Source: Stieleria varia (GTDB lineage Bacteria; Planctomycetota; Planctomycetia; Pirellulales; Pirellulaceae). From it: a stretch of DNA of 64,000 nt. The position numbers and the translations under genes are program-made. The notes under the pieces were generated by a model. It was not told the origin of the DNA and ran no database searches. It saw only the letters and a list, made by a program, of their open reading frames with translations. Below, in pieces: positions 1 through 64,000 of the stretch (position 1 is its first letter; each line of letters starts with the position of its first letter). The stretch is taken from the NCBI RefSeq assembly GCF_038443385.1, contig NZ_CP151726.1, positions 4,278,001 through 4,342,000 of the forward strand. Direction: 5' to 3'.

Positions 1-41
1 GTCGGATCGATCAGTCTGTCATCCTTGGCCAACGTCGATGC

Positions 42-1031
42 TCACTCGTAGATTGGATAGAAAGTATTGAAAGCGGCTTCGGCAAAGTCGCCCGGATCGT
101 TGAATCGTCGGTGACGGTCCAACGTGCTGATCGCGTTCATCTCGTCATCGGTTAATGCGATGTCGGCGATGGCGAGGTTCTCTCTCAAACGCTCCACACG
201 CGACGTCTTTGGTACCACCGATGTTCCGCGTTGCACACCCCAACGCAGCAGGATTTGTGCGGGCGTGCGATCGTGATTGGCCGCGATTTCCTTCACAACG
301 GGTTGCTCGATCACCGATTCCGCCGGCTCGGCCATGCCAAGCGAAAAGTACGACAATGCGCCCAGCGGCGAAAAACCGGTCACGTGAATCTGTGACTCGT
401 TGCAGAATCGAATCAGTTTGTTCTGTGTCAAATACGGATGCAGCTCGATCTGCAGAACCGCCGGATGCGTGTCGCTGGACGCCATCAAGTCACGCAGTAG
501 CGACGTGCCGAAGTTGCACACGCCGATTTCACGGACCAATCCCGCGTCGACCAACTCGTTCATCGCTTGCCAAGTCTCCCGGATCGGCACCGGGTCTTCC
601 TTGATCCCAGGTTCCCCCGCATCGGGATCAAAAAACCAACCCGGCGGGTATCGTTTTTCAAAGGGCACGAAGGCTTGGGAGATCGGGAAGTGCATCAGGT
701 AGAGGTCCAAGTGCTCCAATTGCAAGTCCCGGAGGCTACGTTCGCAGGCCGCTCGCACGTGTTCGGGGCGGTGATACGTATTCCACAGCTTGCTGGTCAC
801 CCACAAGTCATCTCGTGAAGCGAGGCCATCGCCGATGGCCGACGCGATGCCTTCACCCGCTTGTTTCTCGTTGCCATAGTCACAGGCGGCGTCCAAGTGG
901 CGGTAGCCGACTTTGATCGCATCACGGACAACGCCCGCCGTCGCGTCTTGGTCGATTTTCCACAGCCCCAGTCCGACCGACGGGATCTTGGAGCCACTGC
1001 GAAGAGAAAACGAAGGAACTGCGTCAGACAT
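42..1031 (-). CDS. Aldo/keto reductase
   Basis: NADPH-dependent aldo/keto reductase of 329 residues, predicted to reduce aldehydes or ketones in the cytoplasm; the substrate is unknown. The TIM-barrel family tetrad is visible: Asp47 and Tyr52 in LDAACDYGNE, Lys81 in SKLWN, and His114 in LYLMHFP. A C-terminal cofactor-binding segment (SVVPKTSRVERLRENL) is also present. The open frame runs 26 codons further upstream, but that extension is arginine/serine-rich and unlike the family. The ATG at 1031, which places the strand GLGLWK near residue 20, is therefore preferred. The gene stands alone, with repeats on its 5' side. Confidence 0.93.
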   Translation of the reverse strand: MSDAVPSFSLRSGSKIPSVGLGLWKIDQDATAGVVRDAIKVGYRHLDAACDYGNEKQAGEGIASAIGDGLASRDDLWVTSKLWNTYHRPEHVRAACERSLRDLQLEHLDLYLMHFPISQAFVPFEKRYPPGWFFDPDAGEPGIKEDPVPIRETWQAMNELVDAGLVREIGVCNFGTSLLRDLMASSDTHPAVLQIELHPYLTQNKLIRFCNESQIHVTGFSPLGALSYFSLGMAEPAESVIEQPVVKEIAANHDRTPAQILLRWGVQRGTSVVPKTSRVERLRENLAIADIALTDDEMNAISTLDRHRRFNDPGDFAEAAFNTFYPIYE

Positions 1032-1187
1032 AACAAAGGGTGAATCAGAGGAGGAAGGAATTCGGTGGGACGATCCACGAGACCGGCCGCGACGGTAAAA
1101 TGCAATCAAATGGCGAAGGGCCTAGCCCGGATAATTCATAACCCGACGCGTAAGCGAGGGATACTCGGTTTAGTGAGCCGCAAGACG

Positions 1188-1320
1188 CTAGTGCATCGTC
1201 CAGTCTTAGAACGTGGGTTCGGTAGATGAGCCGTTTTGGCGTTAGCCACGGTTTTCGTGACACAACCGTGGCTAACGCCAAAACGGCTAACCCCAAAATC
1301 AAGACCGGATGATGCACTAG
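1188..1320. repeat. 133-bp palindromic element, copy 1 of 3
   Basis: Near-perfect palindrome bounded by ctagtgcatcgtcc and its complement gatgcactag. The inner arms contain gccgttttggcgttagccac around a short central loop. The same element recurs at 41688-41810 (opposite orientation, one end lost) and 59509-59641. The size, defined ends and dispersed positions fit a MITE-like or large REP-type element. No coding capacity is seen. Confidence 0.85.
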
Positions 1321-1331
1321 CCCGGATAATT

Positions 1332-1392
1332 CATAACCCGACGCGTAAGCGACGGATACTCGGTAAATCCCTCGCTTACGCGTCGGGTTATG
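1332..1392. repeat. Palindrome with cataacccgacgcgtaagcg arms
   Basis: Inverted repeat with arms of about 22 bases (cataacccgacgcgtaagcg and its complement) around a loop of roughly 17 bases. A half copy with the same left arm lies at 1131-1170. The right arm ends in gttatgaaaaacattcc. It is a dispersed hairpin of unknown function. Confidence 0.75.
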
Positions 1393-1465
1393 AAAAACAT
1401 TCCGCATGAATAATCCGCGCCTAGTGCTGCGTTCCTGAATTGACGTTGATTGGAAACGATACAAA

Positions 1466-1532
1466 TACCAGCACGAAGCGCAAGCGAGTGAACAAAACGC
1501 CATGAATCACTCGCTTGCGCGTCGTGCTCGTA
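1466..1532. repeat. Palindrome family 'accagcacgaagcgcaagcg', copy 1
   Basis: Inverted repeat with arms accagcacgaagcgcaagcg and cttgcgcgtcgtgct around a short loop containing an ATG. Further copies lie at 53884-53950, 56712-56784 and 60608-60677, with a half copy at 59391-59420. In this copy and the 60.6-kb copy, the sequence beyond the right arm stays similar and encodes a hydrophobic leader starting (M/V)NHSLA. Confidence 0.8.
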
Positions 1533-1830
1533 TCAAAGCTCAACTCGCGATTCTGGCACTAACGGCCTACCCCACAGCGGCCTACCCCACAGCGGCTTGG
1601 ACTGCAGCGGGTTGGACTGCAGCGGTGTCCATCGCCGTGAAATCGATCTCGCGTCATCCATTGTGTGCCAGCGGGCAACGCACGACCATGCCTCCCCGTC
1701 AAGAAACCCCGGTTCACGGAAAACTTGGCGTAAACCATCAAGTCGATGACACGGTCCCGAACGTCGCATCCCCATCCAGGGCGTTGCCATGATTCCGGCG
1801 AATTGGTACGTTTTTGGGTCCGCGAATTGC

Positions 1831-1936
1831 TGTACGTCAGTCTTTCCAGACTGACATACCCCCAACCCGTACGTCAGCCTTTCCAGGCTGACATACACCC
1901 CGTACACCGCATGTCAGGCTAGAAAGCCTGACGTAC
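1831..1936. repeat. Cluster of three gtacgtcag hairpins
   Basis: Three short hairpins in tandem: gtcagtctttccagactgac, gtcagcctttccaggctgac and gtcaggctagaaagcctgac. Each is flanked by gtac. The same REP-like unit recurs at 31954-32106. It lies 46 bp upstream of the ketosynthase gene, so a transcriptional or mRNA-stability role is possible but unproven. Confidence 0.8.
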
Positions 1937-1982
1937 TACCTGTCCCAACACACACAGACTGCCGCTGCGGCGGAATTTCAAC

Positions 1983-3242
1983 GTGATCGCTCCCCATCGC
2001 GCCTCCCAACTGCCAGATGACCAGCGGATTGTGATCACCGGCATCGGTCTGACTGCACCCAACGGCAATGATTGGGACACGTTTCGAGAAGCCTTGTTGG
2101 AAAAACGAAGCGGCGTTCGCCCCTACGAAATCCGCTACTTTGGCGAGACGCTGGCGGGCATTTGCGATTTCGACGACAAACGGTATCAGACCAAAAAAGA
2201 CATCCGGCGGGGCACCCGAGCCGGCAGCGTGGGGATCTACGCGGCCAACGAAGCCATCAAGCATTCGGGCATCGACTGGGAAAACACCGATCGATCGCGT
2301 GTCGGGATTTACGTCGGTGTGACCGAGCACGGAAACGTCGAAACCGAGAACGAGATCTACATCATCAAAGGATTCGACTACGACACGAGTTGTTGGTCGC
2401 ACCACCACAATCCTCGCACCGTGGCCAACAATCCGGCCGGCGAAATCGCCCTCAATCTCGGCGTGACCGGCCCGCACTACACCATCGGTGCGGCTTGCGC
2501 AGCCGGCAATGCCGGGTTGATCCAAGGAGCCCAGATGCTGCGTCTGGACGAGTGCGACTTGGCGATTTGCGGGGGCACGAGCGAGAGCATTCACACGTTC
2601 GGAATTTTTGCCAGCTTCAATAGTCAAAACGCTTTGGCCACTCACGCGGATCCGACGAAGGCTTCGCGGCCGTTCGACGTCGATCGAAATGGCATCGTGG
2701 TCGCCGAAGGAGGCTGTTTGTACACGCTGGAACGGCTCAGCGACGCGAAGACTCGTGGTGCGACCATTTACGGCGAGTTGGTCGGATACGCCATGAATAC
2801 CGACGCGACCGATTTTGTGTTGCCCAACCCGGAACGCCAGGCCCAGTGCGTCAACATGGCGCTCAAGCGGGCGGGGTTGCAAGCCAGCGATATCGACATT
2901 GTCAGCACCCACGCGACGGGCACCAGCAGCGGGGACGAGCAAGAATGCAAGGCCTTGCGCAGCGTGTTTGGGGAATCGACGACCACCCGCATCAACAACA
3001 CGAAAAGCTATATCGGCCATGCCATGGGAGCCGCCGGAGCCCTGGAATTGGCCGGAAATCTGTCGTCTTTCCGTGATGGGGTAGTCCATCCGACGATAAA
3101 CGTGGACAATCTGGATGAGGTGTGTGCGCTGCCCGGACTGGTTCTCAATGAGCCACAAGAATCCAAACGCATCGACTACATCTTGAACAACTCCTTCGGA
3201 ATGCTGGGTATCAACTCGGTCGTGATCATTGGTCGCTACTGA
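1983..3242 (+). CDS. Beta-ketoacyl-ACP synthase (KAS II/FabF-like)
   Basis: Condensing enzyme of 419 residues that would extend acyl chains using malonyl-ACP. The thiolase-fold active site is intact: Cys172 in GAACAAGN, His310 in STHATGTSSGD, Lys341 in NNTKSYIGH, and His346. It starts with GTG; no in-frame ATG is closer to the first strand (RIVITGIG). The acyl carrier protein gene follows after 62 bp and a FAD oxidoreductase directly after that, so the three probably act on one ACP-bound acyl product. No dedicated ketoreductase or dehydratase is adjacent. The family is certain; a specialised role outside bulk fatty-acid synthesis is inferred from the cluster. Confidence 0.93.
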   Translation: MIAPHRASQLPDDQRIVITGIGLTAPNGNDWDTFREALLEKRSGVRPYEIRYFGETLAGICDFDDKRYQTKKDIRRGTRAGSVGIYAANEAIKHSGIDWENTDRSRVGIYVGVTEHGNVETENEIYIIKGFDYDTSCWSHHHNPRTVANNPAGEIALNLGVTGPHYTIGAACAAGNAGLIQGAQMLRLDECDLAICGGTSESIHTFGIFASFNSQNALATHADPTKASRPFDVDRNGIVVAEGGCLYTLERLSDAKTRGATIYGELVGYAMNTDATDFVLPNPERQAQCVNMALKRAGLQASDIDIVSTHATGTSSGDEQECKALRSVFGESTTTRINNTKSYIGHAMGAAGALELAGNLSSFRDGVVHPTINVDNLDEVCALPGLVLNEPQESKRIDYILNNSFGMLGINSVVIIGRY

Positions 3243-3304
3243 GACCGAGGCTTCAGTTCCATTTCCCCTCCTATCATCACTTCGTAACTCACCATTCAAA
3301 TTCG

Positions 3305-3565
3305 ATGACGCCTGCTGAAATTCGCGACGAGATCTTGGACATTCTGGACGACATTTCCCCCGATGAGGATCTGGGCGACCTGAAGGATGATGTGCCGTTC
3401 CGAGATCAGTTGGAACTGGACAGCATGGACTTTCTGGACATCGTGATGGAGCTGCGTAAGCGTCACCGTGTGCAAATCCCCGAAGAAGAGTACGGGAATC
3501 TCGCCAGCATGGAGTCCACCGTGACTTATCTGGAGCCGAAGATGCGGGACATTGTGAAGTCCTGA
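3305..3565 (+). CDS. Acyl carrier protein
   Basis: Acidic four-helix carrier protein of 86 residues. The phosphopantetheine attachment serine is Ser40 in LELDSMDFLD. It sits between the ketosynthase and the FAD oxidoreductase, and its stop is one base from the next GTG start. That indicates a dedicated carrier for this cluster rather than the main fatty-acid AcpP. ATG start at 3305. Confidence 0.92.
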   Translation: MTPAEIRDEILDILDDISPDEDLGDLKDDVPFRDQLELDSMDFLDIVMELRKRHRVQIPEEEYGNLASMESTVTYLEPKMRDIVKS

Positions 3566-3566
3566 A

Positions 3567-5042
3567 GTGTCGCAGTCGCCTCTCGCCCGAAACGATGCAC
3601 CGGACACGGCAGATCGATCCGATCAGAAATCCGATCAGCCATCGGGTCATTACGATACGATCATCATCGGCGCGGGGATGAGCGGTTTGGCCGCCGGGAT
3701 TCGGTTGGCGCATTTTGACCAACGCGTTTGCATCCTGGAACGACATTACACCATCGGTGGTCTCAATTCGTTTTACCGCATGGGCGGACGAGACTACGAC
3801 GTCGGCCTGCACGCGATGACGAACTTTGCCCGCAAGGGTGACAAGAAAGGTCCGTTGGCGAAACTGATTCGGCAACTGCGATTTCGCTGGGAAGATTTCA
3901 AGCTTGCCGAGCAAGTCGGCTCGTCCATCCGGTTTCCCCACGCATCGTTGGACTTCAACAACGACATCGCGATGCTGGAAAGCGAAATCGCGTCGAGCTT
4001 TCCCGATCAGATCGATGGCTTTCGATCTCTTTGCGGTTCGCTGCTCGACTACAGCGACATGGACGGCGGGGACGAACGATTCATGGTCTCCGCGCGGACC
4101 ATCATGGCCCAGCACTTGAGCAACCCGTTGCTGATCGAGATGCTGCTGTGCCCGCTGATGTGGTACGGCAACGCCCGCGAAGACGACATGGACTTTGGTC
4201 AGTTCTGCATCATGTTTCGGGCATGTTATTTGGAAGGATTCGGGCGTCCCTACAAAGGCGTCCGGATGATCCTGAAAAACCTCGTTCGCAAGTTTCGTGG
4301 ACTCGGTGGTGAACTGAAATTACGCAGCGGCGTCTCCAAGATCCATGTCGAAGACGGTCGCGCCGTCGGCGTCGTGCTCGATGACGGCACCGAATTGACG
4401 GGCAATCGAATCCTGTCCTCTGCCGGCAACGTGGAAACGATGCGGATGTGTGACGACATCACGGAAGTCGCCACGGCCAAGGCGGGCAAGCTATCGTTCA
4501 TCGAATCGATCTCGATCTTGGACTGCAAGCCCGCAGACATCGGATTTGATCGGACGATTGTTTTCTACAACGACAGCGACACGTTTCATTGGAAACGCCC
4601 CGACGATCAGTTGTGCGATGCACGGACCGGGGTGATCTGTTCGCCCAACAACTATCTCTACGATGCCGACGAAGGCGAATTGCCTGACGGTGTGGTCCGC
4701 ATCACGACGCTGGCCAACCACGATTTGTGGAGCCAGTTGCCCGACGCAAAGTACCAGTCCGAAAAGATCCGCCAGTACGACGCTGCGGTCGCGTCCTCGG
4801 TACGCTTCATGCCCGATTTTCGGTCCCGCGTGATCGACACCGACATCTTCACCCCCAAAACGATCCGCCGGTTCACGTGGCACGACAACGGAGCCGTCTA
4901 CGGAGCACCGGACAAGCAACTCGACGGGACGACGCACCTACCCAACGTTTTCTTGTGCGGAACCGACCAAGGATTCGTAGGAATCGTCGGAGCCATCGTC
5001 AGCGGCATCAGCATGGCCAACCGCCACTGCCTCGACGCCTGA
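3567..5042 (+). CDS. FAD-dependent oxidoreductase, phytoene desaturase/retinol reductase-like
   Basis: Protein of 491 residues with an N-terminal Rossmann dinucleotide fold (IIIGAGMSGLAAG, about residues 32-44, followed by the acidic end ILER). Its C-terminal FAD-closing segment contains LPNVFLCGTDQG. The overall plan matches CrtI and retinol-saturase-type enzymes, which desaturate or saturate polyene and acyl chains. It starts with GTG one base after the ACP stop, which suggests translational coupling. By context the substrate is probably an ACP-linked or released acyl chain; a carotenoid substrate cannot be excluded, but no other carotenoid genes are near. The N-terminal 28 residues are polar and may be an extension. 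Confidence 0.85.
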   Translation: MSQSPLARNDAPDTADRSDQKSDQPSGHYDTIIIGAGMSGLAAGIRLAHFDQRVCILERHYTIGGLNSFYRMGGRDYDVGLHAMTNFARKGDKKGPLAKLIRQLRFRWEDFKLAEQVGSSIRFPHASLDFNNDIAMLESEIASSFPDQIDGFRSLCGSLLDYSDMDGGDERFMVSARTIMAQHLSNPLLIEMLLCPLMWYGNAREDDMDFGQFCIMFRACYLEGFGRPYKGVRMILKNLVRKFRGLGGELKLRSGVSKIHVEDGRAVGVVLDDGTELTGNRILSSAGNVETMRMCDDITEVATAKAGKLSFIESISILDCKPADIGFDRTIVFYNDSDTFHWKRPDDQLCDARTGVICSPNNYLYDADEGELPDGVVRITTLANHDLWSQLPDAKYQSEKIRQYDAAVASSVRFMPDFRSRVIDTDIFTPKTIRRFTWHDNGAVYGAPDKQLDGTTHLPNVFLCGTDQGFVGIVGAIVSGISMANRHCLDA

Positions 5043-5370
5043 TCAGGCAGCAGCCCACAAAATAGTCGTTCGACTCTCCGAGTCGAAAACGCGCGCGAAG
5101 CCCCCATCATCCGCCACGCGATAGCGTCCGGTTCTCTCACATAAACTCGGCAAACCGGACGCTACCGACGTGAAACGTCGACATAGTCGTTCAACTCTCC
5201 GAGTCGAAAACGCGACCGAAGCGATCAAGTCCACCGTGCCAATCAGCATCCAACCCGCATCGTCAAACACCTACGCAATACGTTTCCACGCCAAGCCAAA
5301 CCTGGGTCTCTACGAAAACATCGTGCCCCCATCATCCGCCACGCGATAGCGTCCGGTTCTCCCCCACGCA
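5043..5370. repeat. Dispersed 'gtcgttcgactctccgagtcgaaaacg' modules
   Basis: This intergenic stretch carries two copies of the hairpin ttcgactctccgagtcgaa (about 5068 and 5188) and two copies of gcgatagcgtccggttctc (about 5117 and 5344). The same hairpin is one of the two built into every unit of the 160-bp array at 36580-38723. No gene is visible. Confidence 0.65.
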
Positions 5371-6310
5371 CCAACCACCGCTCCGCGTGATCTTCGCAAG
5401 AAGACAGAACTCGTATCCTCCGCATCAACCACGAAGTGGTTCAACAGCACAGCCCGGGGTCGCGGCGAAGCCAGCGCACCCCGGGATATCCAACGCAGAA
5501 CACCATTTACCCCAACGGGGTAAGACATCGCTGTCGCGAAACCCACGCACCAACCACCGCTCCGCGTGATCTTCGCAAGAAGACAGAACTCGTATCCTCC
5601 GCATCAACCACGAAGTGGTTCAACAGCACAGCCCGGGGTCGCGGCGAAGCCAGCGCACCCCGGGATATCCAACGCAAAACTATCGACGTGAAACGTCGAC
5701 ATTGTCGTTCGACTCTCCGAGTCGAAAACGCGTCCGAAGCCCCCATCAGCCGCAACGCGATAGCGTCCGGTTCTCCCCCACACACCAACCACCGCTCCGC
5801 GTGATCTTCGCAAAAAGACAGAACTCGTATCCTCCGCACCAACCACGAAGTGATTTAACAACGTAGCCCGGGGTCGCGGCGAAGCCAACGCACCCCGGGA
5901 TATCCAACGCAGAACACCATTTACCCCAACGGGGTAAGACATCGCTGTCGCGAAACCCACGCACCAACCACCGCTCCGCGTGATCTTCGCAAGAAGACAG
6001 AACTCGTATCCTCCGCACCAACCACGAAGTGGTTAAACAACGTAGCCCGAGGTCGCGGCGAAGCCAGCGCACCCCGGGTTATCCAACGCATAACGCCATT
6101 TACCCCAGGGGACGTTCGGACAATAAGTGTCGGGAAACCCACGCACCAACCACCGCTCAGCGTGATCTTCGCAAAAAGACAGAACACGTATTTTCCGCAC
6201 CGACCACGAAGTGGTTCAACAACGTAGCCCGGGGTCGCGGCGAAGCCAACGCACCCCGGGTTAGCCAACGCAAAACGCCATTTACCCCAGCGGGGTAAGA
6301 CATAGCTTCC
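5371..6310. repeat. Five-copy ~180-bp repeat array
   Basis: Units begin ccaaccaccgctc(c/a)gcgtgatcttcgc at about 5371, 5550, 5785, 5964 and 6146. Each contains the hairpins accacgaagtggt, cccggggtcgcgg...caccccggg and taccccaacggggta. Units 2 and 3 are separated by an insertion carrying the gtcgttcgactctcc module. Reading frames across the array are fragmentary and differ between units, so it is treated as non-coding. A diverged inverted relative is at about 29250-29320. Confidence 0.8.
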
Positions 6311-7005
6311 GCGGCCAACCCGCAACGCCAGAAAGCCGCTGCAAAGGCCACCAACAAAACTCAGCGTTGCACACTGGTCTATGATTCATGGGCAACACAG
6401 GCTGGGAAGTCCTTTCGGCATAGACCCTCTGTTCCAGCCCAAGGCTCGTTCACGACGATAGCAAGACGTACTGAATACGTATCGGGTTCGGATTTTTAAG
6501 CCTGTATTACGACTGCAGTTTGAACGTTTCACAGCGAACGGTTTGCATGGACTGACGGAAAGAGACTGGCAACGATTCTGCTTTCCACAACCTCGCATAT
6601 CCGGCAAAACGCAATGCGTAAGGTTTTCACCCTTCACCCTTCAAACGTTCCCTCACCCAATGGAACCAATCGGCACTGAGCTCCGGCTCACCATCCCAAC
6701 GGTAGGCAACCCTATTGCTGCCCTTCGCCACGCTGTAGTCCCCGCAAGCGACGTTGGCCGCTAGTGGCGTCGGAGTCCCAGTTAGCCAATAGTCGCCAAA
6801 CATACACTCTTCACCCTTCACTCTTCAAACTTCCACCGATGCCGACGATGGGTTCGACCAGTTCCGTCTTCATAACATTTGATCCGAAGCTAGTTTCGCG
6901 GGTGTTTCAGAAATGTATCTGGCGATGGAAAACGGCCAAGCAGCTACTCACAGCTCGAAGAGTCAGCGTATTTTGGCAAGAGAGTTCAACCTGACGCACC
7001 GAAGG
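6311..7005. other. Intergenic region at the left edge of the defence island
   Basis: About 700 bases without a supportable gene. Base composition looks more AT-rich than in the housekeeping part. Two similar short motifs, cacccttcacccttcaaacg near 6629 and ttcacccttcactcttcaaac near 6809, flank about 180 bp. No integrase, insertion sequence or attachment site was recognised. The last bases run into the end of the HARE-HTH gene. Confidence 0.4.
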
Positions 7006-7245
7006 TTAGGCAAGTGAAAATCGGCCGTCGTCGGTCAGTGTGAAGACGCACTCTTTGGCCTGATTTGCAACCGTGATATTTCTTGTGTGTCGCCGCATTT
7101 GGGACCGCAGAACGCTCTCGGCATTCTTCGCCTTGAACTCGTAAAGTTCTTTCTCTGCGATGACAGCGTAAATTTCCGCAGCCGTCATCGGCTTGCCAGA
7201 CGCCTTCAAGACGTCTGCGGCGACTTGGTGAATTGACTTTTTCAT
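7006..7245 (-). CDS. Small HARE-HTH (winged-helix) protein, dnd-linked
   Basis: Protein of 79 residues that is essentially one HARE-HTH domain: VAADVLKASGKPMTAAEIY, then a second helix pair, then the wing (FTLTDDGRFSLA). This domain family is a predicted DNA-binding module often joined to DNA modification and restriction proteins. Its ATG overlaps the dndE stop in an ATGA junction, so it is translationally coupled as the fourth gene after dndC-dndD-dndE. It may guide the sulfur-modification proteins to DNA or regulate them. That role is inferred; a solitary HARE-HTH protein is not a standard Dnd component as far as I know. Confidence 0.75.
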   Translation of the reverse strand: MKKSIHQVAADVLKASGKPMTAAEIYAVIAEKELYEFKAKNAESVLRSQMRRHTRNITVANQAKECVFTLTDDGRFSLA

Positions 7246-7625
7246 GCTTTCTCTTCCAACGCAAGATTGATAAGGTCGCCAATATTACCGATCGCCGACG
7301 GTGTCGCCAGATACCCGATTCCGCGATGGAGGTGCAATCGGAACTGTTGAGCGACGGTTTCTTCGTCAGTTCCTAAGCCGTCCTTGAAGCAGCGTGCCTT
7401 AACCAAGGCCCAGTAGAGTTCGTTGAGTTCGCCGCCGAATACCTGCCAACTCATTTCCACATTGCTATCCGCAGGGATGTCGACGACTGTGGGTGGAGAG
7501 GCTTCTTTCATCGAAACTACGAGCGCCCATCGGCACAGAATATTCCATTGACCAATTCCAGTACGGGACTTGATCCGAATCAGCTTGTCCCTTGCCTGAG
7601 ATGAGAGTTTGATTTGCTTAATCAC
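7242..7625 (-). CDS. dndE: DNA sulfur modification protein DndE
   Basis: Protein of 127 residues matching DndE, the small DNA-binding member of the phosphorothioation complex. Conserved stretches include an N-terminal basic segment (IKLSSQARDKLIRIKSRTGI) and the central GELNELYWALVKAR. The C-terminal part (QFRLHLHRGIGYLA) is also present. It begins 8 bp after the dndD stop and overlaps the HARE-HTH gene by 4 bp. Together with the dndC/dndD junction this shows one polycistronic unit. Confidence 0.88.
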   Translation of the reverse strand: MIKQIKLSSQARDKLIRIKSRTGIGQWNILCRWALVVSMKEASPPTVVDIPADSNVEMSWQVFGGELNELYWALVKARCFKDGLGTDEETVAQQFRLHLHRGIGYLATPSAIGNIGDLINLALEEKA

Positions 7626-7633
7626 AACAGTTC

Positions 7634-9640
7634 CTAAACGGCCTCCGCTTCTTCGTGATGCCAGAAGTAGCCTTGTTCAACGATTGTTTGCTTTGTCTTT
7701 TCGTCGTAATTCAGATGGTACGCGCGCGCCACATTGGGCTCCAGTGCTTCGTAGAATGTTTCATCGACCTCCGTGTCAGTTGAAAGAATGATCGTTTGAT
7801 GGCTCGCTGCAGGGAAGTATCGCGTCAACAAGTTCTCGCGATGCATGGCGTCGAGACGAGCCATCGGAGTATCGATGATTGCCGGCAGCCTACGATTCGA
7901 CGCTCGCCCAAGTCCCCATAGAACTGAGATGGCAAACATTTGCTTCTCCCCCTCGGAAAGTCGCTGCTTAGGAATCATCAATCCATCGGAGTCGAGGAGA
8001 GTTATCGAGAAATCCACTGGGTCGATGGAAATCGAACTAACAAGCGACTTCTTGCGGAGCAAATACTGAAATGCTTCGAGAATATTTGCTGAAAGCCGAT
8101 CAATCTTTGCCGCGGTTGATTGCTCAAGAAATACCTTCATCGTATCACGCGTACGATCCGAAAGCTGTGACATTCGTTCTGCATCATCTGAAGCAACTTG
8201 CTCCGCATTTGTGCGAAGGAGCTTCTCCTCGATCTTGCTTTCAACTTCTTCTCGCTCGCGAATTTTCTCATCACACGCTTGCTCAAGACGCTTCAGTTCT
8301 GATTCGGCCTCGGCATGCGCACGAACGGCCGCTTTCAGTTTTTCTGCGACATCCTTTATCTCTGCTTCTTTGGGAGTGGAAGCAAGTTGCCTGCGAATCA
8401 GGTCCAGCTCCGCACTGGTTTGCTCCAAGTCGAATACCAAAGAATCGCCCTGTTTTTTTAGACGTTCCAACTCTGTCGTCATCAACGACGACAAAGCGTT
8501 GCGTGAACCTTCAGACAAATGTATCGAATGTTCAGGCTCCTGAACGTCAGCTCGAAGCTGTCGTCTTTTCGCTTGGACCATTTCAATTGACTCCAAGACA
8601 TTTGCTTGGATCCCATGATCTCTTAGTTCGGATAAAATCGCCTTGTCATGTGAGTCGAGGGCCTCACCAGCCTGCAGCAACTGCTGATATGACCGGCCGT
8701 CCATATCGAACTCGTCAACGGATTTCAACAGATCCGGAATCACTGCCAGAGGCAGGCTACCGCTGGCGAGCCCAATCAAAGAAGACTCGATACCAGCTTT
8801 CTTGACGGCAAGCTCTCTTTTCTTGGCTTCATTATCGTTTCGCTCGTCCCAGTGCTTGCCACCTATGCGAGCGAATCGTTCTTCAGCCTTCGCCAAATCC
8901 TTGGCCGCAATACCAACGCTATTTCGTGCAGCCCCGCAGTCCTGTTTGTGCGACTTCAACTCCTCGCGAATGAGTTCCAGCTCACCTTTCCACTCATCGA
9001 CGGCCTCTCGATCACTGCTGGATATCTGACGTTCGGCGAGCTTCATCTGAACGACCTTCATATCCGCGATCAAACGTTCGGCAAGGTCCAGCCCTAGTAG
9101 GGACTTGATCGCTGATCCCAACGCGTCACTTGTTGATTCGTCGTCAGCAATAAACCGGATCTTTTCGGCATCAAAGAAGAAAAGCTGAGAGACGCCGATC
9201 GGAACAATTTCTTCCACGACGTGATTCCAGTTCTTGGAGAAGTCTGCGTGCTTCGCACCATCGCAATAGACTTCCAGATGTTCCCGAAGAGTCTTCTTAA
9301 CGTTCCAGCGACGTCGGATCTCGTAGATCCGCTCCACACCTTCCGAAACATACTGGAATTTTAGAGATATGGACGCTCCATCTGCAGGATCAACACCCCG
9401 ATGGATGCAGTCCGTCAGGAACTCACCATAGCTCTGGTTTGATCGTTTCGAGCAATTAGCGCGCGAACCATAAAGCGCGAGCAAGATCGAGTCGAAGAAT
9501 GAAGTCTTGCCACCGCCGTTGATCCCACCGACCAAAATGACTGGCTTCGGTTTTCCATTGCGGTGATCGGGACTGAGGTTGAAAGTCTGCTCACCACGGT
9601 AAAGGCAAAAGTTATAGAGGGATAGTTCGAGTAGCTGCAT
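7634..9640 (-). CDS. dndD: DNA sulfur modification protein DndD (SMC-like ATPase)
   Basis: Protein of 668 residues with an ABC/SMC-type split ATPase. Walker A is GGINGGGKTS (residues 38-47). A long charged coiled coil fills about residues 190-480. The signature RLSEGEKQMF and Walker B IIDTPMARLD lie near the C-terminus. DndD supplies ATP hydrolysis during insertion of sulfur into the DNA backbone. Its ATG directly abuts the dndC stop with no spacer. Length and motif order are normal for the family. Confidence 0.92.
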   Translation of the reverse strand: MQLLELSLYNFCLYRGEQTFNLSPDHRNGKPKPVILVGGINGGGKTSFFDSILLALYGSRANCSKRSNQSYGEFLTDCIHRGVDPADGASISLKFQYVSEGVERIYEIRRRWNVKKTLREHLEVYCDGAKHADFSKNWNHVVEEIVPIGVSQLFFFDAEKIRFIADDESTSDALGSAIKSLLGLDLAERLIADMKVVQMKLAERQISSSDREAVDEWKGELELIREELKSHKQDCGAARNSVGIAAKDLAKAEERFARIGGKHWDERNDNEAKKRELAVKKAGIESSLIGLASGSLPLAVIPDLLKSVDEFDMDGRSYQQLLQAGEALDSHDKAILSELRDHGIQANVLESIEMVQAKRRQLRADVQEPEHSIHLSEGSRNALSSLMTTELERLKKQGDSLVFDLEQTSAELDLIRRQLASTPKEAEIKDVAEKLKAAVRAHAEAESELKRLEQACDEKIREREEVESKIEEKLLRTNAEQVASDDAERMSQLSDRTRDTMKVFLEQSTAAKIDRLSANILEAFQYLLRKKSLVSSISIDPVDFSITLLDSDGLMIPKQRLSEGEKQMFAISVLWGLGRASNRRLPAIIDTPMARLDAMHRENLLTRYFPAASHQTIILSTDTEVDETFYEALEPNVARAYHLNYDEKTKQTIVEQGYFWHHEEAEAV

Positions 9641-11338
9641 CTATTCATTCTCCTCAAGGGACTGTTGATCGAAGAGATTTTGCTGAGCCGAGCTCACGTT
9701 CGAAACTTTTGCCCCTGATCTTTTCTTAGACCCTTTTGTGTTCTCAGGTTTGTCTTTTCGTATTGTTCGCAAATCCCGAATTTCTTCCGCACGCTTTTGC
9801 TCGGCGTCACGAGCGGCGAACGCTTCCTCGCCATCGGAAAACCGAGCCGCCTTGAGTCGCTTCTCGATCGCCTCGTATATTCCTGCGCGGCGAGTCATAC
9901 CGCGAAATTCTCTCTCAATGTCCAACAGCTCCGTTTGGAGCTGAAAAAATACGTCGTCCGCACTGCAGATATCTTTGAGCCGATCCCAGTCTTCTCGATC
10001 CAACAATTGATCGTCGCCACGGACTACTGGAAATTCCTCGCCGGTAACTTGCTTGAAGATATCCGGCAACGTGTCATCGTATTCGTGCTTTTCGTAAAGC
10101 CATATCCTGCGAATCTCGTGCATCTCTGCGGTAGAAACCAGTTCTATCTCACGCATCTCCTTCGGACCGTTTTCGCGAATACCTTGCTGGACCTCAAGCA
10201 CTCGTTTGAGCCAATACTCTCGCCAATTCTTACGGTAAGGACCGGGGATCGTCTTGCCGTTAAATAGCTGCACTCGTCCGTCGATCCGCCTGAAGTCCCG
10301 GCGGTTTCGCTCGACCTTGCCACGATTCTCCTTGCTCAGGCGAACTGGCTTTCCCTTTCTGTCGGTCTTACCGAGTTCGGAAATTTCTTTCTTCGTCAAA
10401 CCGATCTGGACAAGCTCTACATCGCGAAGTCCTTCCTCGTCACACGCCAATTCATTTCGGAGATCTAAGAGAGGTTGCATCCAAAATTTTTCATCGTCGT
10501 TCTTAATCATCGCTTCCATGGAGCGATCCTTATCGACGACGGTACAAACCCAACAGCCAAATCGGCTGCTTCCACAGCTAGGCGTCGAAGTATCCAAAAC
10601 GACTGGACATTCGTTGTCGGCGGAAGCTCCCTGGTACATGCCCATCAGCGACTTGTTGGTATGCCCCCAGGGATTCTTTACCTGCAAAAGAAACTGCCAA
10701 ACCTCGTCGTTATTCCAATCCTCGATCGGCGAATAGACAAGCGAGTTCGGGAGCGCAGCATTCGGCGATATGCGGTCCCTATACCGGTGCTTTTCGTGTT
10801 TCTCCATGTTCCGCGCACGTCGCTGGCTCTCTGCCTTGCGCGTGCCCAAAACAAGCATCGCTTCGCCGTTCTCTCTCACCACCTGCCGGATGAAATTGTT
10901 TGACGGATTGATTTTCATCCTCGAAGTACACCAACGGAACTGCGTCGTTGGCTTCGGGTAGCCCCTTCCGATCAGGTTGACCCAAAAGGTGTCCTTCACG
11001 TCTGGTACTAGCTTATGCGGAGTGAGCGGAACGCCTTGCTCAGTGGCCGCTTCTCTCATTTTGGCATGTGACGCATCGACCCAAACCGCGACCAGCGGTT
11101 GCTCGACCAACGTATCCGTCGAGATGACGTGAATCTGCTTCGTTCTTTGCTCGACAGGCAATCGCGAGACGGCTAGCCAAACAAGCTGCAAAACAGCGCT
11201 TGAATCCTTGCCACCGCTATACCCAACGACCCACGGAATTTGATCGGCCAGGTAAAGTTCTTGCACTTCCTCGATCAATTCCGTGATGGCAACCTTCATC
11301 CCTTTGCCGCCGAACGCAATTTGCTTTTCCCGTACCAT
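9641..11338 (-). CDS. dndC: DNA sulfur modification protein DndC (PAPS reductase-like)
   Basis: Protein of 565 residues of the PP-loop/PAPS-reductase family that adenylates the DNA phosphate before sulfur transfer. The PP-loop SGGKDS is at residues 41-46. Five cysteines, Cys137, Cys244, Cys255, Cys262 and Cys265 (CGSSRFGCWVC), fit the iron-sulfur cluster of DndC. The gene heads the dndC-dndD-dndE-HARE unit and is transcribed away from dndB across a 106-bp space. No dndA cysteine desulfurase is in the window; an IscS-type enzyme encoded elsewhere must supply sulfur if the system works. Confidence 0.93.
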   Translation of the reverse strand: MVREKQIAFGGKGMKVAITELIEEVQELYLADQIPWVVGYSGGKDSSAVLQLVWLAVSRLPVEQRTKQIHVISTDTLVEQPLVAVWVDASHAKMREAATEQGVPLTPHKLVPDVKDTFWVNLIGRGYPKPTTQFRWCTSRMKINPSNNFIRQVVRENGEAMLVLGTRKAESQRRARNMEKHEKHRYRDRISPNAALPNSLVYSPIEDWNNDEVWQFLLQVKNPWGHTNKSLMGMYQGASADNECPVVLDTSTPSCGSSRFGCWVCTVVDKDRSMEAMIKNDDEKFWMQPLLDLRNELACDEEGLRDVELVQIGLTKKEISELGKTDRKGKPVRLSKENRGKVERNRRDFRRIDGRVQLFNGKTIPGPYRKNWREYWLKRVLEVQQGIRENGPKEMREIELVSTAEMHEIRRIWLYEKHEYDDTLPDIFKQVTGEEFPVVRGDDQLLDREDWDRLKDICSADDVFFQLQTELLDIEREFRGMTRRAGIYEAIEKRLKAARFSDGEEAFAARDAEQKRAEEIRDLRTIRKDKPENTKGSKKRSGAKVSNVSSAQQNLFDQQSLEENE

Positions 11339-11444
11339 CGCTGAAATAACTTATCGCCAGAGGAAACCCCGGAAGTGCCCGCTGCCACTTCCGTTTAGAG
11401 CCTAGAGACTTCCAGCGAATAGGTCAATTATGTAGAATGCAGAA
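11339..11444. promoter_or_regulatory. dndC/dndB divergent intergenic region with palindromic operator candidate
   Basis: This 106-bp space must contain both divergent promoters. At 11370-11393 it holds a perfect inverted repeat, CGGAAGTG, an 8-base spacer, then CACTTCCG. DndB acts as a transcriptional repressor in characterised dnd loci, so the palindrome is a plausible DndB or autoregulatory site. No clear Shine-Dalgarno sequence precedes dndB. The operator call is inference from position and symmetry. Confidence 0.5.
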
Positions 11445-12479
11445 ATGGGAAGAAAACGAACAACACGCCGAAAGACAACTGGCTTTACCTATAGCCTGCC
11501 AGCGATCCGTTCGTTCCAAGCTGGTCAGCCCTATTTCACAACGGCGATCCCATTCGGAGTTCTCGCGAAACTGCTTGAACCGAACGCAATCAATGCCGGC
11601 GTGGAGCCACTAGATCGAGATCGAACGAGGGCGATCTCTCAATACATAACCAAATACGAGGAAACGTACGTTCTTCCTGCAGTCACGCTGTCGACCGCGG
11701 GAGACTGCGATTTCGTGTCGCTATGCGATTCTGATACGGGCGTCACGGCTGGAACGCTAATGCTGCCAATGGACGCATCATTGAAAATTCATGACGGCCA
11801 GTATCGCCTCCACGCGATTGCCAGAACCGTAGCCGAAGAACCTCACCTCGCCAGTGAAACTCTTCCTGTGGTGATTTATGCCGACCGCAACGGATGCGAC
11901 AGACGCTTTGGAGACATCAAGGCGAATCAACGCAAGTCAGGTCGCGCGGAACGGATCGTCAGCGATTCCGCCGACCCAATCGCCAACGTCACTCGCGAAG
12001 TCATCGCGAATGTCTCCGCGTTCACCGATGCGATCGAAATGGTAAAGACGACGATCTCCAACCGTTCAAGAAACCTGTTTACGTTCAGCGCGTTGTACCA
12101 AGCCAATGAAATTCTGCTTGCAGCGCAGCAAGATCAGTCGCTGGAAGACCAAGCCGGGTTCGCGGTCGCGTTCTGGCAGACCGTCCAAGACGCAATGCCT
12201 GATTGGACGTCGGATACGCCGCGCGTCGAACTCCGTAAGCAAACTGTCCACGCGCACGGCGTAGCTTTGTGTGCCATCGCAACGGCTGGCGCTGTCATTG
12301 TTGACCGTTACCCCAAGACTTGGACACGCAGGCTCGCCAAGCTTAAAAGCATCGACTGGTCTCGCAGCAACACTAGGGTGTGGGAGGGAAAAGTAATGCT
12401 CGGCGGGCGAATGACAAAGTCCGCTGCTTCCATTGATCTCACTGCGAAGGTCTTACTACGCCTACTTGGGAGTGACTGA
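11445..12479 (+). CDS. dndB: DNA sulfur modification protein DndB (DGQHR family)
   Basis: Protein of 344 residues with the DGQHR-type motif HDGQYRLHAI (residues 116-125) and the downstream segment DIKANQRKS typical of DndB. DndB is not required for sulfur insertion; it affects modification frequency and represses the dnd operon in studied systems. It is divergent from dndC, the normal arrangement. The N-terminus is basic (RKRTTRRKT), which fits DNA contact. The Cys-rich gene follows 63 bp downstream on the same strand. Confidence 0.88.
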   Translation: MGRKRTTRRKTTGFTYSLPAIRSFQAGQPYFTTAIPFGVLAKLLEPNAINAGVEPLDRDRTRAISQYITKYEETYVLPAVTLSTAGDCDFVSLCDSDTGVTAGTLMLPMDASLKIHDGQYRLHAIARTVAEEPHLASETLPVVIYADRNGCDRRFGDIKANQRKSGRAERIVSDSADPIANVTREVIANVSAFTDAIEMVKTTISNRSRNLFTFSALYQANEILLAAQQDQSLEDQAGFAVAFWQTVQDAMPDWTSDTPRVELRKQTVHAHGVALCAIATAGAVIVDRYPKTWTRRLAKLKSIDWSRSNTRVWEGKVMLGGRMTKSAASIDLTAKVLLRLLGSD

Positions 12480-12542
12480 TGAATCGCTTGTTGAGTCGTT
12501 ACCGCAGGGGGTCAAAAAACAATCGTGGCTTGGAGAAGAGGT

Positions 12543-12959
12543 ATGGTTGAAAAGAGGCAAAAAGTTTGCGGTGTCTGCGAGCGGACACTTGGGAAATCCG
12601 AAGTCGACATTTGCCGGGACTGCAAGTGCAAGGGTCCTCCATCGTGGAGCGATTGTAATGGCCCAATTGATTTCCGCTATAGAACAATGCGATACAGAGA
12701 CGCGACCGAATTGACCACGCAAGCTCAGAAACAGGCTGCATCAAAAGCCATTCAGCGTGAACTATCGCGATCCATCCGCGCATTGAAGTTGGTGCGAAGA
12801 GCTCGTTATCGCCTTCCAGAAAATTTCGACGAACTAACCGCTTCGTGGCTATCCAGCATCTTGTCCGCGTTGCCAACTGAGTCGTGGAAAAGAGTAACGA
12901 ACGAAATAAAGTTGGCGAATGACGTTAGTCTCGCTGCAAATCGCGACGAGATTCCATAG
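12543..12959 (+). CDS. Small Cys-rich protein of unknown function between dndB and HNH genes
   Basis: Protein of 138 residues that I do not recognise. The N-terminus has CGVC (9-12) and CRDCKC (24-29), a pattern fitting a small zinc-binding knuckle. The remainder is basic and helical (SIRALKLVRRARYRLPENF) and ends in an acidic tail. The ATG at 12543 is preferred over the GTG at 12525 because a Shine-Dalgarno-like ggagaagagg lies just before it. The gene sits between dndB and two HNH nucleases on the same strand, so a role in the phosphorothioation locus is likely but unknown. Confidence 0.6.
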   Translation: MVEKRQKVCGVCERTLGKSEVDICRDCKCKGPPSWSDCNGPIDFRYRTMRYRDATELTTQAQKQAASKAIQRELSRSIRALKLVRRARYRLPENFDELTASWLSSILSALPTESWKRVTNEIKLANDVSLAANRDEIP

Positions 12960-13007
12960 AATTCCGAACAAGCCGAAGAAACTTGAATCCGAAACGAGAA
13001 TGCTTTT

Positions 13008-13907
13008 GTGACAAACCAACTTGCCGGAATAATCAAAAAGCTCGCGAAGCTGCGCGTCGATCGGTCGAAAGGTGTTGCGCCGCACAAACCACTATTGCTC
13101 CTCGTCATGTTAGAACTTGCAAAGTCCGGTCTGCTGGTGACACAAGAGCTTTCACTAACGCCCGATATCGCCTTCCGCTTTTCCGTTTACTGGTCAATTG
13201 TTGCGCACCGGCGCACTCAACCACCTGACGTTAGGCTGCCCTTTCACCACACACGGTCGTCAAAACTCTGGACAACGCTCAAAGCTGACGGCACTGAATC
13301 TATGCACTGCGACTCTACAACCACAATTAGGTTGTCTGACGAATTTTTCGTAGCCCTTCAATCAGCTGATTTCCGGCAGGCTGCCGGGTACACCTTAATC
13401 TCAAACTATTTCGAGCATGCTGAGCAGGTTGCACTCTATGAGCTTACTGGAATCGAACCACCGGAAGACTCTACCGTCCTCGACGACCTCGCGATCACAG
13501 CCGACAAGGAGGCCCGCGCCGAAGGTCGCACGGCTCGGTTTCGAGTTGATGTCGTCGCCGCCTATTGCCATACCTGTGCACTAACGGGATATCGCATCAC
13601 TACAATCACCGGTCACTCGATCGTCGACGCCGCGCACATACACCAGTTCGCCCGTTCCCGAAATGACGATCCCCAGAACGGAATCGCCCTCTGCAAGAAC
13701 GCCCACTGGCTCTTCGACCTCGGACTCTGGAGTATCGACGATGACTACCGAGTCATCGTTTCCAAGGACGCCTTTGACGAAGCGTGCCCAACGCAGGAAT
13801 CGCTCGCTTCGATGGCCGGAAAGCAACTCATTCTCCCACGGGACGAACGACTCTGGCCGATGGCCAAGAATCTGGCTTGGCACCGCTCAAAGTGCTTTGT
13901 CGCATGA
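13008..13907 (+). CDS. HNH endonuclease with diverged sulfur-binding-type N-terminal domain
   Basis: Protein of 299 residues. The N-terminal region carries APHKPLLLLVML (24-35) and RLPFHHTRSSKLW (76-88). This is the same layout as the sulfur-binding domain of phosphorothioate-dependent McrA-type enzymes, with less conserved pocket residues than in the next gene. The C-terminal HNH domain has Cys187-x2-Cys190, DAAH (207-210), Asn224 and His233 (CKNAHW). It starts with GTG, and its stop overlaps the next start (ATGA), so the two nucleases are translationally coupled paralogues. It may be a type IV enzyme for sulfur-marked DNA or a partner subunit; the substrate is inferred. Confidence 0.75.
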   Translation: MTNQLAGIIKKLAKLRVDRSKGVAPHKPLLLLVMLELAKSGLLVTQELSLTPDIAFRFSVYWSIVAHRRTQPPDVRLPFHHTRSSKLWTTLKADGTESMHCDSTTTIRLSDEFFVALQSADFRQAAGYTLISNYFEHAEQVALYELTGIEPPEDSTVLDDLAITADKEARAEGRTARFRVDVVAAYCHTCALTGYRITTITGHSIVDAAHIHQFARSRNDDPQNGIALCKNAHWLFDLGLWSIDDDYRVIVSKDAFDEACPTQESLASMAGKQLILPRDERLWPMAKNLAWHRSKCFVA

Positions 13908-14797
13908 ATAATGAAGTTCTTGACCGCTTCCGAAAATTGAAAGTCTGGCAACGAGGCGATGAACGAGCACCGCACAAGCCGCTGCTTCTCTTGCTCGCGT
14001 TCGGTCGATACGTCGACGGTGCCGATCGTCTCATCCCCTACGCCGAATTTGATCGACCGCTCCAAGAATTGCTTGAACTATTCGGTCCACCACGAAAGTC
14101 GTACCACAGCGAATATCCGTTTTGGCGACTGCAAAACGACGGCGTTTGGGACCTCGAAAACGCCGACGCAGTCGAGAAACGACATGGACAGACTGACGCG
14201 AAAAAGAGCGAACTAATTCGGCATGGAGTTGCGGGCGGATTGACGGCCGAGCTATTTGAGGCAATCAACCAAGATAGAACGCTGATAAAGCAAATCGCGA
14301 CCGAACTGCTGGAAAAGAGTTTCCCGGATTCACTTCATCAAGATATTCTCGAATCTGTCGGATTGCTCGACGCAATTGAATTCACGCAACGACGCAAACG
14401 TGATCCAAAGTTTCGCGAGCTGGTCCTGCAAGCATACGAATATCGCTGTGCAATCTGTGGACTTGATCTGCGAATGGGGGGGCGCGAGTTAGGACTCGAA
14501 GCCGCTCACATCAAGTGGCACCAAGCACACGGCCCCGACACAGTCGAAAACGGTTTATCGCTTTGTTCGCTACATCACAAGTTGTTCGATCGCGGGGCGA
14601 TTGGCCTCACCGATGAACACATTTTGCTGGTATCTGAATCGGTGCATGGGACCGAAGGAATGGCTAACTGGCTTCTCACCCACCATGGACATGCGATTCG
14701 CAAACCACAGCGGCCTGACTATCTCCCATCGTCCAGCTTCGTGGGCTGGCACCGTAAAGAAGTGTTCCGGTCGCCGCCGCGCAGTGTTTTGGTCTAG
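13904..14797 (+). CDS. SBD-HNH endonuclease, phosphorothioate DNA-reading type
   Basis: Protein of 297 residues closely matching the ScoMcrA-like layout. The N-terminal sulfur-binding domain includes APHKPLLLLLAFGR (22-35), PYAEFDRPL (45-53) and SEYPFWRLQNDGVW (69-82). The HNH domain has Cys182-x2-Cys185, EAAH (199-202), Asn216 and His224-His225. In characterised members the domain binds sulfur-modified DNA through a hydrophobic pocket that includes a Tyr-Pro pair, and the HNH cuts nearby. The ATG at 13904 overlaps the upstream stop by 4 bp; the longer in-frame extension is a shadow of the first HNH gene. Such enzymes normally conflict with dnd, so co-location with dndBCDE is notable. Confidence 0.85.
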   Translation: MNNEVLDRFRKLKVWQRGDERAPHKPLLLLLAFGRYVDGADRLIPYAEFDRPLQELLELFGPPRKSYHSEYPFWRLQNDGVWDLENADAVEKRHGQTDAKKSELIRHGVAGGLTAELFEAINQDRTLIKQIATELLEKSFPDSLHQDILESVGLLDAIEFTQRRKRDPKFRELVLQAYEYRCAICGLDLRMGGRELGLEAAHIKWHQAHGPDTVENGLSLCSLHHKLFDRGAIGLTDEHILLVSESVHGTEGMANWLLTHHGHAIRKPQRPDYLPSSSFVGWHRKEVFRSPPRSVLV

Positions 14798-14840
14798 CTG
14801 GCCGGGAACTAGAATTAGGCAAAACGGTTGCGTTCAATTG

Positions 14841-15722
14841 CTAGCCGAAATTCGGAAACTGTTTACCAATCAAAATTTCCTGTTCGAGTCCCCGATGATG
14901 AAGGTCAAATAATTCAGTCATCCGCAGAACATTTGGAACTTCGTGTCGATTGCAGATTCTCTTCAATACGTTGAGGTTCGACTGAATCAATGATCTCTTT
15001 CCATACTTCAAAATTAGTTCATTGATGTCATCCGGGACATGCAAACAAACTCGAGCTCCACACGCGTCGTAGAGTCTGATGTATTCGTCGATGCCAACCG
15101 GATCATAGTCTCCCCAGTGCAGAATCTGACAGGATTGCATCGGGGGCGATGCCAGCCATCGAAGCAATCGGGACGACATTCGTCCTGCGCTGTAGATCGC
15201 AAGATCAGTTCCAGGCAACACTAATTCGTAACGCCAGAATGTGTCTGCGTTCTCGATGACCGTAATCGTTCCTGAAAACTCCCAGTCAGAATCGTCAGTT
15301 ATCGAAATTGCTGCACAACCAGCAATCTCGGATAGCTCACTGATCGAGACCGACGTAACGCTGGTAGTTCGCTGAATGACAATGCCCGGTTTAATTGTCC
15401 GAAGCAGCACCGCCTCGGCAATCGAGCCTGCGAACGCCTTTGCGTCGCCGCGCAATTCGACCGCTGACGCGTGATCCTGGACAAGATCCTCGCTAAAGTT
15501 GAGACCCTGGGGAAGTTCGTCGTGTACCAGCGCGTCGAACGCAGCCACGCTGGAGATACGCAGTCTACGACCGCGGCCACTCTTACCCCGTTCCCACTGA
15601 ACGGCACCACAGGCATGCAGACGGTTGACCAGAACTTGTGTTCCTTTTCGCAGCGACGACTCAGCAACACCATCGGTTTGCTCTTGCAGCTTTCGTAGAA
15701 GCGTTATCTCATCGCTACGCAC
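14841..15722 (-). CDS. jetD: Wadjet-type JetD-like protein (Toprim fold), probably orphaned
   Basis: Protein of 293 residues from a GTG at 15722 that overlaps the SMC-like stop. The longer frame up to 15935 only reads antisense-like sequence of the upstream gene. The C-terminal half resembles JetD: a Toprim-like strand ILHWGDYDPVGIDEY and the terminal LEQE motif. The N-terminal region looks like winged-helix arms but is shorter than in typical JetD proteins of about 390-400 residues. JetD is the nuclease subunit of Wadjet, which cuts small circular DNA together with an SMC complex. With the SMC partner truncated and JetA/JetB absent, the protein is probably not functional in defence. Confidence 0.65.
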   Translation of the reverse strand: MRSDEITLLRKLQEQTDGVAESSLRKGTQVLVNRLHACGAVQWERGKSGRGRRLRISSVAAFDALVHDELPQGLNFSEDLVQDHASAVELRGDAKAFAGSIAEAVLLRTIKPGIVIQRTTSVTSVSISELSEIAGCAAISITDDSDWEFSGTITVIENADTFWRYELVLPGTDLAIYSAGRMSSRLLRWLASPPMQSCQILHWGDYDPVGIDEYIRLYDACGARVCLHVPDDINELILKYGKRSLIQSNLNVLKRICNRHEVPNVLRMTELFDLHHRGLEQEILIGKQFPNFG

Positions 15723-17150
15723 GCTCGGTCTCCGTTGCCTCGACCATCTGGGATTTCTCAGCGTGGTAGGTTTGCGTGGTCTCGATGTAAAACTGACCAC
15801 TCGCCTCGTGATTTTGCGGGTATTGGCCAAGGCTGTAAACGGTGACACGCGGATGGGCGAGCGGTTCCAGGTGCAAACGGGGATCGGCAGTAATGGGTAG
15901 AATTCCTTGACCAACCGCAAGCTGAGCGGTGGCACTTAGGTTTCCGTCATCGAGTTCGCCCACACCGTCGATATAAAAGAACATGCGGTAGTCACTGTCG
16001 GGCGCGATCGCACGAATAAGCTGAATGAAAATCATCGCTTTGACTGTCATTCCGGTTCCGGTGCTACCAATCTCGTCCAGCGAACCTGCGGCACGCCACG
16101 AGCCACCAGTTTCTTGGATGCGAATCTTCAGTTCAAACAGAGATTCAATTTCAATGACCTGAGAATCCTCGATCATTCGCTTGAGTTTCTTCTTGGCTTG
16201 TTCAATTTGCTCTGGATCATTGAACAGACTATCCGCAGCTGCTAAAGCTTCAATCGAGTTGAACAGATCGGAAACCTCGACGACCGAAATTTCCACCGCC
16301 GCAAGGTTGCTGACTTGAAATTTTCGCAAACCACTTTGCAGTTTCTCGACAGCGCGTTTGATGCGTTCGATTCCATCGACAATTCCCTTCATTCGAGCAC
16401 CAAGCGGCTTGAAGAGCTGGTCCCACGCGTTTTGAACGGAGGCTTCCATCTGTTCGGCTGCAAAAGCTTCCTCAGTCAACGCATTCCATTCTTCATCACG
16501 ATCATTGAAATATCGCGGTTCTGATTTCGTTTTCCGTGCGGTGTCGGTGATTCGACGTTCCAAGCCAGATAGTTCGTGTTCGATTGGTGCCCGCGTCTTT
16601 AGAACACCGGTCAGCTCTTTGAGCTTCTTGACTACCTGTTTCGAGGCGTCCTGGCACTGTTGTTCATCAGAGTCGCTGAACTCATCTGGTCGAGACACTC
16701 TCGACTCTGGAAGAATTAATCCACAGTTACGGAACTGATCATTAAACGCAACAACCGCATCGTTGAGTTGCCGCCGTGTGTCCGTTAGCCCTACGTTTCG
16801 ACGACGGATCCGTTCAAGGTTTTCACTCAATTTTTCAACGAGTTGGTCAGCATTCTTTACCCTCGCATCGGCGTCATCAAAATTCCCTTGCGCGGTGGCA
16901 AGTTCGTTCTGCAGAAGTTCGCGTTTCGACCAGTCGTCTAAGTACGCGTCGTATTGCCTCAACTCACCCTCCTTCTCAGCTCTCGCTTTTTGCAGCACAG
17001 CCAATTTGCATCTCGCGGCTTCTTGATCTTCGGCGGTATCGAGCCGTGATTTCTCGGCCTCCAATCGTTTGCGATCAAGCCGAACTTGCTCCTTCAGTCG
17101 ATGGCTCGAAACTCCTTGCTGTTCAACCAGACAGCGCAGGTCAAAGGCAT
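15715..17150 (-). pseudogene. 5'-truncated SMC-like ATPase (JetC-like C-terminal part)
   Basis: About 470 codons of an SMC-type protein: coiled coil, then a signature-like IGSTGTGMTVKAM and Walker B-like FFYIDGVGELDD, ending with a few residues beyond HAEKSQM. No N-terminal Walker A half exists. The frame stays open only to 17238, and the sequence beyond about 17150 reads better on the other strand, so a deletion or recombination has removed the 5' part and any jetA/jetB. In the Walker B region the usual Glu after Asp is Gly, which may be family-specific or a decay mark. It overlaps the JetD-like gene as in Wadjet operons. Confidence 0.7.
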
Positions 17151-17300
17151 AAGGTTTCCGTTGACCCCCAGGTTTTGACCGTTCAACTCGACGTCCCAGA
17201 CGACGTTGACATCTATGTGAATGGAGAAATGGTAGACCTCAGTGATTTCCAAGGTCAAACGTCAGCGGAGTTCCCCATTGACCTTCATGACTACTCATAG
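17150..17300 (+). pseudogene. Possible C-terminal gene fragment of unknown origin
   Basis: The plus-strand frame reads VQLDVPDDVDIYVNGEMVDL and continues to a stop at 17300. It looks like real protein (balanced composition, amphipathic pattern) rather than a shadow. It abuts the truncated SMC-like gene tail to tail and has no start of its own. I do not recognise the family. It is best seen as debris at a recombination junction. Confidence 0.3.
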
Positions 17301-17415
17301 CCAACTGAGACACTTTTGCCACCCACCGGTTGAGCACACCGTCCTCAGGAAAAACAAAAAACGCTTTCAGGATATTTCTCCTCTGCGGGCGTTTCGGCTT
17401 CGTTCGTCGTTCGAC

Positions 17416-17757
17416 TTACAGTTCGATGGATTCGACTTCGCGGACGAAGCGGGATGCGTCGTTTTCTAGGAATGACGAGACGACGTTGAACACGGCGTCA
17501 CTGAAGCCGCCGATGTTCAGGATGTCGTTTCGCTCGGGTGCCTAGCTGGTCCCGTAGGGTTGGATGTCGATGCAGACGGGCTTAGGATCGTCGATGCCGT
17601 GTCCACGTTGGGTCTTCTTGAACTTCTCCCATTGGGTAATCACGCCAGTGGAACCGCTTTGGCCGTAGCCGCATCGTCGCCCCGTGGAGATCCAGCTTTC
17701 GTTGTCGCTGAGCCGGCGACGGCTTGCGCCGCGTAGCGTGTGTTGGCCACATACCAC
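17416..17757 (-). pseudogene. C-terminal remnant of a TROVE/vWA (Ro60-like) protein with internal stop
   Basis: Minus-strand sequence reads LSDNESW, then TQWEKFKKTQRG, PVCIDIQPYGTS, a TAG stop (17542-17544), and in the same frame [18 protein letters not shown], ending EVESIEL-stop at 17416. This is the conserved end of bacterial TROVE-domain proteins, whose C-terminal half is a von Willebrand A domain; the TAG sits where Gln is expected. Everything N-terminal to the SDNESW segment is missing or scrambled. Full-length relatives bind small Y-type RNAs. This copy cannot make a working protein. Confidence 0.65.
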
Positions 17758-18009
17758 TCACCGACAAGACGAAGTGCGACGGACAGTCCCTTCCTGTGTC
17801 TACTTGTCTAGCTGCTGTTGCTTGCAGCCACTTCAAAGCGCCTCGCCAAACCCGTAGACAAGAACGTTGTGCTTGTAGTCGGTTTCAGCGTTTTCTCCTG
17901 TCTCTGATTGATCGCTGCTCCCAAGGCCGGGGCGTTCACCGAAGTGATGATTATTCGATATGATTGCTGGTTCTTACTGTCGCAAAATGATTCGTAGCAG
18001 GACACAGCA
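17758..18009. other. Intergenic debris between TROVE remnant and DUF262 gene
   Basis: No intact gene. One short minus-strand stretch reads like protein (YKHNVLVYGFGEAL followed by a stop, around 17830-17875) and may be another gene remnant. The region must also contain the promoter of the DUF262 gene starting at 18010, but no clear -35/-10 pair is asserted. Confidence 0.35.
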
Positions 18010-20172
18010 GTGGAAACACAAGTTCGGACACCTCAATTGATCTTTATGCACCCACAGCGATTGGTGGTGCCCTTGTTTCAGCGGCCGTATGTTTGGAACG
18101 AGGAGAACCAGTGGGAACCGCTCTGGATGGACGTTGTGCGGATGGCTACCCGAGTATTGGAACAACCGGCCGCCAAGCATTATCCACACTTCCTCGGTGC
18201 AGTCGTACTGCAGCAAACGCCCAATGCCGCCGGCACGATGCAGGAGCGGACGATCATTGACGGCCAGCAGCGACTGACGACATTGCAGTTGCTTTTCGAC
18301 GCTTTGCACGCGGAATTGGTCGCCGCCGATGCTACCGCGCCAGCAATGCGTCTCGAAACATTGATCGTCAATGCGGAGCCATTCCGCGTGAATCCGGAGG
18401 ATCAATTCAAAGTCTGGCCAACGAACCGAGACCGACCCGCATTTAACGCCGTGATGTCGGCTCCGCTACCGCTGGACTATGCAGCCGTCGGATTCGACGA
18501 CCAGCGAATGGTGGGCGCACACCGGTATTTTTCCCAGTCAGCCGCGGCTTGGCTACGCGAAGCCGGGCCCGAAAACATTCTTTCTCGTGCGTCCGCCATT
18601 GAAACTGCTGTACGTGACCTGCTCCAGATCGTTGTGATTGATCTAAACGCTGAGGAGAACGCCCAAGAGATTTTTGAGACCTTGAACGCACGTGGTGCAT
18701 CGCTAACTGCGGCAGACCTGATCAAGAACTTTATCTTTCAACGCCTGATGGAAACAGGAGCAGATGTCGAGAAGGCGTACATTCAATATTGGCGACATTT
18801 TGAATCAGCGTTTTGGGAGAAAGAGATCAGCGTTGGACGATCCTTCTATCCAAGATCTGCGATTTTTTTGAACCATTGGTTGATCTCAAAAACGGGCGAG
18901 GAGGTCGTCGCGCGCGAAGTCTTTTCCCGATTCAAGCTCTACGCGGACGAATCGGGCGAGCCGATGGGCACACTCTTGGTGCAAATCAAAGCTGCCGCTG
19001 ATGTCTATCGCGACTTCACGGAGCGAGGCGGTGTGCTGACAGGATCGATCGACCGAGTTGGCTTATTTGCTTACCGAACAGGAGTTTTGGAAAGCGAAGT
19101 GGTTAAGCCGCTAGTCATGTTCCTGCTCGATCCACAGTTGGCGGCCATTCCCAGCGAGCAGCTGTTGAAGTCGCTTGAAGTCATCGAAAGCTGGATGGTT
19201 CGTAGAATGTTGATGAGAGCGACGACGAAGAACTACAACTTAGTCATTGCCGAATTGATCCGGCATCTACGTGAACAAAGCCGTGAGGAAATCGGCGATG
19301 CAATCGAGAGTTTTCTGCTGAAGCAAGACAGCAATAGTCGCTATTGGCCTGACGACAACGAGATTCGTGAAGAACTCAAAGTGTTGCCCGTTTACCGACG
19401 TTTAGGGCGTGGACGTTTGCGAATGGTACTCGAGGCAATAGAAGATCATTTGCGAGGCTGGTCGGGGCCGAATGCGGGGCTTGGGAATGAGAGGGTCTCG
19501 CGAGGCAAGCTGGCGATTGAGCATGTCATGCCACGAAAATGGACGACACATTGGCCGTTGCCCGGCGGATTGAGAAGCGAAGGCGAACGAGAAGCCTTGA
19601 TCCATACGATCGGCAATTTGACTTTGCTTACTTCGAGACTCAACAGCAAGGTGTCGAATGGCCCCTGGCTAGGAGAAAGCGGGAAACGTCAGGGATTGGA
19701 TGGGCACGACGTGCTCTTTATCAACCGCGAGCTACTGAAGACAGCCAAGGAGTCGTGGAATGAGTCAATGATTCGTGCTCGCAACGAAGCCCTTGCTGAT
19801 CTGATCATTAAAGTTTGGACGACGCCGGAGGGACATCAATCCGGCTTCGGAAACCAAGTTGTTCGACCACGACACCGAGTCGACTTGAGTGACCTGATCG
19901 CAGCAAAGGTTCTGCAAACCGGTATCACTCTCATACCCAGACGGAAAAAGTACCGTAATCAGACGGGCGTACTTCTTTCGGATGGGCGTATTGAAGTCGC
20001 GGGGCAATTTCATTCGAGCCCGACTGAAGCAGCGAAGGCGATTACCGGCGCTGGATCGATCAACGGTTGGTATTTCTTCTTGGTCGAGGAGAAACCCAAA
20101 CGTTCACTTAAAGACGTCCGTATCGAGTACCTGGAATCAATCGCGGCGGACGAGAGCGACGACGATGATTGA
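18010..20172 (+). CDS. DUF262-DUF1524 (GmrSD-like) nuclease with C-terminal RAMA domain
   Basis: Protein of 720 residues. The N-terminal DUF262 domain has FQRPYVWN (23-30) and IIDGQQRLTT (82-91), a ParB-like NTP-using motif set. The DUF1524 HNH domain follows near residues 500-550 (IEHVMPRKW, then HTIGNLTLL and LNSKVSN). The last ~90 residues look like a RAMA modified-DNA reader (SDLIAAKVLQTGITL, then VLLSDGRIEVAGQ, then SINGWYFF). GmrSD-type enzymes are type IV restriction factors attacking modified phage DNA. The reader suggests recognition of modified bases. It is a single intact gene downstream of decayed defence genes; the exact target is unknown. Confidence 0.85.
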   Translation: METQVRTPQLIFMHPQRLVVPLFQRPYVWNEENQWEPLWMDVVRMATRVLEQPAAKHYPHFLGAVVLQQTPNAAGTMQERTIIDGQQRLTTLQLLFDALHAELVAADATAPAMRLETLIVNAEPFRVNPEDQFKVWPTNRDRPAFNAVMSAPLPLDYAAVGFDDQRMVGAHRYFSQSAAAWLREAGPENILSRASAIETAVRDLLQIVVIDLNAEENAQEIFETLNARGASLTAADLIKNFIFQRLMETGADVEKAYIQYWRHFESAFWEKEISVGRSFYPRSAIFLNHWLISKTGEEVVAREVFSRFKLYADESGEPMGTLLVQIKAAADVYRDFTERGGVLTGSIDRVGLFAYRTGVLESEVVKPLVMFLLDPQLAAIPSEQLLKSLEVIESWMVRRMLMRATTKNYNLVIAELIRHLREQSREEIGDAIESFLLKQDSNSRYWPDDNEIREELKVLPVYRRLGRGRLRMVLEAIEDHLRGWSGPNAGLGNERVSRGKLAIEHVMPRKWTTHWPLPGGLRSEGEREALIHTIGNLTLLTSRLNSKVSNGPWLGESGKRQGLDGHDVLFINRELLKTAKESWNESMIRARNEALADLIIKVWTTPEGHQSGFGNQVVRPRHRVDLSDLIAAKVLQTGITLIPRRKKYRNQTGVLLSDGRIEVAGQFHSSPTEAAKAITGAGSINGWYFFLVEEKPKRSLKDVRIEYLESIAADESDDDD

Positions 20173-20194
20173 TGGCTTGAAAAAATTCAGTAAC

Positions 20195-20575
20195 TTAGTC
20201 GATTCCGATGATCTCGCGGCACCTAGGGTAATTGGTGCAAGCCCAGAAGCGTTTGCACGCGTGTGGTCCTTTCGCTGCTTTTCGTTGAACCATTGCCGTG
20301 TGGCATTTTGGGCAAGAAGGTTCGCTTGATTCCGCTGGCAATGGCGGTGGGGCTGACAGGGTGCAGGCGGTGCCTGGCAGAACACTCGCGATTCGCTGCT
20401 GGACCTCTCTGATCGAATAGGTGCGGGCGGCTTTGATGTGCAGAATCGCCAGGCCGGCGGCGTTGAGGGCTCGATCAAGGAAGGCGTCGCGGTCTTGGCG
20501 GTCCTTACGGTTGTGAATGAATTCAGGAGGGCAGTCCACCAAGTCACGAATTCGCATCACATGACGGAAAAGCAC
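20195..20575 (-). pseudogene. C-terminal part of a DUF2726 protein with topoisomerase-type zinc finger
   Basis: 126 codons ending in a C4 zinc finger like that of topoisomerase I (CPKCHTAM, then CTNYPRC). Before it comes the end of a DUF2726 domain (HNRKDRQDRDAFLDRALNAA). The catalytic-like N-terminal half expected in DUF2726 proteins is missing, and the first ~20 codons do not look like the family. It is probably a truncated gene, though expression as a small protein is possible. It is convergent with the DUF262 gene, 22 bp away. Confidence 0.55.
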
Positions 20576-20683
20576 TGAACCTCGATCAGCGTATCGACTG
20601 TCAGGCCATCGCGTGGTTCCGTATTCTGTGGAACTTGAGCAGCGCTGGGTTCACTGCACTGATTGACGTCGAGAAATCTCAAC

Positions 20684-21343
20684 ATGAAGATTTGGTTCAT
20701 TTCTGACACTCACAACGAGCACCTTGGATTGCAGGTTCCTGAGGTGGACTTGGTGATTCATTGCGGCGACGAGTCGACGCATGGAAATGCTTGGATGAAT
20801 GAACCCGAGGCGAGACGGTTCTTTGACTGGTACTCAGGCTTAGACATCGCAACCAAGGTGTTTGTGCCGGGGAATCACTCGACCGCCGTGGAACAGGGAC
20901 TGATCCGCGCGGAGGAGTATCCCGGTGTACGGTTCCTGGTCCATGAGACGATGCAATGGAACGGGCTGAAGTTGTTCGGTTCGCCGTACACGCCTCGTTT
21001 TCACGATTGGGCATACATGAAGAAGCGAGGGCAACTTGATCTCGTTTGGCAATCCGTTCCCGATGATGTGGACATCCTGATCACGCACGGTCCGCCAAAA
21101 GGTGTCTTGGACATCACGCACGACTTCGAATCGAAGGAGCTCGTTCAGGTCGGTTGTGCCGCTCTGCGCAGGCACGTCGAAGAACGGATCAAGCCGAGGA
21201 TTCACGCTTTCGGGCATTTGCATGACGAGAAAGGAATCAGCAACTACGGGATGTATAGTCGCGGTGCGACGCAGTTCATCAATTGCTCCTGCTGCAACCT
21301 GGCCGCCAAATTGAAGAACAACGGATTTGTTGTTGAGGTTTGA
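20684..21343 (+). CDS. Metallophosphoesterase (UPF0046/MPPED-like)
   Basis: Calcineurin-like phosphoesterase of 219 residues. Metal-site motifs appear in order: ISDTHNEH (D8, H10), HCGDE, PGNHSTAV, ITHGPP and FGHLHDEKG, matching the small MPPED/UPF0046 family. The ATG at 20684 is used because the alternative TTG at 20663 adds seven residues before the first strand (MKIWFISD). It is cytosolic, with no signal peptide. The substrate is unknown; relatives hydrolyse cyclic nucleotides in vitro. It ends the run of defence-related genes. Confidence 0.85.
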   Translation: MKIWFISDTHNEHLGLQVPEVDLVIHCGDESTHGNAWMNEPEARRFFDWYSGLDIATKVFVPGNHSTAVEQGLIRAEEYPGVRFLVHETMQWNGLKLFGSPYTPRFHDWAYMKKRGQLDLVWQSVPDDVDILITHGPPKGVLDITHDFESKELVQVGCAALRRHVEERIKPRIHAFGHLHDEKGISNYGMYSRGATQFINCSCCNLAAKLKNNGFVVEV

Positions 21344-21438
21344 AATGAGCAAGCGGATGATTTACGTTATCGAGCCTGAGAACGAGTGTTGCGCTCGTCT
21401 GGTCCCTGCTAGAATCGAACTCACTCAAGGATCGCTCA

Positions 21439-21846
21439 ATGAATGACTTTGATAAGTTTGCGTACTTTCTCCGCAGTCCGGAGTATCCCTTCATTGTTGA
21501 TGTTGACGGAATACTTATCGCTGCAAGGTCGGGGAAGCCACTGTGCGGTAAACTACTGCGAGTCGACCTTGTCGACGGACAGTCCTACGAAGCCATCGAC
21601 AAAACCGGTGCGCCGTGGAGCCTGATCATGGTTAAACGCACTGCCGTGCTCTCTCCATTCAACTTGAGAAACCAACCAACAAAACTTGAACTTATTCGTT
21701 GGTTCAACGGCCGTGAGAACAAGCCCGCCGACGAGGTTGACTATTCGGAGAAATCACTTTCGTCCAAAAGTCGCGATCGCATTCTCTCGGAAATCGTTGA
21801 CCGACTTCTGGATGCTGAGAAGCGAAACGCGTCGAGACGAGCCTGA
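21439..21846 (+). CDS. Hypothetical protein
   Basis: Protein of 135 residues with no recognised family. The first ~85 residues look like a small beta-rich domain (PFIVDVDGILIAARSG, then GKLLRVDLVDG and WSLIMVKRTAVL). A charged helical C-terminus follows. The spacing of ATG 21439 from aaggatcgctca is reasonable for initiation. It lies between the phosphoesterase (same strand) and the nucleotidyltransferase (opposite strand). Real coding is likely from composition. Confidence 0.55.
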   Translation: MNDFDKFAYFLRSPEYPFIVDVDGILIAARSGKPLCGKLLRVDLVDGQSYEAIDKTGAPWSLIMVKRTAVLSPFNLRNQPTKLELIRWFNGRENKPADEVDYSEKSLSSKSRDRILSEIVDRLLDAEKRNASRRA

Positions 21847-21856
21847 CGACGTGACG

Positions 21857-22435
21857 TCACTCTTCGTCTGTGGAAGTCGCATTGCGAACCAATTCACGAA
21901 ACGTCGGCCGCAGCGATTTGTGCAGAAACCGAGCAAACGATCCGTCTAGATTCCGAATCGAGATCAACTCGACCACGTCGGCAAAGTCCTTGTGGGTTCG
22001 CCGTAAGTTGCTCATGCCGCACGCGATCTTCATCTCGATCAAACGTGAAAGTCGGACAACGGACAGTCCTTCGATCTGCTCGACGTTGAGGTCACCAATG
22101 GGTTCAGAGACAGAGACCTCGGTTCCTTTGCCCGCTTTCTGACCGGCAATCAAAAATTGAATGGCAATTCCATCCTCTGTGCGAAACTCAGCTTGCTCTG
22201 GTTCCCAGCTGAAACCTGCATCGGATAGGACGCGGCGAACCGCTTCACTATCCACGCTACGGATGACAAGATCCAGATCGGTCGTGTTTCGCTGGTATCC
22301 ATGCAAACAAACCGCGACGCCTCCGCAGACTGAATATGCGATTCCTGCGTCAGTCAGCAACTTATGACAGCGCGCAGCAACATCCCAAAGCGATCCGTTG
22401 CCGAGCATCGTGTAGACATTTTGTGCTGTATTCAT
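21857..22435 (-). CDS. Nucleotidyltransferase-fold protein
   Basis: Protein of 192 residues with the minimal nucleotidyltransferase core: GGVAVCLHG, then the acidic pair in RNTTDLDLVIR, and a third acidic position near EDGIAIQFL. Similar proteins include AbiEii-like antitoxin-system enzymes and stand-alone DUF1814-type proteins. No partner gene is adjacent, so toxin-antitoxin function is not supported by context. The ATG at 22435 is preferred over a TTG five codons upstream. The gene is convergent with the hypothetical gene, 10 bp away. Confidence 0.75.
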   Translation of the reverse strand: MNTAQNVYTMLGNGSLWDVAARCHKLLTDAGIAYSVCGGVAVCLHGYQRNTTDLDLVIRSVDSEAVRRVLSDAGFSWEPEQAEFRTEDGIAIQFLIAGQKAGKGTEVSVSEPIGDLNVEQIEGLSVVRLSRLIEMKIACGMSNLRRTHKDFADVVELISIRNLDGSFARFLHKSLRPTFRELVRNATSTDEE

Positions 22436-22589
22436 GGTTTGATTTCCCAACCGGATTATAACTCAACGCCCGGCTGACGAAATAGAGATCCAACAAGGCA
22501 GTACAGCGGCGCGAGAAGAAACGCCCTCGGTGGCCTGTACCTCCGCGGGCGTTTCGATTGTGGCGTAAGCTTCTAGCTTGCGATTGATG

Positions 22590-23010
22590 GCAAGCAGGAT
22601 GCTTAGCAAGTCCCATCGATGGCAAGTGGTCCGCCGTTGTTGGTGCCCACTTTTCGACTGGCTCGAACCCTTGTCACCCGAAGGCGGACTCGCAGCGTTA
22701 GTAGCTCAACGTGCTTCTTCGGCGGCTTATCTTCTCGTATTTGCCCAGCCACCCTTTTTGCTTGACCAATCAAGTGTTCGATGATTTGGTTGGAATAGCG
22801 GTACTCTGGCGAAGATGGCTTGCCGCGATACTTGTGATCCAGGCCAAGCTGCGGAATGTAGAGTAGTCGAGACTTTTTCCCATTGGGCGGTGGCCATCTC
22901 AACCATCCCGTTGCCGATAAGGAAGCAAAGCCGACGATGGAATCATCGGCTTCGCTATGGCGATATATCCAGACCCTGGTCTCATGTTTCTCGATCGAAT
23001 CGATAAGCAA
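22590..23010 (-). pseudogene. Frameshifted GNAT acetyltransferase remnant
   Basis: One minus-strand frame reads TRVWIYRHSEADDSIVGFAS, then LLYIPQLGLDHKYRGK and HVELLTLRV, which is the core of a GNAT N-acetyltransferase. After a frameshift near 22665 the expected end appears in another frame (GFEPVEKWAPTTADH). The 5' end is lost where a 129-bp inverted-repeat element (23014-23142) abuts it. The gene is inactive in this form. Confidence 0.6.
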
Positions 23011-23013
23011 ACA

Positions 23014-23142
23014 GGGACAGAGCACTTTATGGGGACAGCTCATTGTTCCAATCTGTCCGAAAAATGAGGCCGAAGCGGGAATAGCGGGTTTGGGCGTCGA
23101 TTTGGTGATTCCCGCCCGGCAATTTGTGAAGTGCTGTGTCCC
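23014..23142. mobile_element. 129-bp element with 14-bp terminal inverted repeats (MITE-like)
   Basis: The ends gggacagagcactt and aagtgctgtgtccc are inverted repeats matching at 13 of 14 positions. The interior has no gene. The element lies exactly at the broken 5' side of the GNAT remnant, suggesting insertion. No target-site duplication could be confirmed by eye because one flank runs into repeat sequence. Confidence 0.55.
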
Positions 23143-23160
23143 CGACAAACCCGACAAACC

Positions 23161-24958
23161 CCTGGGGCTCGCGCCCCAGGCTGTATGCTGTCGTCGCATC
23201 CGCGACTGACGGAATTGCTGCGCAATCCAATATCGGCGTTGGCTAGCTGCGGAGCAGCGGCAGCATACAGCATGGGGTGCCAACCCCATGTTTTGGGCAA
23301 CCCGTTCATCCACGAAGCTGCGGAGCTGCGACAGCAAAAAACGTTGGTGTAGCCCACAGCACGCGGTGGTCACGGATGCAATCTGTCGCCGCTCCGCGGC
23401 TTGTTGGCGGCGTCGGGCGGTGTTCACCTGGGGCTCGCGCCCCAGGCTATATGCTGTCGTCGCATCCGCGACTGAGGGAATCGCTGCGCAATCCAATATC
23501 GGCGTTGGCTAGCTGCGGAGCAGCGACAGCATACAGCATGGGGTGCCAACCCCATGTTTTGGGCGCCCCGTTCATCCACGAAGCTGCGGAGCAGCGACAG
23601 CATATAACGTTTGGTGTAGCCCACAGCACGCGGTGGTCCTGCATGCAATCTGTCGCCGCTCCGCGGCTTGTTGGCGGCGTCGGGCGGTGTTCACCTGGGG
23701 CTCGCGCCCCAGGCTGTATGCTGTCGTCGCATCCGCGACTGACGGAATTGCTGCGCAATCCAATATCGGCGTTGGCTAGCTGCGGAGCAGCGGCAGCATA
23801 CAGCATGGGGTGCCAACCCCATGTTTTGGGCAACCCGTTCATCCACGAAGCTGCGGAGCTGCGACAGCAAAAAACGTTGGTGTAGCCCACAGCACGCGGT
23901 GGTCACGGATGCAATCTGTCGCCGCTCCGCGGCTTGTTGGCGGCGTCGGGCGGTGTTCACCTGGGGCTCGCGCCCCAGGCTATATGCTGTCGTCGCATCC
24001 GCGACTGAGGGAATTGCTGCGCAATCCAATATCGGTGCTGGCTAGCTGCGGAGCAGCGGCAGCATACAGCATGGGGTGCCAACCCCATGTTTTGGGCGCC
24101 CCGTTCATCCACGAAGCTGCGGAGCAGCGACAGCATATAACGTTTGGTGTAGCGCACAGCACGCGGTGGTCCTGCATGCAATCTGTCGCCGCTCCGCGGC
24201 TTGTTGGCGGCGTCGGGCGGTGTTCACCTGGGGCTCGCGCCCCAGGCTATATGCTGTCGTCGCATCCGCGACTGAGGGAATCGCTGCGCAATCCAATATC
24301 GGCGTTGGCTAGCTGCGGAGCAGCGACAGCATACAGCATGGGGTGCCAACCCCATGTTTTGGGCGCCCCGTTCATCCACGAAGCTGCGGAGCAGCGACAG
24401 CATATAACGTTTGGTGTAGCCCACAGCACGCGGTGGTCACGGATGCAATCTGTCGCCGCTTCGCGGCTTGTTGGCGGCGTCGGGCGTCGTTCACCTGGGG
24501 CTCGCGCCCAATGCTGTATGCTGTCGTCGCATCCGCGACTGACGGAATTGCTGCGCAATCCAATATCGGCGTTGGGTAGCTGCGGAGCAGCGGCAGCATA
24601 CAGCATGGGGTGCCAACCCCATGTTTTGGGCAACCCGTTCATCCACGAAGCTGCGGAGCAGCGACAGCATAAAACGTTTGGTGTAGCCCACAGCACGCGG
24701 AGGTCCCGCATGCAATCTGTCGCCGCTCCGCGGCTTGTTGGCGGCGTCGGGCGATGTTCACCTGGGGCTCGCGCCCCAGGCTGTATGCTGTCGTCGCATC
24801 CGCGACTGACGGAATTGCTGCGCAATCCAATATCGGCGTTGGGTAGCTGCGGAGCAGCGGCAGCATAAAGCATGGGGTGCCAACCCCATGTTTCTGCAAA
24901 CGAGTCCGCCCAGAAGCTGCGGAGCTGCGACAGCGAAATGGGCGCGGAGTACCGTCGA
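23161..24958. repeat. Seven-unit 267-bp tandem array
   Basis: Units start with the hairpin cctggggctcgcgccccagg at about 23161, 23427, 23694, 23960, 24227, 24494 and 24761, a spacing of 266-267 bp. Each unit holds further hairpins (catggggtgccaaccccatg and gtcgcatccgcgac). Two unit types alternate: type A has tgtatgctg, gactgacgg and gggcaaccc; type B has tatatgctg, gactgaggg and gggcgcccc. Because 267 is divisible by three, long frames stay open on both strands, but the hairpin structure argues against protein. An inverted partial copy lies at 29063-29243. Confidence 0.85.
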
Positions 24959-25078
24959 TGATTGACGCTCTGATTCACAAAATGGCGGGGACCACCGTGC
25001 AACGAAGATAGCCCCGAATCATCGGTTGAAACAAAGCCCCAGGCTGTTGGGAAGTCGAGCAACGGGCTGATGGCGCAC

Positions 25079-25108
25079 AAAAAAAGCGTCAGCCTGAGCT
25101 GACGCTTT
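25079..25108 (-). terminator. Rho-independent terminator of tRNA-Pro
   Basis: Perfect 11-bp stem (aaagcgtcagc / gctgacgcttt) with a 4-base loop, followed on the minus strand by a run of T residues. It begins 18 bp after the tRNA 3' end, in the correct orientation. Confidence 0.85.
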
Positions 25109-25125
25109 CAATACCCATTCCAAAG

Positions 25126-25199
25126 TCGGGGCGACACGAGTCGAACGTGCGACCTTCTGGTCCCAAACCAGACGCTCTACCAGGCTGAGCTACGCCCCG
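25126..25199 (-). tRNA. tRNA-Pro (anticodon TGG)
   Basis: A 74-nt cloverleaf on the minus strand. The acceptor arms cggggcg and cgccccg pair with discriminator A; the D arm starts agctcag; the anticodon loop tttggga gives TGG; the T arm contains gttcgactc. The CCA end is not encoded. It lies just right of the 267-bp array and the defence island, so it could once have served as an integration site, although no duplicated tRNA 3' end was found. Confidence 0.92.
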
Positions 25200-25382
25200 A
25201 AACGCTATCAAACGACAGGCCATTGTCAGTGAAAATGGCCGTGCGATTCGGACCGACTTTTGCAGATCTCTCCGCAGGTGCGGTAGAGTAACGGAGACAT
25301 CGGGTTTGCGAAAGGTTCACTTGAGGAACTTTTCGAGGGGTTTTCCGATTTATCTGGTCGCGGCCGCATCCGCATCCGCAGA

Positions 25383-25856
25383 TCAGGCGTTCGGAGTTGG
25401 TTCGCCGGTTCCCAATTGAGCCAGGACCTGTAGGACCCCATTGAGATGGGCCAAACGGGGGCCAAATCGATCCACAAATTCGTTTAGCATGAAGTCACCT
25501 TCGACCAAGCATTCTTCGTTTTCCTCGATTTCTTCGGTCATCGAGTCCAAAAACTGGGTTTGCACGCGGCTGAGCGTTTCAGCGGCACGGCGACATGCCC
25601 GCGAAAGGTGCGGATTGGCGTTTTTCCACTGCTGCAACTCGTTAGCTCGCTGCTGCTGAGCGGCTTTGGTCTGCTGGACCAGTTCCTGCAGAAGTTGGTT
25701 TTGCTGTTGTTGCCCTACGATCAGTTGTCTCAGCAAATCCCCTGTCACGCGGTCGTGCGACTGCTGTGAAACTGGCGTCCTGGGCTCCGAATCCGACTCG
25801 GCGGAAACATCGATTCGAAAAACCGGCGAAAGTGGTTCTTGCTCGTAAGATGACAT
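25383..25856 (-). CDS. Hypothetical coiled-coil protein
   Basis: Protein of 157 residues, not recognised. The middle is glutamine-rich and coiled-coil-like (LLRQLIVGQQQQNQLLQELV). It is followed by a helical, acidic region (DSMTEEIEENEECLVEG) and a conserved-looking end (FVDRFGPRLAHLNGVLQVLA). No signal peptide or membrane segment. Codon use and a clean ATG support a real gene, probably clade-specific. Confidence 0.65.
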   Translation of the reverse strand: MSSYEQEPLSPVFRIDVSAESDSEPRTPVSQQSHDRVTGDLLRQLIVGQQQQNQLLQELVQQTKAAQQQRANELQQWKNANPHLSRACRRAAETLSRVQTQFLDSMTEEIEENEECLVEGDFMLNEFVDRFGPRLAHLNGVLQVLAQLGTGEPTPNA

Positions 25857-26173
25857 GCAAAGAATCCTGGCGAAACGTGAGAGCGATCAAAGAGATGAGA
25901 TGATGAGGCCGAGTATAACCCGCGAAAAATGGTCTTGTCGACTAAACGGTCCGCACAAACGATTTTTCTCCGCGGTCCTTAACAATTCCCCGCGTTTTCC
26001 GGAAAACAAGCAAGGTTTCTCGTTTCGCGTTTCCCTTTGCCAGCGCGTTAAAGTCGTTGCGACCGGAACGCCGAACTTGTTGTTGGGCGACGCCTCCCGC
26101 GTTCCTGTCCGCGATCGCGAGTCGCTGACAGGCCGGCCCATCGACATGACCCAATCCATTTCGACGGAAACGT

Positions 26174-26719
26174 ATGACGACCAGTCAAGCGGCAACCATC
26201 GGCTATTACACCGTGATCGAAGACGAGCGAACAGGATGGACAGGTGGGCTGTTGATCTTGGATCGAGGCGGACGCCCACTGGAGTTTCAGTGCACGCTGC
26301 CGGTCAGGCCGACACGTTCACACGAGATTTTGTACGGACCCACGCTGCGACAGCATTTGATCGGTGACGTGATCGGCAAGCTGTTGGTGACGCGGTCCAA
26401 GACACCGATCGGACTGCTGTGTTGTGACCAACCCGAAGCGCTGGTGCTGGGAACGATGATCGATCGCCCAGTGGTCCTGGTGTGTGATGCCGCAGAAGAA
26501 AACGAAGGCCCGATCACCGAGGACATGTTGGCCGGCGCCGGGGTGGTGGAAGTCGCTGGCGCTCGGTTTCGCGTTCCTCTGGAGTCGACCGAGATGGTGC
26601 AGCAGATGGCAAGCGATTACGACGACTTGCCCGACGCGGTGGAACCCTTTGAGAGGATCCGCGAAGCGATCGGGGAGGCGCATTCGCAGTTGGCCAGACA
26701 GCAACGACAAGCTGCGTGA
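26174..26719 (+). CDS. Conserved hypothetical protein
   Basis: Protein of 181 residues, mostly beta-alpha (ATIGYYTVIEDERTGWTGGL, then PVVLVCDAAEENEGP), with an acidic C-terminal helix. No catalytic motif or membrane segment is evident. It is oriented towards the SNF2 helicase gene but separated by about 520 bp of repeats. It looks like a soluble cytosolic protein; function unknown. Confidence 0.65.
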   Translation: MTTSQAATIGYYTVIEDERTGWTGGLLILDRGGRPLEFQCTLPVRPTRSHEILYGPTLRQHLIGDVIGKLLVTRSKTPIGLLCCDQPEALVLGTMIDRPVVLVCDAAEENEGPITEDMLAGAGVVEVAGARFRVPLESTEMVQQMASDYDDLPDAVEPFERIREAIGEAHSQLARQQRQAA

Positions 26720-26743
26720 GGTGAGGGGGCAAATGCTGGGCTG

Positions 26744-27068
26744 TTCAAAATTTGGTTTTGACATTGTTTTTTCAGTCCATGTTTTCGTTCCATGCATCGC
26801 AATCAAAGTGAGCCTCAGGCGCTAGCCGTGGGCCGGCACCACAATCCGCCTCAGGCGCTAGCGGCCTGTTGATTAAATCGAAATTGGGAACGCAAGGGTG
26901 AGCCGTGGGCCGTAAGGCACCGGGCAATGCGGTAGGCCCGGCCGCTTACGCGTCGCGACTCACTAAATCAACAGCCCGCTAGCCGTGGGCCGGCACCACA
27001 ATCCGCCTCAGGCCCACGGCTAGCGCCTGAGGCTCACTGGGGGACACCAGCTGCGCGGGCAGTAGGGA
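26744..27068. repeat. Composite palindromic repeat, copy 1 (interrupted)
   Basis: Begins with attgttttttcagtccatg and contains agcctcaggcgctagccgtg with its inverse complement, ending gcagtagggacataa. The same composite is at 42663-42888. In this copy the palindrome is duplicated in part and interrupted by the 107-bp element at 26867-26973. The rest of the gap to 27242 includes a cgacttggaaagtcgagcgac hairpin at about 27199. No gene is visible. Confidence 0.75.
26867..26973. mobile_element. 107-bp element with tgttgatt(t)a inverted ends
   Basis: The sequence starts tgttgattaaatcg and ends ctaaatcaaca, an imperfect terminal inverted repeat. The interior includes accgggcaatgcggtaggcc. It sits inside a palindromic repeat that is uninterrupted in its other copy at 42663. 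A relative with the same interior lies at 62872-62972. It fits a small non-autonomous element. Confidence 0.6.
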
Positions 27069-27242
27069 CATAAACTTGCGCAAACCCAAAAAGAAACAAC
27101 ACCAAACTTTGAGCAGTCCGATTCACGATCACAGCACTATCCGATTTTGGGCGGGTAGCGTTTTACGTGGTGGATAGTGTCGCGTTGCCGCACGCTATCG
27201 ACTTGGAAAGTCGAGCGACCGTCTCACTCAAGGAAGATCATC

Positions 27243-28961
27243 ATGAATCCGATGCAAGCTGAACTCGTTGCGGAAATCGACACGACTTGGTCGTGGTCGG
27301 CTGATTCTCTGGTACCAGCCGACACGTTGGAATTGTCGGTGCCGGCGATCACGCCTGTCTCGATTCCGGTACGCTTGCCAACGCTGCAAACACGCGCCAG
27401 CGGATTTGTGTTTCCCGATGCCGCACGATGGCTGCCACAGCCTGACCATGCAGCAACGATCGCAGGACGCGAGAAACGCAAGAAACAGGCAACGGGCAAC
27501 CGCCAAAAACACAACCGCATCAAACCGCCCCAAGACATCGTCAAGCTGCACGATCGCCTGTACTACTTGTTGCAGCCGCCGCTGGATCTGTTGGTCGGCA
27601 GCGGCCAATTGAAGTTTCCCTTCGAACCGTTTCCGTATCAGCTCGACGGCATCACGTTCCTGTTTCCTCGCTACGCGGGGATCTTGGCGGATGAAATGGG
27701 GCTGGGAAAAACGATGCAGGCGATCAGCACCATTCGGCTATTGCTGTGTAGCGGTGAAGTTCGAAACGTCTTGTTGGTCTGCCCCAAGCCATTGGTCACC
27801 AACTGGCTGAGAGAGTTCAGCGTTTGGGCGCCGGAGATCCCGATCGCTCCGATCGAAGGCAACGCGGCGAAACGTGATTTTCAATGGCGATCACCTCAGG
27901 TGCCGGTCAAAGTCGCCAACTATGAGCTGCTGATGCGGGATGAAGACATCGTGTTGGACAGCGGATTGCATTTTGATCTAGTCGTGTTGGACGAAGCGCA
28001 GCGGATCAAGAATCGCAACAGCACGACGAGTCAGATTGTTCAAAAGATTCCCAGGACGCGAGCGTGGGCGCTGACGGGTACACCGGTTGAGAACTGTCCG
28101 GACGATCTGGTCGGCATTTTTGAGTTCTTGTCACCCGGCTACATGCGTCCCGGGCTACCGATGCCGCAGATCGCCAGTCAAGCCAAGGATTACATCTTGC
28201 GGCGAACCAAAGACATGGTGCTCGATGACATGCCGCCCAAGCTCTATCGTGATGCAAACCTAGACCTGACACCGCAACAATGGCAGACTTACGAAGCGGC
28301 GGAGAAAGAAGGAGTGGTTCACCTGGAGGAACTGGAACAATCGCTGACCATTCAACACGTTTTTGAATTGGTTCTGCGGCTCAAGCAGATCTGTAACTTT
28401 GATCCCGTCACGGGCAGCAGTTGCAAACTGGAGCGTCTGTGTGCCGACATGGAAGAAGTCGTGGCGAGTGGAAAGAAAGCGATCGTGTTCAGCCAGTGGG
28501 TCAAGAGTCTCGACAAGATACGCGACGCGTTGGCACCTTATGGACCGCTGGAGTATCACGGAAGGATTCCACAAAAGAAACGCAACACGGTGATCGATCA
28601 GTTCAAGAATGATCCCAAGAGCAGCGTGATCCTGATGAGCTATGGCGCAGGGAGCGTTGGATTGAACTTGCAATTCTGTGAGTACGTTTTCTTGTTCGAT
28701 CGATGGTGGAACCCGGCGGTGGAAGATCAAGCGATCAACCGCGCGCATCGTCTGGGAGCCGCGGGCGCGGTCACGGTGACACGTATGATGGCGATGGGAA
28801 CGATCGAACAGCGGATTGCCGATGTCCTGGATCAGAAGCGAGAGATGTTCGACGCGTTGTTCTCGGACAACGCCAGTCCGGCCAAATCAGGCGGCCTGAC
28901 GCGCGAAGAAATCTTTGGTTTGTTTGATTTGAGAGCGCCCAGTGGCAAGAAGGTCGCTTGA
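27243..28961 (+). CDS. SNF2-family DNA-dependent ATPase/helicase
   Basis: Protein of 572 residues. Two RecA-like lobes show the Swi2/Snf2 motifs: I LADEMGLGKTMQAI (about 147-160), II VVLDEAQRIKN (about 247-257), III ALTGTPVEN, V SYGAGSVGLNLQ and VI DQAINRAHRLG. A 100-residue N-terminal region with a basic patch (GREKRKKQATGNRQKH) precedes the first lobe. Such proteins translocate on double-stranded DNA and remodel protein-DNA complexes. No partner or zinc-finger domain is attached, and the gene stands alone between repeats. ATG 27243 is preferred to an earlier GTG that reads through a hairpin. Confidence 0.9.
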   Translation: MNPMQAELVAEIDTTWSWSADSLVPADTLELSVPAITPVSIPVRLPTLQTRASGFVFPDAARWLPQPDHAATIAGREKRKKQATGNRQKHNRIKPPQDIVKLHDRLYYLLQPPLDLLVGSGQLKFPFEPFPYQLDGITFLFPRYAGILADEMGLGKTMQAISTIRLLLCSGEVRNVLLVCPKPLVTNWLREFSVWAPEIPIAPIEGNAAKRDFQWRSPQVPVKVANYELLMRDEDIVLDSGLHFDLVVLDEAQRIKNRNSTTSQIVQKIPRTRAWALTGTPVENCPDDLVGIFEFLSPGYMRPGLPMPQIASQAKDYILRRTKDMVLDDMPPKLYRDANLDLTPQQWQTYEAAEKEGVVHLEELEQSLTIQHVFELVLRLKQICNFDPVTGSSCKLERLCADMEEVVASGKKAIVFSQWVKSLDKIRDALAPYGPLEYHGRIPQKKRNTVIDQFKNDPKSSVILMSYGAGSVGLNLQFCEYVFLFDRWWNPAVEDQAINRAHRLGAAGAVTVTRMMAMGTIEQRIADVLDQKREMFDALFSDNASPAKSGGLTREEIFGLFDLRAPSGKKVA

Positions 28962-29062
28962 ACGGCTGTCGCTCGACTTTCCAAGGTCGATAGCGTGTCG
29001 GGCGTTGTGGCTTGGTGTTGCCGTTGGATGTTGTTGCTTGGGATGGCCGGTTGGTTGCGTGG

Positions 29063-29243
29063 AGAACACCGCCCGACGCCGCCAACAAGCCGCGGAGCGG
29101 CGACAGATTGCATCCGGACCACCGCGTGCTGTGGGCTACACCAAACGTTTTATGCTGTCGCTGCTCCGCAGCTTCTGGGCGGACTCGCGTGCAGAAACAT
29201 GGGGTTGGCACCCCATGCTTTATGCTGTCGCTGCTCCGCAGCT
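29063..29243. repeat. Inverted partial copy of the 267-bp array unit
   Basis: Reads as the reverse complement of the end of array units, including ggcgtcgggcggtgttc, cagcacgcggtggtcc and catggggtgccaaccccatg. The variants tttctgcaaacgagtccgcc and cagcataaagcatgg match the last array unit (24761-24958) most closely. With that unit it forms an inverted pair about 4.1 kb apart. Confidence 0.75.
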
Positions 29244-29322
29244 ATCGGAGCTAACCCGGGGTGCGCTGGCATCGCCGCGACCCCAGGCTGTGTTGTTTAA
29301 CCACATCGTGATCGGTTTGGAG

Positions 29323-29393
29323 AATAAGTGTCCTCTCTCGTTGCCAAAATCAAGCGAAGCGATGATTGCTACGTGGATTTCGCGACACTTATT
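29323..29393. repeat. 71-bp element with aataagtgtc inverted ends, copy 1
   Basis: Bounded by aataagtgtc and gacacttatt. The interior includes gcgaagcgatgattgctacg. A second copy of equal length is at 45285-45355. Both are followed by ttccgcacgtc. It resembles a tiny non-autonomous element or a REP variant. Confidence 0.65.
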
Positions 29394-29441
29394 TTCCGCA
29401 CGTCCCGAGAGCTGAGCGAGTATGAGCAGCGAGGCGGTTCG

Positions 29442-29882
29442 CTACCAGTTTCGTTCGGGGCGTTCTAAGATCTCTCTGAGCAAGATGGCTTGTTGCAGAC
29501 CGCCGGGGCGGCGGAGCATTGCGATCAACGCTTCGGGGGTGATGCCGGTCGGCGTTTCGTCCACGCTCACGGCCACTTTGACTTCGTCCACATGCTTGAC
29601 GCTCCGTTTGGAGTTGGCCAGTTTTTTGCGGGCGACTTCCGCGCGTTTTCTTGCTTCGGCGACTTGACGCTGGCGTTCGGCGATCGCGTTGACCGGTTCC
29701 TCCACGATCTCCGCCATCACGACTTCTTCGGCGGCCGGACGGACTTGGCGTTCCGTGCGGCTGTTGGTGTAACTTTGCTGGGGCGGCGGGGGCGGCGCAG
29801 CGGGTTGCTGCTGTTGTTGTTGTTGTTTCTGCGCCCGGCGCTCTGCGGCGCGTCTCAGGAACTCTTCGAGATCACCAGCCAT
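29442..29882 (-). CDS. Hypothetical protein with Gln/Pro-rich linker
   Basis: Protein of 146 residues, not recognised. It starts MAGDLEEFLRRAAERRAQK, then has a poly-Gln and Pro stretch. A charged helix (AEARKRAEVARKKLANSKR) and a C-terminal helical domain (ITPEALIAMLRRPGGLQQAI) follow. It lies directly downstream of floA on the same strand (50 bp), so it may belong to the floA/nfeD unit. Soluble, no signal peptide. Confidence 0.65.
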   Translation of the reverse strand: MAGDLEEFLRRAAERRAQKQQQQQQQPAAPPPPPQQSYTNSRTERQVRPAAEEVVMAEIVEEPVNAIAERQRQVAEARKRAEVARKKLANSKRSVKHVDEVKVAVSVDETPTGITPEALIAMLRRPGGLQQAILLREILERPERNW

Positions 29883-29932
29883 ATCGAATCATCGCATTGA
29901 GGTTTGTGTGGATCAGGAGCCAGCGCCAACGA

Positions 29933-31030
29933 CTACTCGCCTGGTTTCTCAGTTTGTTGTCGGCTGGTGCCTGCCAGCGCTTTCCGCATCTCGGTGTCTG
30001 CACTGACGTTTTGCAGCTTGTAGTAGTCCAGAATGTTCAGTTTCCCGGTTCGGAAGGCTTCCGCCATCGATGCCGGTACGGACGCTTGGGCTTGAACGAG
30101 TTTCGCGCGGCTTTCTTCGATCTTGGCCTGCATTTCTTGTTCTTCCGCAACCGCTGCGGCCCGCTTTCCTTCTGCACGAGCCCGCGCGACTTGCGTGTCA
30201 GCTTCGGCTTGGTCGGCCATCAGTCGGGCACCGATGTTTGCACCGACGTCGATATCGGCGATGTCGATGGAGACGATTTCGAATGCAGTTTGCGAGTCAA
30301 GTCGTTTGGCGAGCACAGCTTTGCTGATCACGTCGGGGTTTTCTAGAACCGCTTTGTGATCATCGGCGCTACCGATCGCACTCACGATTCCTTCGCCGAC
30401 ACGCGCGATGATGGTTTCTTCCGTTGCACCACCGATCAACTGTTGCAGGTTGGCGCGCACGGTCACTCGGTCGCGTACTTTTAGTTGGATGCCGTCTTTT
30501 GCCACCGCGTCCAACGACGGCTTGACCGATCCCCTGGGCGGACAGTCGATGACTTTGGGGTACACACTCGTCTTGACGGATTCCAACACGTCGCGGCCGG
30601 CCAAGTCGATCGCGGCGGCTTCGCGAAACGTCAGCGAGATCGTCTTTGCTTTACGAGCGGCGATGACGGCTCGGATGACTTGCTGGACATTACCACCGGC
30701 CAAATAGTGTGCTTCGAGCGAGTCGCTGCTCAAATCCGGATCGTCCAAACCGGCTTGAGTTGCCATGATCTTGGATCGCACGATCGCTCGTGTGTTGACT
30801 TTTCGAAAGGTCATGCCGAGCAAGTTGCCGATCGTGACTCCGGCCCCCGTGAGCTTGGACTGAATCCACAATCCGAAGTAGCTGACGAGGATAAAGAATG
30901 CAACCAGGATCCCGATCACCACGATCAATGCCGCGACGAGACCAAAGATGCCCAGGTTGGAAAGCTGAGCGAAAACCGACAGGGGGATCAAACCGAGCTG
31001 TGAAGTCAGGAAAAGTGCCGGTGCCGACAT
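29933..31030 (-). CDS. floA: Flotillin-like protein FloA
   Basis: Protein of 365 residues of the FloA (YqfA/UPF0365) family, which scaffolds membrane microdomains. An N-terminal hydrophobic segment (about residues 15-48) is followed by the SPFH-like domain and a helical, charged C-terminal stalk ([20 protein letters not shown]). ATG 31030 is chosen over a start 34 codons upstream because it places the membrane segment near the N-terminus. Two nfeD-type genes lie upstream on the same strand, the usual genetic partnership. Confidence 0.9.
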
Positions 31031-31186
31031 TGAGAGGTCTCCGTCCGTTATGAGTGATCGTCTTGCACTGCCGTATGAACTAATGTCCCGGCCCGGAATG
31101 CTGGTGTCAAGCAAGGTGCGGGGTAGTGGCAACCCCGATCGCCATAATCGTCGTGGGAAATTGCCTGATTGACAGCGTCCGCTGCT

Positions 31187-31927
31187 CTATTCCAGCGAGT
31201 CGAGGTCCAGCGAGTCGAGCATGTTGGGCTGGGCTGGACGAGGCGACTCGTCCGGGGATGACTTGTTCGACGTGCTCGATTTGCTCGATTTGCTCGACGC
31301 GTTCGATGGGGACGACGTGCTCGACGTGGGTGTTGGTTGGTCCGAAGCAGCATCGACGGCGCTTGGCAACTCGCTGAGAAGTGAATCAGGCAAGTTTACT
31401 TGTTGATTTGCATCCGCGTCGGCCTGGATCTCGGACTCCATTGCGATGCGAACCCGGATCTTGCCAGCGTTGGTATTGACGACGACCACACGAGTACCCG
31501 CATCGATCGGGGTGCCCGTGCTGATGGCGTCCATTTTGTGCCCCGCGATCTCGATCAGGCCCGCTGGCAAGAGATCCGATTTGGCGACCCCGAGCATTCC
31601 CTCCAACTCCTTGAGCGGCCGGCCGCTGCGAGTGGTCCTTTCATCGTGCACGTGTTCTTGGCCGGGACGACGATTCAGGATCAGTTTCCCGAAGACCGTA
31701 TTGGGCCAAATGCGTATGACGGTGATCAAAATGACGGGAGTGGCTGTCAGCACAAACGCTGTGATCGCGCCGCCGGCCAACGTGCTGTGTGTGAACCCGA
31801 TGACGATGGCCATCACAGCGGTGATCGCGGCAGCGACTCCCAGCATCCCTGCCGTCGGGATGAAGAACTCGACAATCAGCAGGATGACGAAAAGGAACAG
31901 TAACCCGATCGCGTAGTAAAGCGGCAT
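31187..31927 (-). CDS. NfeD-family membrane protein (short form) with Ser/Lys-rich tail
   Basis: Protein of 246 residues. Two to three membrane segments fill residues 3-75 (including LLFLFVILLIVEFFIPTAGM). A soluble OB-fold domain follows (LEGMLGVAKSDLLPAG, then GTRVVVVNTNAGKIRV). The last ~50 residues are low-complexity Ser/Lys/Pro, ending LDSLDLDSLE, which is unusual. Short NfeD proteins work with flotillins in membrane organisation. It is encoded between floA and the long NfeD gene. Confidence 0.85.
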   Translation of the reverse strand: MPLYYAIGLLFLFVILLIVEFFIPTAGMLGVAAAITAVMAIVIGFTHSTLAGGAITAFVLTATPVILITVIRIWPNTVFGKLILNRRPGQEHVHDERTTRSGRPLKELEGMLGVAKSDLLPAGLIEIAGHKMDAISTGTPIDAGTRVVVVNTNAGKIRVRIAMESEIQADADANQQVNLPDSLLSELPSAVDAASDQPTPTSSTSSPSNASSKSSKSSTSNKSSPDESPRPAQPNMLDSLDLDSLE

Positions 31928-31953
31928 TTCGGCGAAGGGCTGGCGTGGGGAAA

Positions 31954-32106
31954 TGTACGTCAGGCTTTCTAGCCTGACTCGGTCATGGAGGTTTCAAGTG
32001 GGAAAGGATACCTTAGATGGTAGTGGGAGTGTCAGCCTGGAAAGGCTAACGTACGAGGCGGGTGTGTCAGCCTGGAAAGGCTGACGTACATAGGGCTGAC
32101 GTACGG
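31954..32106. repeat. gtacgtcag hairpin cluster, second site
   Basis: Four to five copies of the gtcaggctttctagcctgac / gtcagcctggaaaggctgac hairpin, some partial, in the space between the two nfeD genes. Same family as 1831-1936. If transcribed they could act as mRNA-stabilising or attenuating hairpins within the nfeD-floA unit. Confidence 0.75.
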
Positions 32107-32111
32107 GTTGG

Positions 32112-34256
32112 CTAGGTGATGGGTTCGACGATCACCCGTGAACCGAGGACTTCGAGGACTCGGATTTCCACGCCGGAGTCGACCATGGTGCCGTCACTGA
32201 CGACTTGAATGATTTCGTCGCCAAACCTCGCTTTTCCCGAAGGTCGCAACGGTGTGGTTGTGTTTCCTGTTTTTCCCAATAAATGATTAAAGTCCACGAG
32301 CTTTTCTGCTTCGTTGACCGCCGCCGCATCGGGGGTTTCCATCACCAACGCGTTGAACAATGGGACGTGTGGAAAGAGCCAACGCATGAGCAAAAATCCG
32401 CCGAACAATCCCATTGTTCCACCGATCGCAACCCACAATCCCCGCGTCAACACTTCGATTTGATAGGTGTTCTTGGGAATCACAAACGTTTGACTCATCA
32501 GGACGATGGCCAGGATCGTCATCGCTAGGCCACCGATTCCGAACACGCCGAACCCCGGGATCACTAGGACTTCGATTGCGATGCAGATGATTCCAAGAAA
32601 GAACAAAACCAGCTCCAGCCACTCGGCCGTCCCCGCGAGGTATTTCATCCAGAAATACAGTCCAAAACAAACCAGGGAAATGAACCCTGGAACCCCCATC
32701 CCCGGCGCGTTGGCTTCCGATGACAGCGTGATGAAGCCCACGACCAACAGCAAGAACATCAGGCCTTGGGAACGCCCCAAACGTTCGACCCATCGCACCA
32801 CGCCGCGGTCGGTCACCGGGGGCGGCGTTCCTGCCAAACCCATGCGTCGCGATGTATCGTCGAGGGAATCGCTGCGTCCGTCTGCCAGGCCCAGCTCGAT
32901 CGCTTTATCGGCGGACAAGCCGATCGTCAAATCGATCAGCTCTCCTTGGTCCCAGCGATCCCGTTCCAAATCCGGCTCGTCCGACTCACTGACCAAGCCT
33001 TCTTTGGTTGCGTATTTGACGCGTCCGGTTTTCTTGTTCGTGAACCGATAGACTTCCAAATCACGGCATAGCAATCCACGAACCAAGGCCGGTGGACGCT
33101 TGGCCGAGACCGCAATTTGATCGATCAGTTCACGATAGTTGTCCAATTCCCCGACGCTGATCGTGTCTTGCCCGGGGCCTCCCAAAGTCGCATCCGCTTT
33201 CATCAACAGCGGCTTGCAAGCCATCGCGATCAATGCGGCGTCCCCGCGAGCTTCGTTCTCGATCAGCCCCGCAACGCTGCGGAGTGGCGGGCTGGGCGAA
33301 GCGAATGTGGCGGCCAAGAGAGCGCTCTCATCAAAGTCTCCTCCGCTGGAATCGATCGACAAGATCCAGGTGTTGATGTCGCCACCGGCCAGCGTCGCAT
33401 CGAGATTACTTTGCCAACGTCGAACACGACTGGAGGAGATCGCACCCGAAATGTCCAGCATCACGCCTTTGGCTTCGCCCGCCACCGCGGTGTCATCGAT
33501 GATGCTGGTCTCGGCCAAGTCCAAGATCTCGGCAACGCCCTCGAGGGAGTCGACAATGCCGGCCGCGATCTTGGTCGAACGCAACTGTTCGGCTTCGATC
33601 TTCAGCGAACTACCCGACGCCGACCAGACTTCCTCGCTCAACACGTCGCCCGATGAGCGTAGTTCTTTCAGTTCGTCGCCTGTGGCAAAGACCTGTCCGC
33701 CGCTCGTTTTGGACACCCAAGCGAGTTCCGCCCCGGGATCGACCAGCGCCGTCACGATCGCCGGCGGAAACAGACCGCGGCGGGCAGCGATGCTGCGGTA
33801 GCTCAACACGATCGTTTCGTCGGGAGCACTTTCGGCAGCACTGGCGTCGGTGAGGATCGCACCAGGCGCCAGGATCACGGTGTCGGAAGCCAGAATCGGT
33901 AGAACCGAGTGGCCGTTGACGGTGCCCTGCACATACGACGCGATCTTGAGCGCCCGAAGATCCGAGCCCGTCAAAGCGCGTGCCAATTTCAAGGCGTCCT
34001 CGAACGGCGTCGACTCGCCTCCCGCTGCGTCTTTTGCGTAGCGAAGAACGACCGTGATCCGCTCGCCCTCCGGGACCGATTTGGCAAGTCGCTCCAATTG
34101 CAGCAAAACATTGCTCGTCGAATCCGCCCCGAGAGGGACTGGGACATCGACCACATATCCCTTCTTGGCGTCCGAATCGGCAGCCAAGCAGGTGTCGACA
34201 GCGAGGAATGCCAGCATTCCTGCGATGAGATTGAAGATGACCGAGCGAAACCGCAT
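32112..34256 (-). CDS. NfeD-family protein (long form, ClpP-class protease domain plus NfeD)
   Basis: Protein of 714 residues. A signal peptide (SVIFNLIAGMLAFLAVDTCL) leads into two ClpP-like regions; the second contains WILSIDSSGGDFDESALLAA. Four or five membrane segments lie at about residues 500-625. The C-terminal OB-fold domain ends at RVIVEPIT. Long NfeD proteins are membrane-anchored proteases of the ClpP class that act with short NfeD/flotillin partners. I did not identify a complete Ser-Lys dyad with certainty, so proteolytic activity is unproven. Confidence 0.85.
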   Translation of the reverse strand: MRFRSVIFNLIAGMLAFLAVDTCLAADSDAKKGYVVDVPVPLGADSTSNVLLQLERLAKSVPEGERITVVLRYAKDAAGGESTPFEDALKLARALTGSDLRALKIASYVQGTVNGHSVLPILASDTVILAPGAILTDASAAESAPDETIVLSYRSIAARRGLFPPAIVTALVDPGAELAWVSKTSGGQVFATGDELKELRSSGDVLSEEVWSASGSSLKIEAEQLRSTKIAAGIVDSLEGVAEILDLAETSIIDDTAVAGEAKGVMLDISGAISSSRVRRWQSNLDATLAGGDINTWILSIDSSGGDFDESALLAATFASPSPPLRSVAGLIENEARGDAALIAMACKPLLMKADATLGGPGQDTISVGELDNYRELIDQIAVSAKRPPALVRGLLCRDLEVYRFTNKKTGRVKYATKEGLVSESDEPDLERDRWDQGELIDLTIGLSADKAIELGLADGRSDSLDDTSRRMGLAGTPPPVTDRGVVRWVERLGRSQGLMFLLLVVGFITLSSEANAPGMGVPGFISLVCFGLYFWMKYLAGTAEWLELVLFFLGIICIAIEVLVIPGFGVFGIGGLAMTILAIVLMSQTFVIPKNTYQIEVLTRGLWVAIGGTMGLFGGFLLMRWLFPHVPLFNALVMETPDAAAVNEAEKLVDFNHLLGKTGNTTTPLRPSGKARFGDEIIQVVSDGTMVDSGVEIRVLEVLGSRVIVEPIT

Positions 34257-34674
34257 GGATTGGCAGACCGGTAAGAGATTTGCGTCGGGGTAAGTTCTGC
34301 ACGCAAGATTATAGGGCCAGAAAGCGGCCGAGAAGCGGCGCGCCGGAAATTAACCGACGGATGAGTCTGTTTGACCCGTGGTAGGTGGCGTAGGAGACGC
34401 AACCAGGCGGATGGGATCGCAGGGTTGAATGCCGCTGCCGCCTGCGCCTTCGGCTGCGGGTCAAACGGGGGTGCGTGAAGGTTCGTTTGACCCGTAGCCG
34501 CGGGCCTGGTGGCGTTCACGAAGCCCTTCGAGGCCCGTGGCTAGCGCCATCGGCTCACAGATCCTACGGAGTTCGACAGAGTCAGCAGTCTCCTTCGGCT
34601 GCCGTTATACGGGAGGCGGCACCCGCGTTTGGCGGCCCGGGGGTGCGCTTTCGACTTGGAAAGTCGAGCGACGA
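34257..34674. repeat. Intergenic repeats upstream of long nfeD
   Basis: Holds tttgacccgt-type repeats (about 34368 and 34486), the cggctagcgccatcgg palindrome family (34488-34558; other copy at 51039-51117) and a cgacttggaaagtcgagcgac hairpin (about 34650). No gene. The start of the long nfeD lies at 34256 and its promoter must be in the lower part. Confidence 0.6.
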
Positions 34675-35637
34675 TCAGCCGGCGACGCGGAGTTGCGGCC
34701 GGGTGTTTTGGCTCATGATGTCGCGGAGCCGTTCGAACTCGTCGGCGTCGCTGAAGTGGATCGTGATCTTGCCGCGTCCGCGTGCGGAGCTTTTGATCTC
34801 GACTTTGGTTCCAAACACCATCCGCAATTCTTGCTGCATCGCTTCGATGTGTGGCGAAGGCTGACGGCGTTTTTGGCGAGTCGCGTTAACGACCTTCTTG
34901 CCGGTCTCCGCGTCCTCCTCGGCCTTCAACATTTCGGCGACCAACGTCTCGGTACCGCGAACGCTGATTTGATCTTCGATCAGCTTCTGCGCCGTTCGCA
35001 ACTGAACTTCCTCGTCACCGATCGGCAGCAACGCACGTGCATGGCCGGCGGTCAGTTCACCGGCTTGCAGCAAGTCCAGCACCGGTTGCGGCAGTTCCAG
35101 CAATCGCATCAGGTTGGCGATCGTGCTGCGGTCGATGCTCAGGCGGCGTGCCAAGTCATCTTGTTTGCACTGGTGTTCATCGATGTAGCGTTTGAAGGAC
35201 AACGCCTTTTCGATCGGGCTGAGGTCTTTGCGTTGTAGATTCTCGATGATCGCCAACTCGGCGACCAAGCGATCATCGGCCTCGCGCACTTCGGCGCGGA
35301 TCGTTTTCAATCCCGCGTGGATCGTCGCGCGAAGACGTCGTTCGCCGCTGATCAGTTGATACTTGCCATCGACCACGCGAACGAGGATCGGCTGCAGTTG
35401 CTGATGGTTCTTGATGCTTTCGGCGAGCGATGCGATCTCGTCGGGATTGAATTCTCGGCGCGGCTGGAACGGATTGTTCAGGACGCTTTCGACGGGCAAT
35501 TCCAGTGCTTGGATGCCGCTGGCGGAGGCAGCGGATGCTGAGTTGTCGCTGACCGGCGTGTCATCGAACTCGGTCCCCAACAATGCGGCGAGCCCTTTTC
35601 CCAAACGTCGATCTTTTCCGGTCGTTGTACTAGTCAC
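34675..35637 (-). CDS. parB: Chromosome-partitioning protein ParB
   Basis: Protein of 320 residues that would bind parS sites and spread as a CTP-dependent clamp. The N-terminal linker is followed by NPFQPR (55-60) and the CTPase motif GERRLRA (98-104). The helix-turn-helix (LARRLSIDRSTIANLMRLLE) and a C-terminal dimerisation region follow. The GTG at 35637 overlaps the parA stop by 8 bp (GTGACTAG), which explains tight coupling; the extra 20 upstream codons are parA shadow. No canonical parS (tgtttcacgtgaaaca) was found in the window. Confidence 0.93.
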   Translation of the reverse strand: MTSTTTGKDRRLGKGLAALLGTEFDDTPVSDNSASAASASGIQALELPVESVLNNPFQPRREFNPDEIASLAESIKNHQQLQPILVRVVDGKYQLISGERRLRATIHAGLKTIRAEVREADDRLVAELAIIENLQRKDLSPIEKALSFKRYIDEHQCKQDDLARRLSIDRSTIANLMRLLELPQPVLDLLQAGELTAGHARALLPIGDEEVQLRTAQKLIEDQISVRGTETLVAEMLKAEEDAETGKKVVNATRQKRRQPSPHIEAMQQELRMVFGTKVEIKSSARGRGKITIHFSDADEFERLRDIMSQNTRPQLRVAG

Positions 35638-36376
35638 GCTGGAGCACCTCCATGCACAGCTGGGTGTAAGCAAAAGCGCCGCGCGATCGCGGTGCATACT
35701 GAAAAACAGTTTGGCCGTGACTGGGAGCTTCGCTCAGCGAAACGTCCCGGGGCACGACCGAATCAAATACGATGTCGCCAAAGAACTCGCGGACTTCCGT
35801 GTCCACTTCACGCGTGAGTTCCAACGACGGATCGTACATGGTCAACAAGATCCCGCCAAAGGTCAGACGACCATCAGTGGCGACGATCACTTTCTTGATC
35901 ACCTTGATCAATTGGGTCAGGCCTTCCATGGCGAAGTACTCGCACTGGATCGGCATCAATACTTCAGTGCTGGCGGACAAGGCCGTTTGGGTCAGTTCGC
36001 CCACGCTGGGTGGGCAATCGATCAAGACAAAGTCGTAGTGATCGATGACGCTGTCGATATGTTTTCGCACTCGCGTTGTTTGTTGGTCGTCGCCGTGGGC
36101 GAGCAAGTCGACATCTTGGAAACTGCGGCTGCTGGGCAGGATCGCAAGGTTTTCGATGTGCGTCGTTTCGATCGCCTCCTGGCACGCCACGTCTTTCACC
36201 AAGGCATGCCCGTCAGACGGTTTGTGGCCCAAGGACGTGGTTGCATTGCACTGCGGGTCCATGTCCAACAGCAAACATCGCTGTCCAGACATAGCCAAGG
36301 CGGCAGACAGGTTGACGGCGGTGGTGGTTTTGCCAACGCCTCCCTTCTGATTGACCACGCAGAGAATCCTTCCCAC
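35630..36376 (-). CDS. parA: Chromosome-partitioning ATPase ParA (Soj-type)
   Basis: About 248 residues. The deviant Walker A KGGVGKTTTAVNL comes directly after the first strand, DMDPQCNATT follows, and the later switch is LIDCPPSVGEL. There is no N-terminal DNA-binding domain, so it is the chromosomal Soj type. Start codons TTG 36394, GTG 36385 and GTG 36376 are possible; the last gives the usual MGRILCVVNQKGG. ParA and ParB drive origin segregation. Upstream lies the 160-bp array and an everted inverted repeat (36464-36484). Confidence 0.92.
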   Translation of the reverse strand: MGRILCVVNQKGGVGKTTTAVNLSAALAMSGQRCLLLDMDPQCNATTSLGHKPSDGHALVKDVACQEAIETTHIENLAILPSSRSFQDVDLLAHGDDQQTTRVRKHIDSVIDHYDFVLIDCPPSVGELTQTALSASTEVLMPIQCEYFAMEGLTQLIKVIKKVIVATDGRLTFGGILLTMYDPSLELTREVDTEVREFFGDIVFDSVVPRDVSLSEAPSHGQTVFQYAPRSRGAFAYTQLCMEVLQRD

Positions 36377-36463
36377 TGGAGCCACTTTCCACAATCGAGT
36401 CTTGGCACCGTACTGATCAGACAGTTGTGCCGCACGGAGGGGAAGTTAGGTGAGAGAGGGTTG

Positions 36464-36484
36464 GTGAAACAAGATCGGTTTCAC
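36464..36484. promoter_or_regulatory. Inverted repeat GTGAAAC-N7-GTTTCAC upstream of parA
   Basis: Perfect 7-bp arms with a 7-base spacer about 70-110 bp before the parA start. The arms are the two halves of the parS core (GTTTCAC/GTGAAAC) in everted order and with a spacer. It could be an operator for parAB autoregulation or a weak ParB half-site pair. Only symmetry and position support this. Confidence 0.35.
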
Positions 36485-36579
36485 AAGAAACTGGGGTTGA
36501 CACGGAAGCTAGGAGGAATGGTGGCTCTGGCGTCGAAACTCCTGGTAATGGGATTCGCCAGAATTCCCTCTCGCTGAAC

Positions 36580-38723
36580 GTGTCTGGTGATGGCTGGCCG
36601 CTGAGGTGCCGCTCGCTATCGACTTGGAAAGTCGAGCGACGATAGTCGTTCGACCCTCCGAGTCGAAAACGGAAACGAAGCGTTTGGGTCTCGTGACCGG
36701 GCGTTTGCCAACACATTCGGTTTGACTTGCCCGGCGGCGGCTTCAGGTGATGGCCGGCCGCTGAGGTGCCGCTCGCTATCGACTTGGAAAGTCGAGCGAC
36801 GATAGTCGTTCGACCCTCCGAGTCGAAAACGGAAACGACGCGTTTGGGGCACGCGACCGGGCGTTTGTCAACACATTCGGTTTGACTTGCCCGGCGGCCG
36901 TGTCTGGTAATGGCTGGCCGCTGAGGTGCCGCTCGCTATCGACTTGGAAAGTCGAGCGACAATAGTCGTTCGACCCTCCGAGTCGAAAACGGAAACGAAG
37001 CGTTTGGGTCTCGTGACCGGGCGTTTGCCAACACATTCGGTTTGACTTGCCCGGCGGCGGCTTCAGGTGATGGCCGGCCGCTGAGGTGCCGCTCGCTATC
37101 GACTTGGAAAGTCGAGCGACGATAGTCGTTCGACCCTCCGAGTCGAAAACGGAAACGACGCGTTTGGGGCACGCGACCGGGCGTTTGTCAACACATTCGG
37201 TTTGACTTGCCCGGCGGCCGTGTCTGGTAATGGCTGGCCGCTGAGGTGCCGCTCGCTATCGACTTGGAAAGTCGAGCGACAATAGTCGTTCGACTCTCCG
37301 AGTCGAAAACGGAAACGAAGTGTTTGGGTCTCGTGACCGGGCGTTTGTCAACACATTCGGTTTGACTTGCCCGGCGGCCGTGTCTGGTGATGGCCGGCCG
37401 CTGAGGTGCCGCTCGCTATCGACTTGGAAAGTCGAGCGACAATAGTCGTTCGACTCTCCGAGTCGAAAACGGAAACGAAGCGTTTGGGTCTCGTGACCGG
37501 GCGTTTGTCAACACATTCGGTTTGACTTGCCCGGCGGCCGTGTCTGGTGATGGCCGGCCGCTGAGGTGTCGCACGCTATCGACTTGGAAAGTCGAGCGAC
37601 AATAGTCGTTCGACTCTCCGAGTCCAAAACGGAAACGAAGCGTTTGGGTCTCGTGACCGGGCGTTTGTCAACACATTCGGTTTGACTTGCCCGGCGGCCG
37701 TGTCTGGTGATGGCCGGCCGCTGAGGTGCCGCTCGCTATCGACTTGGAAAGTCGAGCGACAATAGTCGTTCGACCCTCCGAGTCGAAAACGGAAACGAAG
37801 TGTTTGGGGCTCGCGACCGGGCGTTTGTCAACACATTCGGTTTGACTTGCCCGGCGGCCGTGTCTGGTGATGGCCGGCCGCTGAGGTGTCGCACGCTATC
37901 GACTTGGAAAGTCGAGCGACAATAGTCGTTCGACCCGCCGAGTCGAAAACGGAAACGAAGTGTTTGGGGCTCGCGACCGGGCGTTTGTCAACACATTCGG
38001 TTTGACTTGCCCGGCGGCGGCTTCTGGTGATGGCCGGCCGCTGAGGTGCCGCTCGCTATCGACTTGGAAAGTCGAGCGACAATAGTCGTTCGACCCGCCG
38101 AGTCGAAAACGGAAACGAAGTGTTTGGGGCTCGCGACCGGGCGTTTGTCAACACATTCGGTTTGACTTGCCCGGCGGCCGTGTCTGGTGATGGCTGGCCG
38201 CTGAGGTGCCGCTCGCTATCGACTTGGAAAGTCGAGCGACAATGGCCGTTCGACTCTCCGAGTCGAAAACGGAAACGAAGTGTTTGGGGCTCGTGACCGG
38301 GCGTTTGCCAACACATTCGGTTTGACTTGCCCGGCGGCGGCTTCTGGTAATGGCTGGCCGCTGAGGTGCCGCTCGCTATCGACTTGGAAAGTCGAGCGAC
38401 AATAGTCGTTCGACTCTCCGAGTCGAAAACGGAAACGAAGTGTTTGGGTCTCGTGACCGGGCGTTTGTCAACACATTCGGTTTGACTTGCCCGGCGGCCG
38501 TGTCCGGTGATGGCTGGCCGCTGAGGTGCCGCTCGCTATCGACTTGGAAAGTCGAGCGACGATAGTCGTTCGACCCTCCGAGTCATAAACGGAAACGACG
38601 CGTTTGGGGCTCGCGACCGGGCGTTTGTCAACACATTCGGTTTGACTTGCCCGGCGGCCGTGTCTGGTGATGGCTGGCCGCTGAGGTGCCGCTCGCTATC
38701 GACTTGGAAAGTCGAGCGACGAT
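36580..38723. repeat. 160-bp tandem array (13.3 units) beside parAB
   Basis: The block tggc(t/c)ggccgctgaggtg recurs at 36591, 36751, 36911 and so on every 160 bp to 38671, with no insertion or deletion in any unit; only scattered substitutions occur. Each unit contains two hairpins, TCGACTTggaAAGTCGA and TTCGACTCtccGAGTCGAA, plus a conserved tail through gtcaacacattcggtttgac. 160 is not a multiple of three and no frame persists, so it is non-coding. It fills the space between parA and rpoN. Both hairpins also occur singly elsewhere in the window. Confidence 0.9.
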
Positions 38724-38748
38724 GTTCAAGGATGAGACGGCAGGCGGC

Positions 38749-40248
38749 TTACTTTTGGGTCAGAGACCAGTCTTTGCGTTGGCGGCTGCTTTGGATGCCC
38801 ATTCGCTTTCGGTACTTGGTGACCGTTCGGCGGGCGACGGTCATGCCCGCCTTTTTCAGTTCATCCACCAGCTTTTCGTCGCTGTAGGGATCCGCCTTGT
38901 CTTCTTTGTCGATCAGCTCCTGCAGTTTGATACGGATGGTGGCCCAAGCCACATCGTCTCCGTCCTCCGTCTGTGTGCCGCCGACAAAGAACTTTCGCAG
39001 GGGCAGGATGCCACGCGGGGTCTGCATCCACTTGTCGTCCACCGCTCGGCTGACGGTCGTGACGTGCACGCCGACCTTGTCCGCAATTTGCTGCATCTTC
39101 AACGGTTCGATCGCCTCGGGGCCTTCGTCAAAGAACTTGCGTTGGTGCTCCACGATTGCTTCAGCGACCTTGGTCAACGTGCTCCTCCGCTGTTCGATCG
39201 AGTCGATCAGCCACTGCGCACCGTTGATCTTTTGCTTGATGAACTCACGTTCTTCCGTCGAGCAATTCGGGTCCTGCAAACGTTGGCGATAGTACTCGCT
39301 GATGAAAAGCGTCGGGACGCGATCGTCGTCCAAGCGGACCTTGTACTCGCCGTCTTCGTCTTGTTCGAGCACGATGTCCGGCGTCACGTTGGGGACATGC
39401 GTCTCCATGAACGCGGCGCCCGGCTTGGGGTTGAGCCCTTGCAATTCGTCTCGAACGGTTTGAATCAACTCGATCGAGTAGTTCGTTTTCTTGGCGATTT
39501 GTGGCAATCGGTTGGCCGCCAGGTCTTCCAAGTGCGACGTGATCAACGTCTGCATTTCTTCGAAGTGCGGAAAATCGGGGGCAAGCTGTTTTAGCAAGCA
39601 CTCGCTCAGATTGCGGGCCGCGATGCCAACGGGCTCGAGCGACTGGACCACCGCCAAAGCTTCTTCGGCCAACACCAAATCGGCTTCGGTGTGATTGGAC
39701 GGCAGCAAGTCGGCGAGCGGCGTTCGCAAATATCCGCCGTCACGCGCATCGAGTACGCTGATGATTCGCTCGGCAAGCTTTTCGATGCGGTCGTCGATGT
39801 CCATCTCTGCGAGTTGGTGCAGCAGGAAATCGTTCAGCGACTCGGGACGCGACTGGGCGTTGGCCATCAAGTCGTGGCGACGATCCGCGTCGTCTTGCAT
39901 TCCACCGGCTGATCGTCGGAACGAATCGTCGAAGGTGCTCGGTAGCTCGGCGATCATGTTCTGAAGACGCTCGAAGTCCTCGCTGTTGTCACTGTTGTCG
40001 TCGACAACGAGTTCCTTCTCGTCTTCGCTGCGAGTGTCATTGGAGGGGGCCTCCAACTCGGTCTCGCCAATCGTATCACCCTCCTGGAACTCCAGCAGCG
40101 GATTCTCGTTCATCTCCTGCTCGATGCGTTCCTGCAGTGCCAGCAGTGGCAACTGGAGGATCTCCATGGATTGGATCATCCGTGGAGCGAGTTTTTGAGT
40201 TTGGATTTGACGGGCTTGGAGGCCCATCGACATACGCATTCCACTCAT
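38749..40248 (-). CDS. rpoN: RNA polymerase sigma-54 factor RpoN
   Basis: Protein of 499 residues. The glutamine/leucine-rich activator region is at the N-terminus (LAPRMIQSMEILQLPLLALQ). An acidic linker, the core-binding domain and the C-terminal RpoN box (ARRTVTKYRKRMGI) follow. Sigma-54 needs enhancer-binding AAA+ activators and reads -24/-12 promoters. ATG 40248. The gene is monocistronic with a perfect palindrome behind its start and the 160-bp array downstream. Confidence 0.95.
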   Translation of the reverse strand: MSGMRMSMGLQARQIQTQKLAPRMIQSMEILQLPLLALQERIEQEMNENPLLEFQEGDTIGETELEAPSNDTRSEDEKELVVDDNSDNSEDFERLQNMIAELPSTFDDSFRRSAGGMQDDADRRHDLMANAQSRPESLNDFLLHQLAEMDIDDRIEKLAERIISVLDARDGGYLRTPLADLLPSNHTEADLVLAEEALAVVQSLEPVGIAARNLSECLLKQLAPDFPHFEEMQTLITSHLEDLAANRLPQIAKKTNYSIELIQTVRDELQGLNPKPGAAFMETHVPNVTPDIVLEQDEDGEYKVRLDDDRVPTLFISEYYRQRLQDPNCSTEEREFIKQKINGAQWLIDSIEQRRSTLTKVAEAIVEHQRKFFDEGPEAIEPLKMQQIADKVGVHVTTVSRAVDDKWMQTPRGILPLRKFFVGGTQTEDGDDVAWATIRIKLQELIDKEDKADPYSDEKLVDELKKAGMTVARRTVTKYRKRMGIQSSRQRKDWSLTQK

Positions 40249-40301
40249 GGCATCGGCTCAAGTGAACTGACATTGCGGACGGTCTGAATTGACATGGCGA
40301 T

Positions 40302-40327
40302 GTTTTTGCAGCGCCCGCTGCAAAAAC
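40302..40327. terminator. Perfect palindrome, possible bidirectional terminator
   Basis: The sequence gtttttgcagcg-cc-cgctgcaaaaac is a complete 12-bp-arm palindrome with A/T-rich outer ends. It lies between recR and rpoN, so it could end the ebfC-recR transcript before rpoN. The remaining 230 bp up to recR hold no gene. Confidence 0.5.
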
Positions 40328-40559
40328 CGTTCCGACTGATGAGATCATACCGCACGGAGCAAGTCTTGTCTCAATTCATCTTTGGAAACGGAGCAGACCG
40401 GGCGTGAGGACGTGCCGGGAGGGGTGGATTAGGAAAACATTGCGGTGGCAAGGAAATGCCAGCAATGACTCGTCTGCCGGGACAAATAAGACGCCAACAG
40501 GCGGATTTCACCCCCGTTTGACCGGCAGGCGTATTCGTAGGAGACACGACCAAACAGCG

Positions 40560-41159
40560 CTAGAACTTCTGGCGGCCGGTCAGGGCGTCGGCGATCATTT
40601 CTCGGTTGGCGTATTCCAGGACGCTGCCGGCCGTGATGCCTCGGGCCAAGCGTGTGATCTGGACCGGGAATTCGCTGAGCAGATTGGAGATGTAGAGCGA
40701 TGTCCCGTCGCCTTCCACGGTCGGATTGGTTGCCATGATGACTTCGACAAAATTGCCCGTGCGGACTCGATCGATCAGGGAGTCGATGGTCAGTTGGTCG
40801 GGGCCAATTCCGTCCAGCGGTGCGATGCGACCGAGCAAAACGTGGTAGACACCTTTGAAAGCCTGAGACTGTTCCAAGCTCATCAGGTCACGAGGCTGCT
40901 CCACCACACAGAGTCGTGTGGCGTCCCTGGAGTCGTCACTGCAGATCGCGCATCGCGAGCTTTCACAGAGGTTGAAGCAAATGCTGCAGTACTGAACGTC
41001 CTTGCGAACTTTACGGATCGCATCGGCCAAAGCCAATGCCTCCGCTTCGGGGACCCGCAGTAAATGAAATGCTAGCCTTTCTGCGCTTTTGCGACCGACA
41101 CCTGGCAAGCGACCGAGCTGATCAACGAGCTCGGAGACGGCACCTGCGTGTTTGTTCAT
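40560..41159 (-). CDS. recR: Recombination mediator RecR
   Basis: Protein of 199 residues acting with RecF/RecO to load RecA at gaps. The helix-hairpin-helix (LVDQLGRLPGVGRKSAERLA) spans residues 11-30. The zinc site uses Cys58, Cys61, Cys70 and Cys73, and the Toprim domain starts near LCVVEQPRD. Full family length. The start is 5 bp after the ebfC stop; ebfC-recR is a widely conserved pair. dnaX, which often precedes them, is 4 kb away. Confidence 0.96.
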   Translation of the reverse strand: MNKHAGAVSELVDQLGRLPGVGRKSAERLAFHLLRVPEAEALALADAIRKVRKDVQYCSICFNLCESSRCAICSDDSRDATRLCVVEQPRDLMSLEQSQAFKGVYHVLLGRIAPLDGIGPDQLTIDSLIDRVRTGNFVEVIMATNPTVEGDGTSLYISNLLSEFPVQITRLARGITAGSVLEYANREMIADALTGRQKF

Positions 41160-41164
41160 CCGGC

Positions 41165-41524
41165 TCAGCCATTCCCAGTCATGGAGCTGATCATCCCCTC
41201 GATACCCGGTATGTTCAGGTTCATGTCGCTGGCCATTTCACGGATGGCTTCGGCGTAGCGTTGTTTGGCGGCCGCGCCGGCTTGGTTCGTTGCGTCCAAG
41301 ACGGCTTGCTCGATGACGTCTTTTTCCAGGTCATCGGATCGGATCGAGACCGATTCGAGCTTGCCAACGCAGGTCATCGTGACAGAGACGTTTCCGCAGC
41401 TTGAGGAGGCGCTAACGGTTTCCAATTGCATGCGAGCATTCAGCTCTTGCATCCGCTGGGGCAACTCCTGAAAGGCTCCGACCATCGAAGCGATATTGCC
41501 GAGATTTCCCAATCCTTTGAACAT
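41165..41524 (-). CDS. ebfC: Nucleoid-associated protein YbaB/EbfC
   Basis: Protein of 119 residues, a small DNA-binding dimer that coats the nucleoid. An N-terminal helix rich in Gln/Met (ELPQRMQELNARMQLE) is followed by VSASSSCGNVSVTMTC and SIRSDDLEKDVIEQAV, all typical. It forms a two-gene unit with recR. ATG 41524. Confidence 0.92.
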   Translation of the reverse strand: MFKGLGNLGNIASMVGAFQELPQRMQELNARMQLETVSASSSCGNVSVTMTCVGKLESVSIRSDDLEKDVIEQAVLDATNQAGAAAKQRYAEAIREMASDMNLNIPGIEGMISSMTGNG

Positions 41525-41909
41525 CGAAGCTCACTAACGTCGTAGAGGGGCGAATGAAATGCGTCTTTCAAGCAATCACGTTCAGGTGACCGCGACGCCC
41601 CATGATAGCGAGGAACCAAGTCCACGTCAGCCGCTGGCTGGTGAATGGATGAGATGATTTCGGGGTGAGCAGTATGCAGAGATTGCACTAGTGCATCGTC
41701 CGGTCTTGATTTTGGGGTTAGCCGTTTTGGCGTTAGCCACGGTTGTGTCACGAAAACCGTGGCTAACGCCAAAACGGCTCATCTACCGAACCCACGTTCT
41801 AAGACTGGACTTATCTTCAGGGTAGTGGATCTTGTTAAAGATCCTGTAGCGGTGGGATCTTTAACAAGATCCACTACGGCAAACCCTAACTTTTAGCTGT
41901 CCCCGACCA
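41525..41909. repeat. Intergenic palindromes between ebfC and a membrane gene
   Basis: Carries the 133-bp palindromic element copy 2 (41688-41810) and a second strong hairpin at about 41825-41878. That hairpin has long arms around gtagtggatcttgttaaag, with loop ctgtagcggtgg. No gene. Confidence 0.7.
41688..41810. repeat. 133-bp palindromic element, copy 2 (one end missing)
   Basis: Same element as 1188-1320 in reverse orientation: ctagtgcatcgtccggtcttg to taagactggac. The terminal gatgcactag is replaced by ttatcttcag, so about 10 bases of the right end are lost or another element has inserted there. Confidence 0.8.
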
Positions 41910-42254
41910 CTAGGCGGCAACGCGTTGCCCGGTTGGGTTGAACTCGGCGCTGTTGCTTGATGGGGAACGCGTGCCTCTGAATGCGGCGCGGACGCTCAAA
42001 ACGATCATCGTGAAGGTCGCCAAAATGAGTGCCCCGCAGGCGTAGGTGACCGTTTGTTTTTCCACGAGGCTCAATCCTTGAGAGTCAGCGGGCTCATTCC
42101 AAGCCATGAAGCAAACGCAGGCCAAGACCGCAACAAAGATGCTGCCGCCCAACAACGGCGTCAGAATACCGGCCAATGCTTTTTTCTCATCCTTGGACAA
42201 CGCAAAGGGAGGAGGATCTTGAGCCACGCGAATGGCGGACGGATCAAATTTCAT
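41910..42254 (-). CDS. Hypothetical two-span membrane protein
   Basis: Protein of 114 residues with two membrane segments (about 30-52, GGSIFVAVLACVCFMAW; about 68-90, TYACGALILATFTMIVL). The cytosolic ends are polar. Family not recognised. ATG 42254, alone between repeat regions. Confidence 0.6.
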   Translation of the reverse strand: MKFDPSAIRVAQDPPPFALSKDEKKALAGILTPLLGGSIFVAVLACVCFMAWNEPADSQGLSLVEKQTVTYACGALILATFTMIVLSVRAAFRGTRSPSSNSAEFNPTGQRVAA

Positions 42255-42912
42255 TGGAGTCAGGCGTGGGGATTTCGGAACGGGTGGCAGTTCGAGAAAA
42301 CGCTAGGTTACTCACAACAAATCGGCATGATCTGAACTGTGAGGGAACACCCCCAAAAAAGATTCGCCTGGTGCGAATGAATCGATTATCCGCACCCCGC
42401 AAAAATTGCCGGATAAGCATGTACGGTAAACATGAAGGGCAAGATTCGTTGTGCAGGCGATCTGATCAAGCCGGCCCAAGCTTGCCGATCTCGCGTTGAA
42501 GCGTTCTCAGCAAGTGAACCATAGAATGCTCCGCGCCACATCGTTCGTCAATGTTTTTTTAGCCGTGACAACTCGCTGCCCAAGGGGGGCGGTGGCAATC
42601 CACCCTGTCTGCCCAGACGTAGATCGGTCGCTCATGACCCGCATTCGTCACTCGGCTGGGCAGAAGTTTGGGGTTGACATTGTTTTTTCAGTCCATTTTT
42701 TTGTTCCATGCATCGCAATCAGAGTGAGCCTCAGGCGCTAGCCGTGGGCCGGCACCACAATCCGCCTCAGGCCCACGGCTAGCGCCTGAGGCTCACTGGG
42801 GGCCACTAGCTGCGCCGGCAGCCCACGGCTAGCGCCTGAGGCTCACTGGGGGCCACTAGCTGCGCCGGCAGTAGGGACATAATAATCAATCACCCGCATC
42901 AGTCATCCGCGC
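42255..42912. repeat. Intergenic region with composite repeat copy 2
   Basis: 42663-42888 repeats the composite at 26744-27068 without the 107-bp insertion; its gcccacggctagcgcctgagg arm is followed by a direct duplication (two copies of ctcactgggggccactagct). The first 400 bases hold no recognisable gene. Confidence 0.65.
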
Positions 42913-44130
42913 CTAGGCGTCCGCTTTGGCTTCGTAGGGGGTGGTCAAGACTTCCGTTTCCAGCTGCTGCACCTTTGGTCGTCGTCTTCGTCTTGCTTTC
43001 TCGGGGATCATGCCCCGCATATGCTCGAGTTTTCCAAAGCACAGCAAGCGGTCGTTGGGTTCCAGCGTGCGTTTGAGCCTCGGGTTGGGGATCACGCTGC
43101 TGCCACGATAAAGTGTCAGCACATTGATGTCTTTTTCTGGCAAGCCGGACTCGTCGATGGACTTGCCGATGAACTCGGAGCCGTCCGGGATATGAATTTC
43201 GGTGACGCCGTAGCCGCTGCTGACGGTCAACCGTTGGCGAATATCAATTTCTGAAAAGTCAACGCGGGCTGCCGTGTAATCGACGATCGCACCGGCGATG
43301 TCCAGTTGTGTGCACGTCTCGATGCCTTGTAATCCGGGTGATGAATTGATCTCCAGGACTTGGGGGCCGCTGTTGGTTTCCAGCATGTCAACACCGGCAA
43401 CGCGGAGGCCCATGATTTGAGCGCAGCGAACGGCGGTTTCGCAATAAGTTTCGTCGAGGATCACACGCTCGGTTTTTCCACCACGGTGTACGTTGCTGCG
43501 AAACTCGTTTCCTTGAGCTGTGCGTCGCATGGCTGCGACGACGTGGTCACCGACCACAAAGGCGCGAACGTCACTGCCGCGTGCTTCGGAAACGAATTTT
43601 TGAACCAAGACGTTCTGTCGTGTGCTGTGAAGTGTCTGGATGATCGCTTCGGCGGTCTTGACCGATTCGGCCAGAATGACGCCGACTCCCTGCGTGCCTT
43701 CGAGCAATTTGATGATGATCGGCACGCCGCCGACGCGTTCGATGGCGGGCAAGACATCCCGTTTTTCACGGACAAAGACCGTGTCGGGGATGCCGATTTG
43801 GTGTCGGCTCAGAATCTGCATCGATCGCAGTTTGTCACGCGAGTTGGAGATTCCAGCGGATGACGCGGTGGTGAAAGCGTCCATTTGTTCAAACTGACGC
43901 ACCACGGCGGTGCCGAAGTACGTGATCGAGGCACCGATCCGCGGCACGATCGCGTCATAGTGACTCAATTGTTTGGACCGATAGTACAAGTCCGGCGAAC
44001 CGGGCTCCAAATCGATCGAAAATTTCAGCGTGTCAAGCACGCGGACTTGGTGTCCGCGGTTGACTGCGGCTTCCTTTAATCGACGTGTGCTGTAACAGTT
44101 TTTGCTGCAGGAGAGTATCGCCAGCTTCAC
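42913..44130 (-). CDS. RimK-type ATP-grasp ligase with C-terminal RCK_C domain
   Basis: Protein of 405 residues. The RimK-like N-terminal domain (MKLAILSCSKNCYSTRRL) leads to an ATP-grasp domain (GVPIIIKLLEGTQGVGVILA to VLEINSSPGLQGIE). From about residue 300 follows a TrkA/RCK_C-like ligand-binding domain (GVTEIHIPDGSEFIGKS). RimK ligases add glutamate or other residues to protein or peptide ends. It starts with GTG overlapping the protease stop (GTGA), so the pair is coupled. The regulatory RCK_C fusion suggests ligand control; the substrate is unknown. Confidence 0.88.
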   Translation of the reverse strand: MKLAILSCSKNCYSTRRLKEAAVNRGHQVRVLDTLKFSIDLEPGSPDLYYRSKQLSHYDAIVPRIGASITYFGTAVVRQFEQMDAFTTASSAGISNSRDKLRSMQILSRHQIGIPDTVFVREKRDVLPAIERVGGVPIIIKLLEGTQGVGVILAESVKTAEAIIQTLHSTRQNVLVQKFVSEARGSDVRAFVVGDHVVAAMRRTAQGNEFRSNVHRGGKTERVILDETYCETAVRCAQIMGLRVAGVDMLETNSGPQVLEINSSPGLQGIETCTQLDIAGAIVDYTAARVDFSEIDIRQRLTVSSGYGVTEIHIPDGSEFIGKSIDESGLPEKDINVLTLYRGSSVIPNPRLKRTLEPNDRLLCFGKLEHMRGMIPEKARRRRRPKVQQLETEVLTTPYEAKADA

Positions 44131-44609
44131 AACTTTTTCCTTTTTTTGATTCGGCCACCCAAAAACGAACGTCCCGGGTCGACCGAGAGTCTGCCGCGAA
44201 GTGCTTCGCGGCCCAACAGCATCCTGAATCCCATCTTTGAACGATCAGCCAGTGTCAGTTCCACTTCCCACTCGGATCGTTTCCATCGTACGGTCGTGAC
44301 AATCACAAACCGCGTGCTGACTTGACCGCTCGAACTTCGCACGCTGCGGATGTCGTGGATAGGAGCGACGCACTGCGCAACGTGGCTTTTGGATCGCTGA
44401 ACGGGATGAACGTTGAACTGGATACTGGGGACGCCATTGATTTCGATTTCGCAAATGTTGAACGCATCCAAACTCGATGAACGCGCTCCGGTATCGATCT
44501 TGGCTTTGATCGGTGGCAATCGCAACGATGGCAGCATCACCCATTCCCGCCAACCGATACACGGCAGTAAGCGGACGTTCGGATTGATCAGTGGATTGCC
44601 TTCGGTCAT
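44127..44609 (-). CDS. Retropepsin-like ATP-dependent zinc protease family (RimB-like)
   Basis: Protein of 160 residues with the aspartic-type motif KIDTGARSSSLDA (Asp39-Thr-Gly) and RMLLGREALRGR near the end. This family is commonly paired with RimK and named putative ATP-dependent zinc protease; the fold is retropepsin-like. Relatives with RimK are thought to trim or process the ligase product. It lies directly upstream of the ligase with a 4-bp overlap. Confidence 0.85.
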   Translation of the reverse strand: MTEGNPLINPNVRLLPCIGWREWVMLPSLRLPPIKAKIDTGARSSSLDAFNICEIEINGVPSIQFNVHPVQRSKSHVAQCVAPIHDIRSVRSSSGQVSTRFVIVTTVRWKRSEWEVELTLADRSKMGFRMLLGREALRGRLSVDPGRSFLGGRIKKRKKL

Positions 44610-45404
44610 GTTGTAATCGAGGACCGCGAATCAGACGCAAACAAGGCATTCATTGCAATCGGGATGTACCGCCGGGAGACCCCGATTGCTGACGATTTGC
44701 TCAGCGTAAAGAAATGGGGCGTGCTGCGATAGGTGAGGAGACGCGGCGTGCGATCTGCACCCTTCGGGATCGGCAACGCCGTGAAGCATTTTGATTACGG
44801 AAACGCGGGACATATCAGCACGAAATCAGGCTGCGCCTATCAGCCGGCACGCGATAGCGGCGTGTTGATTTAGTCGTAGGTTGGCCACTCTTGGCCGACA
44901 TTCAATACACGGGCGGGCAAGAGTGCCCAAGCTACATTCGTTGTTTCCCCACGTCCCGAAGGGGCCGAACATGAAAGCCCAGGGCAGAGCGCAGCGCCGC
45001 CCTGGGTAACCGAACACCCGATTACAACCACCTCGCCCTGGAAGGGCAAACACCGTTCTCAATCCCAAACGTACGGTTCGTCAAGCTCAATTTCTCGTCG
45101 GGAAACACGCTGTGACGCCCACTTCGGGGCTTGGGGGGCAATGACGCAAAACACCCCAGGGCGACGCTGCGCTCTGCCCTGGGCTTTTATGTCATGTCCC
45201 TTCGGGACGGAATCCACTACGTCCCTTTGGGACGAAAGTAGTCCCCACGGCCCAAGTCCCCATCGCCACGAGGAAAGGACGTAAAATAAGTGTCTTGTCT
45301 CTTTGCAAAAATCACGCGGAGCGATGATTGCTACTTGGATTTCGCGTCACTTATTTTCCGCACGTCTCGAAGAGACGCTGCTACGTGGCGAAGGGATGTT
45401 CGTT
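44610..45404. repeat. Repeat-only intergenic region
   Basis: Contains inverted copies of a cagggcagagcgcagcg block (about 44980 and 45165), cccttcgggacg-type hairpins (about 45200), a tgttgatttagtcg fragment (about 44863) and a 71-bp aataagtgtc element (45285-45355). No gene is supported. Confidence 0.6.
45285..45355. repeat. 71-bp element with aataagtgtc inverted ends, copy 2
   Basis: Same length and ends as 29323-29393 (here gtcacttatt at the right end), with interior gcggagcgatgattgctac. Followed by ttccgcacgtc, as in copy 1. Confidence 0.65.
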
Positions 45405-47348
45405 TCAATAGGGTTGATCGATCTTCACCACTTCGGCACCGAACGCTTCCTTGCAAGCCTGCACCATCGGGTGCGATTCGATCTGACGCATCCGGTCCAG
45501 TTTTTCTTTGCCACTGAGCTTCTTTGCTTGGGCTTTGGGGGCCACAACGGGGTCGCTCGGTGCGCCGGCGGCCAGGGTCAAGTTCACCGGGTGGCCCACG
45601 ATCGAAGTCAGTGCGTGAGCCAACGACGATTTGTGCTCGGGGGCTTCCACGCGTCGCAAAGCCATCGCGCCGGCGGGGAAGGTCAAGCGGATTTCGCGTT
45701 CGCCCACCAATTCGACTTTGCTGGCCATCGCGGCAAGCGTCGCCGTCAGCGTTTCCACGTGTTGCAATGCAGTTTGCCAGACTTGGGCAATCGACTGCTG
45801 GTTCAGTGATTGCTTTTCCCCTTCGTAGGTCGGCAAGCTGGCCGTGGCGACCGCATGTTCGCTCGCTGTTGGTTGTGCCGATGTACCGGTTGCCGAAACC
45901 GTTGATGCGCCCGCTGCGGAACCTGTCATGGAGGCGGCCGGGGCGGCAGCAAACGCCGGCTGGGGCGTCGGTGGCTTCGCTCCCTGCTCGTCGTTGGCAG
46001 ACGGCAGATGCGGCGGATTGATCGTTTTTTCCGCAGCCGCATGGGCGACCGCGGCCGGTGTCGGGTTGGGGCCAGTCGTGTTGGGACCGGTGGATGAATT
46101 GCTCGTTGAGGGGACGCTCGCAGTTGGGGCGTCCGACCTGGTTGAGTTAGCCGTTAAGTTTTTTTTTTCGAGACTGTCGCCAGCTGCTTCGGCCAAGTTC
46201 GCGATGGCTTGCAAGTCCGGCAAGTGGCAGATTTGAATCAGCGTTGATTCCAGCAGCACGCGTCCGTAAACGCTGTGCCGAATTCTGACCAGGACGTGAT
46301 CGATCAGACCGACCACAGCCAAAACGGTTTGCAGGCCCCATTGGTCGCCGAGTTGTTTCAGCTCGGCGTGCATTGCGACGGACGTGTGCCGCTGCAAGGA
46401 TTCGTCGCAACCGACTGTGACGGCCATCAGGTCACGAAAGTAACCCAGCAGTTGTTCGGCGATCCGGCCGGCATCCACCCCCGCATCAATGGCTTCGTCC
46501 AACTGGCGGAGGGCCGACGGTGCGTCGCGTCCGGCCATCGCCAACGCCAACGCGTGCAGTCGTTCATCATCGGCGGTGCCGAGCATCGAGTGGACATCGG
46601 CGGCGGTCAAACGGCCGCTGCTGAAACTGAGCACTTGTTCCAGCAAAGACTGACTGTCACGCATCGAACCGGAGGCGCGTCGCGCGATCAATTCCAACGC
46701 CGCATCATCAGCTTCGGCATTCTCGGCGGTGATGATTTCCCGCAGACGGCCGACGATCTTGGGGACTTCGACGGGTGCGAAATCGAAACGTTGGCAGCGA
46801 CTGAGCACCGTGATCGGCAGCTTTTCCGGATCCGTCGTGCAGAAGATGAACTTCACATGTTCGGGCGGCTCCTCCAGCGTCTTGAGCAGCGCGTTGAACG
46901 CCGCGCCGGTCAACATGTGGACTTCGTCGATGATGTAGATCTTGTATCGCGATCGACTCGGTCGCACACCGACGTTGGCACGCAGGCTGCGGATTTCGTC
47001 GATCCCGCGGTTGCTGGCACCATCGATCTCGATCACATCGATGTCTTCGCCCGCGTCGATGGCTTGCGCGACATCGCTGTTGTTGTCGGGTGTCGCGGTC
47101 GGACCACCGGGGTCATTGAGTGCTTTGGCAAAGATCCGCGCGGTGCTGGTTTTGCCGACCCCGCGCGCGCCCGTGAACAGATACGCGTGACCGACACGGC
47201 TTGTCTCGATCGCGTTCTTGAGCGCCTGTCCGACATGTTCTTGGCCGACCAACTCGCTGAAACCGCGTGGACGGTAGCGGCGGGCGACGACCACGTAGGA
47301 CTGGTTGGATTTACTGGCGGTGTCGTTCGGATTCGCGGCGTCAGGCAT
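45405..47348 (-). CDS. dnaX: DNA polymerase III subunit gamma/tau DnaX
   Basis: Protein of 647 residues, the clamp-loader ATPase. Walker A GARGVGKTST (60-69), Walker B IYIIDEVHML, sensor/SRC LSRCQRFDF, then an Ala/Thr/Pro-rich linker (about 405-510) and a tau-like C-terminal domain. The four cysteines that normally bind zinc just after Walker A are all absent: the segment reads ALNDPGGPTATPDNNSDVAQ. ATG 47348 is used; the 27-codon extension reads a shadow. No poly-A slippage signal is evident on the coding strand except a T/A-run near 46160. Confidence 0.95.
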   Translation of the reverse strand: MPDAANPNDTASKSNQSYVVVARRYRPRGFSELVGQEHVGQALKNAIETSRVGHAYLFTGARGVGKTSTARIFAKALNDPGGPTATPDNNSDVAQAIDAGEDIDVIEIDGASNRGIDEIRSLRANVGVRPSRSRYKIYIIDEVHMLTGAAFNALLKTLEEPPEHVKFIFCTTDPEKLPITVLSRCQRFDFAPVEVPKIVGRLREIITAENAEADDAALELIARRASGSMRDSQSLLEQVLSFSSGRLTAADVHSMLGTADDERLHALALAMAGRDAPSALRQLDEAIDAGVDAGRIAEQLLGYFRDLMAVTVGCDESLQRHTSVAMHAELKQLGDQWGLQTVLAVVGLIDHVLVRIRHSVYGRVLLESTLIQICHLPDLQAIANLAEAAGDSLEKKNLTANSTRSDAPTASVPSTSNSSTGPNTTGPNPTPAAVAHAAAEKTINPPHLPSANDEQGAKPPTPQPAFAAAPAASMTGSAAGASTVSATGTSAQPTASEHAVATASLPTYEGEKQSLNQQSIAQVWQTALQHVETLTATLAAMASKVELVGEREIRLTFPAGAMALRRVEAPEHKSSLAHALTSIVGHPVNLTLAAGAPSDPVVAPKAQAKKLSGKEKLDRMRQIESHPMVQACKEAFGAEVVKIDQPY

Positions 47349-47511
47349 GGTGCTGTGGTTCGGCGGCGTCGATTGGATCGGGTGGATTGGGCTAACGAGT
47401 GGGTTTGGTATCCTACACGACAAAGCCACGTTAGCGGCAGTATGCAGATGCGGTTGGTGAAGGGACTCCGCGAGTCGGCAAACCGTCTTATTTCATTGCG
47501 ATTTTTGATCC

Positions 47512-47811
47512 ATGGCAAGCCGTTCCGAATCATCCACCGAGCCTTGTAAACTCTGCCAACGCAGGACTTTACGTGGCACGACCGAGCATCATTTGATTCC
47601 GCGGATGTGCCACAGCAACAAATGGTTCAAAAAGAATTTTTCTCGCGATCAGATGCGACAAACGATCTCGGTTTGCCGCGATTGTCACGGCGCCATCCAC
47701 CGCTACATTCCCAAGCAAAAAGTGCTGGGTAGAGACTTCAACACCGTGGAAAAACTGTTGGCACACGACGAGTTGGCCAAGTTCGTCCGCTGGGTCAGCA
47801 AACAAGTCTGA
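47512..47811 (+). CDS. Small HNH-like protein
   Basis: Protein of 99 residues with Cys12-x2-Cys15, EHHLIP (25-30) and Cys55-x2-Cys58 followed by His63 (CRDCHGAIHR). This is the compact zinc-HNH layout. Related stand-alone proteins are widespread but poorly characterised; nuclease activity is not shown. It is oriented towards scpB (40 bp) and divergent from dnaX. Confidence 0.75.
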   Translation: MASRSESSTEPCKLCQRRTLRGTTEHHLIPRMCHSNKWFKKNFSRDQMRQTISVCRDCHGAIHRYIPKQKVLGRDFNTVEKLLAHDELAKFVRWVSKQV

Positions 47812-47851
47812 ATGCTCCGAAAGCACTTGTCCGCTCCGGCCCGGATGCGTT

Positions 47852-48700
47852 ATGCAGTGGATCATGGCCAAATCCGCCCCCGAATCTGACGACAAAAACG
47901 AATCCCCGGCGGAAGAAAACTCCTCCGACAGCGAACCCGATTTCGACGATCCGTATGCCGATGTCGCCTACTCCGAGGAATCAGCAACTGACGGGCAATC
48001 ACTCGAGCTTGGCGAATTTTCGCTCGATGATCTCGGGGCCGCTTACGCTCGGGCCGCTGCCGCTCACGACCCAGAGAGTTTTGTCGCCCCCCCCGAACTG
48101 GAGCCGGCCGAAGAGGGCGAGGAGGTTGAAAATGCAAGCGACCTGGTCGACGACGTGGGGATGGGGGTCACTCCGGAAGGAATCGTGGAGGCGGCTCTGT
48201 TCGTCGGTCACCCCGAGAACAAGCTGTTCAACGCCGCCCGCTTGGCATCCTTGATGCGCGATGTCACCGAAGAAGAAGTCATCGAGATCATTCAAACGCT
48301 CAATGAGTCGTATCGGCAAGCCGGTCAGGCGTTGCGGATCGTGGAAGAGGAAACCGGGTATCGGATGACGATTGCGCCGGCGGCCGAGAGCATTCGGCAG
48401 TCATTTTTGGGCAAGGTCCGCGAAGCCAGATTGTCGCACGGGGCGATTGAGGTTTTGTCGCTGGTCGCCTACCAACCTGGCATCACCGCCCAAAAGGTTC
48501 AAGATCAGCGGGGCCAGGAGAGCGGCAGCCTGCTCAATCAGATGGTTCGCCGCCGTTTGCTGGAACTGAAACGCGAAACGCCTGCCGAAGGCGGCCGGAA
48601 GGTGCCACATTACTATGTGACCGAGCGTTTCTTGATTCTTTTCGGCCTCGATTCCCTGGACGATTTGCCGCAGGTGGAGGAAAGCCTCTGGGAAGGCTGA
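47852..48700 (+). CDS. scpB: Segregation and condensation protein ScpB
   Basis: Protein of 282 residues, the winged-helix kleisin partner of the SMC condensin. About 100 acidic N-terminal residues precede the conserved core: GIVEAALFVGHPENKLFNAA, EEETGYRMTIAP, SHGAIEVLSLVAYQPGIT, then KVPHYYVTERFLILFGL. The acidic extension is longer than in Firmicute ScpB. The start may be ATG 47852 or ATG 47864. scpA is not adjacent. Confidence 0.9.
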   Translation: MQWIMAKSAPESDDKNESPAEENSSDSEPDFDDPYADVAYSEESATDGQSLELGEFSLDDLGAAYARAAAAHDPESFVAPPELEPAEEGEEVENASDLVDDVGMGVTPEGIVEAALFVGHPENKLFNAARLASLMRDVTEEEVIEIIQTLNESYRQAGQALRIVEEETGYRMTIAPAAESIRQSFLGKVREARLSHGAIEVLSLVAYQPGITAQKVQDQRGQESGSLLNQMVRRRLLELKRETPAEGGRKVPHYYVTERFLILFGLDSLDDLPQVEESLWEG

Positions 48701-48957
48701 TCGTGGGGGCCGCCCCCCGCATTCAATGATTGTACAAATTGCTACAATCAGGCTTGGCATTTGCACCGCGCGCAAATTTTGGACGGATTGCTCGTGATTT
48801 TAGCAATTTCACCTGCCAAAGGTTGAGGCGGCGTGCGAGGTTAGCGATGCGGGCTTTTGGTTCGTGTTTTTTGCCTTTTCCGTAGACTGCCACATCAACC
48901 CGAACGACCGAGCAATCAAAGCCAGGGCCCCAAGCGGCCCCGACTGAAAGAAAGTAA

Positions 48958-51009
48958 ATGGATAATCGTTCCGACCAACCCAACACAGAAACCGCCGGCC
49001 CCAAGCGTAACAACAGCGTCTTGATCGCTCTGGTCCTGCTGGCCTTGTTCGCGATCTTGTTTTGGCCCAAAAGCGAGCAGCGGGAGTTGATCTCCGCGAG
49101 CTACTTTGACAAACAACTGGCGGAAAAGAACGTCGAAAGTGTCAGCATCGCCGAACGCATGGTGATGGGGCGTTTCAAGACGCGACCGCCGATGCCCAAG
49201 ATCATGGTCGACGGCGTGGAGAAAACGCCCACCGACAATGACGGCAACCCGCTGCTGTATGAAAAAGATTTTCAGTTTTATCGCTCGCTCGACTCCGAGT
49301 CCGCCGCGAGACTGGAGGCACAGCTTCGCGCGACCAACGAAGACAAAAAACCGGGTGACCCGGGGTATGTCGACTACACCTACAACGCCCAAGACAACAC
49401 ACGCGACATCCTGAACTTTGTGTTCTTGATCGGGCTGCCGATCGCGATCCTGCTGTTCGTCTTTTTCATGATCCGCCGGACACGCAACGACATCATGGGC
49501 GGCGGTTTCTTGTCAGGTTTTGGCAAGAGCCCCGCTAAACGATTCGAGGCCCACGAAAAGAGCATCACGTTCGACGACGTGGCGGGCTTGGAAGGCGTCA
49601 AGGCGGACTTGCAGGAGATCGTCGACTACCTCAAGACGCCGGAGAAGTTTCAGAAGCTCGGCGGCCGCGTGCCCAAGGGCGTCCTGCTCAATGGGCCACC
49701 CGGAACCGGAAAGACTTTGCTGGCACGTGCGGTGGCAGGCGAGGCCGAGGTGCCGTTCTTTTCAGTCAACGGTAGCGAGTTCATCCAGATGTTCGTCGGG
49801 GTCGGTGCAAGCCGCGTCCGTGACTTGTTCCGAACCGCCAAAGAGCACAGCCCCGCGATCATCTTTATCGATGAAATCGACGCCGTCGGTCGCCAACGCG
49901 GTGCGGGCTTGGGCGGCGGTCACGACGAACGGGAGCAAACGCTCAATCAAATCCTCGGCGAGATGGATGGGTTCAGCCCGAGCCAAGCCGTGATCGTGGT
50001 CGCGGCGACCAACCGTCCCGACGTCTTGGACCCCGCGCTGCTGCGTCCCGGTCGATTCGATCGTCACATCGCGGTCAATCGTCCGACGATGAAGGGCCGT
50101 GAGGCGATCTTTAAGGTCCACGTACGCGATGTTCCGCTCGCCGATGACGTCAAATTGGATCGCTTGGCCGCGGGTACGATCGGCCTGACAGGTGCCGACA
50201 TCCGCAACATGGTCAACGAAGCCGCCTTGTGGGCGGCTCGGAACGACAAAAAAGAAGTCAGCATGTCGGACTTTGACTACGCCCGCGACAAAATCCTGAT
50301 GGGGGCCAAACGCGAAGAAACACTCAAGGGCGAAGAAAAGGAAAAGACAGCGTATCACGAAGCAGGACACACGCTGACCGCTTGGCATTTGGACGGCGCG
50401 CACTTGGTCCACAAAGTCACCATCATTCCTCGCGGTCGTGCCCTCGGGGTGACGCAGTACGTTCCCAACGAAGAACGATTGAGCGTCAGCAAGCGAGAGC
50501 TGGAACACCAACTGATCGTGCTGCTGGGCGGCCGAGCTGCGGAAAAAATTGTCTACGACGAGACCACCGTCGGTGCTGAGAACGACTTGGAACGCGCCAC
50601 CAGTATCGCCCGTCGAATGGTCACCCACTGGGGCATGAGCCCCAAACTCGGACCGGTGTCCTACAAGACGAGCGACGAGGATCCGTTCTTGGGTCGCGAG
50701 ATGCATCGCAGTCGCCAGTTCAGCGAGCACACACAAGAACTGGTGGACGAGGAAGTATCGCGGATTTTGCTGGAAGCCGAACAGCGGGCCGAACAGTTGC
50801 TACGCGAACGCCGTGGCGAACTGGATAAAATCACTCAAGCGTTGCTGGAAGAGGAAGAACTCGACGAGCAGCAAATCAGCGACTTGATCGGACCGGCCAT
50901 CCAAGTTCGCCGAAAACAAGAATCGGACGGCGAACCTGAAGGCCAAACGATCTTTCCTCCTAGTGGCGGTGGCAGCCCGACGTCACCCGTGATCAACAAG
51001 GATTCGTGA
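48958..51009 (+). CDS. ftsH: ATP-dependent zinc metalloprotease FtsH
   Basis: Protein of 683 residues anchored in the cytoplasmic membrane by segments at about 20-36 and 152-172. The AAA domain has GPPGTGKT (about 246-253), [15 protein letters not shown] and the SRH region ending [10 protein letters not shown]. The zinc site is HEAGH (about 467-471). It degrades membrane and regulatory proteins. The C-terminus carries a long acidic helix and a polar tail. The 257-bp region upstream contains no gene. Confidence 0.96.
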
Positions 51010-51038
51010 GCCGACCGAGCTCGTAGGCTGTCGATTCA

Positions 51039-51117
51039 GTGAGCCGACGGCGCTAGCCGCGGGCCTTGTGGTGACGACGTGACCTTTCGAAGCCCGTGGC
51101 TAGCGCCATCGGCTCAC
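51039..51117. repeat. Palindrome gtgagccgacggcgctagcc
   Basis: Inverted repeat from gtgagccgacggcgctagcc to its near complement ggctagcgccatcggctcac between ftsH and rsgA, with loop gggccttgtggtgacgacg. The same family is at 34488-34558. It may end ftsH transcription. Confidence 0.7.
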
Positions 51118-51206
51118 AAGGATTGCGTAACGCAACCATTCGACAATCCGCTTACGCCTCCCGGCTCACCCCTACCGAATGCAAAACGACTCAATCGGCA
51201 AGCTGC

Positions 51207-52358
51207 ATGGCCAAAAAGAAGAAAAGCAAGCAGGCTCGAACGGAGTTTCGCAAGCACCATCAGGGCCGTGTCCGTAAAAGCGACCTCACACGCGATTTCA
51301 ATCTCGGCGACCAAGAACGATTGGCCGACGCGGTCAAGAACGAACGCGTCAGCGGCAAAGGTGACTTGACCCGCCGACGCACCGTGGCCGATGCCAAGGC
51401 GAGCAGCGGTGCCGATCCAAACACGGCTGTCGGCCGAACAGCCAGTCCACTCGTCCCCGGCAGAGTGACTTGCGTCTATGGGCTCAACAGCATCGTCTTG
51501 ACCGATGACGGCCAGAGAGTCGAATGCACGATTCGTCAAATTCTGAAATCATTGAGCATCGAACAACGCAGCGCCGTCGTCGCGGGCGATCGTGTTCAGA
51601 TCCGCATCGAAGACGAGCATTCGGGAACCATCGAGCACGTCGAGCCACGCCGAGGCGTGATCAGCCGAACCAGCCGTGGCCAACAGCATATCTTGGTAGC
51701 CAACGTTGACTATCTGTTGATCGTGACCAGTGCCGCCGAGCCGGACTTGAAACCGGCGCTGATCGATCGCTACTTGTTGACCGCCCAGCAATGCAGCCTG
51801 CGTCCGATTGTTGTGATCAACAAGATCGATCTGGTGGACCCGGCATCCTATCAGCAGGTCGCCGCCGTTTACGCGACGATGGGCATTCGCGTGCTGATGA
51901 CCAGCGCAGAATCGGGATTGAACATCGAATACCTGCGTGCCCTGTTGCACGGAAAACAGACCGCATTGTCAGGACAAAGCGGCGTGGGCAAAAGCAGCTT
52001 GCTCAACGCGGTCCAACCCGGCTTGGGTTTGGCCGTTGCCACGGTCAGTCGCGACAATCAAAAAGGACGCCACACGACGACCGCGTCGCGATTGTTCCCG
52101 ATCGACGGCGGCGGTGCGGTTTTTGACACGCCGGGAATCCGCCAGTTTCAATTGTGGGACATCACGGCCGAAGAAGTCGCCGGGTTGATGCCGGACTTGA
52201 GACCCTACGTCAGCCAGTGTCGCTATCCCAACTGTTTGCACTTGAGCGAAAACGAATGCGCTGTCAAAGACGCAGTCGCAGACGGCCGCATCGATGCACG
52301 CCGTTATGATTCGTACTGTCATTTGCTGGAAGACGACCTGTTGTTGGCCAAGAAATAG
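51207..52358 (+). CDS. rsgA: Ribosome small-subunit-dependent GTPase RsgA
   Basis: Protein of 383 residues with circularly permuted GTPase motifs: NKIDL (G4, about 205), [14 protein letters not shown] (G1, about 254) and FDTPGIRQ (G3, about 306). An OB fold precedes them and a zinc finger follows ([14 protein letters not shown]). It assists late 30S assembly. A basic N-terminal extension ([18 protein letters not shown]) is present; ATG 51207 is chosen because the earlier frame reads through a palindrome. Confidence 0.94.
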
Positions 52359-52629
52359 GTACTCGGTTGGTGGTGTCTCCTACGCCTTTGGCTACGGGTC
52401 AAACAGTTCTCTGCGTCACATGGTTTGACACGAAGCCGAAGGCGCAGTCGGAAGCGGCATTCGTTGTTGCGGTGCAATCCGGTTGGTGGTGCCTCCTACG
52501 CCTTCGGCTACGGGTCAAACGGGGGAGGAACCGTGTTGAATCTCCCGTTTCCATCGGGGGTCGTCGCATCGTCGGAGGCTCGATAGAATTCCGGCCTCTT
52601 GACTGAGTCCATCTTTCGCCGAGTTTACG
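52359..52629. repeat. ctacgcc-ttcggctacgggtcaaac repeats
   Basis: Two direct copies of tggtg(t/c)ctcctacgcctt(t/c)ggctacgggtcaaac and one inverted relative lie between rsgA and the DUF1015 gene. The same family is at 34368, 58548-58652, 59655-59760 and 62515-62700. No gene. Confidence 0.7.
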
Positions 52630-53859
52630 ATGCCCCGAATCAAGCCGTTTCGCGCTCTTCGTCCCACCCCCGAATTGGCCGCCGCCGTCGCCAGCGTCCC
52701 CTATGACGTTGTCAACCGCGAGGAAGCAGCGGCGCTTGCCGAAGGAAACGCAAACTCCTTTTTGCATGTCGTGCGTCCCGACATCGACTTGCCTGCGGAC
52801 ACCAATCCGTATGCGGACGAGATCTACGCCAAAGCCGCCGAGAACCTGCAGTCTTTCATCGCCGACAACGTGCTGCAACAAGACGACAGCGAATCGGTTT
52901 TCTTGTACCGCCAGATCATGAACGGCAAGAGCCAAGTCGGCGTGGTGTGCTGTTGCCACGTCGATGATTACGAAAACAACTTGATCCTCAAGCACGAGTT
53001 CACTCGTCCGGCCAAAGAAGACGATCGCACGCGGCACGTCATGACGCTCAACGCCAACGCGGGCCCGGTGTTCTTGACCTATCGCGATGACGAGAAGCTC
53101 AACGCGGTGGTCGATTCCGCGATCACCGCCGACCCGATTTACGATTTCACCGCCGTCGATGGCGTCCAACACACCGTTTGGAAAATCGATGCGTGCGACC
53201 AGTACGTCAACGCGTTGACTGCGGTGCCCGCGTTCTATGTTGCCGACGGGCACCACCGCGCTGCAAGCGCATGGCGTGCCGGCAAAGCTCGTCGGGAAGC
53301 CAATCCGAATCACACCGGCGACGAAGAGTACAACTGGTTTTTGACCGTGCTGTTTCCCGCCAATCAGTTGAACATCTTGGCGTACAACCGAATCATCAAA
53401 GACCTCAACGGGCAAACTCCCGATCAGATCCGCCAGCGGTTGAGCGAAGTCGGCACGCTGGAAAAGACCGACCATCCGGTTCCCCCATCGGCGGGCTCGT
53501 TCTGTATCTATCTCGATGGTGCTTGGTCGCTGCTGACTGTGCCCGCCGACTCGATCGATCAAACCGACGCGATCAACTGCTTGGACGTCGCCATCTTGGA
53601 ACAACGCGTCATTCGTCCGATCTTTGGGATCGATGATGTGCGAACCGATCCGCGAATCGATTTCGTCGGCGGAATCCGCGGCAACAAGGAATTGGAAAAA
53701 CACGTCGACAGCGGCAACTGGGCGTTCGCCGTTTCGATGTACCCCACATCGATCGCACAACTGATGGCGGTATCCGACGCGGGCGAAGTCATGCCGCCCA
53801 AGAGCACGTGGTTCGAACCCAAGCTTCGCAGCGGACTGCTGGTTCACCTGCTGGACTGA
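52630..53859 (+). CDS. DUF1015 family protein
   Basis: Protein of 409 residues matching DUF1015 over its length: IKPFRALRPTPELAAAVASV at the start, then VPYDVVN, and the conserved YVADGHHRAASAWRAG. Also VLFPANQLNILAYNRIIKDL. The family is predicted to be an enzyme (a SpoOJ/ParB-like fold has been suggested) but has no established reaction. Cytosolic. ATG 52630. Confidence 0.85.
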   Translation: MPRIKPFRALRPTPELAAAVASVPYDVVNREEAAALAEGNANSFLHVVRPDIDLPADTNPYADEIYAKAAENLQSFIADNVLQQDDSESVFLYRQIMNGKSQVGVVCCCHVDDYENNLILKHEFTRPAKEDDRTRHVMTLNANAGPVFLTYRDDEKLNAVVDSAITADPIYDFTAVDGVQHTVWKIDACDQYVNALTAVPAFYVADGHHRAASAWRAGKARREANPNHTGDEEYNWFLTVLFPANQLNILAYNRIIKDLNGQTPDQIRQRLSEVGTLEKTDHPVPPSAGSFCIYLDGAWSLLTVPADSIDQTDAINCLDVAILEQRVIRPIFGIDDVRTDPRIDFVGGIRGNKELEKHVDSGNWAFAVSMYPTSIAQLMAVSDAGEVMPPKSTWFEPKLRSGLLVHLLD

Positions 53860-53883
53860 CCCGATTCGCTACAACGCGGGACA

Positions 53884-53950
53884 TACCAGCACGAAGCGCA
53901 AGCGAGTGAGTGAGTCGCCATATTCACTCGCTTGCGCGTCGTGCTAGTAT
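53884..53950. repeat. Palindrome family 'accagcacgaagcgcaagcg', copy 2
   Basis: taccagcacgaagcgcaagc to cttgcgcgtcgtgctagtat, with loop gtgagtcgccatattc. Located 25 bp after the DUF1015 stop; possibly a terminator. The following 190 bp upstream of the isomerase gene hold no gene. Confidence 0.75.
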
Positions 53951-54138
53951 TCGACTGCGTAATGGGATTCGCCGGAATTCCCTCCAACACAACACACAGA
54001 CCTTTGTCTCCCCCGAGCGTAAAAAAAGCGTCGGCACAGGCTTCTGGTCCTCGCAACATTTCCCTCCCGGCCCTGCTTTCGGACCGGCTATAATCTGGCG
54101 TCCCCGAATTTTCCCCTCCCCGCCTTGGATGACCTGCC

Positions 54139-55071
54139 ATGTCCACTCGTCGCGAAGTTCTGAAAGCAACCCTCGCTTGCTCAGCTGCCGCTCTGACCGC
54201 ATCAACACTGTCCCCATCAAACCTGTGGGCGGACAAGCCTGCTGCCAACACGCCCTGGCTGCGGAAAACGTTGAAGGTCGGGATGATCGGCGTCAAAGGT
54301 TCCTTGTTGGACAAATTCAAGGTGGCCAAGGAAGCCGGCTTTGAAGGCGTCGAAATGAACGCACCCGGTTTTCCTGTCGAGGAAGCCATCGCGGCGGCGA
54401 AAGAATCCGGGCTGATCATCGACGGCAGCGTCGGCGGATCACACTGGAATGTTCGCTACACCGATCCCGACCCGGCCGTGCAAGCCGATGCGGTGAAACG
54501 ACTGAAGCAAGCCATCACCGAAACCGCAGCCGTGGGCGGTGAAACCGTCTTGGTCGTCGCAGGGCACGGGAAAGACGGCACGCCGGACGAGGTTTACACC
54601 AGGGCACTAAAGAATATCGGCGAAGTCATACCGGTTGCCAAAGACAACAACATCCAGATCGTGATCGAAAACGTTTGGAACCACTTTCTCTACGACCACG
54701 ACGGCGGCCAAGATCAGACGGTCGACGCATTGGCCAAGTTCGTGGACGATTTTGATGAACCCGATGTCGTCGGCGTGCAATTCGATATCGGTAACCACTG
54801 GAAATACGGCGACATCGCGCAGTGGATTCGTACGCTGGGGCCTCGCATCATGAAACTGGACATCAAAGGTTTCTCTCGCGCGGAGAACAAGTTCACCAAG
54901 ATCACCGAAGGTGATGTGGACTGGCCGGCGATCGAAAAAGCACTCCGCGACATCAAGTTCACAGGTTGGCTGGCTGCCGAAGTCGGCGGAGGAGACCTGG
55001 AGCGACTTCGCGAAGTCAGCCGGAACATGGAAAACGCGTTGCACTGCAGCCAACCTCTCGTCGCAGGCTGA
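54139..55071 (+). CDS. Tat-exported sugar phosphate isomerase/epimerase (TIM barrel)
   Basis: Protein of 310 residues. The Tat signal is STRREVLKATLACSAAALTA, with cleavage likely near LWADKPAAN. The xylose-isomerase-like barrel shows FEGVEMNAPGF, VIENVWNHFLYD, VGVQFDIGNHWKYG, MKLDIKG and AAEVGGGD, giving the usual Glu/Asp metal ligands. Planctomycetes encode many such exported barrels, whose substrates are mostly unknown. The rsmH start lies 5 bp after its stop. Confidence 0.9.
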   Translation: MSTRREVLKATLACSAAALTASTLSPSNLWADKPAANTPWLRKTLKVGMIGVKGSLLDKFKVAKEAGFEGVEMNAPGFPVEEAIAAAKESGLIIDGSVGGSHWNVRYTDPDPAVQADAVKRLKQAITETAAVGGETVLVVAGHGKDGTPDEVYTRALKNIGEVIPVAKDNNIQIVIENVWNHFLYDHDGGQDQTVDALAKFVDDFDEPDVVGVQFDIGNHWKYGDIAQWIRTLGPRIMKLDIKGFSRAENKFTKITEGDVDWPAIEKALRDIKFTGWLAAEVGGGDLERLREVSRNMENALHCSQPLVAG

Positions 55072-55076
55072 TCCGA

Positions 55077-55964
55077 GTGACCGATACCTGCCATGTTTCC
55101 GTCATGCCCGATGAGATCGTTGCTTGGTTGGGCGAAATCCAACCAAACGTGATCGTTGACGGAACCTACGGCGGCGGAGGTCACTCCCAACTGCTGCTCA
55201 ACGTGGTTCCCAGCACAGGCGGACACGTCATCGGTCTGGATCGCGATCCAGCCGTGCTGAGACGCACCGAGAGCGAAGACCTGGATGATCGGCTGTCCGT
55301 GTTCTGTGGCAGCTACGAAAAAACCCCGCAAGCGCTCGAGGCCCTGGGGCTGTCGCACGCCGATGGTATGGTGTTGGATCTTGGGTTGTCCAGCGATCAA
55401 CTCGCCGATCGCGATCGCGGTTTCAGTTTCCAAAACGACGGACCGCTCGATCTGCGATTTGATCCCGAGAACGGTGTGCCTGCAGATGAATGGTTGCAAC
55501 GCAACAGCGAGAAGGACATCGCTGATGCGATCTATCAATTCGGCGAAGAAAGGTTCAGCCGCCGGATCGCGCGCGAGATCGTCGCCCGTGCCCGAGAACG
55601 AAGCCCCGTTCGCACCGTCAATGAACTCGTCGAAATCTGCCGACGTTGCGTACCCCGCAGCAAGAACCACGACATCCATCCCGCCACGCGAACCTTTCAA
55701 GCCTTGCGGATCGCTGTGAACGATGAACTGGCGATCTTGCAACGCACTCTCGCGGACGCGCCCAACTGGATCGCACCGGGAGGACGCATCGCGGTGATCA
55801 GTTTTCATTCACTGGAAGACCGCATCGTGAAGCAACAGTTTCGCGACGATGAGCGATGGGAGATCCTGACTCGCAAACCGTTGCGACCATCGGATGTCGA
55901 AGTCGCAAACAATCCAAGAAGCCGCAGTGCTAAGCTGCGAGTGGCGCAAGTCCGCGCGATGTAA
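55077..55964 (+). CDS. rsmH: 16S rRNA (cytosine-1402-N4) methyltransferase RsmH
   Basis: Protein of 295 residues. The SAM site is VDGTYGGGGHSQLL, MVLDLGLSSDQL follows, and the C-terminal end is IAVISFHSLEDRIVKQQF, all diagnostic. The GTG at 55077 gives an N-terminus TDTCHVSVMPDEIV that fits the family (H-x-P/S-V-M). It is usually part of the mraZ-ftsI division cluster; here it follows a sugar isomerase instead, with no cell-wall genes nearby. Confidence 0.94.
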   Translation: MTDTCHVSVMPDEIVAWLGEIQPNVIVDGTYGGGGHSQLLLNVVPSTGGHVIGLDRDPAVLRRTESEDLDDRLSVFCGSYEKTPQALEALGLSHADGMVLDLGLSSDQLADRDRGFSFQNDGPLDLRFDPENGVPADEWLQRNSEKDIADAIYQFGEERFSRRIAREIVARARERSPVRTVNELVEICRRCVPRSKNHDIHPATRTFQALRIAVNDELAILQRTLADAPNWIAPGGRIAVISFHSLEDRIVKQQFRDDERWEILTRKPLRPSDVEVANNPRSRSAKLRVAQVRAM

Positions 55965-56966
55965 AAAATCTCGCGAGCGTCCGCAACCGGGTACGTCGTG
56001 TACCCGGTCCGTGAGGTGTTCGAGGGTCAAAGTCACATCGAAATGTGTCTCGCCGACGATGTCAGCCCGTGGCCGCAAGCTGACCGCATCAACCTCACGC
56101 AAAGCGAACTCGCGGATGATGGATGGTGATGTCGAAACGCCCAGCGCAACGTGATCCCAATTGCCGCGATTGGACGCAAAGCATTTGCTGGCAAGGGCTT
56201 ACGCGGATAGCTACAAGAAACTCCTCCGCCAAAATCTCGTCGCGTTTTGCTTGATCGACAGACCTAGGGTACGCCCCAGCGTCCGCCGGTCAACACCAGA
56301 ATTCTCACTTTTCACACCGCCAGGTCGGTCAAAATTGCTAAAGCGTTAGGTGCCGGTGAGTTAGGATTTTTGGCCGTTCCGACGGCAATTTTTCGTGGGC
56401 AAATGCCAGCAATTCAAATGCCCCTCTGTAGAGTGTTTCAGGCAAGCCGGAAAAGCTTCTGTAAGTGGACAAATCTGCAGCATCTGGGGCTTCGTGGATT
56501 TCAGGTTGCAAATCTGCCACCGCCCCGCTCCAGATTTTGGCCGCTGAGCCCTAGCCCGGATGATTCATGCGACTCACCACAGTCTTCGCAACACGTTTGC
56601 ACGAAACGGCTTGCGCGGATCGGTGCGAATGCAAACTGCGCAGATCAGCCGGCACGCGATAGAGAGCGTCCCGCTTAGAACGCATGGTTTCACGTTGAAT
56701 TTCAAGCAAAATACCAGCACGACGCGCAAGCGAGTGAATAGAAGCACAAAAAGACGATTCACTCGCTTGCGCGTCGTGCTAGTAAAGACGAGAAAAATGC
56801 CTGGTGCGATCAACTAACTAAGCGGGACGTTCTCGATAGCGTCCGGTTCCCACGCCTCTACTCGGGAACCGGACGCTATCGCGTTGCGGCTGATGAATAA
56901 TCCGGGCTAGACTCTGCCTCCACTGCTCGCAATTCCGGCCGTTTCTCCCAATTCGCTCATCACATC
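55965..56966. other. Long intergenic region
   Basis: About 1 kb without an intact gene. A minus-strand stretch at about 56000-56150 reads ALREVDAVSLRPRADIVGET and may be a gene fragment. 56712-56784 is palindrome family copy 3 and 56832-56893 is a gcgatagcgtccggttcc inverted pair. The rhaB promoter should be in the last 70 bp. Confidence 0.45.
56712..56784. repeat. Palindrome family 'accagcacgacgcgcaagcg', copy 3
   Basis: Arms taccagcacgacgcgcaagc and gcttgcgcgtcgtgctagta around an ~30-base loop with agaagcacaaaaagacg. The half copy at 59391-59420 shares this loop and the flank ttttgcttgaaattcaacg on the opposite strand. Confidence 0.75.
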
Positions 56967-58517
56967 ATGACCCAGCCGTCCGATTCCCCAGGCCCCTCGA
57001 AAGAAACTGTCCTCCCGAAAGCGGGCTCCGATACCAATGTCTACTTGGCCGTCGACTTAGGTGCCTCCAGCGGCCGCGTGATCGGTGCTCAGGTCGTTGC
57101 AGGAAAACTGGAGCTGACCGAGGTGCATCGGTTCGCGAACGAGCCCGTCCACATCCAGGACTCCTACCAGTGGGACGTCCACGGGTTGTGGCGTGAGATC
57201 CTGACGGGGCTGCGAATGGCCGGGCAACAGTTCACCGGCATCGCATCGGTCGGCGTCGATACGTGGGGTGTCGACTATGTTTTGCTCAATCGTCAGGACC
57301 AGTTCGCCGGTCCGGTGCGACACTACCGCGACGAACGCAAGAACGGGATCATGGAACGGGTTTTTCAAACCTGCCCGCGTGATGAGATCTTTGCCGCGAC
57401 AGGACTCCAGTTCATGGAGATTAACTCGCTGTTTCAGTTGTGCAGCGCAGTCGAGTGCGGTGACCCTGCACTGGAGATCGCCGAATCGTTCTTGATGATG
57501 GGCGATTTCTTTCACTGGTTGCTGACGGGCGTGAAAAGTTTAGAAGCGACCAATGCGTCCACGACGCAGATGCTGGATCCTCGCGATCAGACGTGGTCGG
57601 TCGGCTTGATGCAGCGTTGCAACATCCCGCAAAAACTGTTTTGCGAAGTCACCGTGCCGGGTACCAAACTCGGCATGATCCAGCCATCGGTGGTGGCCGA
57701 GACCGGATTGGCAGACGTGCCCGTTTACGTCCCCGCGACACACGACACGGGGTCGGCTGTTGTCGCAGTTCCGGCTGGCGAATTTGCCCCGCAACGTCCC
57801 GATTGGTGCTACATCAGTTCGGGCACATGGTCGCTGATGGGCTGTGAATTGGCAGAGCCAAAGATCAACGAGATGTGCGCCGAAATGAATTTCACCAACG
57901 AAGGTGGCGTGTACGGCAGCACCCGCTTGCTGCAGAACATCGGCGGACTGTGGTTGTTCCAACAACTGCGTCGCTCGATGCAGCGACGTGCAGTCGAGCG
58001 TGATTGGGCGGAGATGGTTTCCATGGCGGAATCGGCACAGCCGTTCGGGATCTTGCTGGATCCAGACGACTCCGCGTTTGCAGCGCCTACCGACATGCTG
58101 GACGCGATGAAAGAATTTGCGGAGCGAACCGGTCAGGCAGCCGTCGATGACGAAGCCGTGTGGTACCGGGCGTCGCTGGAGGGTTTGGCGATCCGCTACC
58201 GCGTGTGCTTGGCCGATCTGGAAAAGCTGGTCGGGGGACGCATCGACACCATTCACGTCGTCGGTGGAGGTGCCAACAACGAGATGTTGTGCCAAATGAC
58301 CGCCGACGCGTGTAACCGAACCGTTATCGCTGGTCCGGTCGAAGCCACGGCGATTGGAAACGTGATCATGCAAATGATTGGTGTCGGCGAAATCGAATCG
58401 GTGGACGCGGGACGACGGCTCGTCCAAGAAAGCTTTGACGTCAAAACCTACCGCCCGCAATCACCAGCCAACTGGGACACGCCGTCAGCAAAATGGTGCG
58501 AATTGACGGGCCGATAG
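56967..58517 (+). CDS. rhaB: Rhamnulokinase RhaB
   Basis: Protein of 516 residues of the FGGY kinase family that phosphorylates L-rhamnulose. The phosphate-1 loop is VDLGASSGR (29-37); SVGVDTWGVDYVLL is the sugar-binding signature of rhamnulokinases; the catalytic Asp lies in ATHDTGSAVVA (about 256-266); adenosine motif HVVGGGANN. An N-terminal polar extension of ~25 residues is present. No other rhamnose genes are adjacent. Rhamnulokinase rather than xylulokinase is favoured by the DTWGVDY motif. Confidence 0.92.
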   Translation: MTQPSDSPGPSKETVLPKAGSDTNVYLAVDLGASSGRVIGAQVVAGKLELTEVHRFANEPVHIQDSYQWDVHGLWREILTGLRMAGQQFTGIASVGVDTWGVDYVLLNRQDQFAGPVRHYRDERKNGIMERVFQTCPRDEIFAATGLQFMEINSLFQLCSAVECGDPALEIAESFLMMGDFFHWLLTGVKSLEATNASTTQMLDPRDQTWSVGLMQRCNIPQKLFCEVTVPGTKLGMIQPSVVAETGLADVPVYVPATHDTGSAVVAVPAGEFAPQRPDWCYISSGTWSLMGCELAEPKINEMCAEMNFTNEGGVYGSTRLLQNIGGLWLFQQLRRSMQRRAVERDWAEMVSMAESAQPFGILLDPDDSAFAAPTDMLDAMKEFAERTGQAAVDDEAVWYRASLEGLAIRYRVCLADLEKLVGGRIDTIHVVGGGANNEMLCQMTADACNRTVIAGPVEATAIGNVIMQMIGVGEIESVDAGRRLVQESFDVKTYRPQSPANWDTPSAKWCELTGR

Positions 58518-58747
58518 GTGGGCGATAGGTGGTACTCGTGCAACATTTCCCCGTTTGACCCGCAGCCGAAGGCGTAGGTGGCACCGCCAGCCGGATCGCA
58601 CTGCGGAGTCCAGCGCCGTTTCTCTCCTACGCCTTCGGCTACGGGGCAAACAGGATCCCGCCGCGTTGTTGCGTTTTGCTCGATCGCCGATACATTGAGT
58701 GGCTTGATAGCAACGCCCGATTGGCCTTCCTACCACGGAACAAAACA
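58518..58747. repeat. gtttgacccg repeats between rhaB and the cyclo-ligase gene
   Basis: An inverted pair of the ctacgccttcggctacggg family (arms at about 58553 and 58627) fills the first half. The rest has no recognisable feature besides the region before ATG 58748. Confidence 0.6.
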
Positions 58748-59347
58748 ATGACGACGGATCAGTTAGCACAGCGTAAAACCGAGATTCGAACGACCGCTCA
58801 TGCTGCTCGTCGGGCGCAGGAGAACAAGGATGAATTGAGCAAGGCAATCACAGACCGCCTGATGGCGTTGCCCGAGTATCAAGCCGCCCATTGTGTGATG
58901 TGGTACATCGACGTGCGTGCAGAGGCCAGGACACGCCATGTTTTGCCCGAGGTCATTGCAAGCGACAAGAAGATTGTGATCCCCTACTGCGTCGACGGTG
59001 AGCTGGAGCTGTTTCACCTGGAGTCGATGGACGAGCTGGAGACCGGGATGTACTCGATCCTGGAGCCCCGTGAGGACTTGCGCGGCGTTGCGGAAAAGAA
59101 CGTGCCGGTTTCGGAGCTGGATTTGATCGTTGTGCCCGGCGTAGGTTTCGACTCACATGGCGGCCGCACGGGTCACGGCAAAGGCTACTATGACAAGTGT
59201 CTGGAGAACGCTCGTCCGGATGCGCCCTTGATCGCGATGGCGTTTGAGTGCCAAATGTTTGACGAGATCCCGATGCAGGATCACGACATCTACATGGACA
59301 AAGTCGTCACCGAGAAAGCCGTTTACGAAGGCCGCGGCCGAAACTGA
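58748..59347 (+). CDS. 5-formyltetrahydrofolate cyclo-ligase
   Basis: Protein of 199 residues that converts 5-formyl-THF to 5,10-methenyl-THF with ATP. The diagnostic C-terminal motif GVGFDSHGGRTGHGKGYYD is intact, with IVIPYC in the middle and a basic N-terminal helix (RKTEIRTTAHAARRAQ). ATG 58748 is chosen; the longer frame reads upstream repeat. Monocistronic. Confidence 0.93.
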   Translation: MTTDQLAQRKTEIRTTAHAARRAQENKDELSKAITDRLMALPEYQAAHCVMWYIDVRAEARTRHVLPEVIASDKKIVIPYCVDGELELFHLESMDELETGMYSILEPREDLRGVAEKNVPVSELDLIVVPGVGFDSHGGRTGHGKGYYDKCLENARPDAPLIAMAFECQMFDEIPMQDHDIYMDKVVTEKAVYEGRGRN

Positions 59348-59390
59348 GGAAGTGTGTCACCGCGATTGCGATGGTCTTTTTGTGCTTCTA

Positions 59391-59420
59391 TTCACTCGCT
59401 TGCGCGTCGTGCTGGTATTT
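59391..59420. repeat. Half copy of the 'accagcacg...' palindrome family
   Basis: Only the right arm, ttcactcgcttgcgcgtcgtgctggtattt, is present here, next to ttttgcttgaaattcaacgt as in the flank of the 56712-56784 copy. Confidence 0.6.
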
Positions 59421-59508
59421 TGCTTGAAATTCAACGTCAATCCATGCGTTCTAATCGGTACGCTCTCGTGAGCGGCCGGGGCTTTTCGCGCCGTTGCGTT
59501 CCATCCAT

Positions 59509-59641
59509 CTAGTGCATCGTCCGGTCTTGATTTTGGGGTCAGCCGTTTTGGCGTTAGCCACGGTTGTGTCACGAAAACCGTGGCTAACGCCAAAACGGCT
59601 CATCTACCGAACCCACGTTCTAAGACTGGACGATGCACTAG
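59509..59641. repeat. 133-bp palindromic element, copy 3
   Basis: Complete element with both ctagtgcatcgtcc ends, in the orientation of copy 2. A few substitutions distinguish it from the other copies, for example ggggtcagccg here versus ggggttagccg. Followed by ctacgccttcggctacggg-family repeats to 59760. Confidence 0.85.
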
Positions 59642-59745
59642 TCGAGCAACGTTTCCTACGTTTGACCCGTAGCCGAAGGCGCAGGTGAGAAGCGGCGTTG
59701 GACTTTGCGGAGTAATACGGCTGGTGGTGCCTCCTACGCCTTCGG

Positions 59746-60636
59746 CTACGGGTCAAACTGTGGAGATTCCTCGCTCAAGCCGGACTCCGCGTACAACTGG
59801 GCGGCTTCTTCGTAGGCAGGAGTCCAGCCGAGTTCTTGCAGCAGGTCGCGGCGTTTTTTTAAGTACCACCGTGGCTCAATCGCATTTCGATTCGCCTCCA
59901 GCAACTCAAGTGCTTGGCCTTTCTGGCCGGACCGACGCAGCATTCGGTCTTCCAGGAGGATGAACTCTGGACGCCCCCGCTCGGCTTGATCAACCAATCG
60001 CTGATAGGCATCACGGAGGCGATCGTCGTAACGCTTGGTATCAGTGATCGGCCACTTTTCCCGGACGACCGGCAACTCGCGATATGCCAACGCTCGACCC
60101 AGCCGGTATCGTGCAAAAGCAAGCGTCCAACCGGTTTTTGTTTCGAGCCCTTGCAACGAGGCAGGGAGCTTTTTGGTCAACATCGATTCGAACTCCGTAG
60201 CCACTTCGATGATCTGCTTCAGGTTGTCTTTACGATCCTCGTCCGTGTCCAATTCAAGCAACCGTGTCTGCTTTGCAACCAGCTCCATCCACTCGTTGGA
60301 ACCAACTCCCTCTGGTCTGCTTAGCGTGGTGAGTTGCGGTTCGTCGACCAGTGGCGGCTGGAGTGATGACGGCTGCGGTGCTGTGGGCATCTGCCCAGGT
60401 TTCCATCGGCGAAGCCACGCTTTTCTTGCCGCGAGCTCCAAACGCTCGTCCTCCGACGCAGACTCCCGGAGTTGTTGATCGATCCGTTGCAGTTGCCCTG
60501 CTCGCCAGGTTCCCGCATTACTCTGGATCGTGTCCTCGGCCGTCACGGCGACCGCCAGCGTTGCGCAGAGGATCACCGCAAGTGCCAAAACCGCGATTTG
60601 AGTTTGAATGCCAGCACGAAGCGCAAGCGAGTGATT
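59746..60636 (-). CDS. Hypothetical exported helical protein; signal peptide derived from a repeat
   Basis: From a GTG at 60636 the product has 296 residues and begins VNHSLALRAGIQTQIAVLAL, a Sec-type signal peptide ending near AVAVTAED. An ATG at 60774 would add 46 residues translated through the left arm of a palindrome and would bury the signal, so it is less likely. The mature part is helical and repeat-like (RLGRALAYRELPVV, then ALELLEANRNAIEPRWYLKK), resembling TPR-like proteins. Function unknown. The 3' end overlaps a ctacgccttcggctac repeat. Confidence 0.6.
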   Translation of the reverse strand, partial: NHSLALRAGIQTQIAVLALAVILCATLAVAVTAEDTIQSNAGTWRAGQLQRIDQQLRESASEDERLELAARKAWLRRWKPGQMPTAPQPSSLQPPLVDEPQLTTLSRPEGVGSNEWMELVAKQTRLLELDTDEDRKDNLKQIIEVATEFESMLTKKLPASLQGLETKTGWTLAFARYRLGRALAYRELPVVREKWPITDTKRYDDRLRDAYQRLVDQAERGRPEFILLEDRMLRRSGQKGQALELLEANRNAIEPRWYLKKRRDLLQELGWTPAYEEAAQLYAESGLSEESPQFDP

Positions 60637-60677
60637 CACGGCGTTTTGTTCACTCGCTTGCGGTTCGTGCTGGTATT
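60608..60677. repeat. Palindrome family 'accagcacgaagcgcaagcg', copy 4 (overlaps a gene start)
   Basis: Arms gccagcacgaagcgcaagcg and cttgcggttcgtgctggtat. The loop gattcacggcgttttgtt contains, on the minus strand, the GTG used by the gene at 59746-60636. The flank ttgagtttgaatgcc corresponds to the flank of copy 1 at 1533-1560. Confidence 0.75.
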
Positions 60678-60865
60678 TGTGTCTTTTCCAATCAAGGCCA
60701 GTTGGCGATTTCGGAACTAGACACCAACGTGTGCATTTCTGGATCAACGTTTTATCCAAGGGTTTCGTTGTCATATCGTGCTCTCACTTCCCGCCTGCGT
60801 GCTGCAGTGTAGGCAGTCACGAGCCCCAGTTGAGTGATCTGGATTGGGACTCGTTACCTCGTCCG

Positions 60866-62056
60866 CTACGCTAATGGATTGGGTGACGTGACCAGCAGGA
60901 GATCGATGCAGATCACTTGTTTTGGATCGTCTGGGTCGACCAACAATCGAATCGGATCGCCCGATTCTTGCATCGTTTGCGCCTTCTCAATCCCAGAGTA
61001 CAGATTCTCGCGAATCGAGACCTCCTTTCCCACCCAATCGTACTTCATTGTAACGTGATATCGCGCGGCCCCGTTGACTTCCGTGCTCGTGCGTCGGACG
61101 TCCGTGATGGTGCCGGAGACCAAGGTCCCGTTTCGCAAGAGACGGTTCTTGCGGCGATTGTGTCTCAGTGTCAGGAAAAGAATCAATCCACCGATCAGCG
61201 GAAACAGCACCGCAAAGGGAATGGCAAGCCAACGATCGCGTGCATCCGAAAACGCGACGACGACCAGCGGTACGATGATGGCCAAGATCACGAAAAAGAT
61301 TCCCAAGAGAATCAACGCAAAGTTGTCACCGGCAACTTGCCGCCAAAGTCCAACGGGGATCTCTGTGCGAGGCGTCGAGGTTTCCAAAAAGGCGTCGATT
61401 TCGTCGCCAGTGACGGCGTACTTCTTGATCGTTTGCTGAATCGCGTACCCTTGGATTCCTCCCATCTTGCTCGCGGTGGAGGCGAGATCCTGCAGATTCG
61501 AGTCGCGTCGAATCTCAGGGTGTTCATCCAGTTCTGCTTCGCCTGCCAGAACCAGTTTCAGTATTCGAGTCGCATCGGTGACGAATGACGCCATCTGCTC
61601 AGGTTCGATCAATTCATTCTGGAAAAAGATCGCAATCCGGTTTCCTTTTGCCCGCATGCTCCATCGCGAATCGGCTGACAATCGGTTCCGCAGTCCGTGC
61701 GTGAACAACTTGCGAACCGCAACTTCGTTCCAGGCGAACAAGTGATACGCTCTGGAAAACTCCGGCGAGTCGTCAAAGTCCAAGTCGACCATTCTGCTCA
61801 GGGACGTAAAAATCTTGCCGGTGATCCCAGTGAAGTGCGGCCACAGCGCGAACTGGGGCAAGTTGATTTGATCATCGTGAAGGAACACGATCGTTTGCCG
61901 CACCGTTTTCATTGGCGATGAATCGGATTGCAAATAGCTGACGTTGATGATCAAAATCGACACATCATCGACGCTCCGCTGTTTCAGATCGTTGACGTGA
62001 ACGTTCTGAGCAAAGAGATCGGAAAGATCGTTGGCGAGATCACTGTGGTTTGGCAT
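60866..62056 (-). CDS. Hypothetical membrane protein with DUF3592-like C-terminus
   Basis: Protein of 396 residues. The N-terminal ~230 residues are soluble (VDDVSILIINVSYLQSD, then WSMRAKGNRIAIFFQNELI). Two membrane segments follow (about 250-275 and 285-305, including LILLGIFFVILAIIVPLVVV). The C-terminal beta domain (NGTLVSGTITDVRRTSTEVN, then DPIRLLVDPDDPKQV) resembles DUF3592-type modules. Probably located in the cytoplasmic membrane. The next gene upstream ends 10 bp away, so they likely form a pair. Confidence 0.65.
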   Translation of the reverse strand: MPNHSDLANDLSDLFAQNVHVNDLKQRSVDDVSILIINVSYLQSDSSPMKTVRQTIVFLHDDQINLPQFALWPHFTGITGKIFTSLSRMVDLDFDDSPEFSRAYHLFAWNEVAVRKLFTHGLRNRLSADSRWSMRAKGNRIAIFFQNELIEPEQMASFVTDATRILKLVLAGEAELDEHPEIRRDSNLQDLASTASKMGGIQGYAIQQTIKKYAVTGDEIDAFLETSTPRTEIPVGLWRQVAGDNFALILLGIFFVILAIIVPLVVVAFSDARDRWLAIPFAVLFPLIGGLILFLTLRHNRRKNRLLRNGTLVSGTITDVRRTSTEVNGAARYHVTMKYDWVGKEVSIRENLYSGIEKAQTMQESGDPIRLLVDPDDPKQVICIDLLLVTSPNPLA

Positions 62057-62066
62057 GTTTGTGTCG

Positions 62067-62348
62067 CTATCGTTTCACAATGACAAAGAACAGGGCGGTC
62101 AACAGCCAAAGAATGTTGAGCACGACGATCAGTCCACCGACGACCATGGTGCCGATCCCGACCCGTGTGCAGATGACGGCTTCCCTGCCCGAGTACACCC
62201 CTGATTCACCGAGGAAGTGTTTGATAAGGTAGCCCAGCGCCGCAAGAAGACAACCAAGAATGATTGCGCCGATGGGACCGAGCTTGATCGGGCGACCGTG
62301 ATATTCCAATTTGGTACGATCTCTTGGTCTTGAGGGAGCCGCGCGCAA
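62067..62348 (-). CDS. Hypothetical small membrane protein
   Basis: Protein of 93 residues with two membrane segments (GAIILGCLLAALGYLI and MVVGGLIVVLNILWLLTALF) and a basic N-terminus. It begins with TTG at 62348; no ATG is available before the first membrane segment, so the start is uncertain. It lies 10 bp upstream of the larger membrane-protein gene on the same strand. Confidence 0.55.
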   Translation of the reverse strand: MRAAPSRPRDRTKLEYHGRPIKLGPIGAIILGCLLAALGYLIKHFLGESGVYSGREAVICTRVGIGTMVVGGLIVVLNILWLLTALFFVIVKR

Positions 62349-63036
62349 GCGGATCGATTGAAACGGTAGAGATAACTATCTTATATCTCACTGGCCGTTC
62401 CTGCGATGTCACCTCTCCCGTCGCAGCCTGCTGGGAGAGGTGACAGTGCGCGTCGTTCAACGACTAGCCGCAGGCGTCATCGCCGCAACCAAACGGATTG
62501 CACCGCAAACTCAGACGCCGCTTCCGCCTACGCCGTCGGCTACGGGTCAAACGGTATTGGAGGGCGTATGGTGCATGTTTGGCCGTCTGGTGGCGTTCGT
62601 TTTCGACTTGGAAAGTCGAACGACAATAGTCGCAACCAAACGGATTGCACCGCAAACTCAGACGCCGCTTCCGCCTACGCCTTCGGCTACGGGTCAAACG
62701 GTTTTGGAGGGCGTATGGTGCGTGTTTGGCCGTCTGGTGGCGTTCGTTTTCGACTTTCCAAGTCGATAGCGTGCCCCGCCAAACGATTTGCCATGCTCAA
62801 ACGTTTTCTTGTGCAGACGCCCCCGCCAGGATCTTGCTTCGCTCGATCCGACCTCCCACAGCTGCGGAGACTGCTGATTTAATCGAAATCAGGACCCCAA
62901 GGGTGAGCCGTTTGCAGTAAGGCACCGGGCAATGCGGTAGGCCCGGCCGCTTACAGGGCACGGTTCACTAAGCACCAGTCTCCTGCGCTGGTGGAGGTGA
63001 CGCGCATCCGTCAGTCAATTGAACAGTACACGAACA
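62349..63036. repeat. Repeat-only intergenic region
   Basis: Two direct copies of a ~150-bp block (about 62480 and 62630: cgcaaccaaacggattgcacc to cgttttcgacttggaa or cgacttt) each include ctacgccgtcggctacgggtc-type repeats and tcgacttggaaagtcga hairpin arms. 62872-62972 is related to the 107-bp element at 26867-26973. No gene is visible. Confidence 0.65.
62872..62972. repeat. Relative of the 107-bp tgttgattta element
   Basis: Shares tgatttaatcgaaat, gggtgagccg and caccgggcaatgcggtaggc with 26867-26973, but the outer inverted repeats are eroded (ctgctgattt at the left and cactaagcaccag at the right). Confidence 0.6.
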
Positions 63037-63987
63037 CTAATTGCCTTCGATCACGTCGATGGCCCGTTGCAGGTCTTCCGGGATCGGAGCTTCAAAGGTC
63101 ATTTCTTTGCCGGTCTGCGGGTGGCTGAAGGTCAATCGGCGGGCATGCAAAGCTTGACGCGACAGCACGATGTCGGACTTCGCCGCCGATTGCGATTCTC
63201 CCAGCAGCATCCAGCGTGGCACGACGCTGTGACCGGCGTAGAGTCGATCGCAGAGGATCGGGGTGCCGATGTGTGACAAGTGGACGCGGATCTGGTGTGT
63301 GCGGCCGGTCTTGGGTCGCACGCGGACTTGGGTGAAACGACCGCAACGCCGGATGACTTCATAAAACGTGGACGCCGGCTTGCTCGTTTCGTGTCCTTCG
63401 CGGATCGCCATCTTGTCCCGTTGGTACGGATGTCGACCGATCGGCATGTCGATCACGTCCCGATCTCGATCGATCGGCCCCATGGTGATCGCAAAGTATT
63501 CTTTCTCGACATGACGATCATGGAACTGATCGGCGAGGTGGATGTGTGTGGCATTGGTCTTGGCGACCACGATGACCCCGCTCGTGTCACGATCCAGTCG
63601 GTGTACGATCCCCGGCCGCGTCGGCCCGCCGATGTCCGAAAGCGACTGAAAGCGATGTGCCAGGGCGCTGGTCAGTGTCCCCGTCCAATTTCCTCTCGCC
63701 GGGTGGACGACCATTCCGGCGGGCTTGTTGACCACGACCAGTCCGTCGTCTTCGTACAGGATGTCCAGTGCGATGTTTTCCGGAACGACGTCGTCGGTCA
63801 TCTCGTCCGGGACGCGGAACCGCAACTGCTGGCCGGCTCGCAAGCGAAAACTGGGGCGGACGATTCGTCCATCGATCGTGGCCCCGTCGTTCTGCACCGC
63901 CGCGCGAATCTGCGTTCGGCTGTACCCGTCACAGGCTTGGGTCAAGAACAGATCGATACGTTGCCCGTCACCGGCCTGCGTGACCAC
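63037..63987 (-). CDS. RluD-family 23S rRNA pseudouridine synthase (5' end at window edge)
   Basis: At least 316 residues. An S4 RNA-binding domain (QRIDLFLTQACDGYSRTQIR to GQQLRFRVP) is followed by the catalytic RluA/RluD domain with HRLDRDTSGVIVVAK (active Asp in the first motif), VVVNKPAGMVVHPA and TGRTHQIRVHL. The frame stays open to the window end (FRDF precedes the GTG at 63987), so the true start may be outside. It probably modifies uridines in helix 69 of 23S rRNA if it is RluD; the exact site cannot be read from sequence. Confidence 0.92.
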   Translation of the reverse strand: MVTQAGDGQRIDLFLTQACDGYSRTQIRAAVQNDGATIDGRIVRPSFRLRAGQQLRFRVPDEMTDDVVPENIALDILYEDDGLVVVNKPAGMVVHPARGNWTGTLTSALAHRFQSLSDIGGPTRPGIVHRLDRDTSGVIVVAKTNATHIHLADQFHDRHVEKEYFAITMGPIDRDRDVIDMPIGRHPYQRDKMAIREGHETSKPASTFYEVIRRCGRFTQVRVRPKTGRTHQIRVHLSHIGTPILCDRLYAGHSVVPRWMLLGESQSAAKSDIVLSRQALHARRLTFSHPQTGKEMTFEAPIPEDLQRAIDVIEGN

Positions 63988-64000
63988 AAAATCACGAAAC

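Follow-up and report, generated by a model that had tools for sequence, protein, structure and literature searches.

Nucleases that join a sulfur-binding domain (SBD) to an HNH domain are known as restriction enzymes of phosphorothioated (PT) DNA: tested members of the family NF045808 cut PT-DNA, and tested SBD-HNH enzymes prefer it, several being promiscuous with Mn2+ (PMC7461809). In the same study (Lutz 2020), fewer than 3.6% of predicted family members were associated with dnd genes, and the co-occurrence of writer and PT nuclease was treated as an exception. Rakesh, Aravind and Krishnan (2024, PMC10853773) counted such co-occurrences and proposed roles for them: an SBD+SRA+HNH nuclease is reported from the Dnd loci of 698 taxa, 197 of them with DndFGH, and Dnd-linked SBD nucleases are proposed as an alternative restriction component. 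The question is how one cell keeps a PT writer together with nucleases that cut PT-DNA.

We here analyse a window of 64 kb (the whole stretch of DNA studied) from a Pirellulaceae-type bacterium whose genome is one contig of 9.7 Mb. An initial annotation had described dndB as divergent from dndC-dndD-dndE and followed by two HNH genes, in a locus spanning 7006..14797. We confirm this layout and its end, whereas the start has to be moved to 7242, since 7006-7241 contains none of these genes. On the minus strand (7242-11338) lie dndE (7242..7625, 127 aa; TIGR03184 118 bits, cut-off 71.85; Pfam DndE 1.5e-39), the ABC ATPase gene dndD (7634..9640, 668 aa; TIGR03185 565.5 bits, cut-off 245.85; PADLOC DndD 6e-210) and the sulfurtransferase gene dndC (9641..11338, 565 aa; TIGR03183 648.9 bits, cut-off 290.4), all above their NCBIfam cut-offs. 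On the plus strand, dndB (11445..12479, 344 aa) encodes a ParB/DGQHR-type regulator over the cut-off of Pfam PF14072 (250.7 bits vs 29.1; PADLOC DndB 2.5e-78) and under that of the NCBIfam DndB equivalog (245 vs 328). It is followed in the same direction by orfX (12525..12959), HNH1 (13008..13907) and HNH2 (13904..14797), with gaps of 45, 48 and -4 bp. HNH2 starts at ATG 13904, overlapping the stop of HNH1 (ATGA), and not at GTG 13784 as given by the ORF caller. The initial gene list stands for the dnd and HNH genes; it had missed orfX and a DUF262-DUF1524-RAMA gene further downstream. The small orfX product (144 aa, N-terminus rich in cysteine) has five database matches, one of which is itself and two of which lie on contigs equal in length to that of an HNH1 match; the gene precedes HNH1 in the related locus L002, is present as a piece in L003 and is missing from L004.

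Host DNA would be sulfur-marked by dndCDE. In the window, dndB, C, D and E are all full-length ORFs, which rules out decayed dnd genes there. By eye, DndD has a Walker A motif (GGINGGGKTS), a signature (LSEGEKQ) and a Walker B motif (IIDTPMARLD), and DndC has a P-loop (SGGKDS); DndC is 39% identical to that of E. coli H240 and 49% to that of a Streptomyces plasmid. There are ten genome-wide matches to the cysteine desulfurase family, the best at 349.6 bits; all fall short of the DndA cut-off of 480 and lie outside the locus.

The reported lack of dndF, dndG and dndH holds as well. The window contains no DndFGH, and DndH (TIGR03237) has 0 matches in the whole genome, with an E. coli H240 control of 1208 bits in the same search. 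With DndH absent, we discarded the idea that a dndFGH set at another site is the actual effector; TIGR03238, which we take to be the DndF model, had no match in a genome search whose positive control did not respond either. Genome G513 has an identical dndEDC/dndB layout with a ResIII-type helicase in the effector position, from which the effector slot looks exchangeable. In the window, HNH1 and HNH2 would fill this slot as PT-dependent nucleases, in place of the restriction genes that usually stand there. Another possible effector, a candidate as regards membership in the Dnd locus, is the gene at 18010..20172 (+), which combines DUF262 and DUF1524 (GmrSD N+C; PF03235 3.2e-34, PF07510 7.5e-24), a pair shared with DndI/SspE, with a C-terminal RAMA domain (PF18755 1.9e-14); it matches PADLOC 'Orf5' (6.6e-91), and its sequence aligns over short stretches with structures of DUF262 proteins, SspE among them.

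The sulfur-binding N-termini ascribed to both HNH genes are recovered with different kinds of evidence. HNH2 (297 aa) is predicted to be a canonical SBD-HNH nuclease and is a full member of the PT-DNA restriction family NF045808 (376.2 bits, cut-off 180); its N-terminus matches ScoMcrA in a PDB sequence search (7e-8) and 5zmo in Foldseek (TMt 0.82). The top Foldseek matches of its AF2 model (pLDDT 88) are SBD-only chains, and HNH parts rank after. The pocket residues H24, K25, Y71 and P72 are 99-100% conserved in 116 relatives, and the catalytic residues H202, N216 and H225 are conserved. HNH1 (299 aa; HNH_2 3.8e-12) is predicted to be a diverged relative, identified as SBD-HNH by family profile and fold only: it reaches 106.7 bits with NF045808, under the cut-off, and its family profile matches SBDHga 8h0l at 9.4e-9 (0.089 with the single sequence). 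Its AF2 model (pLDDT 85) matches 8h0l (TMt 0.66-0.73) and 7ccj (TMt 0.67-0.70); VcaM4I and TagI rank highest, through their HNH parts. The pocket reads H26, K27, L77, P78 and the catalytic residues, kept in close relatives, are H210, N224 and H233. In HNH1 and its near relatives the lid Tyr is Leu or Met, resembling an E. coli EcoWI-type protein, whereas the Tyr lid of HNH2 resembles ScoMcrA/SprMcrA. Family, fold and pocket suggest that both proteins would cut in a PT-dependent manner. The low profile score of HNH1, its changed lid and its presence in loci without dnd would also fit an SBD fold reused to read another base or phage mark in place of sulfur. We regard this as very improbable, as H26, K27 and P78 are nearly invariant (98-100%) in 109 HNH1 relatives, and binding by ScoMcrA is abolished by P165N, R117A and R117G, unharmed by R117K and stronger with Y164M (PMC6224610).

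HNH1 and HNH2 are about 25% identical and fall into two separate clades of a 42-row tree, which rules out a recent duplication. The tree leaves out HNH1 rows that are disrupted or incomplete or that lie where a contig ends (L006, L008, L019-L024, L161), L030 (no start listed) and the remaining matches of the phylum and family searches. It is conceivable, though we think it unlikely, that the two act as one effector with two readers, cooperating on different PT contexts under one DndB-controlled promoter region, such that the host pattern licenses or restrains them and DNA with a wrong or missing pattern is cut.

To see how often writer and nucleases are paired, we surveyed 241 genomes of the same family, 13 of which have DndC. 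Close HNH2 orthologs occur in four genomes from four genera, with DndC within about 15 kb in all four (Fisher 5e-6). Adding a relative of 43% identity gives 4/5 (2.5e-5), and the same set minus the own genome gives 3/4 (4e-4). In genome G576, HNH2 lies inside a one-strand dnd run (a predicted operon) between a TIGR04062-like gene and dnd_rel_methyl. The order dndB-HNH1-HNH2 recurs in L004, at 55-80% identity. The earlier statement that such enzymes normally exclude dnd from a genome is therefore too strong, given the HNH2 orthologs, E. coli HNSQ2209, in which dndBCDE-dptFGH occurs together with an EcoWI-type gene, and the 698 taxa of PMC10853773. For HNH1, 23 loci were scanned, and dnd linkage is seen in 11 of them. 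Across the tree, dnd linkage as a label changes 12 times compared to a shuffled mean of 14.3 (77/500 shuffles as low), at least eight times on starred branches, so linkage is labile and its clustering is not clear. Uniform linkage is found only in the HNH2 sub-branch (5/5 rows, SH-aLRT 94, not starred), where one row, L011, has a truncated DndD only.

The labile linkage in the tree would be expected if type IV nucleases had landed by chance next to an inert or unrelated dnd operon in a defence island, as would the lower GC across about 7.5-22.5 kb (0.50-0.54, compared to 0.54-0.60 in the flanks) and the JetD-like and DUF262 genes close by. The four-genus linkage of HNH2, the gene order kept in L004 and the full-length dnd ORFs of the window argue against it, and we consider such an accident improbable. 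The pairing is recurrent, and it is probably a working defence arrangement with shared control.

Such control could reside in the 106 bp between dndC and dndB (11339..11444), which we compared with L002 and L004. This region contains a perfect inverted repeat, GGAAGTG-N8-CACTTCC (11371..11392), that matches once in the 64 kb and in 0 of 100 shuffles; including the window, four loci share it, with identical arms and different spacers in L002, L004 and L012. The DndB of Salmonella binds palindromes of its own promoter (PMC4507180). By analogy, the repeat is a candidate DndB operator, and the region, which would be shared between dndCDE and the divergent arm of dndB, orfX, HNH1 and HNH2, is probably bound by DndB. 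The repeat and the co-directional dndB-orfX-HNH1-HNH2 arm also suit an abortive defence, in which host PT-DNA is cut only once infection lifts the control by DndB; suicide action is suggested in PMC10853773. We find this improbable too, though slightly less so than a chance association: with a control region common to dndCDE and the nucleases, writer and cutter would rise together, and relatives of HNH1 and HNH2 also exist without dndB.

The distribution of HNH1 bears on self-protection. In 16 of the 22 HNH1-positive family genomes there is no DndC; among the 22, the HNH1 match is a fragment or a split gene in G462, G493, G498, G552 and G622, and a 30% relative in G466. With the writer judged by DndC alone, HNH1 is intact without it in the one-contig genomes G574, G612 and G617 and also in G551, and it is intact next to shortened dnd genes in L011, L015, L018, L112 and L113. 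HNH1 is split in G462 and L021 despite a full-length DndC match in their genomes. DndFGH and DndI are harmful in PT-less Salmonella (PMC11662687), and a nuclease held back by host PT alone should likewise do damage in such genomes. The intact HNH1 genes argue against a nuclease restrained solely by host sulfur, that is, one whose SBD reads host PT as self, so that it is kept off or leaves, while unmarked phage DNA is cut. Such gating has been proposed for Dnd-linked SBD nucleases (PMC10853773) and for DndI/SspE, and it would suit a locus whose effector slot is taken by these nucleases while DndH is missing, as well as the HNH2 gene within the dnd run of G576; the preference of tested SBD-HNH enzymes for PT-DNA (PMC7461809) also speaks against it. 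We thus see it as possible but rather unlikely. Among the three options offered initially, nucleases tuned away from the host pattern or held in check fit these intact genes better, and nucleases controlled by sulfur marks fit them less well.

Our preferred, still tentative reading is that HNH1 and HNH2 are PT-activated nucleases, controlled together with the writer and blind to the PT context of their own host. The host would be spared as their readers misfit the sulfur context written by its own Dnd and as writing and reading are coordinated through DndB-linked control. Their targets may be DNA that arrives with another sulfur pattern, for instance on competing dnd elements or on PT-bearing plasmids and phages. 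Several observations weigh against this reading. A purely anti-rival enzyme need not share an operon with dnd. Some distant dnd-linked relatives of HNH1 have altered pocket letters (H-Q in Picosynechococcus, Y-K in Chlorohelix), both within the Y-Q tolerance of SprMcrA; in G361, the frame of the relative lacks the H-K stretch, and the gene may be damaged. Furthermore, DndE is the proposed target-recognition subunit (PMC10853773), and the base-contact region of HNH2 (R-x-x-[QN]-x-D) is similar across loci whose DndE is 33% and 61% identical to that of the window, which is not expected of a tuned-away reader; no sequence specificity could be read from the HNH2 loop.

The window's dndC/D/E are 88-97% identical to those of G620/G550, whose dndB differs (33%) and where matches to HNH1/HNH2 are absent. 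By contrast, identity to L002/L004 is 55-90% for dndB, HNH1 and (in L004) HNH2, but only 44-61% for dndC/D/E. We thus conclude that dndCDE and the dndB-HNH block recombine, which, like the exchangeable effector slot, the HNH2 linkage and the shared inverted repeat, we count in favour of the preferred reading. Loci in which one and the same nuclease block adjoins differing writers, lacks a DndC writer or adjoins a shortened one form a natural set in which self-protection is directly testable.

When comparing the locus to known systems, we find that HNH2 is like EcoWI and SprMcrA of NF045808 in domain order, length, pocket and HNH residues; those tested enzymes target foreign dnd, whereas HNH2 and its close orthologs are dnd-linked. 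The Bsp48385I gene (Lutz 2020) is an SBD-HNH gene adjoining dndA-E, but with dndFGH and described as one gene; the enzyme showed only little residual activity, whether or not PT was present (PMC7461809), a further point against our preferred reading. In SspABCD-SspE, too, a PT-sensing nuclease accompanies the PT writer of the same system and is silent when PT is lacking, but the writer differs and the reader (DUF262) is unrelated. The IscS-DndBCDE-DndI system also combines dndBCDE with a PT-related HNH effector, DndFGH being dispensable. DndI is a DUF262-DUF1524 protein with an ATPase, and HNH1 and HNH2 show neither domain; the candidate gene 3.2 kb beyond HNH2 does carry the DUF262 and DUF1524 of DndI. 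Also close are the Dnd-linked wHTH(SBD)+SAD(SRA)+HNH nucleases of Rakesh 2024, which likewise place an SBD-type HNH in the Dnd locus, mostly without DndFGH. In HNH1 and HNH2, Pfam gives HNH_2 only and Foldseek SBD and HNH parts, with no SRA/SAD domain, and here two different SBD-HNH genes lie in tandem, overlapping and in line with dndB. We found no description of this tandem in the open-access literature without preprints, and the supplementary tables of PMC10853773 and PMC7461809 may list these loci. The effector arrangement suggested as new is hence not wholly so, as SBD nucleases at Dnd loci are already published (PMC10853773); what is new is the variant, in which two different readers stand in tandem and are linked to dndB.

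The host genome is a single contig of 9,719,866 bp, and the window covers its positions 4278001-4342000. The writer genes dndC (9641-11338), dndD (7634-9640) and dndE (7242-7625) lie on the minus strand. The plus strand carries dndB (11445-12479), followed by the small orfX (12525-12959) and by two nuclease genes, HNH1 (13008-13907) and HNH2 (13904-14797). Successive plus-strand genes are spaced by 45, 48 and -4 bp, the stop codon of HNH1 overlapping the start codon of HNH2. Gene order and profile matches agree with the initial annotation, which had placed dndB divergent from dndC-D-E and ahead of two HNH genes. It had also noted a lack of dndFGH, and for DndH this holds genome-wide: none was found in the host genome by a profile search that detects DndH of E. 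coli H240 at 1208 bits. The host genome has ten desulfurase family matches, none within the locus and none above the DndA cut-off. GC content is 0.50-0.54 over approximately 7.5-22.5 kb of the window versus 0.54-0.60 in the flanks, the pattern expected of an acquired island. A 182-bp tandem repeat (2.9 copies, 5777-6307) separates dndE from upstream housekeeping genes. Beyond HNH2, JetD-like and SMC-like coiled-coil ORFs (14841-17064, minus strand) have weak Wadjet/MksF matches; they may be a remnant, since no minus-strand ORF longer than 84 aa occurs between 17094 and 17970. The plus-strand gene at 18010-20172 encodes a GmrSD-like protein that combines DUF262 and DUF1524 with a RAMA domain at its C-terminus and is matched best by 'Orf5' in PADLOC; it is possibly a third effector or an independent type IV enzyme.

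HNH2 scores 376 bits with the profile NF045808 ('phosphorothioated DNA-binding restriction endonuclease'), above the cut-off of 180, and HNH1 scores 107 bits, under it. AlphaFold models (pLDDT 88 for HNH2, 85 for HNH1) were based on alignments A1 and A2, in which both families are mixed. The best structure match of the HNH2 model is ScoMcrA (5zmo, TMt 0.82). The HNH1 model matches the sulfur-binding domain (SBD) structures of SBDHga (8h0l, TMt 0.66-0.73) and SprMcrA (7ccj, TMt 0.67-0.70), and its highest-ranked matches are to VcaM4I and TagI, in their HNH parts; the profile A3, built from the HNH1 family only, recovered SBDHga at 9.4e-9. The models thus support the sulfur-binding-type N-termini proposed earlier for both proteins. 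The sulfur pocket of ScoMcrA (H116, R117, Y164, P165; PMC6224610) corresponds to H24, K25, Y71 and P72 in HNH2, conserved at 99-100% in 116 relatives, and to H26, K27, L77 and P78 in HNH1, where H, K and P are kept at 98-100% in 109 relatives. HNH2 shares the lid Tyr with ScoMcrA and SprMcrA (PMC7470945); near HNH1 relatives have Leu or Met there and the E. coli EcoWI-type protein has Met. The catalytic His-Asn-His is present in 42/42 aligned rows. The pocket is less constant in distant relatives (Picosynechococcus, H-Q; Chlorohelix, Y-K; Nostoc, N-K with Gln before Pro), and the G361 frame lacks its H-K stretch.

We find that the pairing of HNH genes with dnd is real and non-random. DndC is present in 13 of the 241 genomes of the window's family, including all four that carry close HNH2 orthologs (62-100% identity; Fisher 5e-6). 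With one 43% relative added, DndC is found in 4/5 genomes (2.5e-5; own genome removed, 4e-4), and for the nine HNH2 matches at E<=1e-20 in 6/9 (5e-7; own genome removed, 6e-6). In G462 and G603, relatives of 33-35% identity show co-occurrence with DndC but no linkage. All Fisher values for HNH-DndC co-occurrence are guides only, as genomes are not independent draws. HNH2 directly adjoins dnd genes in the window and in G501 (locus L004). In G576, HNH2 (71% identical) lies about 10 kb from DndC inside a one-strand run of dndA-like, dndB-C-D-E, unknown, TIGR04095, ABC ATPase, TIGR04062-like, HNH2, AIPR-like and TIGR04096 genes, the DndA, TIGR04095 and TIGR04062 scores being below cut-offs. G419 has the same order with HNH2 (362 bits with NF045808) about 15 kb off, behind an apparent transposase-bearing insertion seen by eye. 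A Rosistilla-type dnd run (L151:25-18885) holds a DndA-like desulfurase, dndB-E, a TIGR04095-like restriction helicase, a DndD-like ABC ATPase, HNH2, an AIPR-like gene and a dnd-related methyltransferase. The tree row of HNH2 and the four rows nearest to it are dnd-linked throughout (SH-aLRT 94). HNH2-type genes without dnd occur, for example, in G291 (51%, no DndC genome-wide) and on a Methylibium plasmid stretch; in L011, whose genome has no DndC match, HNH2 (54%) and HNH1 are neighbours of a truncated DndD.

HNH1 prefers the company of dnd, with writer presence judged by DndC, but does not need it: 6/22 HNH1-positive family genomes have DndC (Fisher 3e-4; own genome removed, 2e-3), and intact HNH1 occurs in the one-contig genomes G574, G612 and G617, none of which has a DndC match, nor any dnd match within 15-16 kb around HNH1. 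A scan seeded with HNH1 only gave 23 loci in 22 genomes. A dndB/C/D/E match lies inside the fetched stretch of 11/23 loci, not counting L024 (weak DndD pieces only) and with several contigs short; DndC is matched in 11/22 genomes, in ten above cut-off. The dnd-linked cases come from Planctomycetota, Verrucomicrobiota, Armatimonadota and plasmids of one Chloroflexota and one Cyanobacteriota species. An intact HNH1-type gene is preceded by a cut-short DndC in L015 and L113 and by a half-length DndD in L018 and L112, with no dndB or dndE match near it; metagenome contigs may mislead, yet the L112 genome (G122) has three contigs and that of L113 (G049) is of the same genus. Compact cassettes in which an intact HNH1-type gene comes directly after dndC (or sometimes after a half-length dndD) occur in several phyla (L013:880-3187, L015:2824-4841, L018:7348-10882, L112:5901-9219), with no dndE or dndB match nearby; they may represent loci in decay or a minimal system. 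A possible partner gene, encoding about 320 aa and PD-(D/E)xK-like by eye, adjoins HNH1 in three dnd-less loci (L164:8348-9319, L166:6232-7236, L168:6949-7965); in L004 (2142-3098, no Pfam match) it lies beyond the dnd genes, on their far side. The dnd-less L014:5411-10891 has an 818-aa ORF (GHKL-type ATPase-like by eye), a 675-aa ORF and an HNH1-type gene in one direction with short gaps.

The order of dnd plus tandem SBD-HNH genes, for which the initial annotation had proposed a genome search, recurs in L004. Two further HNH1-HNH2 pairs are suggested by both proteins matching contigs of the same size (4181, with orfX matching too, and 3253). In G351, an HNH gene immediately ahead of an HNH2-type gene (46%; L109:1249-3232) is a possible further tandem, with dndC-D-E on another contig (L110).

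Sequence comparison indicates that the writer and the dndB-nuclease block have recombined with each other. The window DndC/D/E are 95/93/94% identical to those of G620 and 93/88/97% to those of G550; these two loci have a different dndB (33%) and no HNH1 or HNH2 match. For dndB/HNH1/HNH2, identity to L004 is 55/80/79%, and for dndB/orfX/HNH1, identity to L002, whose contig ends within HNH1, is 61/64/90%; the writers of L002 and L004 reach 60-61% for DndC and 44% for DndD, with DndE at 61% in L004. G513 has the same dndEDC/dndB layout with a ResIII-type helicase in the position of the nucleases.

The inverted repeat GGAAGTG-N8-CACTTCC occurs once in the window (11371-11392) and in none of 100 shuffles. 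It is found in 8/173 fetched loci, many of which hold no dndB promoter; these represent four distinct places (window, L002, L004, L012), always upstream of dndB. G513 has GGAAGTT-N8-AACTTCC at the corresponding site. As Salmonella DndB binds TACG-N10-CGTA palindromes of its own promoter (PMC4507180), a candidate DndB operator is a fair guess.

How the nucleases relate to the sulfur mark can be read in more than one way. Phosphorothioate (PT) in DNA would activate HNH1 and HNH2, which would not recognise the sulfur context that the host itself writes and would be under common control with the writer; we favour this reading tentatively. Sulfur-gated restriction is the less likely reading and, if true, would be the more striking result. 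Salmonella cells without PT are harmed by DndFGH and DndI (PMC11662687), and HNH1 stays intact where DndC or DndD is shortened or DndC has no match; PT-activated nucleases thus fit better than PT-restrained ones.

A related combination exists in E. coli HNSQ2209 (L174, NZ_CP137737.1), where one chromosome has dndBCDE, dptFGH and an EcoWI-type gene (at 4444509, 98.3% over 99% of the query). Among 5426 E. coli genomes, EcoWI-type matches occur in 234 and dndC in 204, and HNSQ2209 is the only record common to both among the matches listed (60 of 235 EcoWI-type, 60 of 204 dndC). Enzymes with SBD(wHTH), SRA and HNH domains were reported in Dnd loci of 698 taxa, with the suggestion that SBD nucleases are alternative restriction components and suicide action another possibility (Rakesh et al. 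2024, PMC10853773). Less than 3.6% of predicted SBD-HNH enzymes were placed near dnd by Lutz et al. (2020, PMC7461809), who left about 65 cases unresolved, and DndI exemplifies dndBCDE using other effectors (PMC11662687). The general idea of the pairing is thus already published. One open-access library, supplementary tables aside, gave us no account of dndB followed by a tandem of SRA-less SBD-HNH genes that differ from each other, or of a clade-level linkage of HNH2 to dnd. Whereas the nucleases of Rakesh et al. carry SRA, HNH1 and HNH2 are SRA-less and are two different genes in tandem with dndB.
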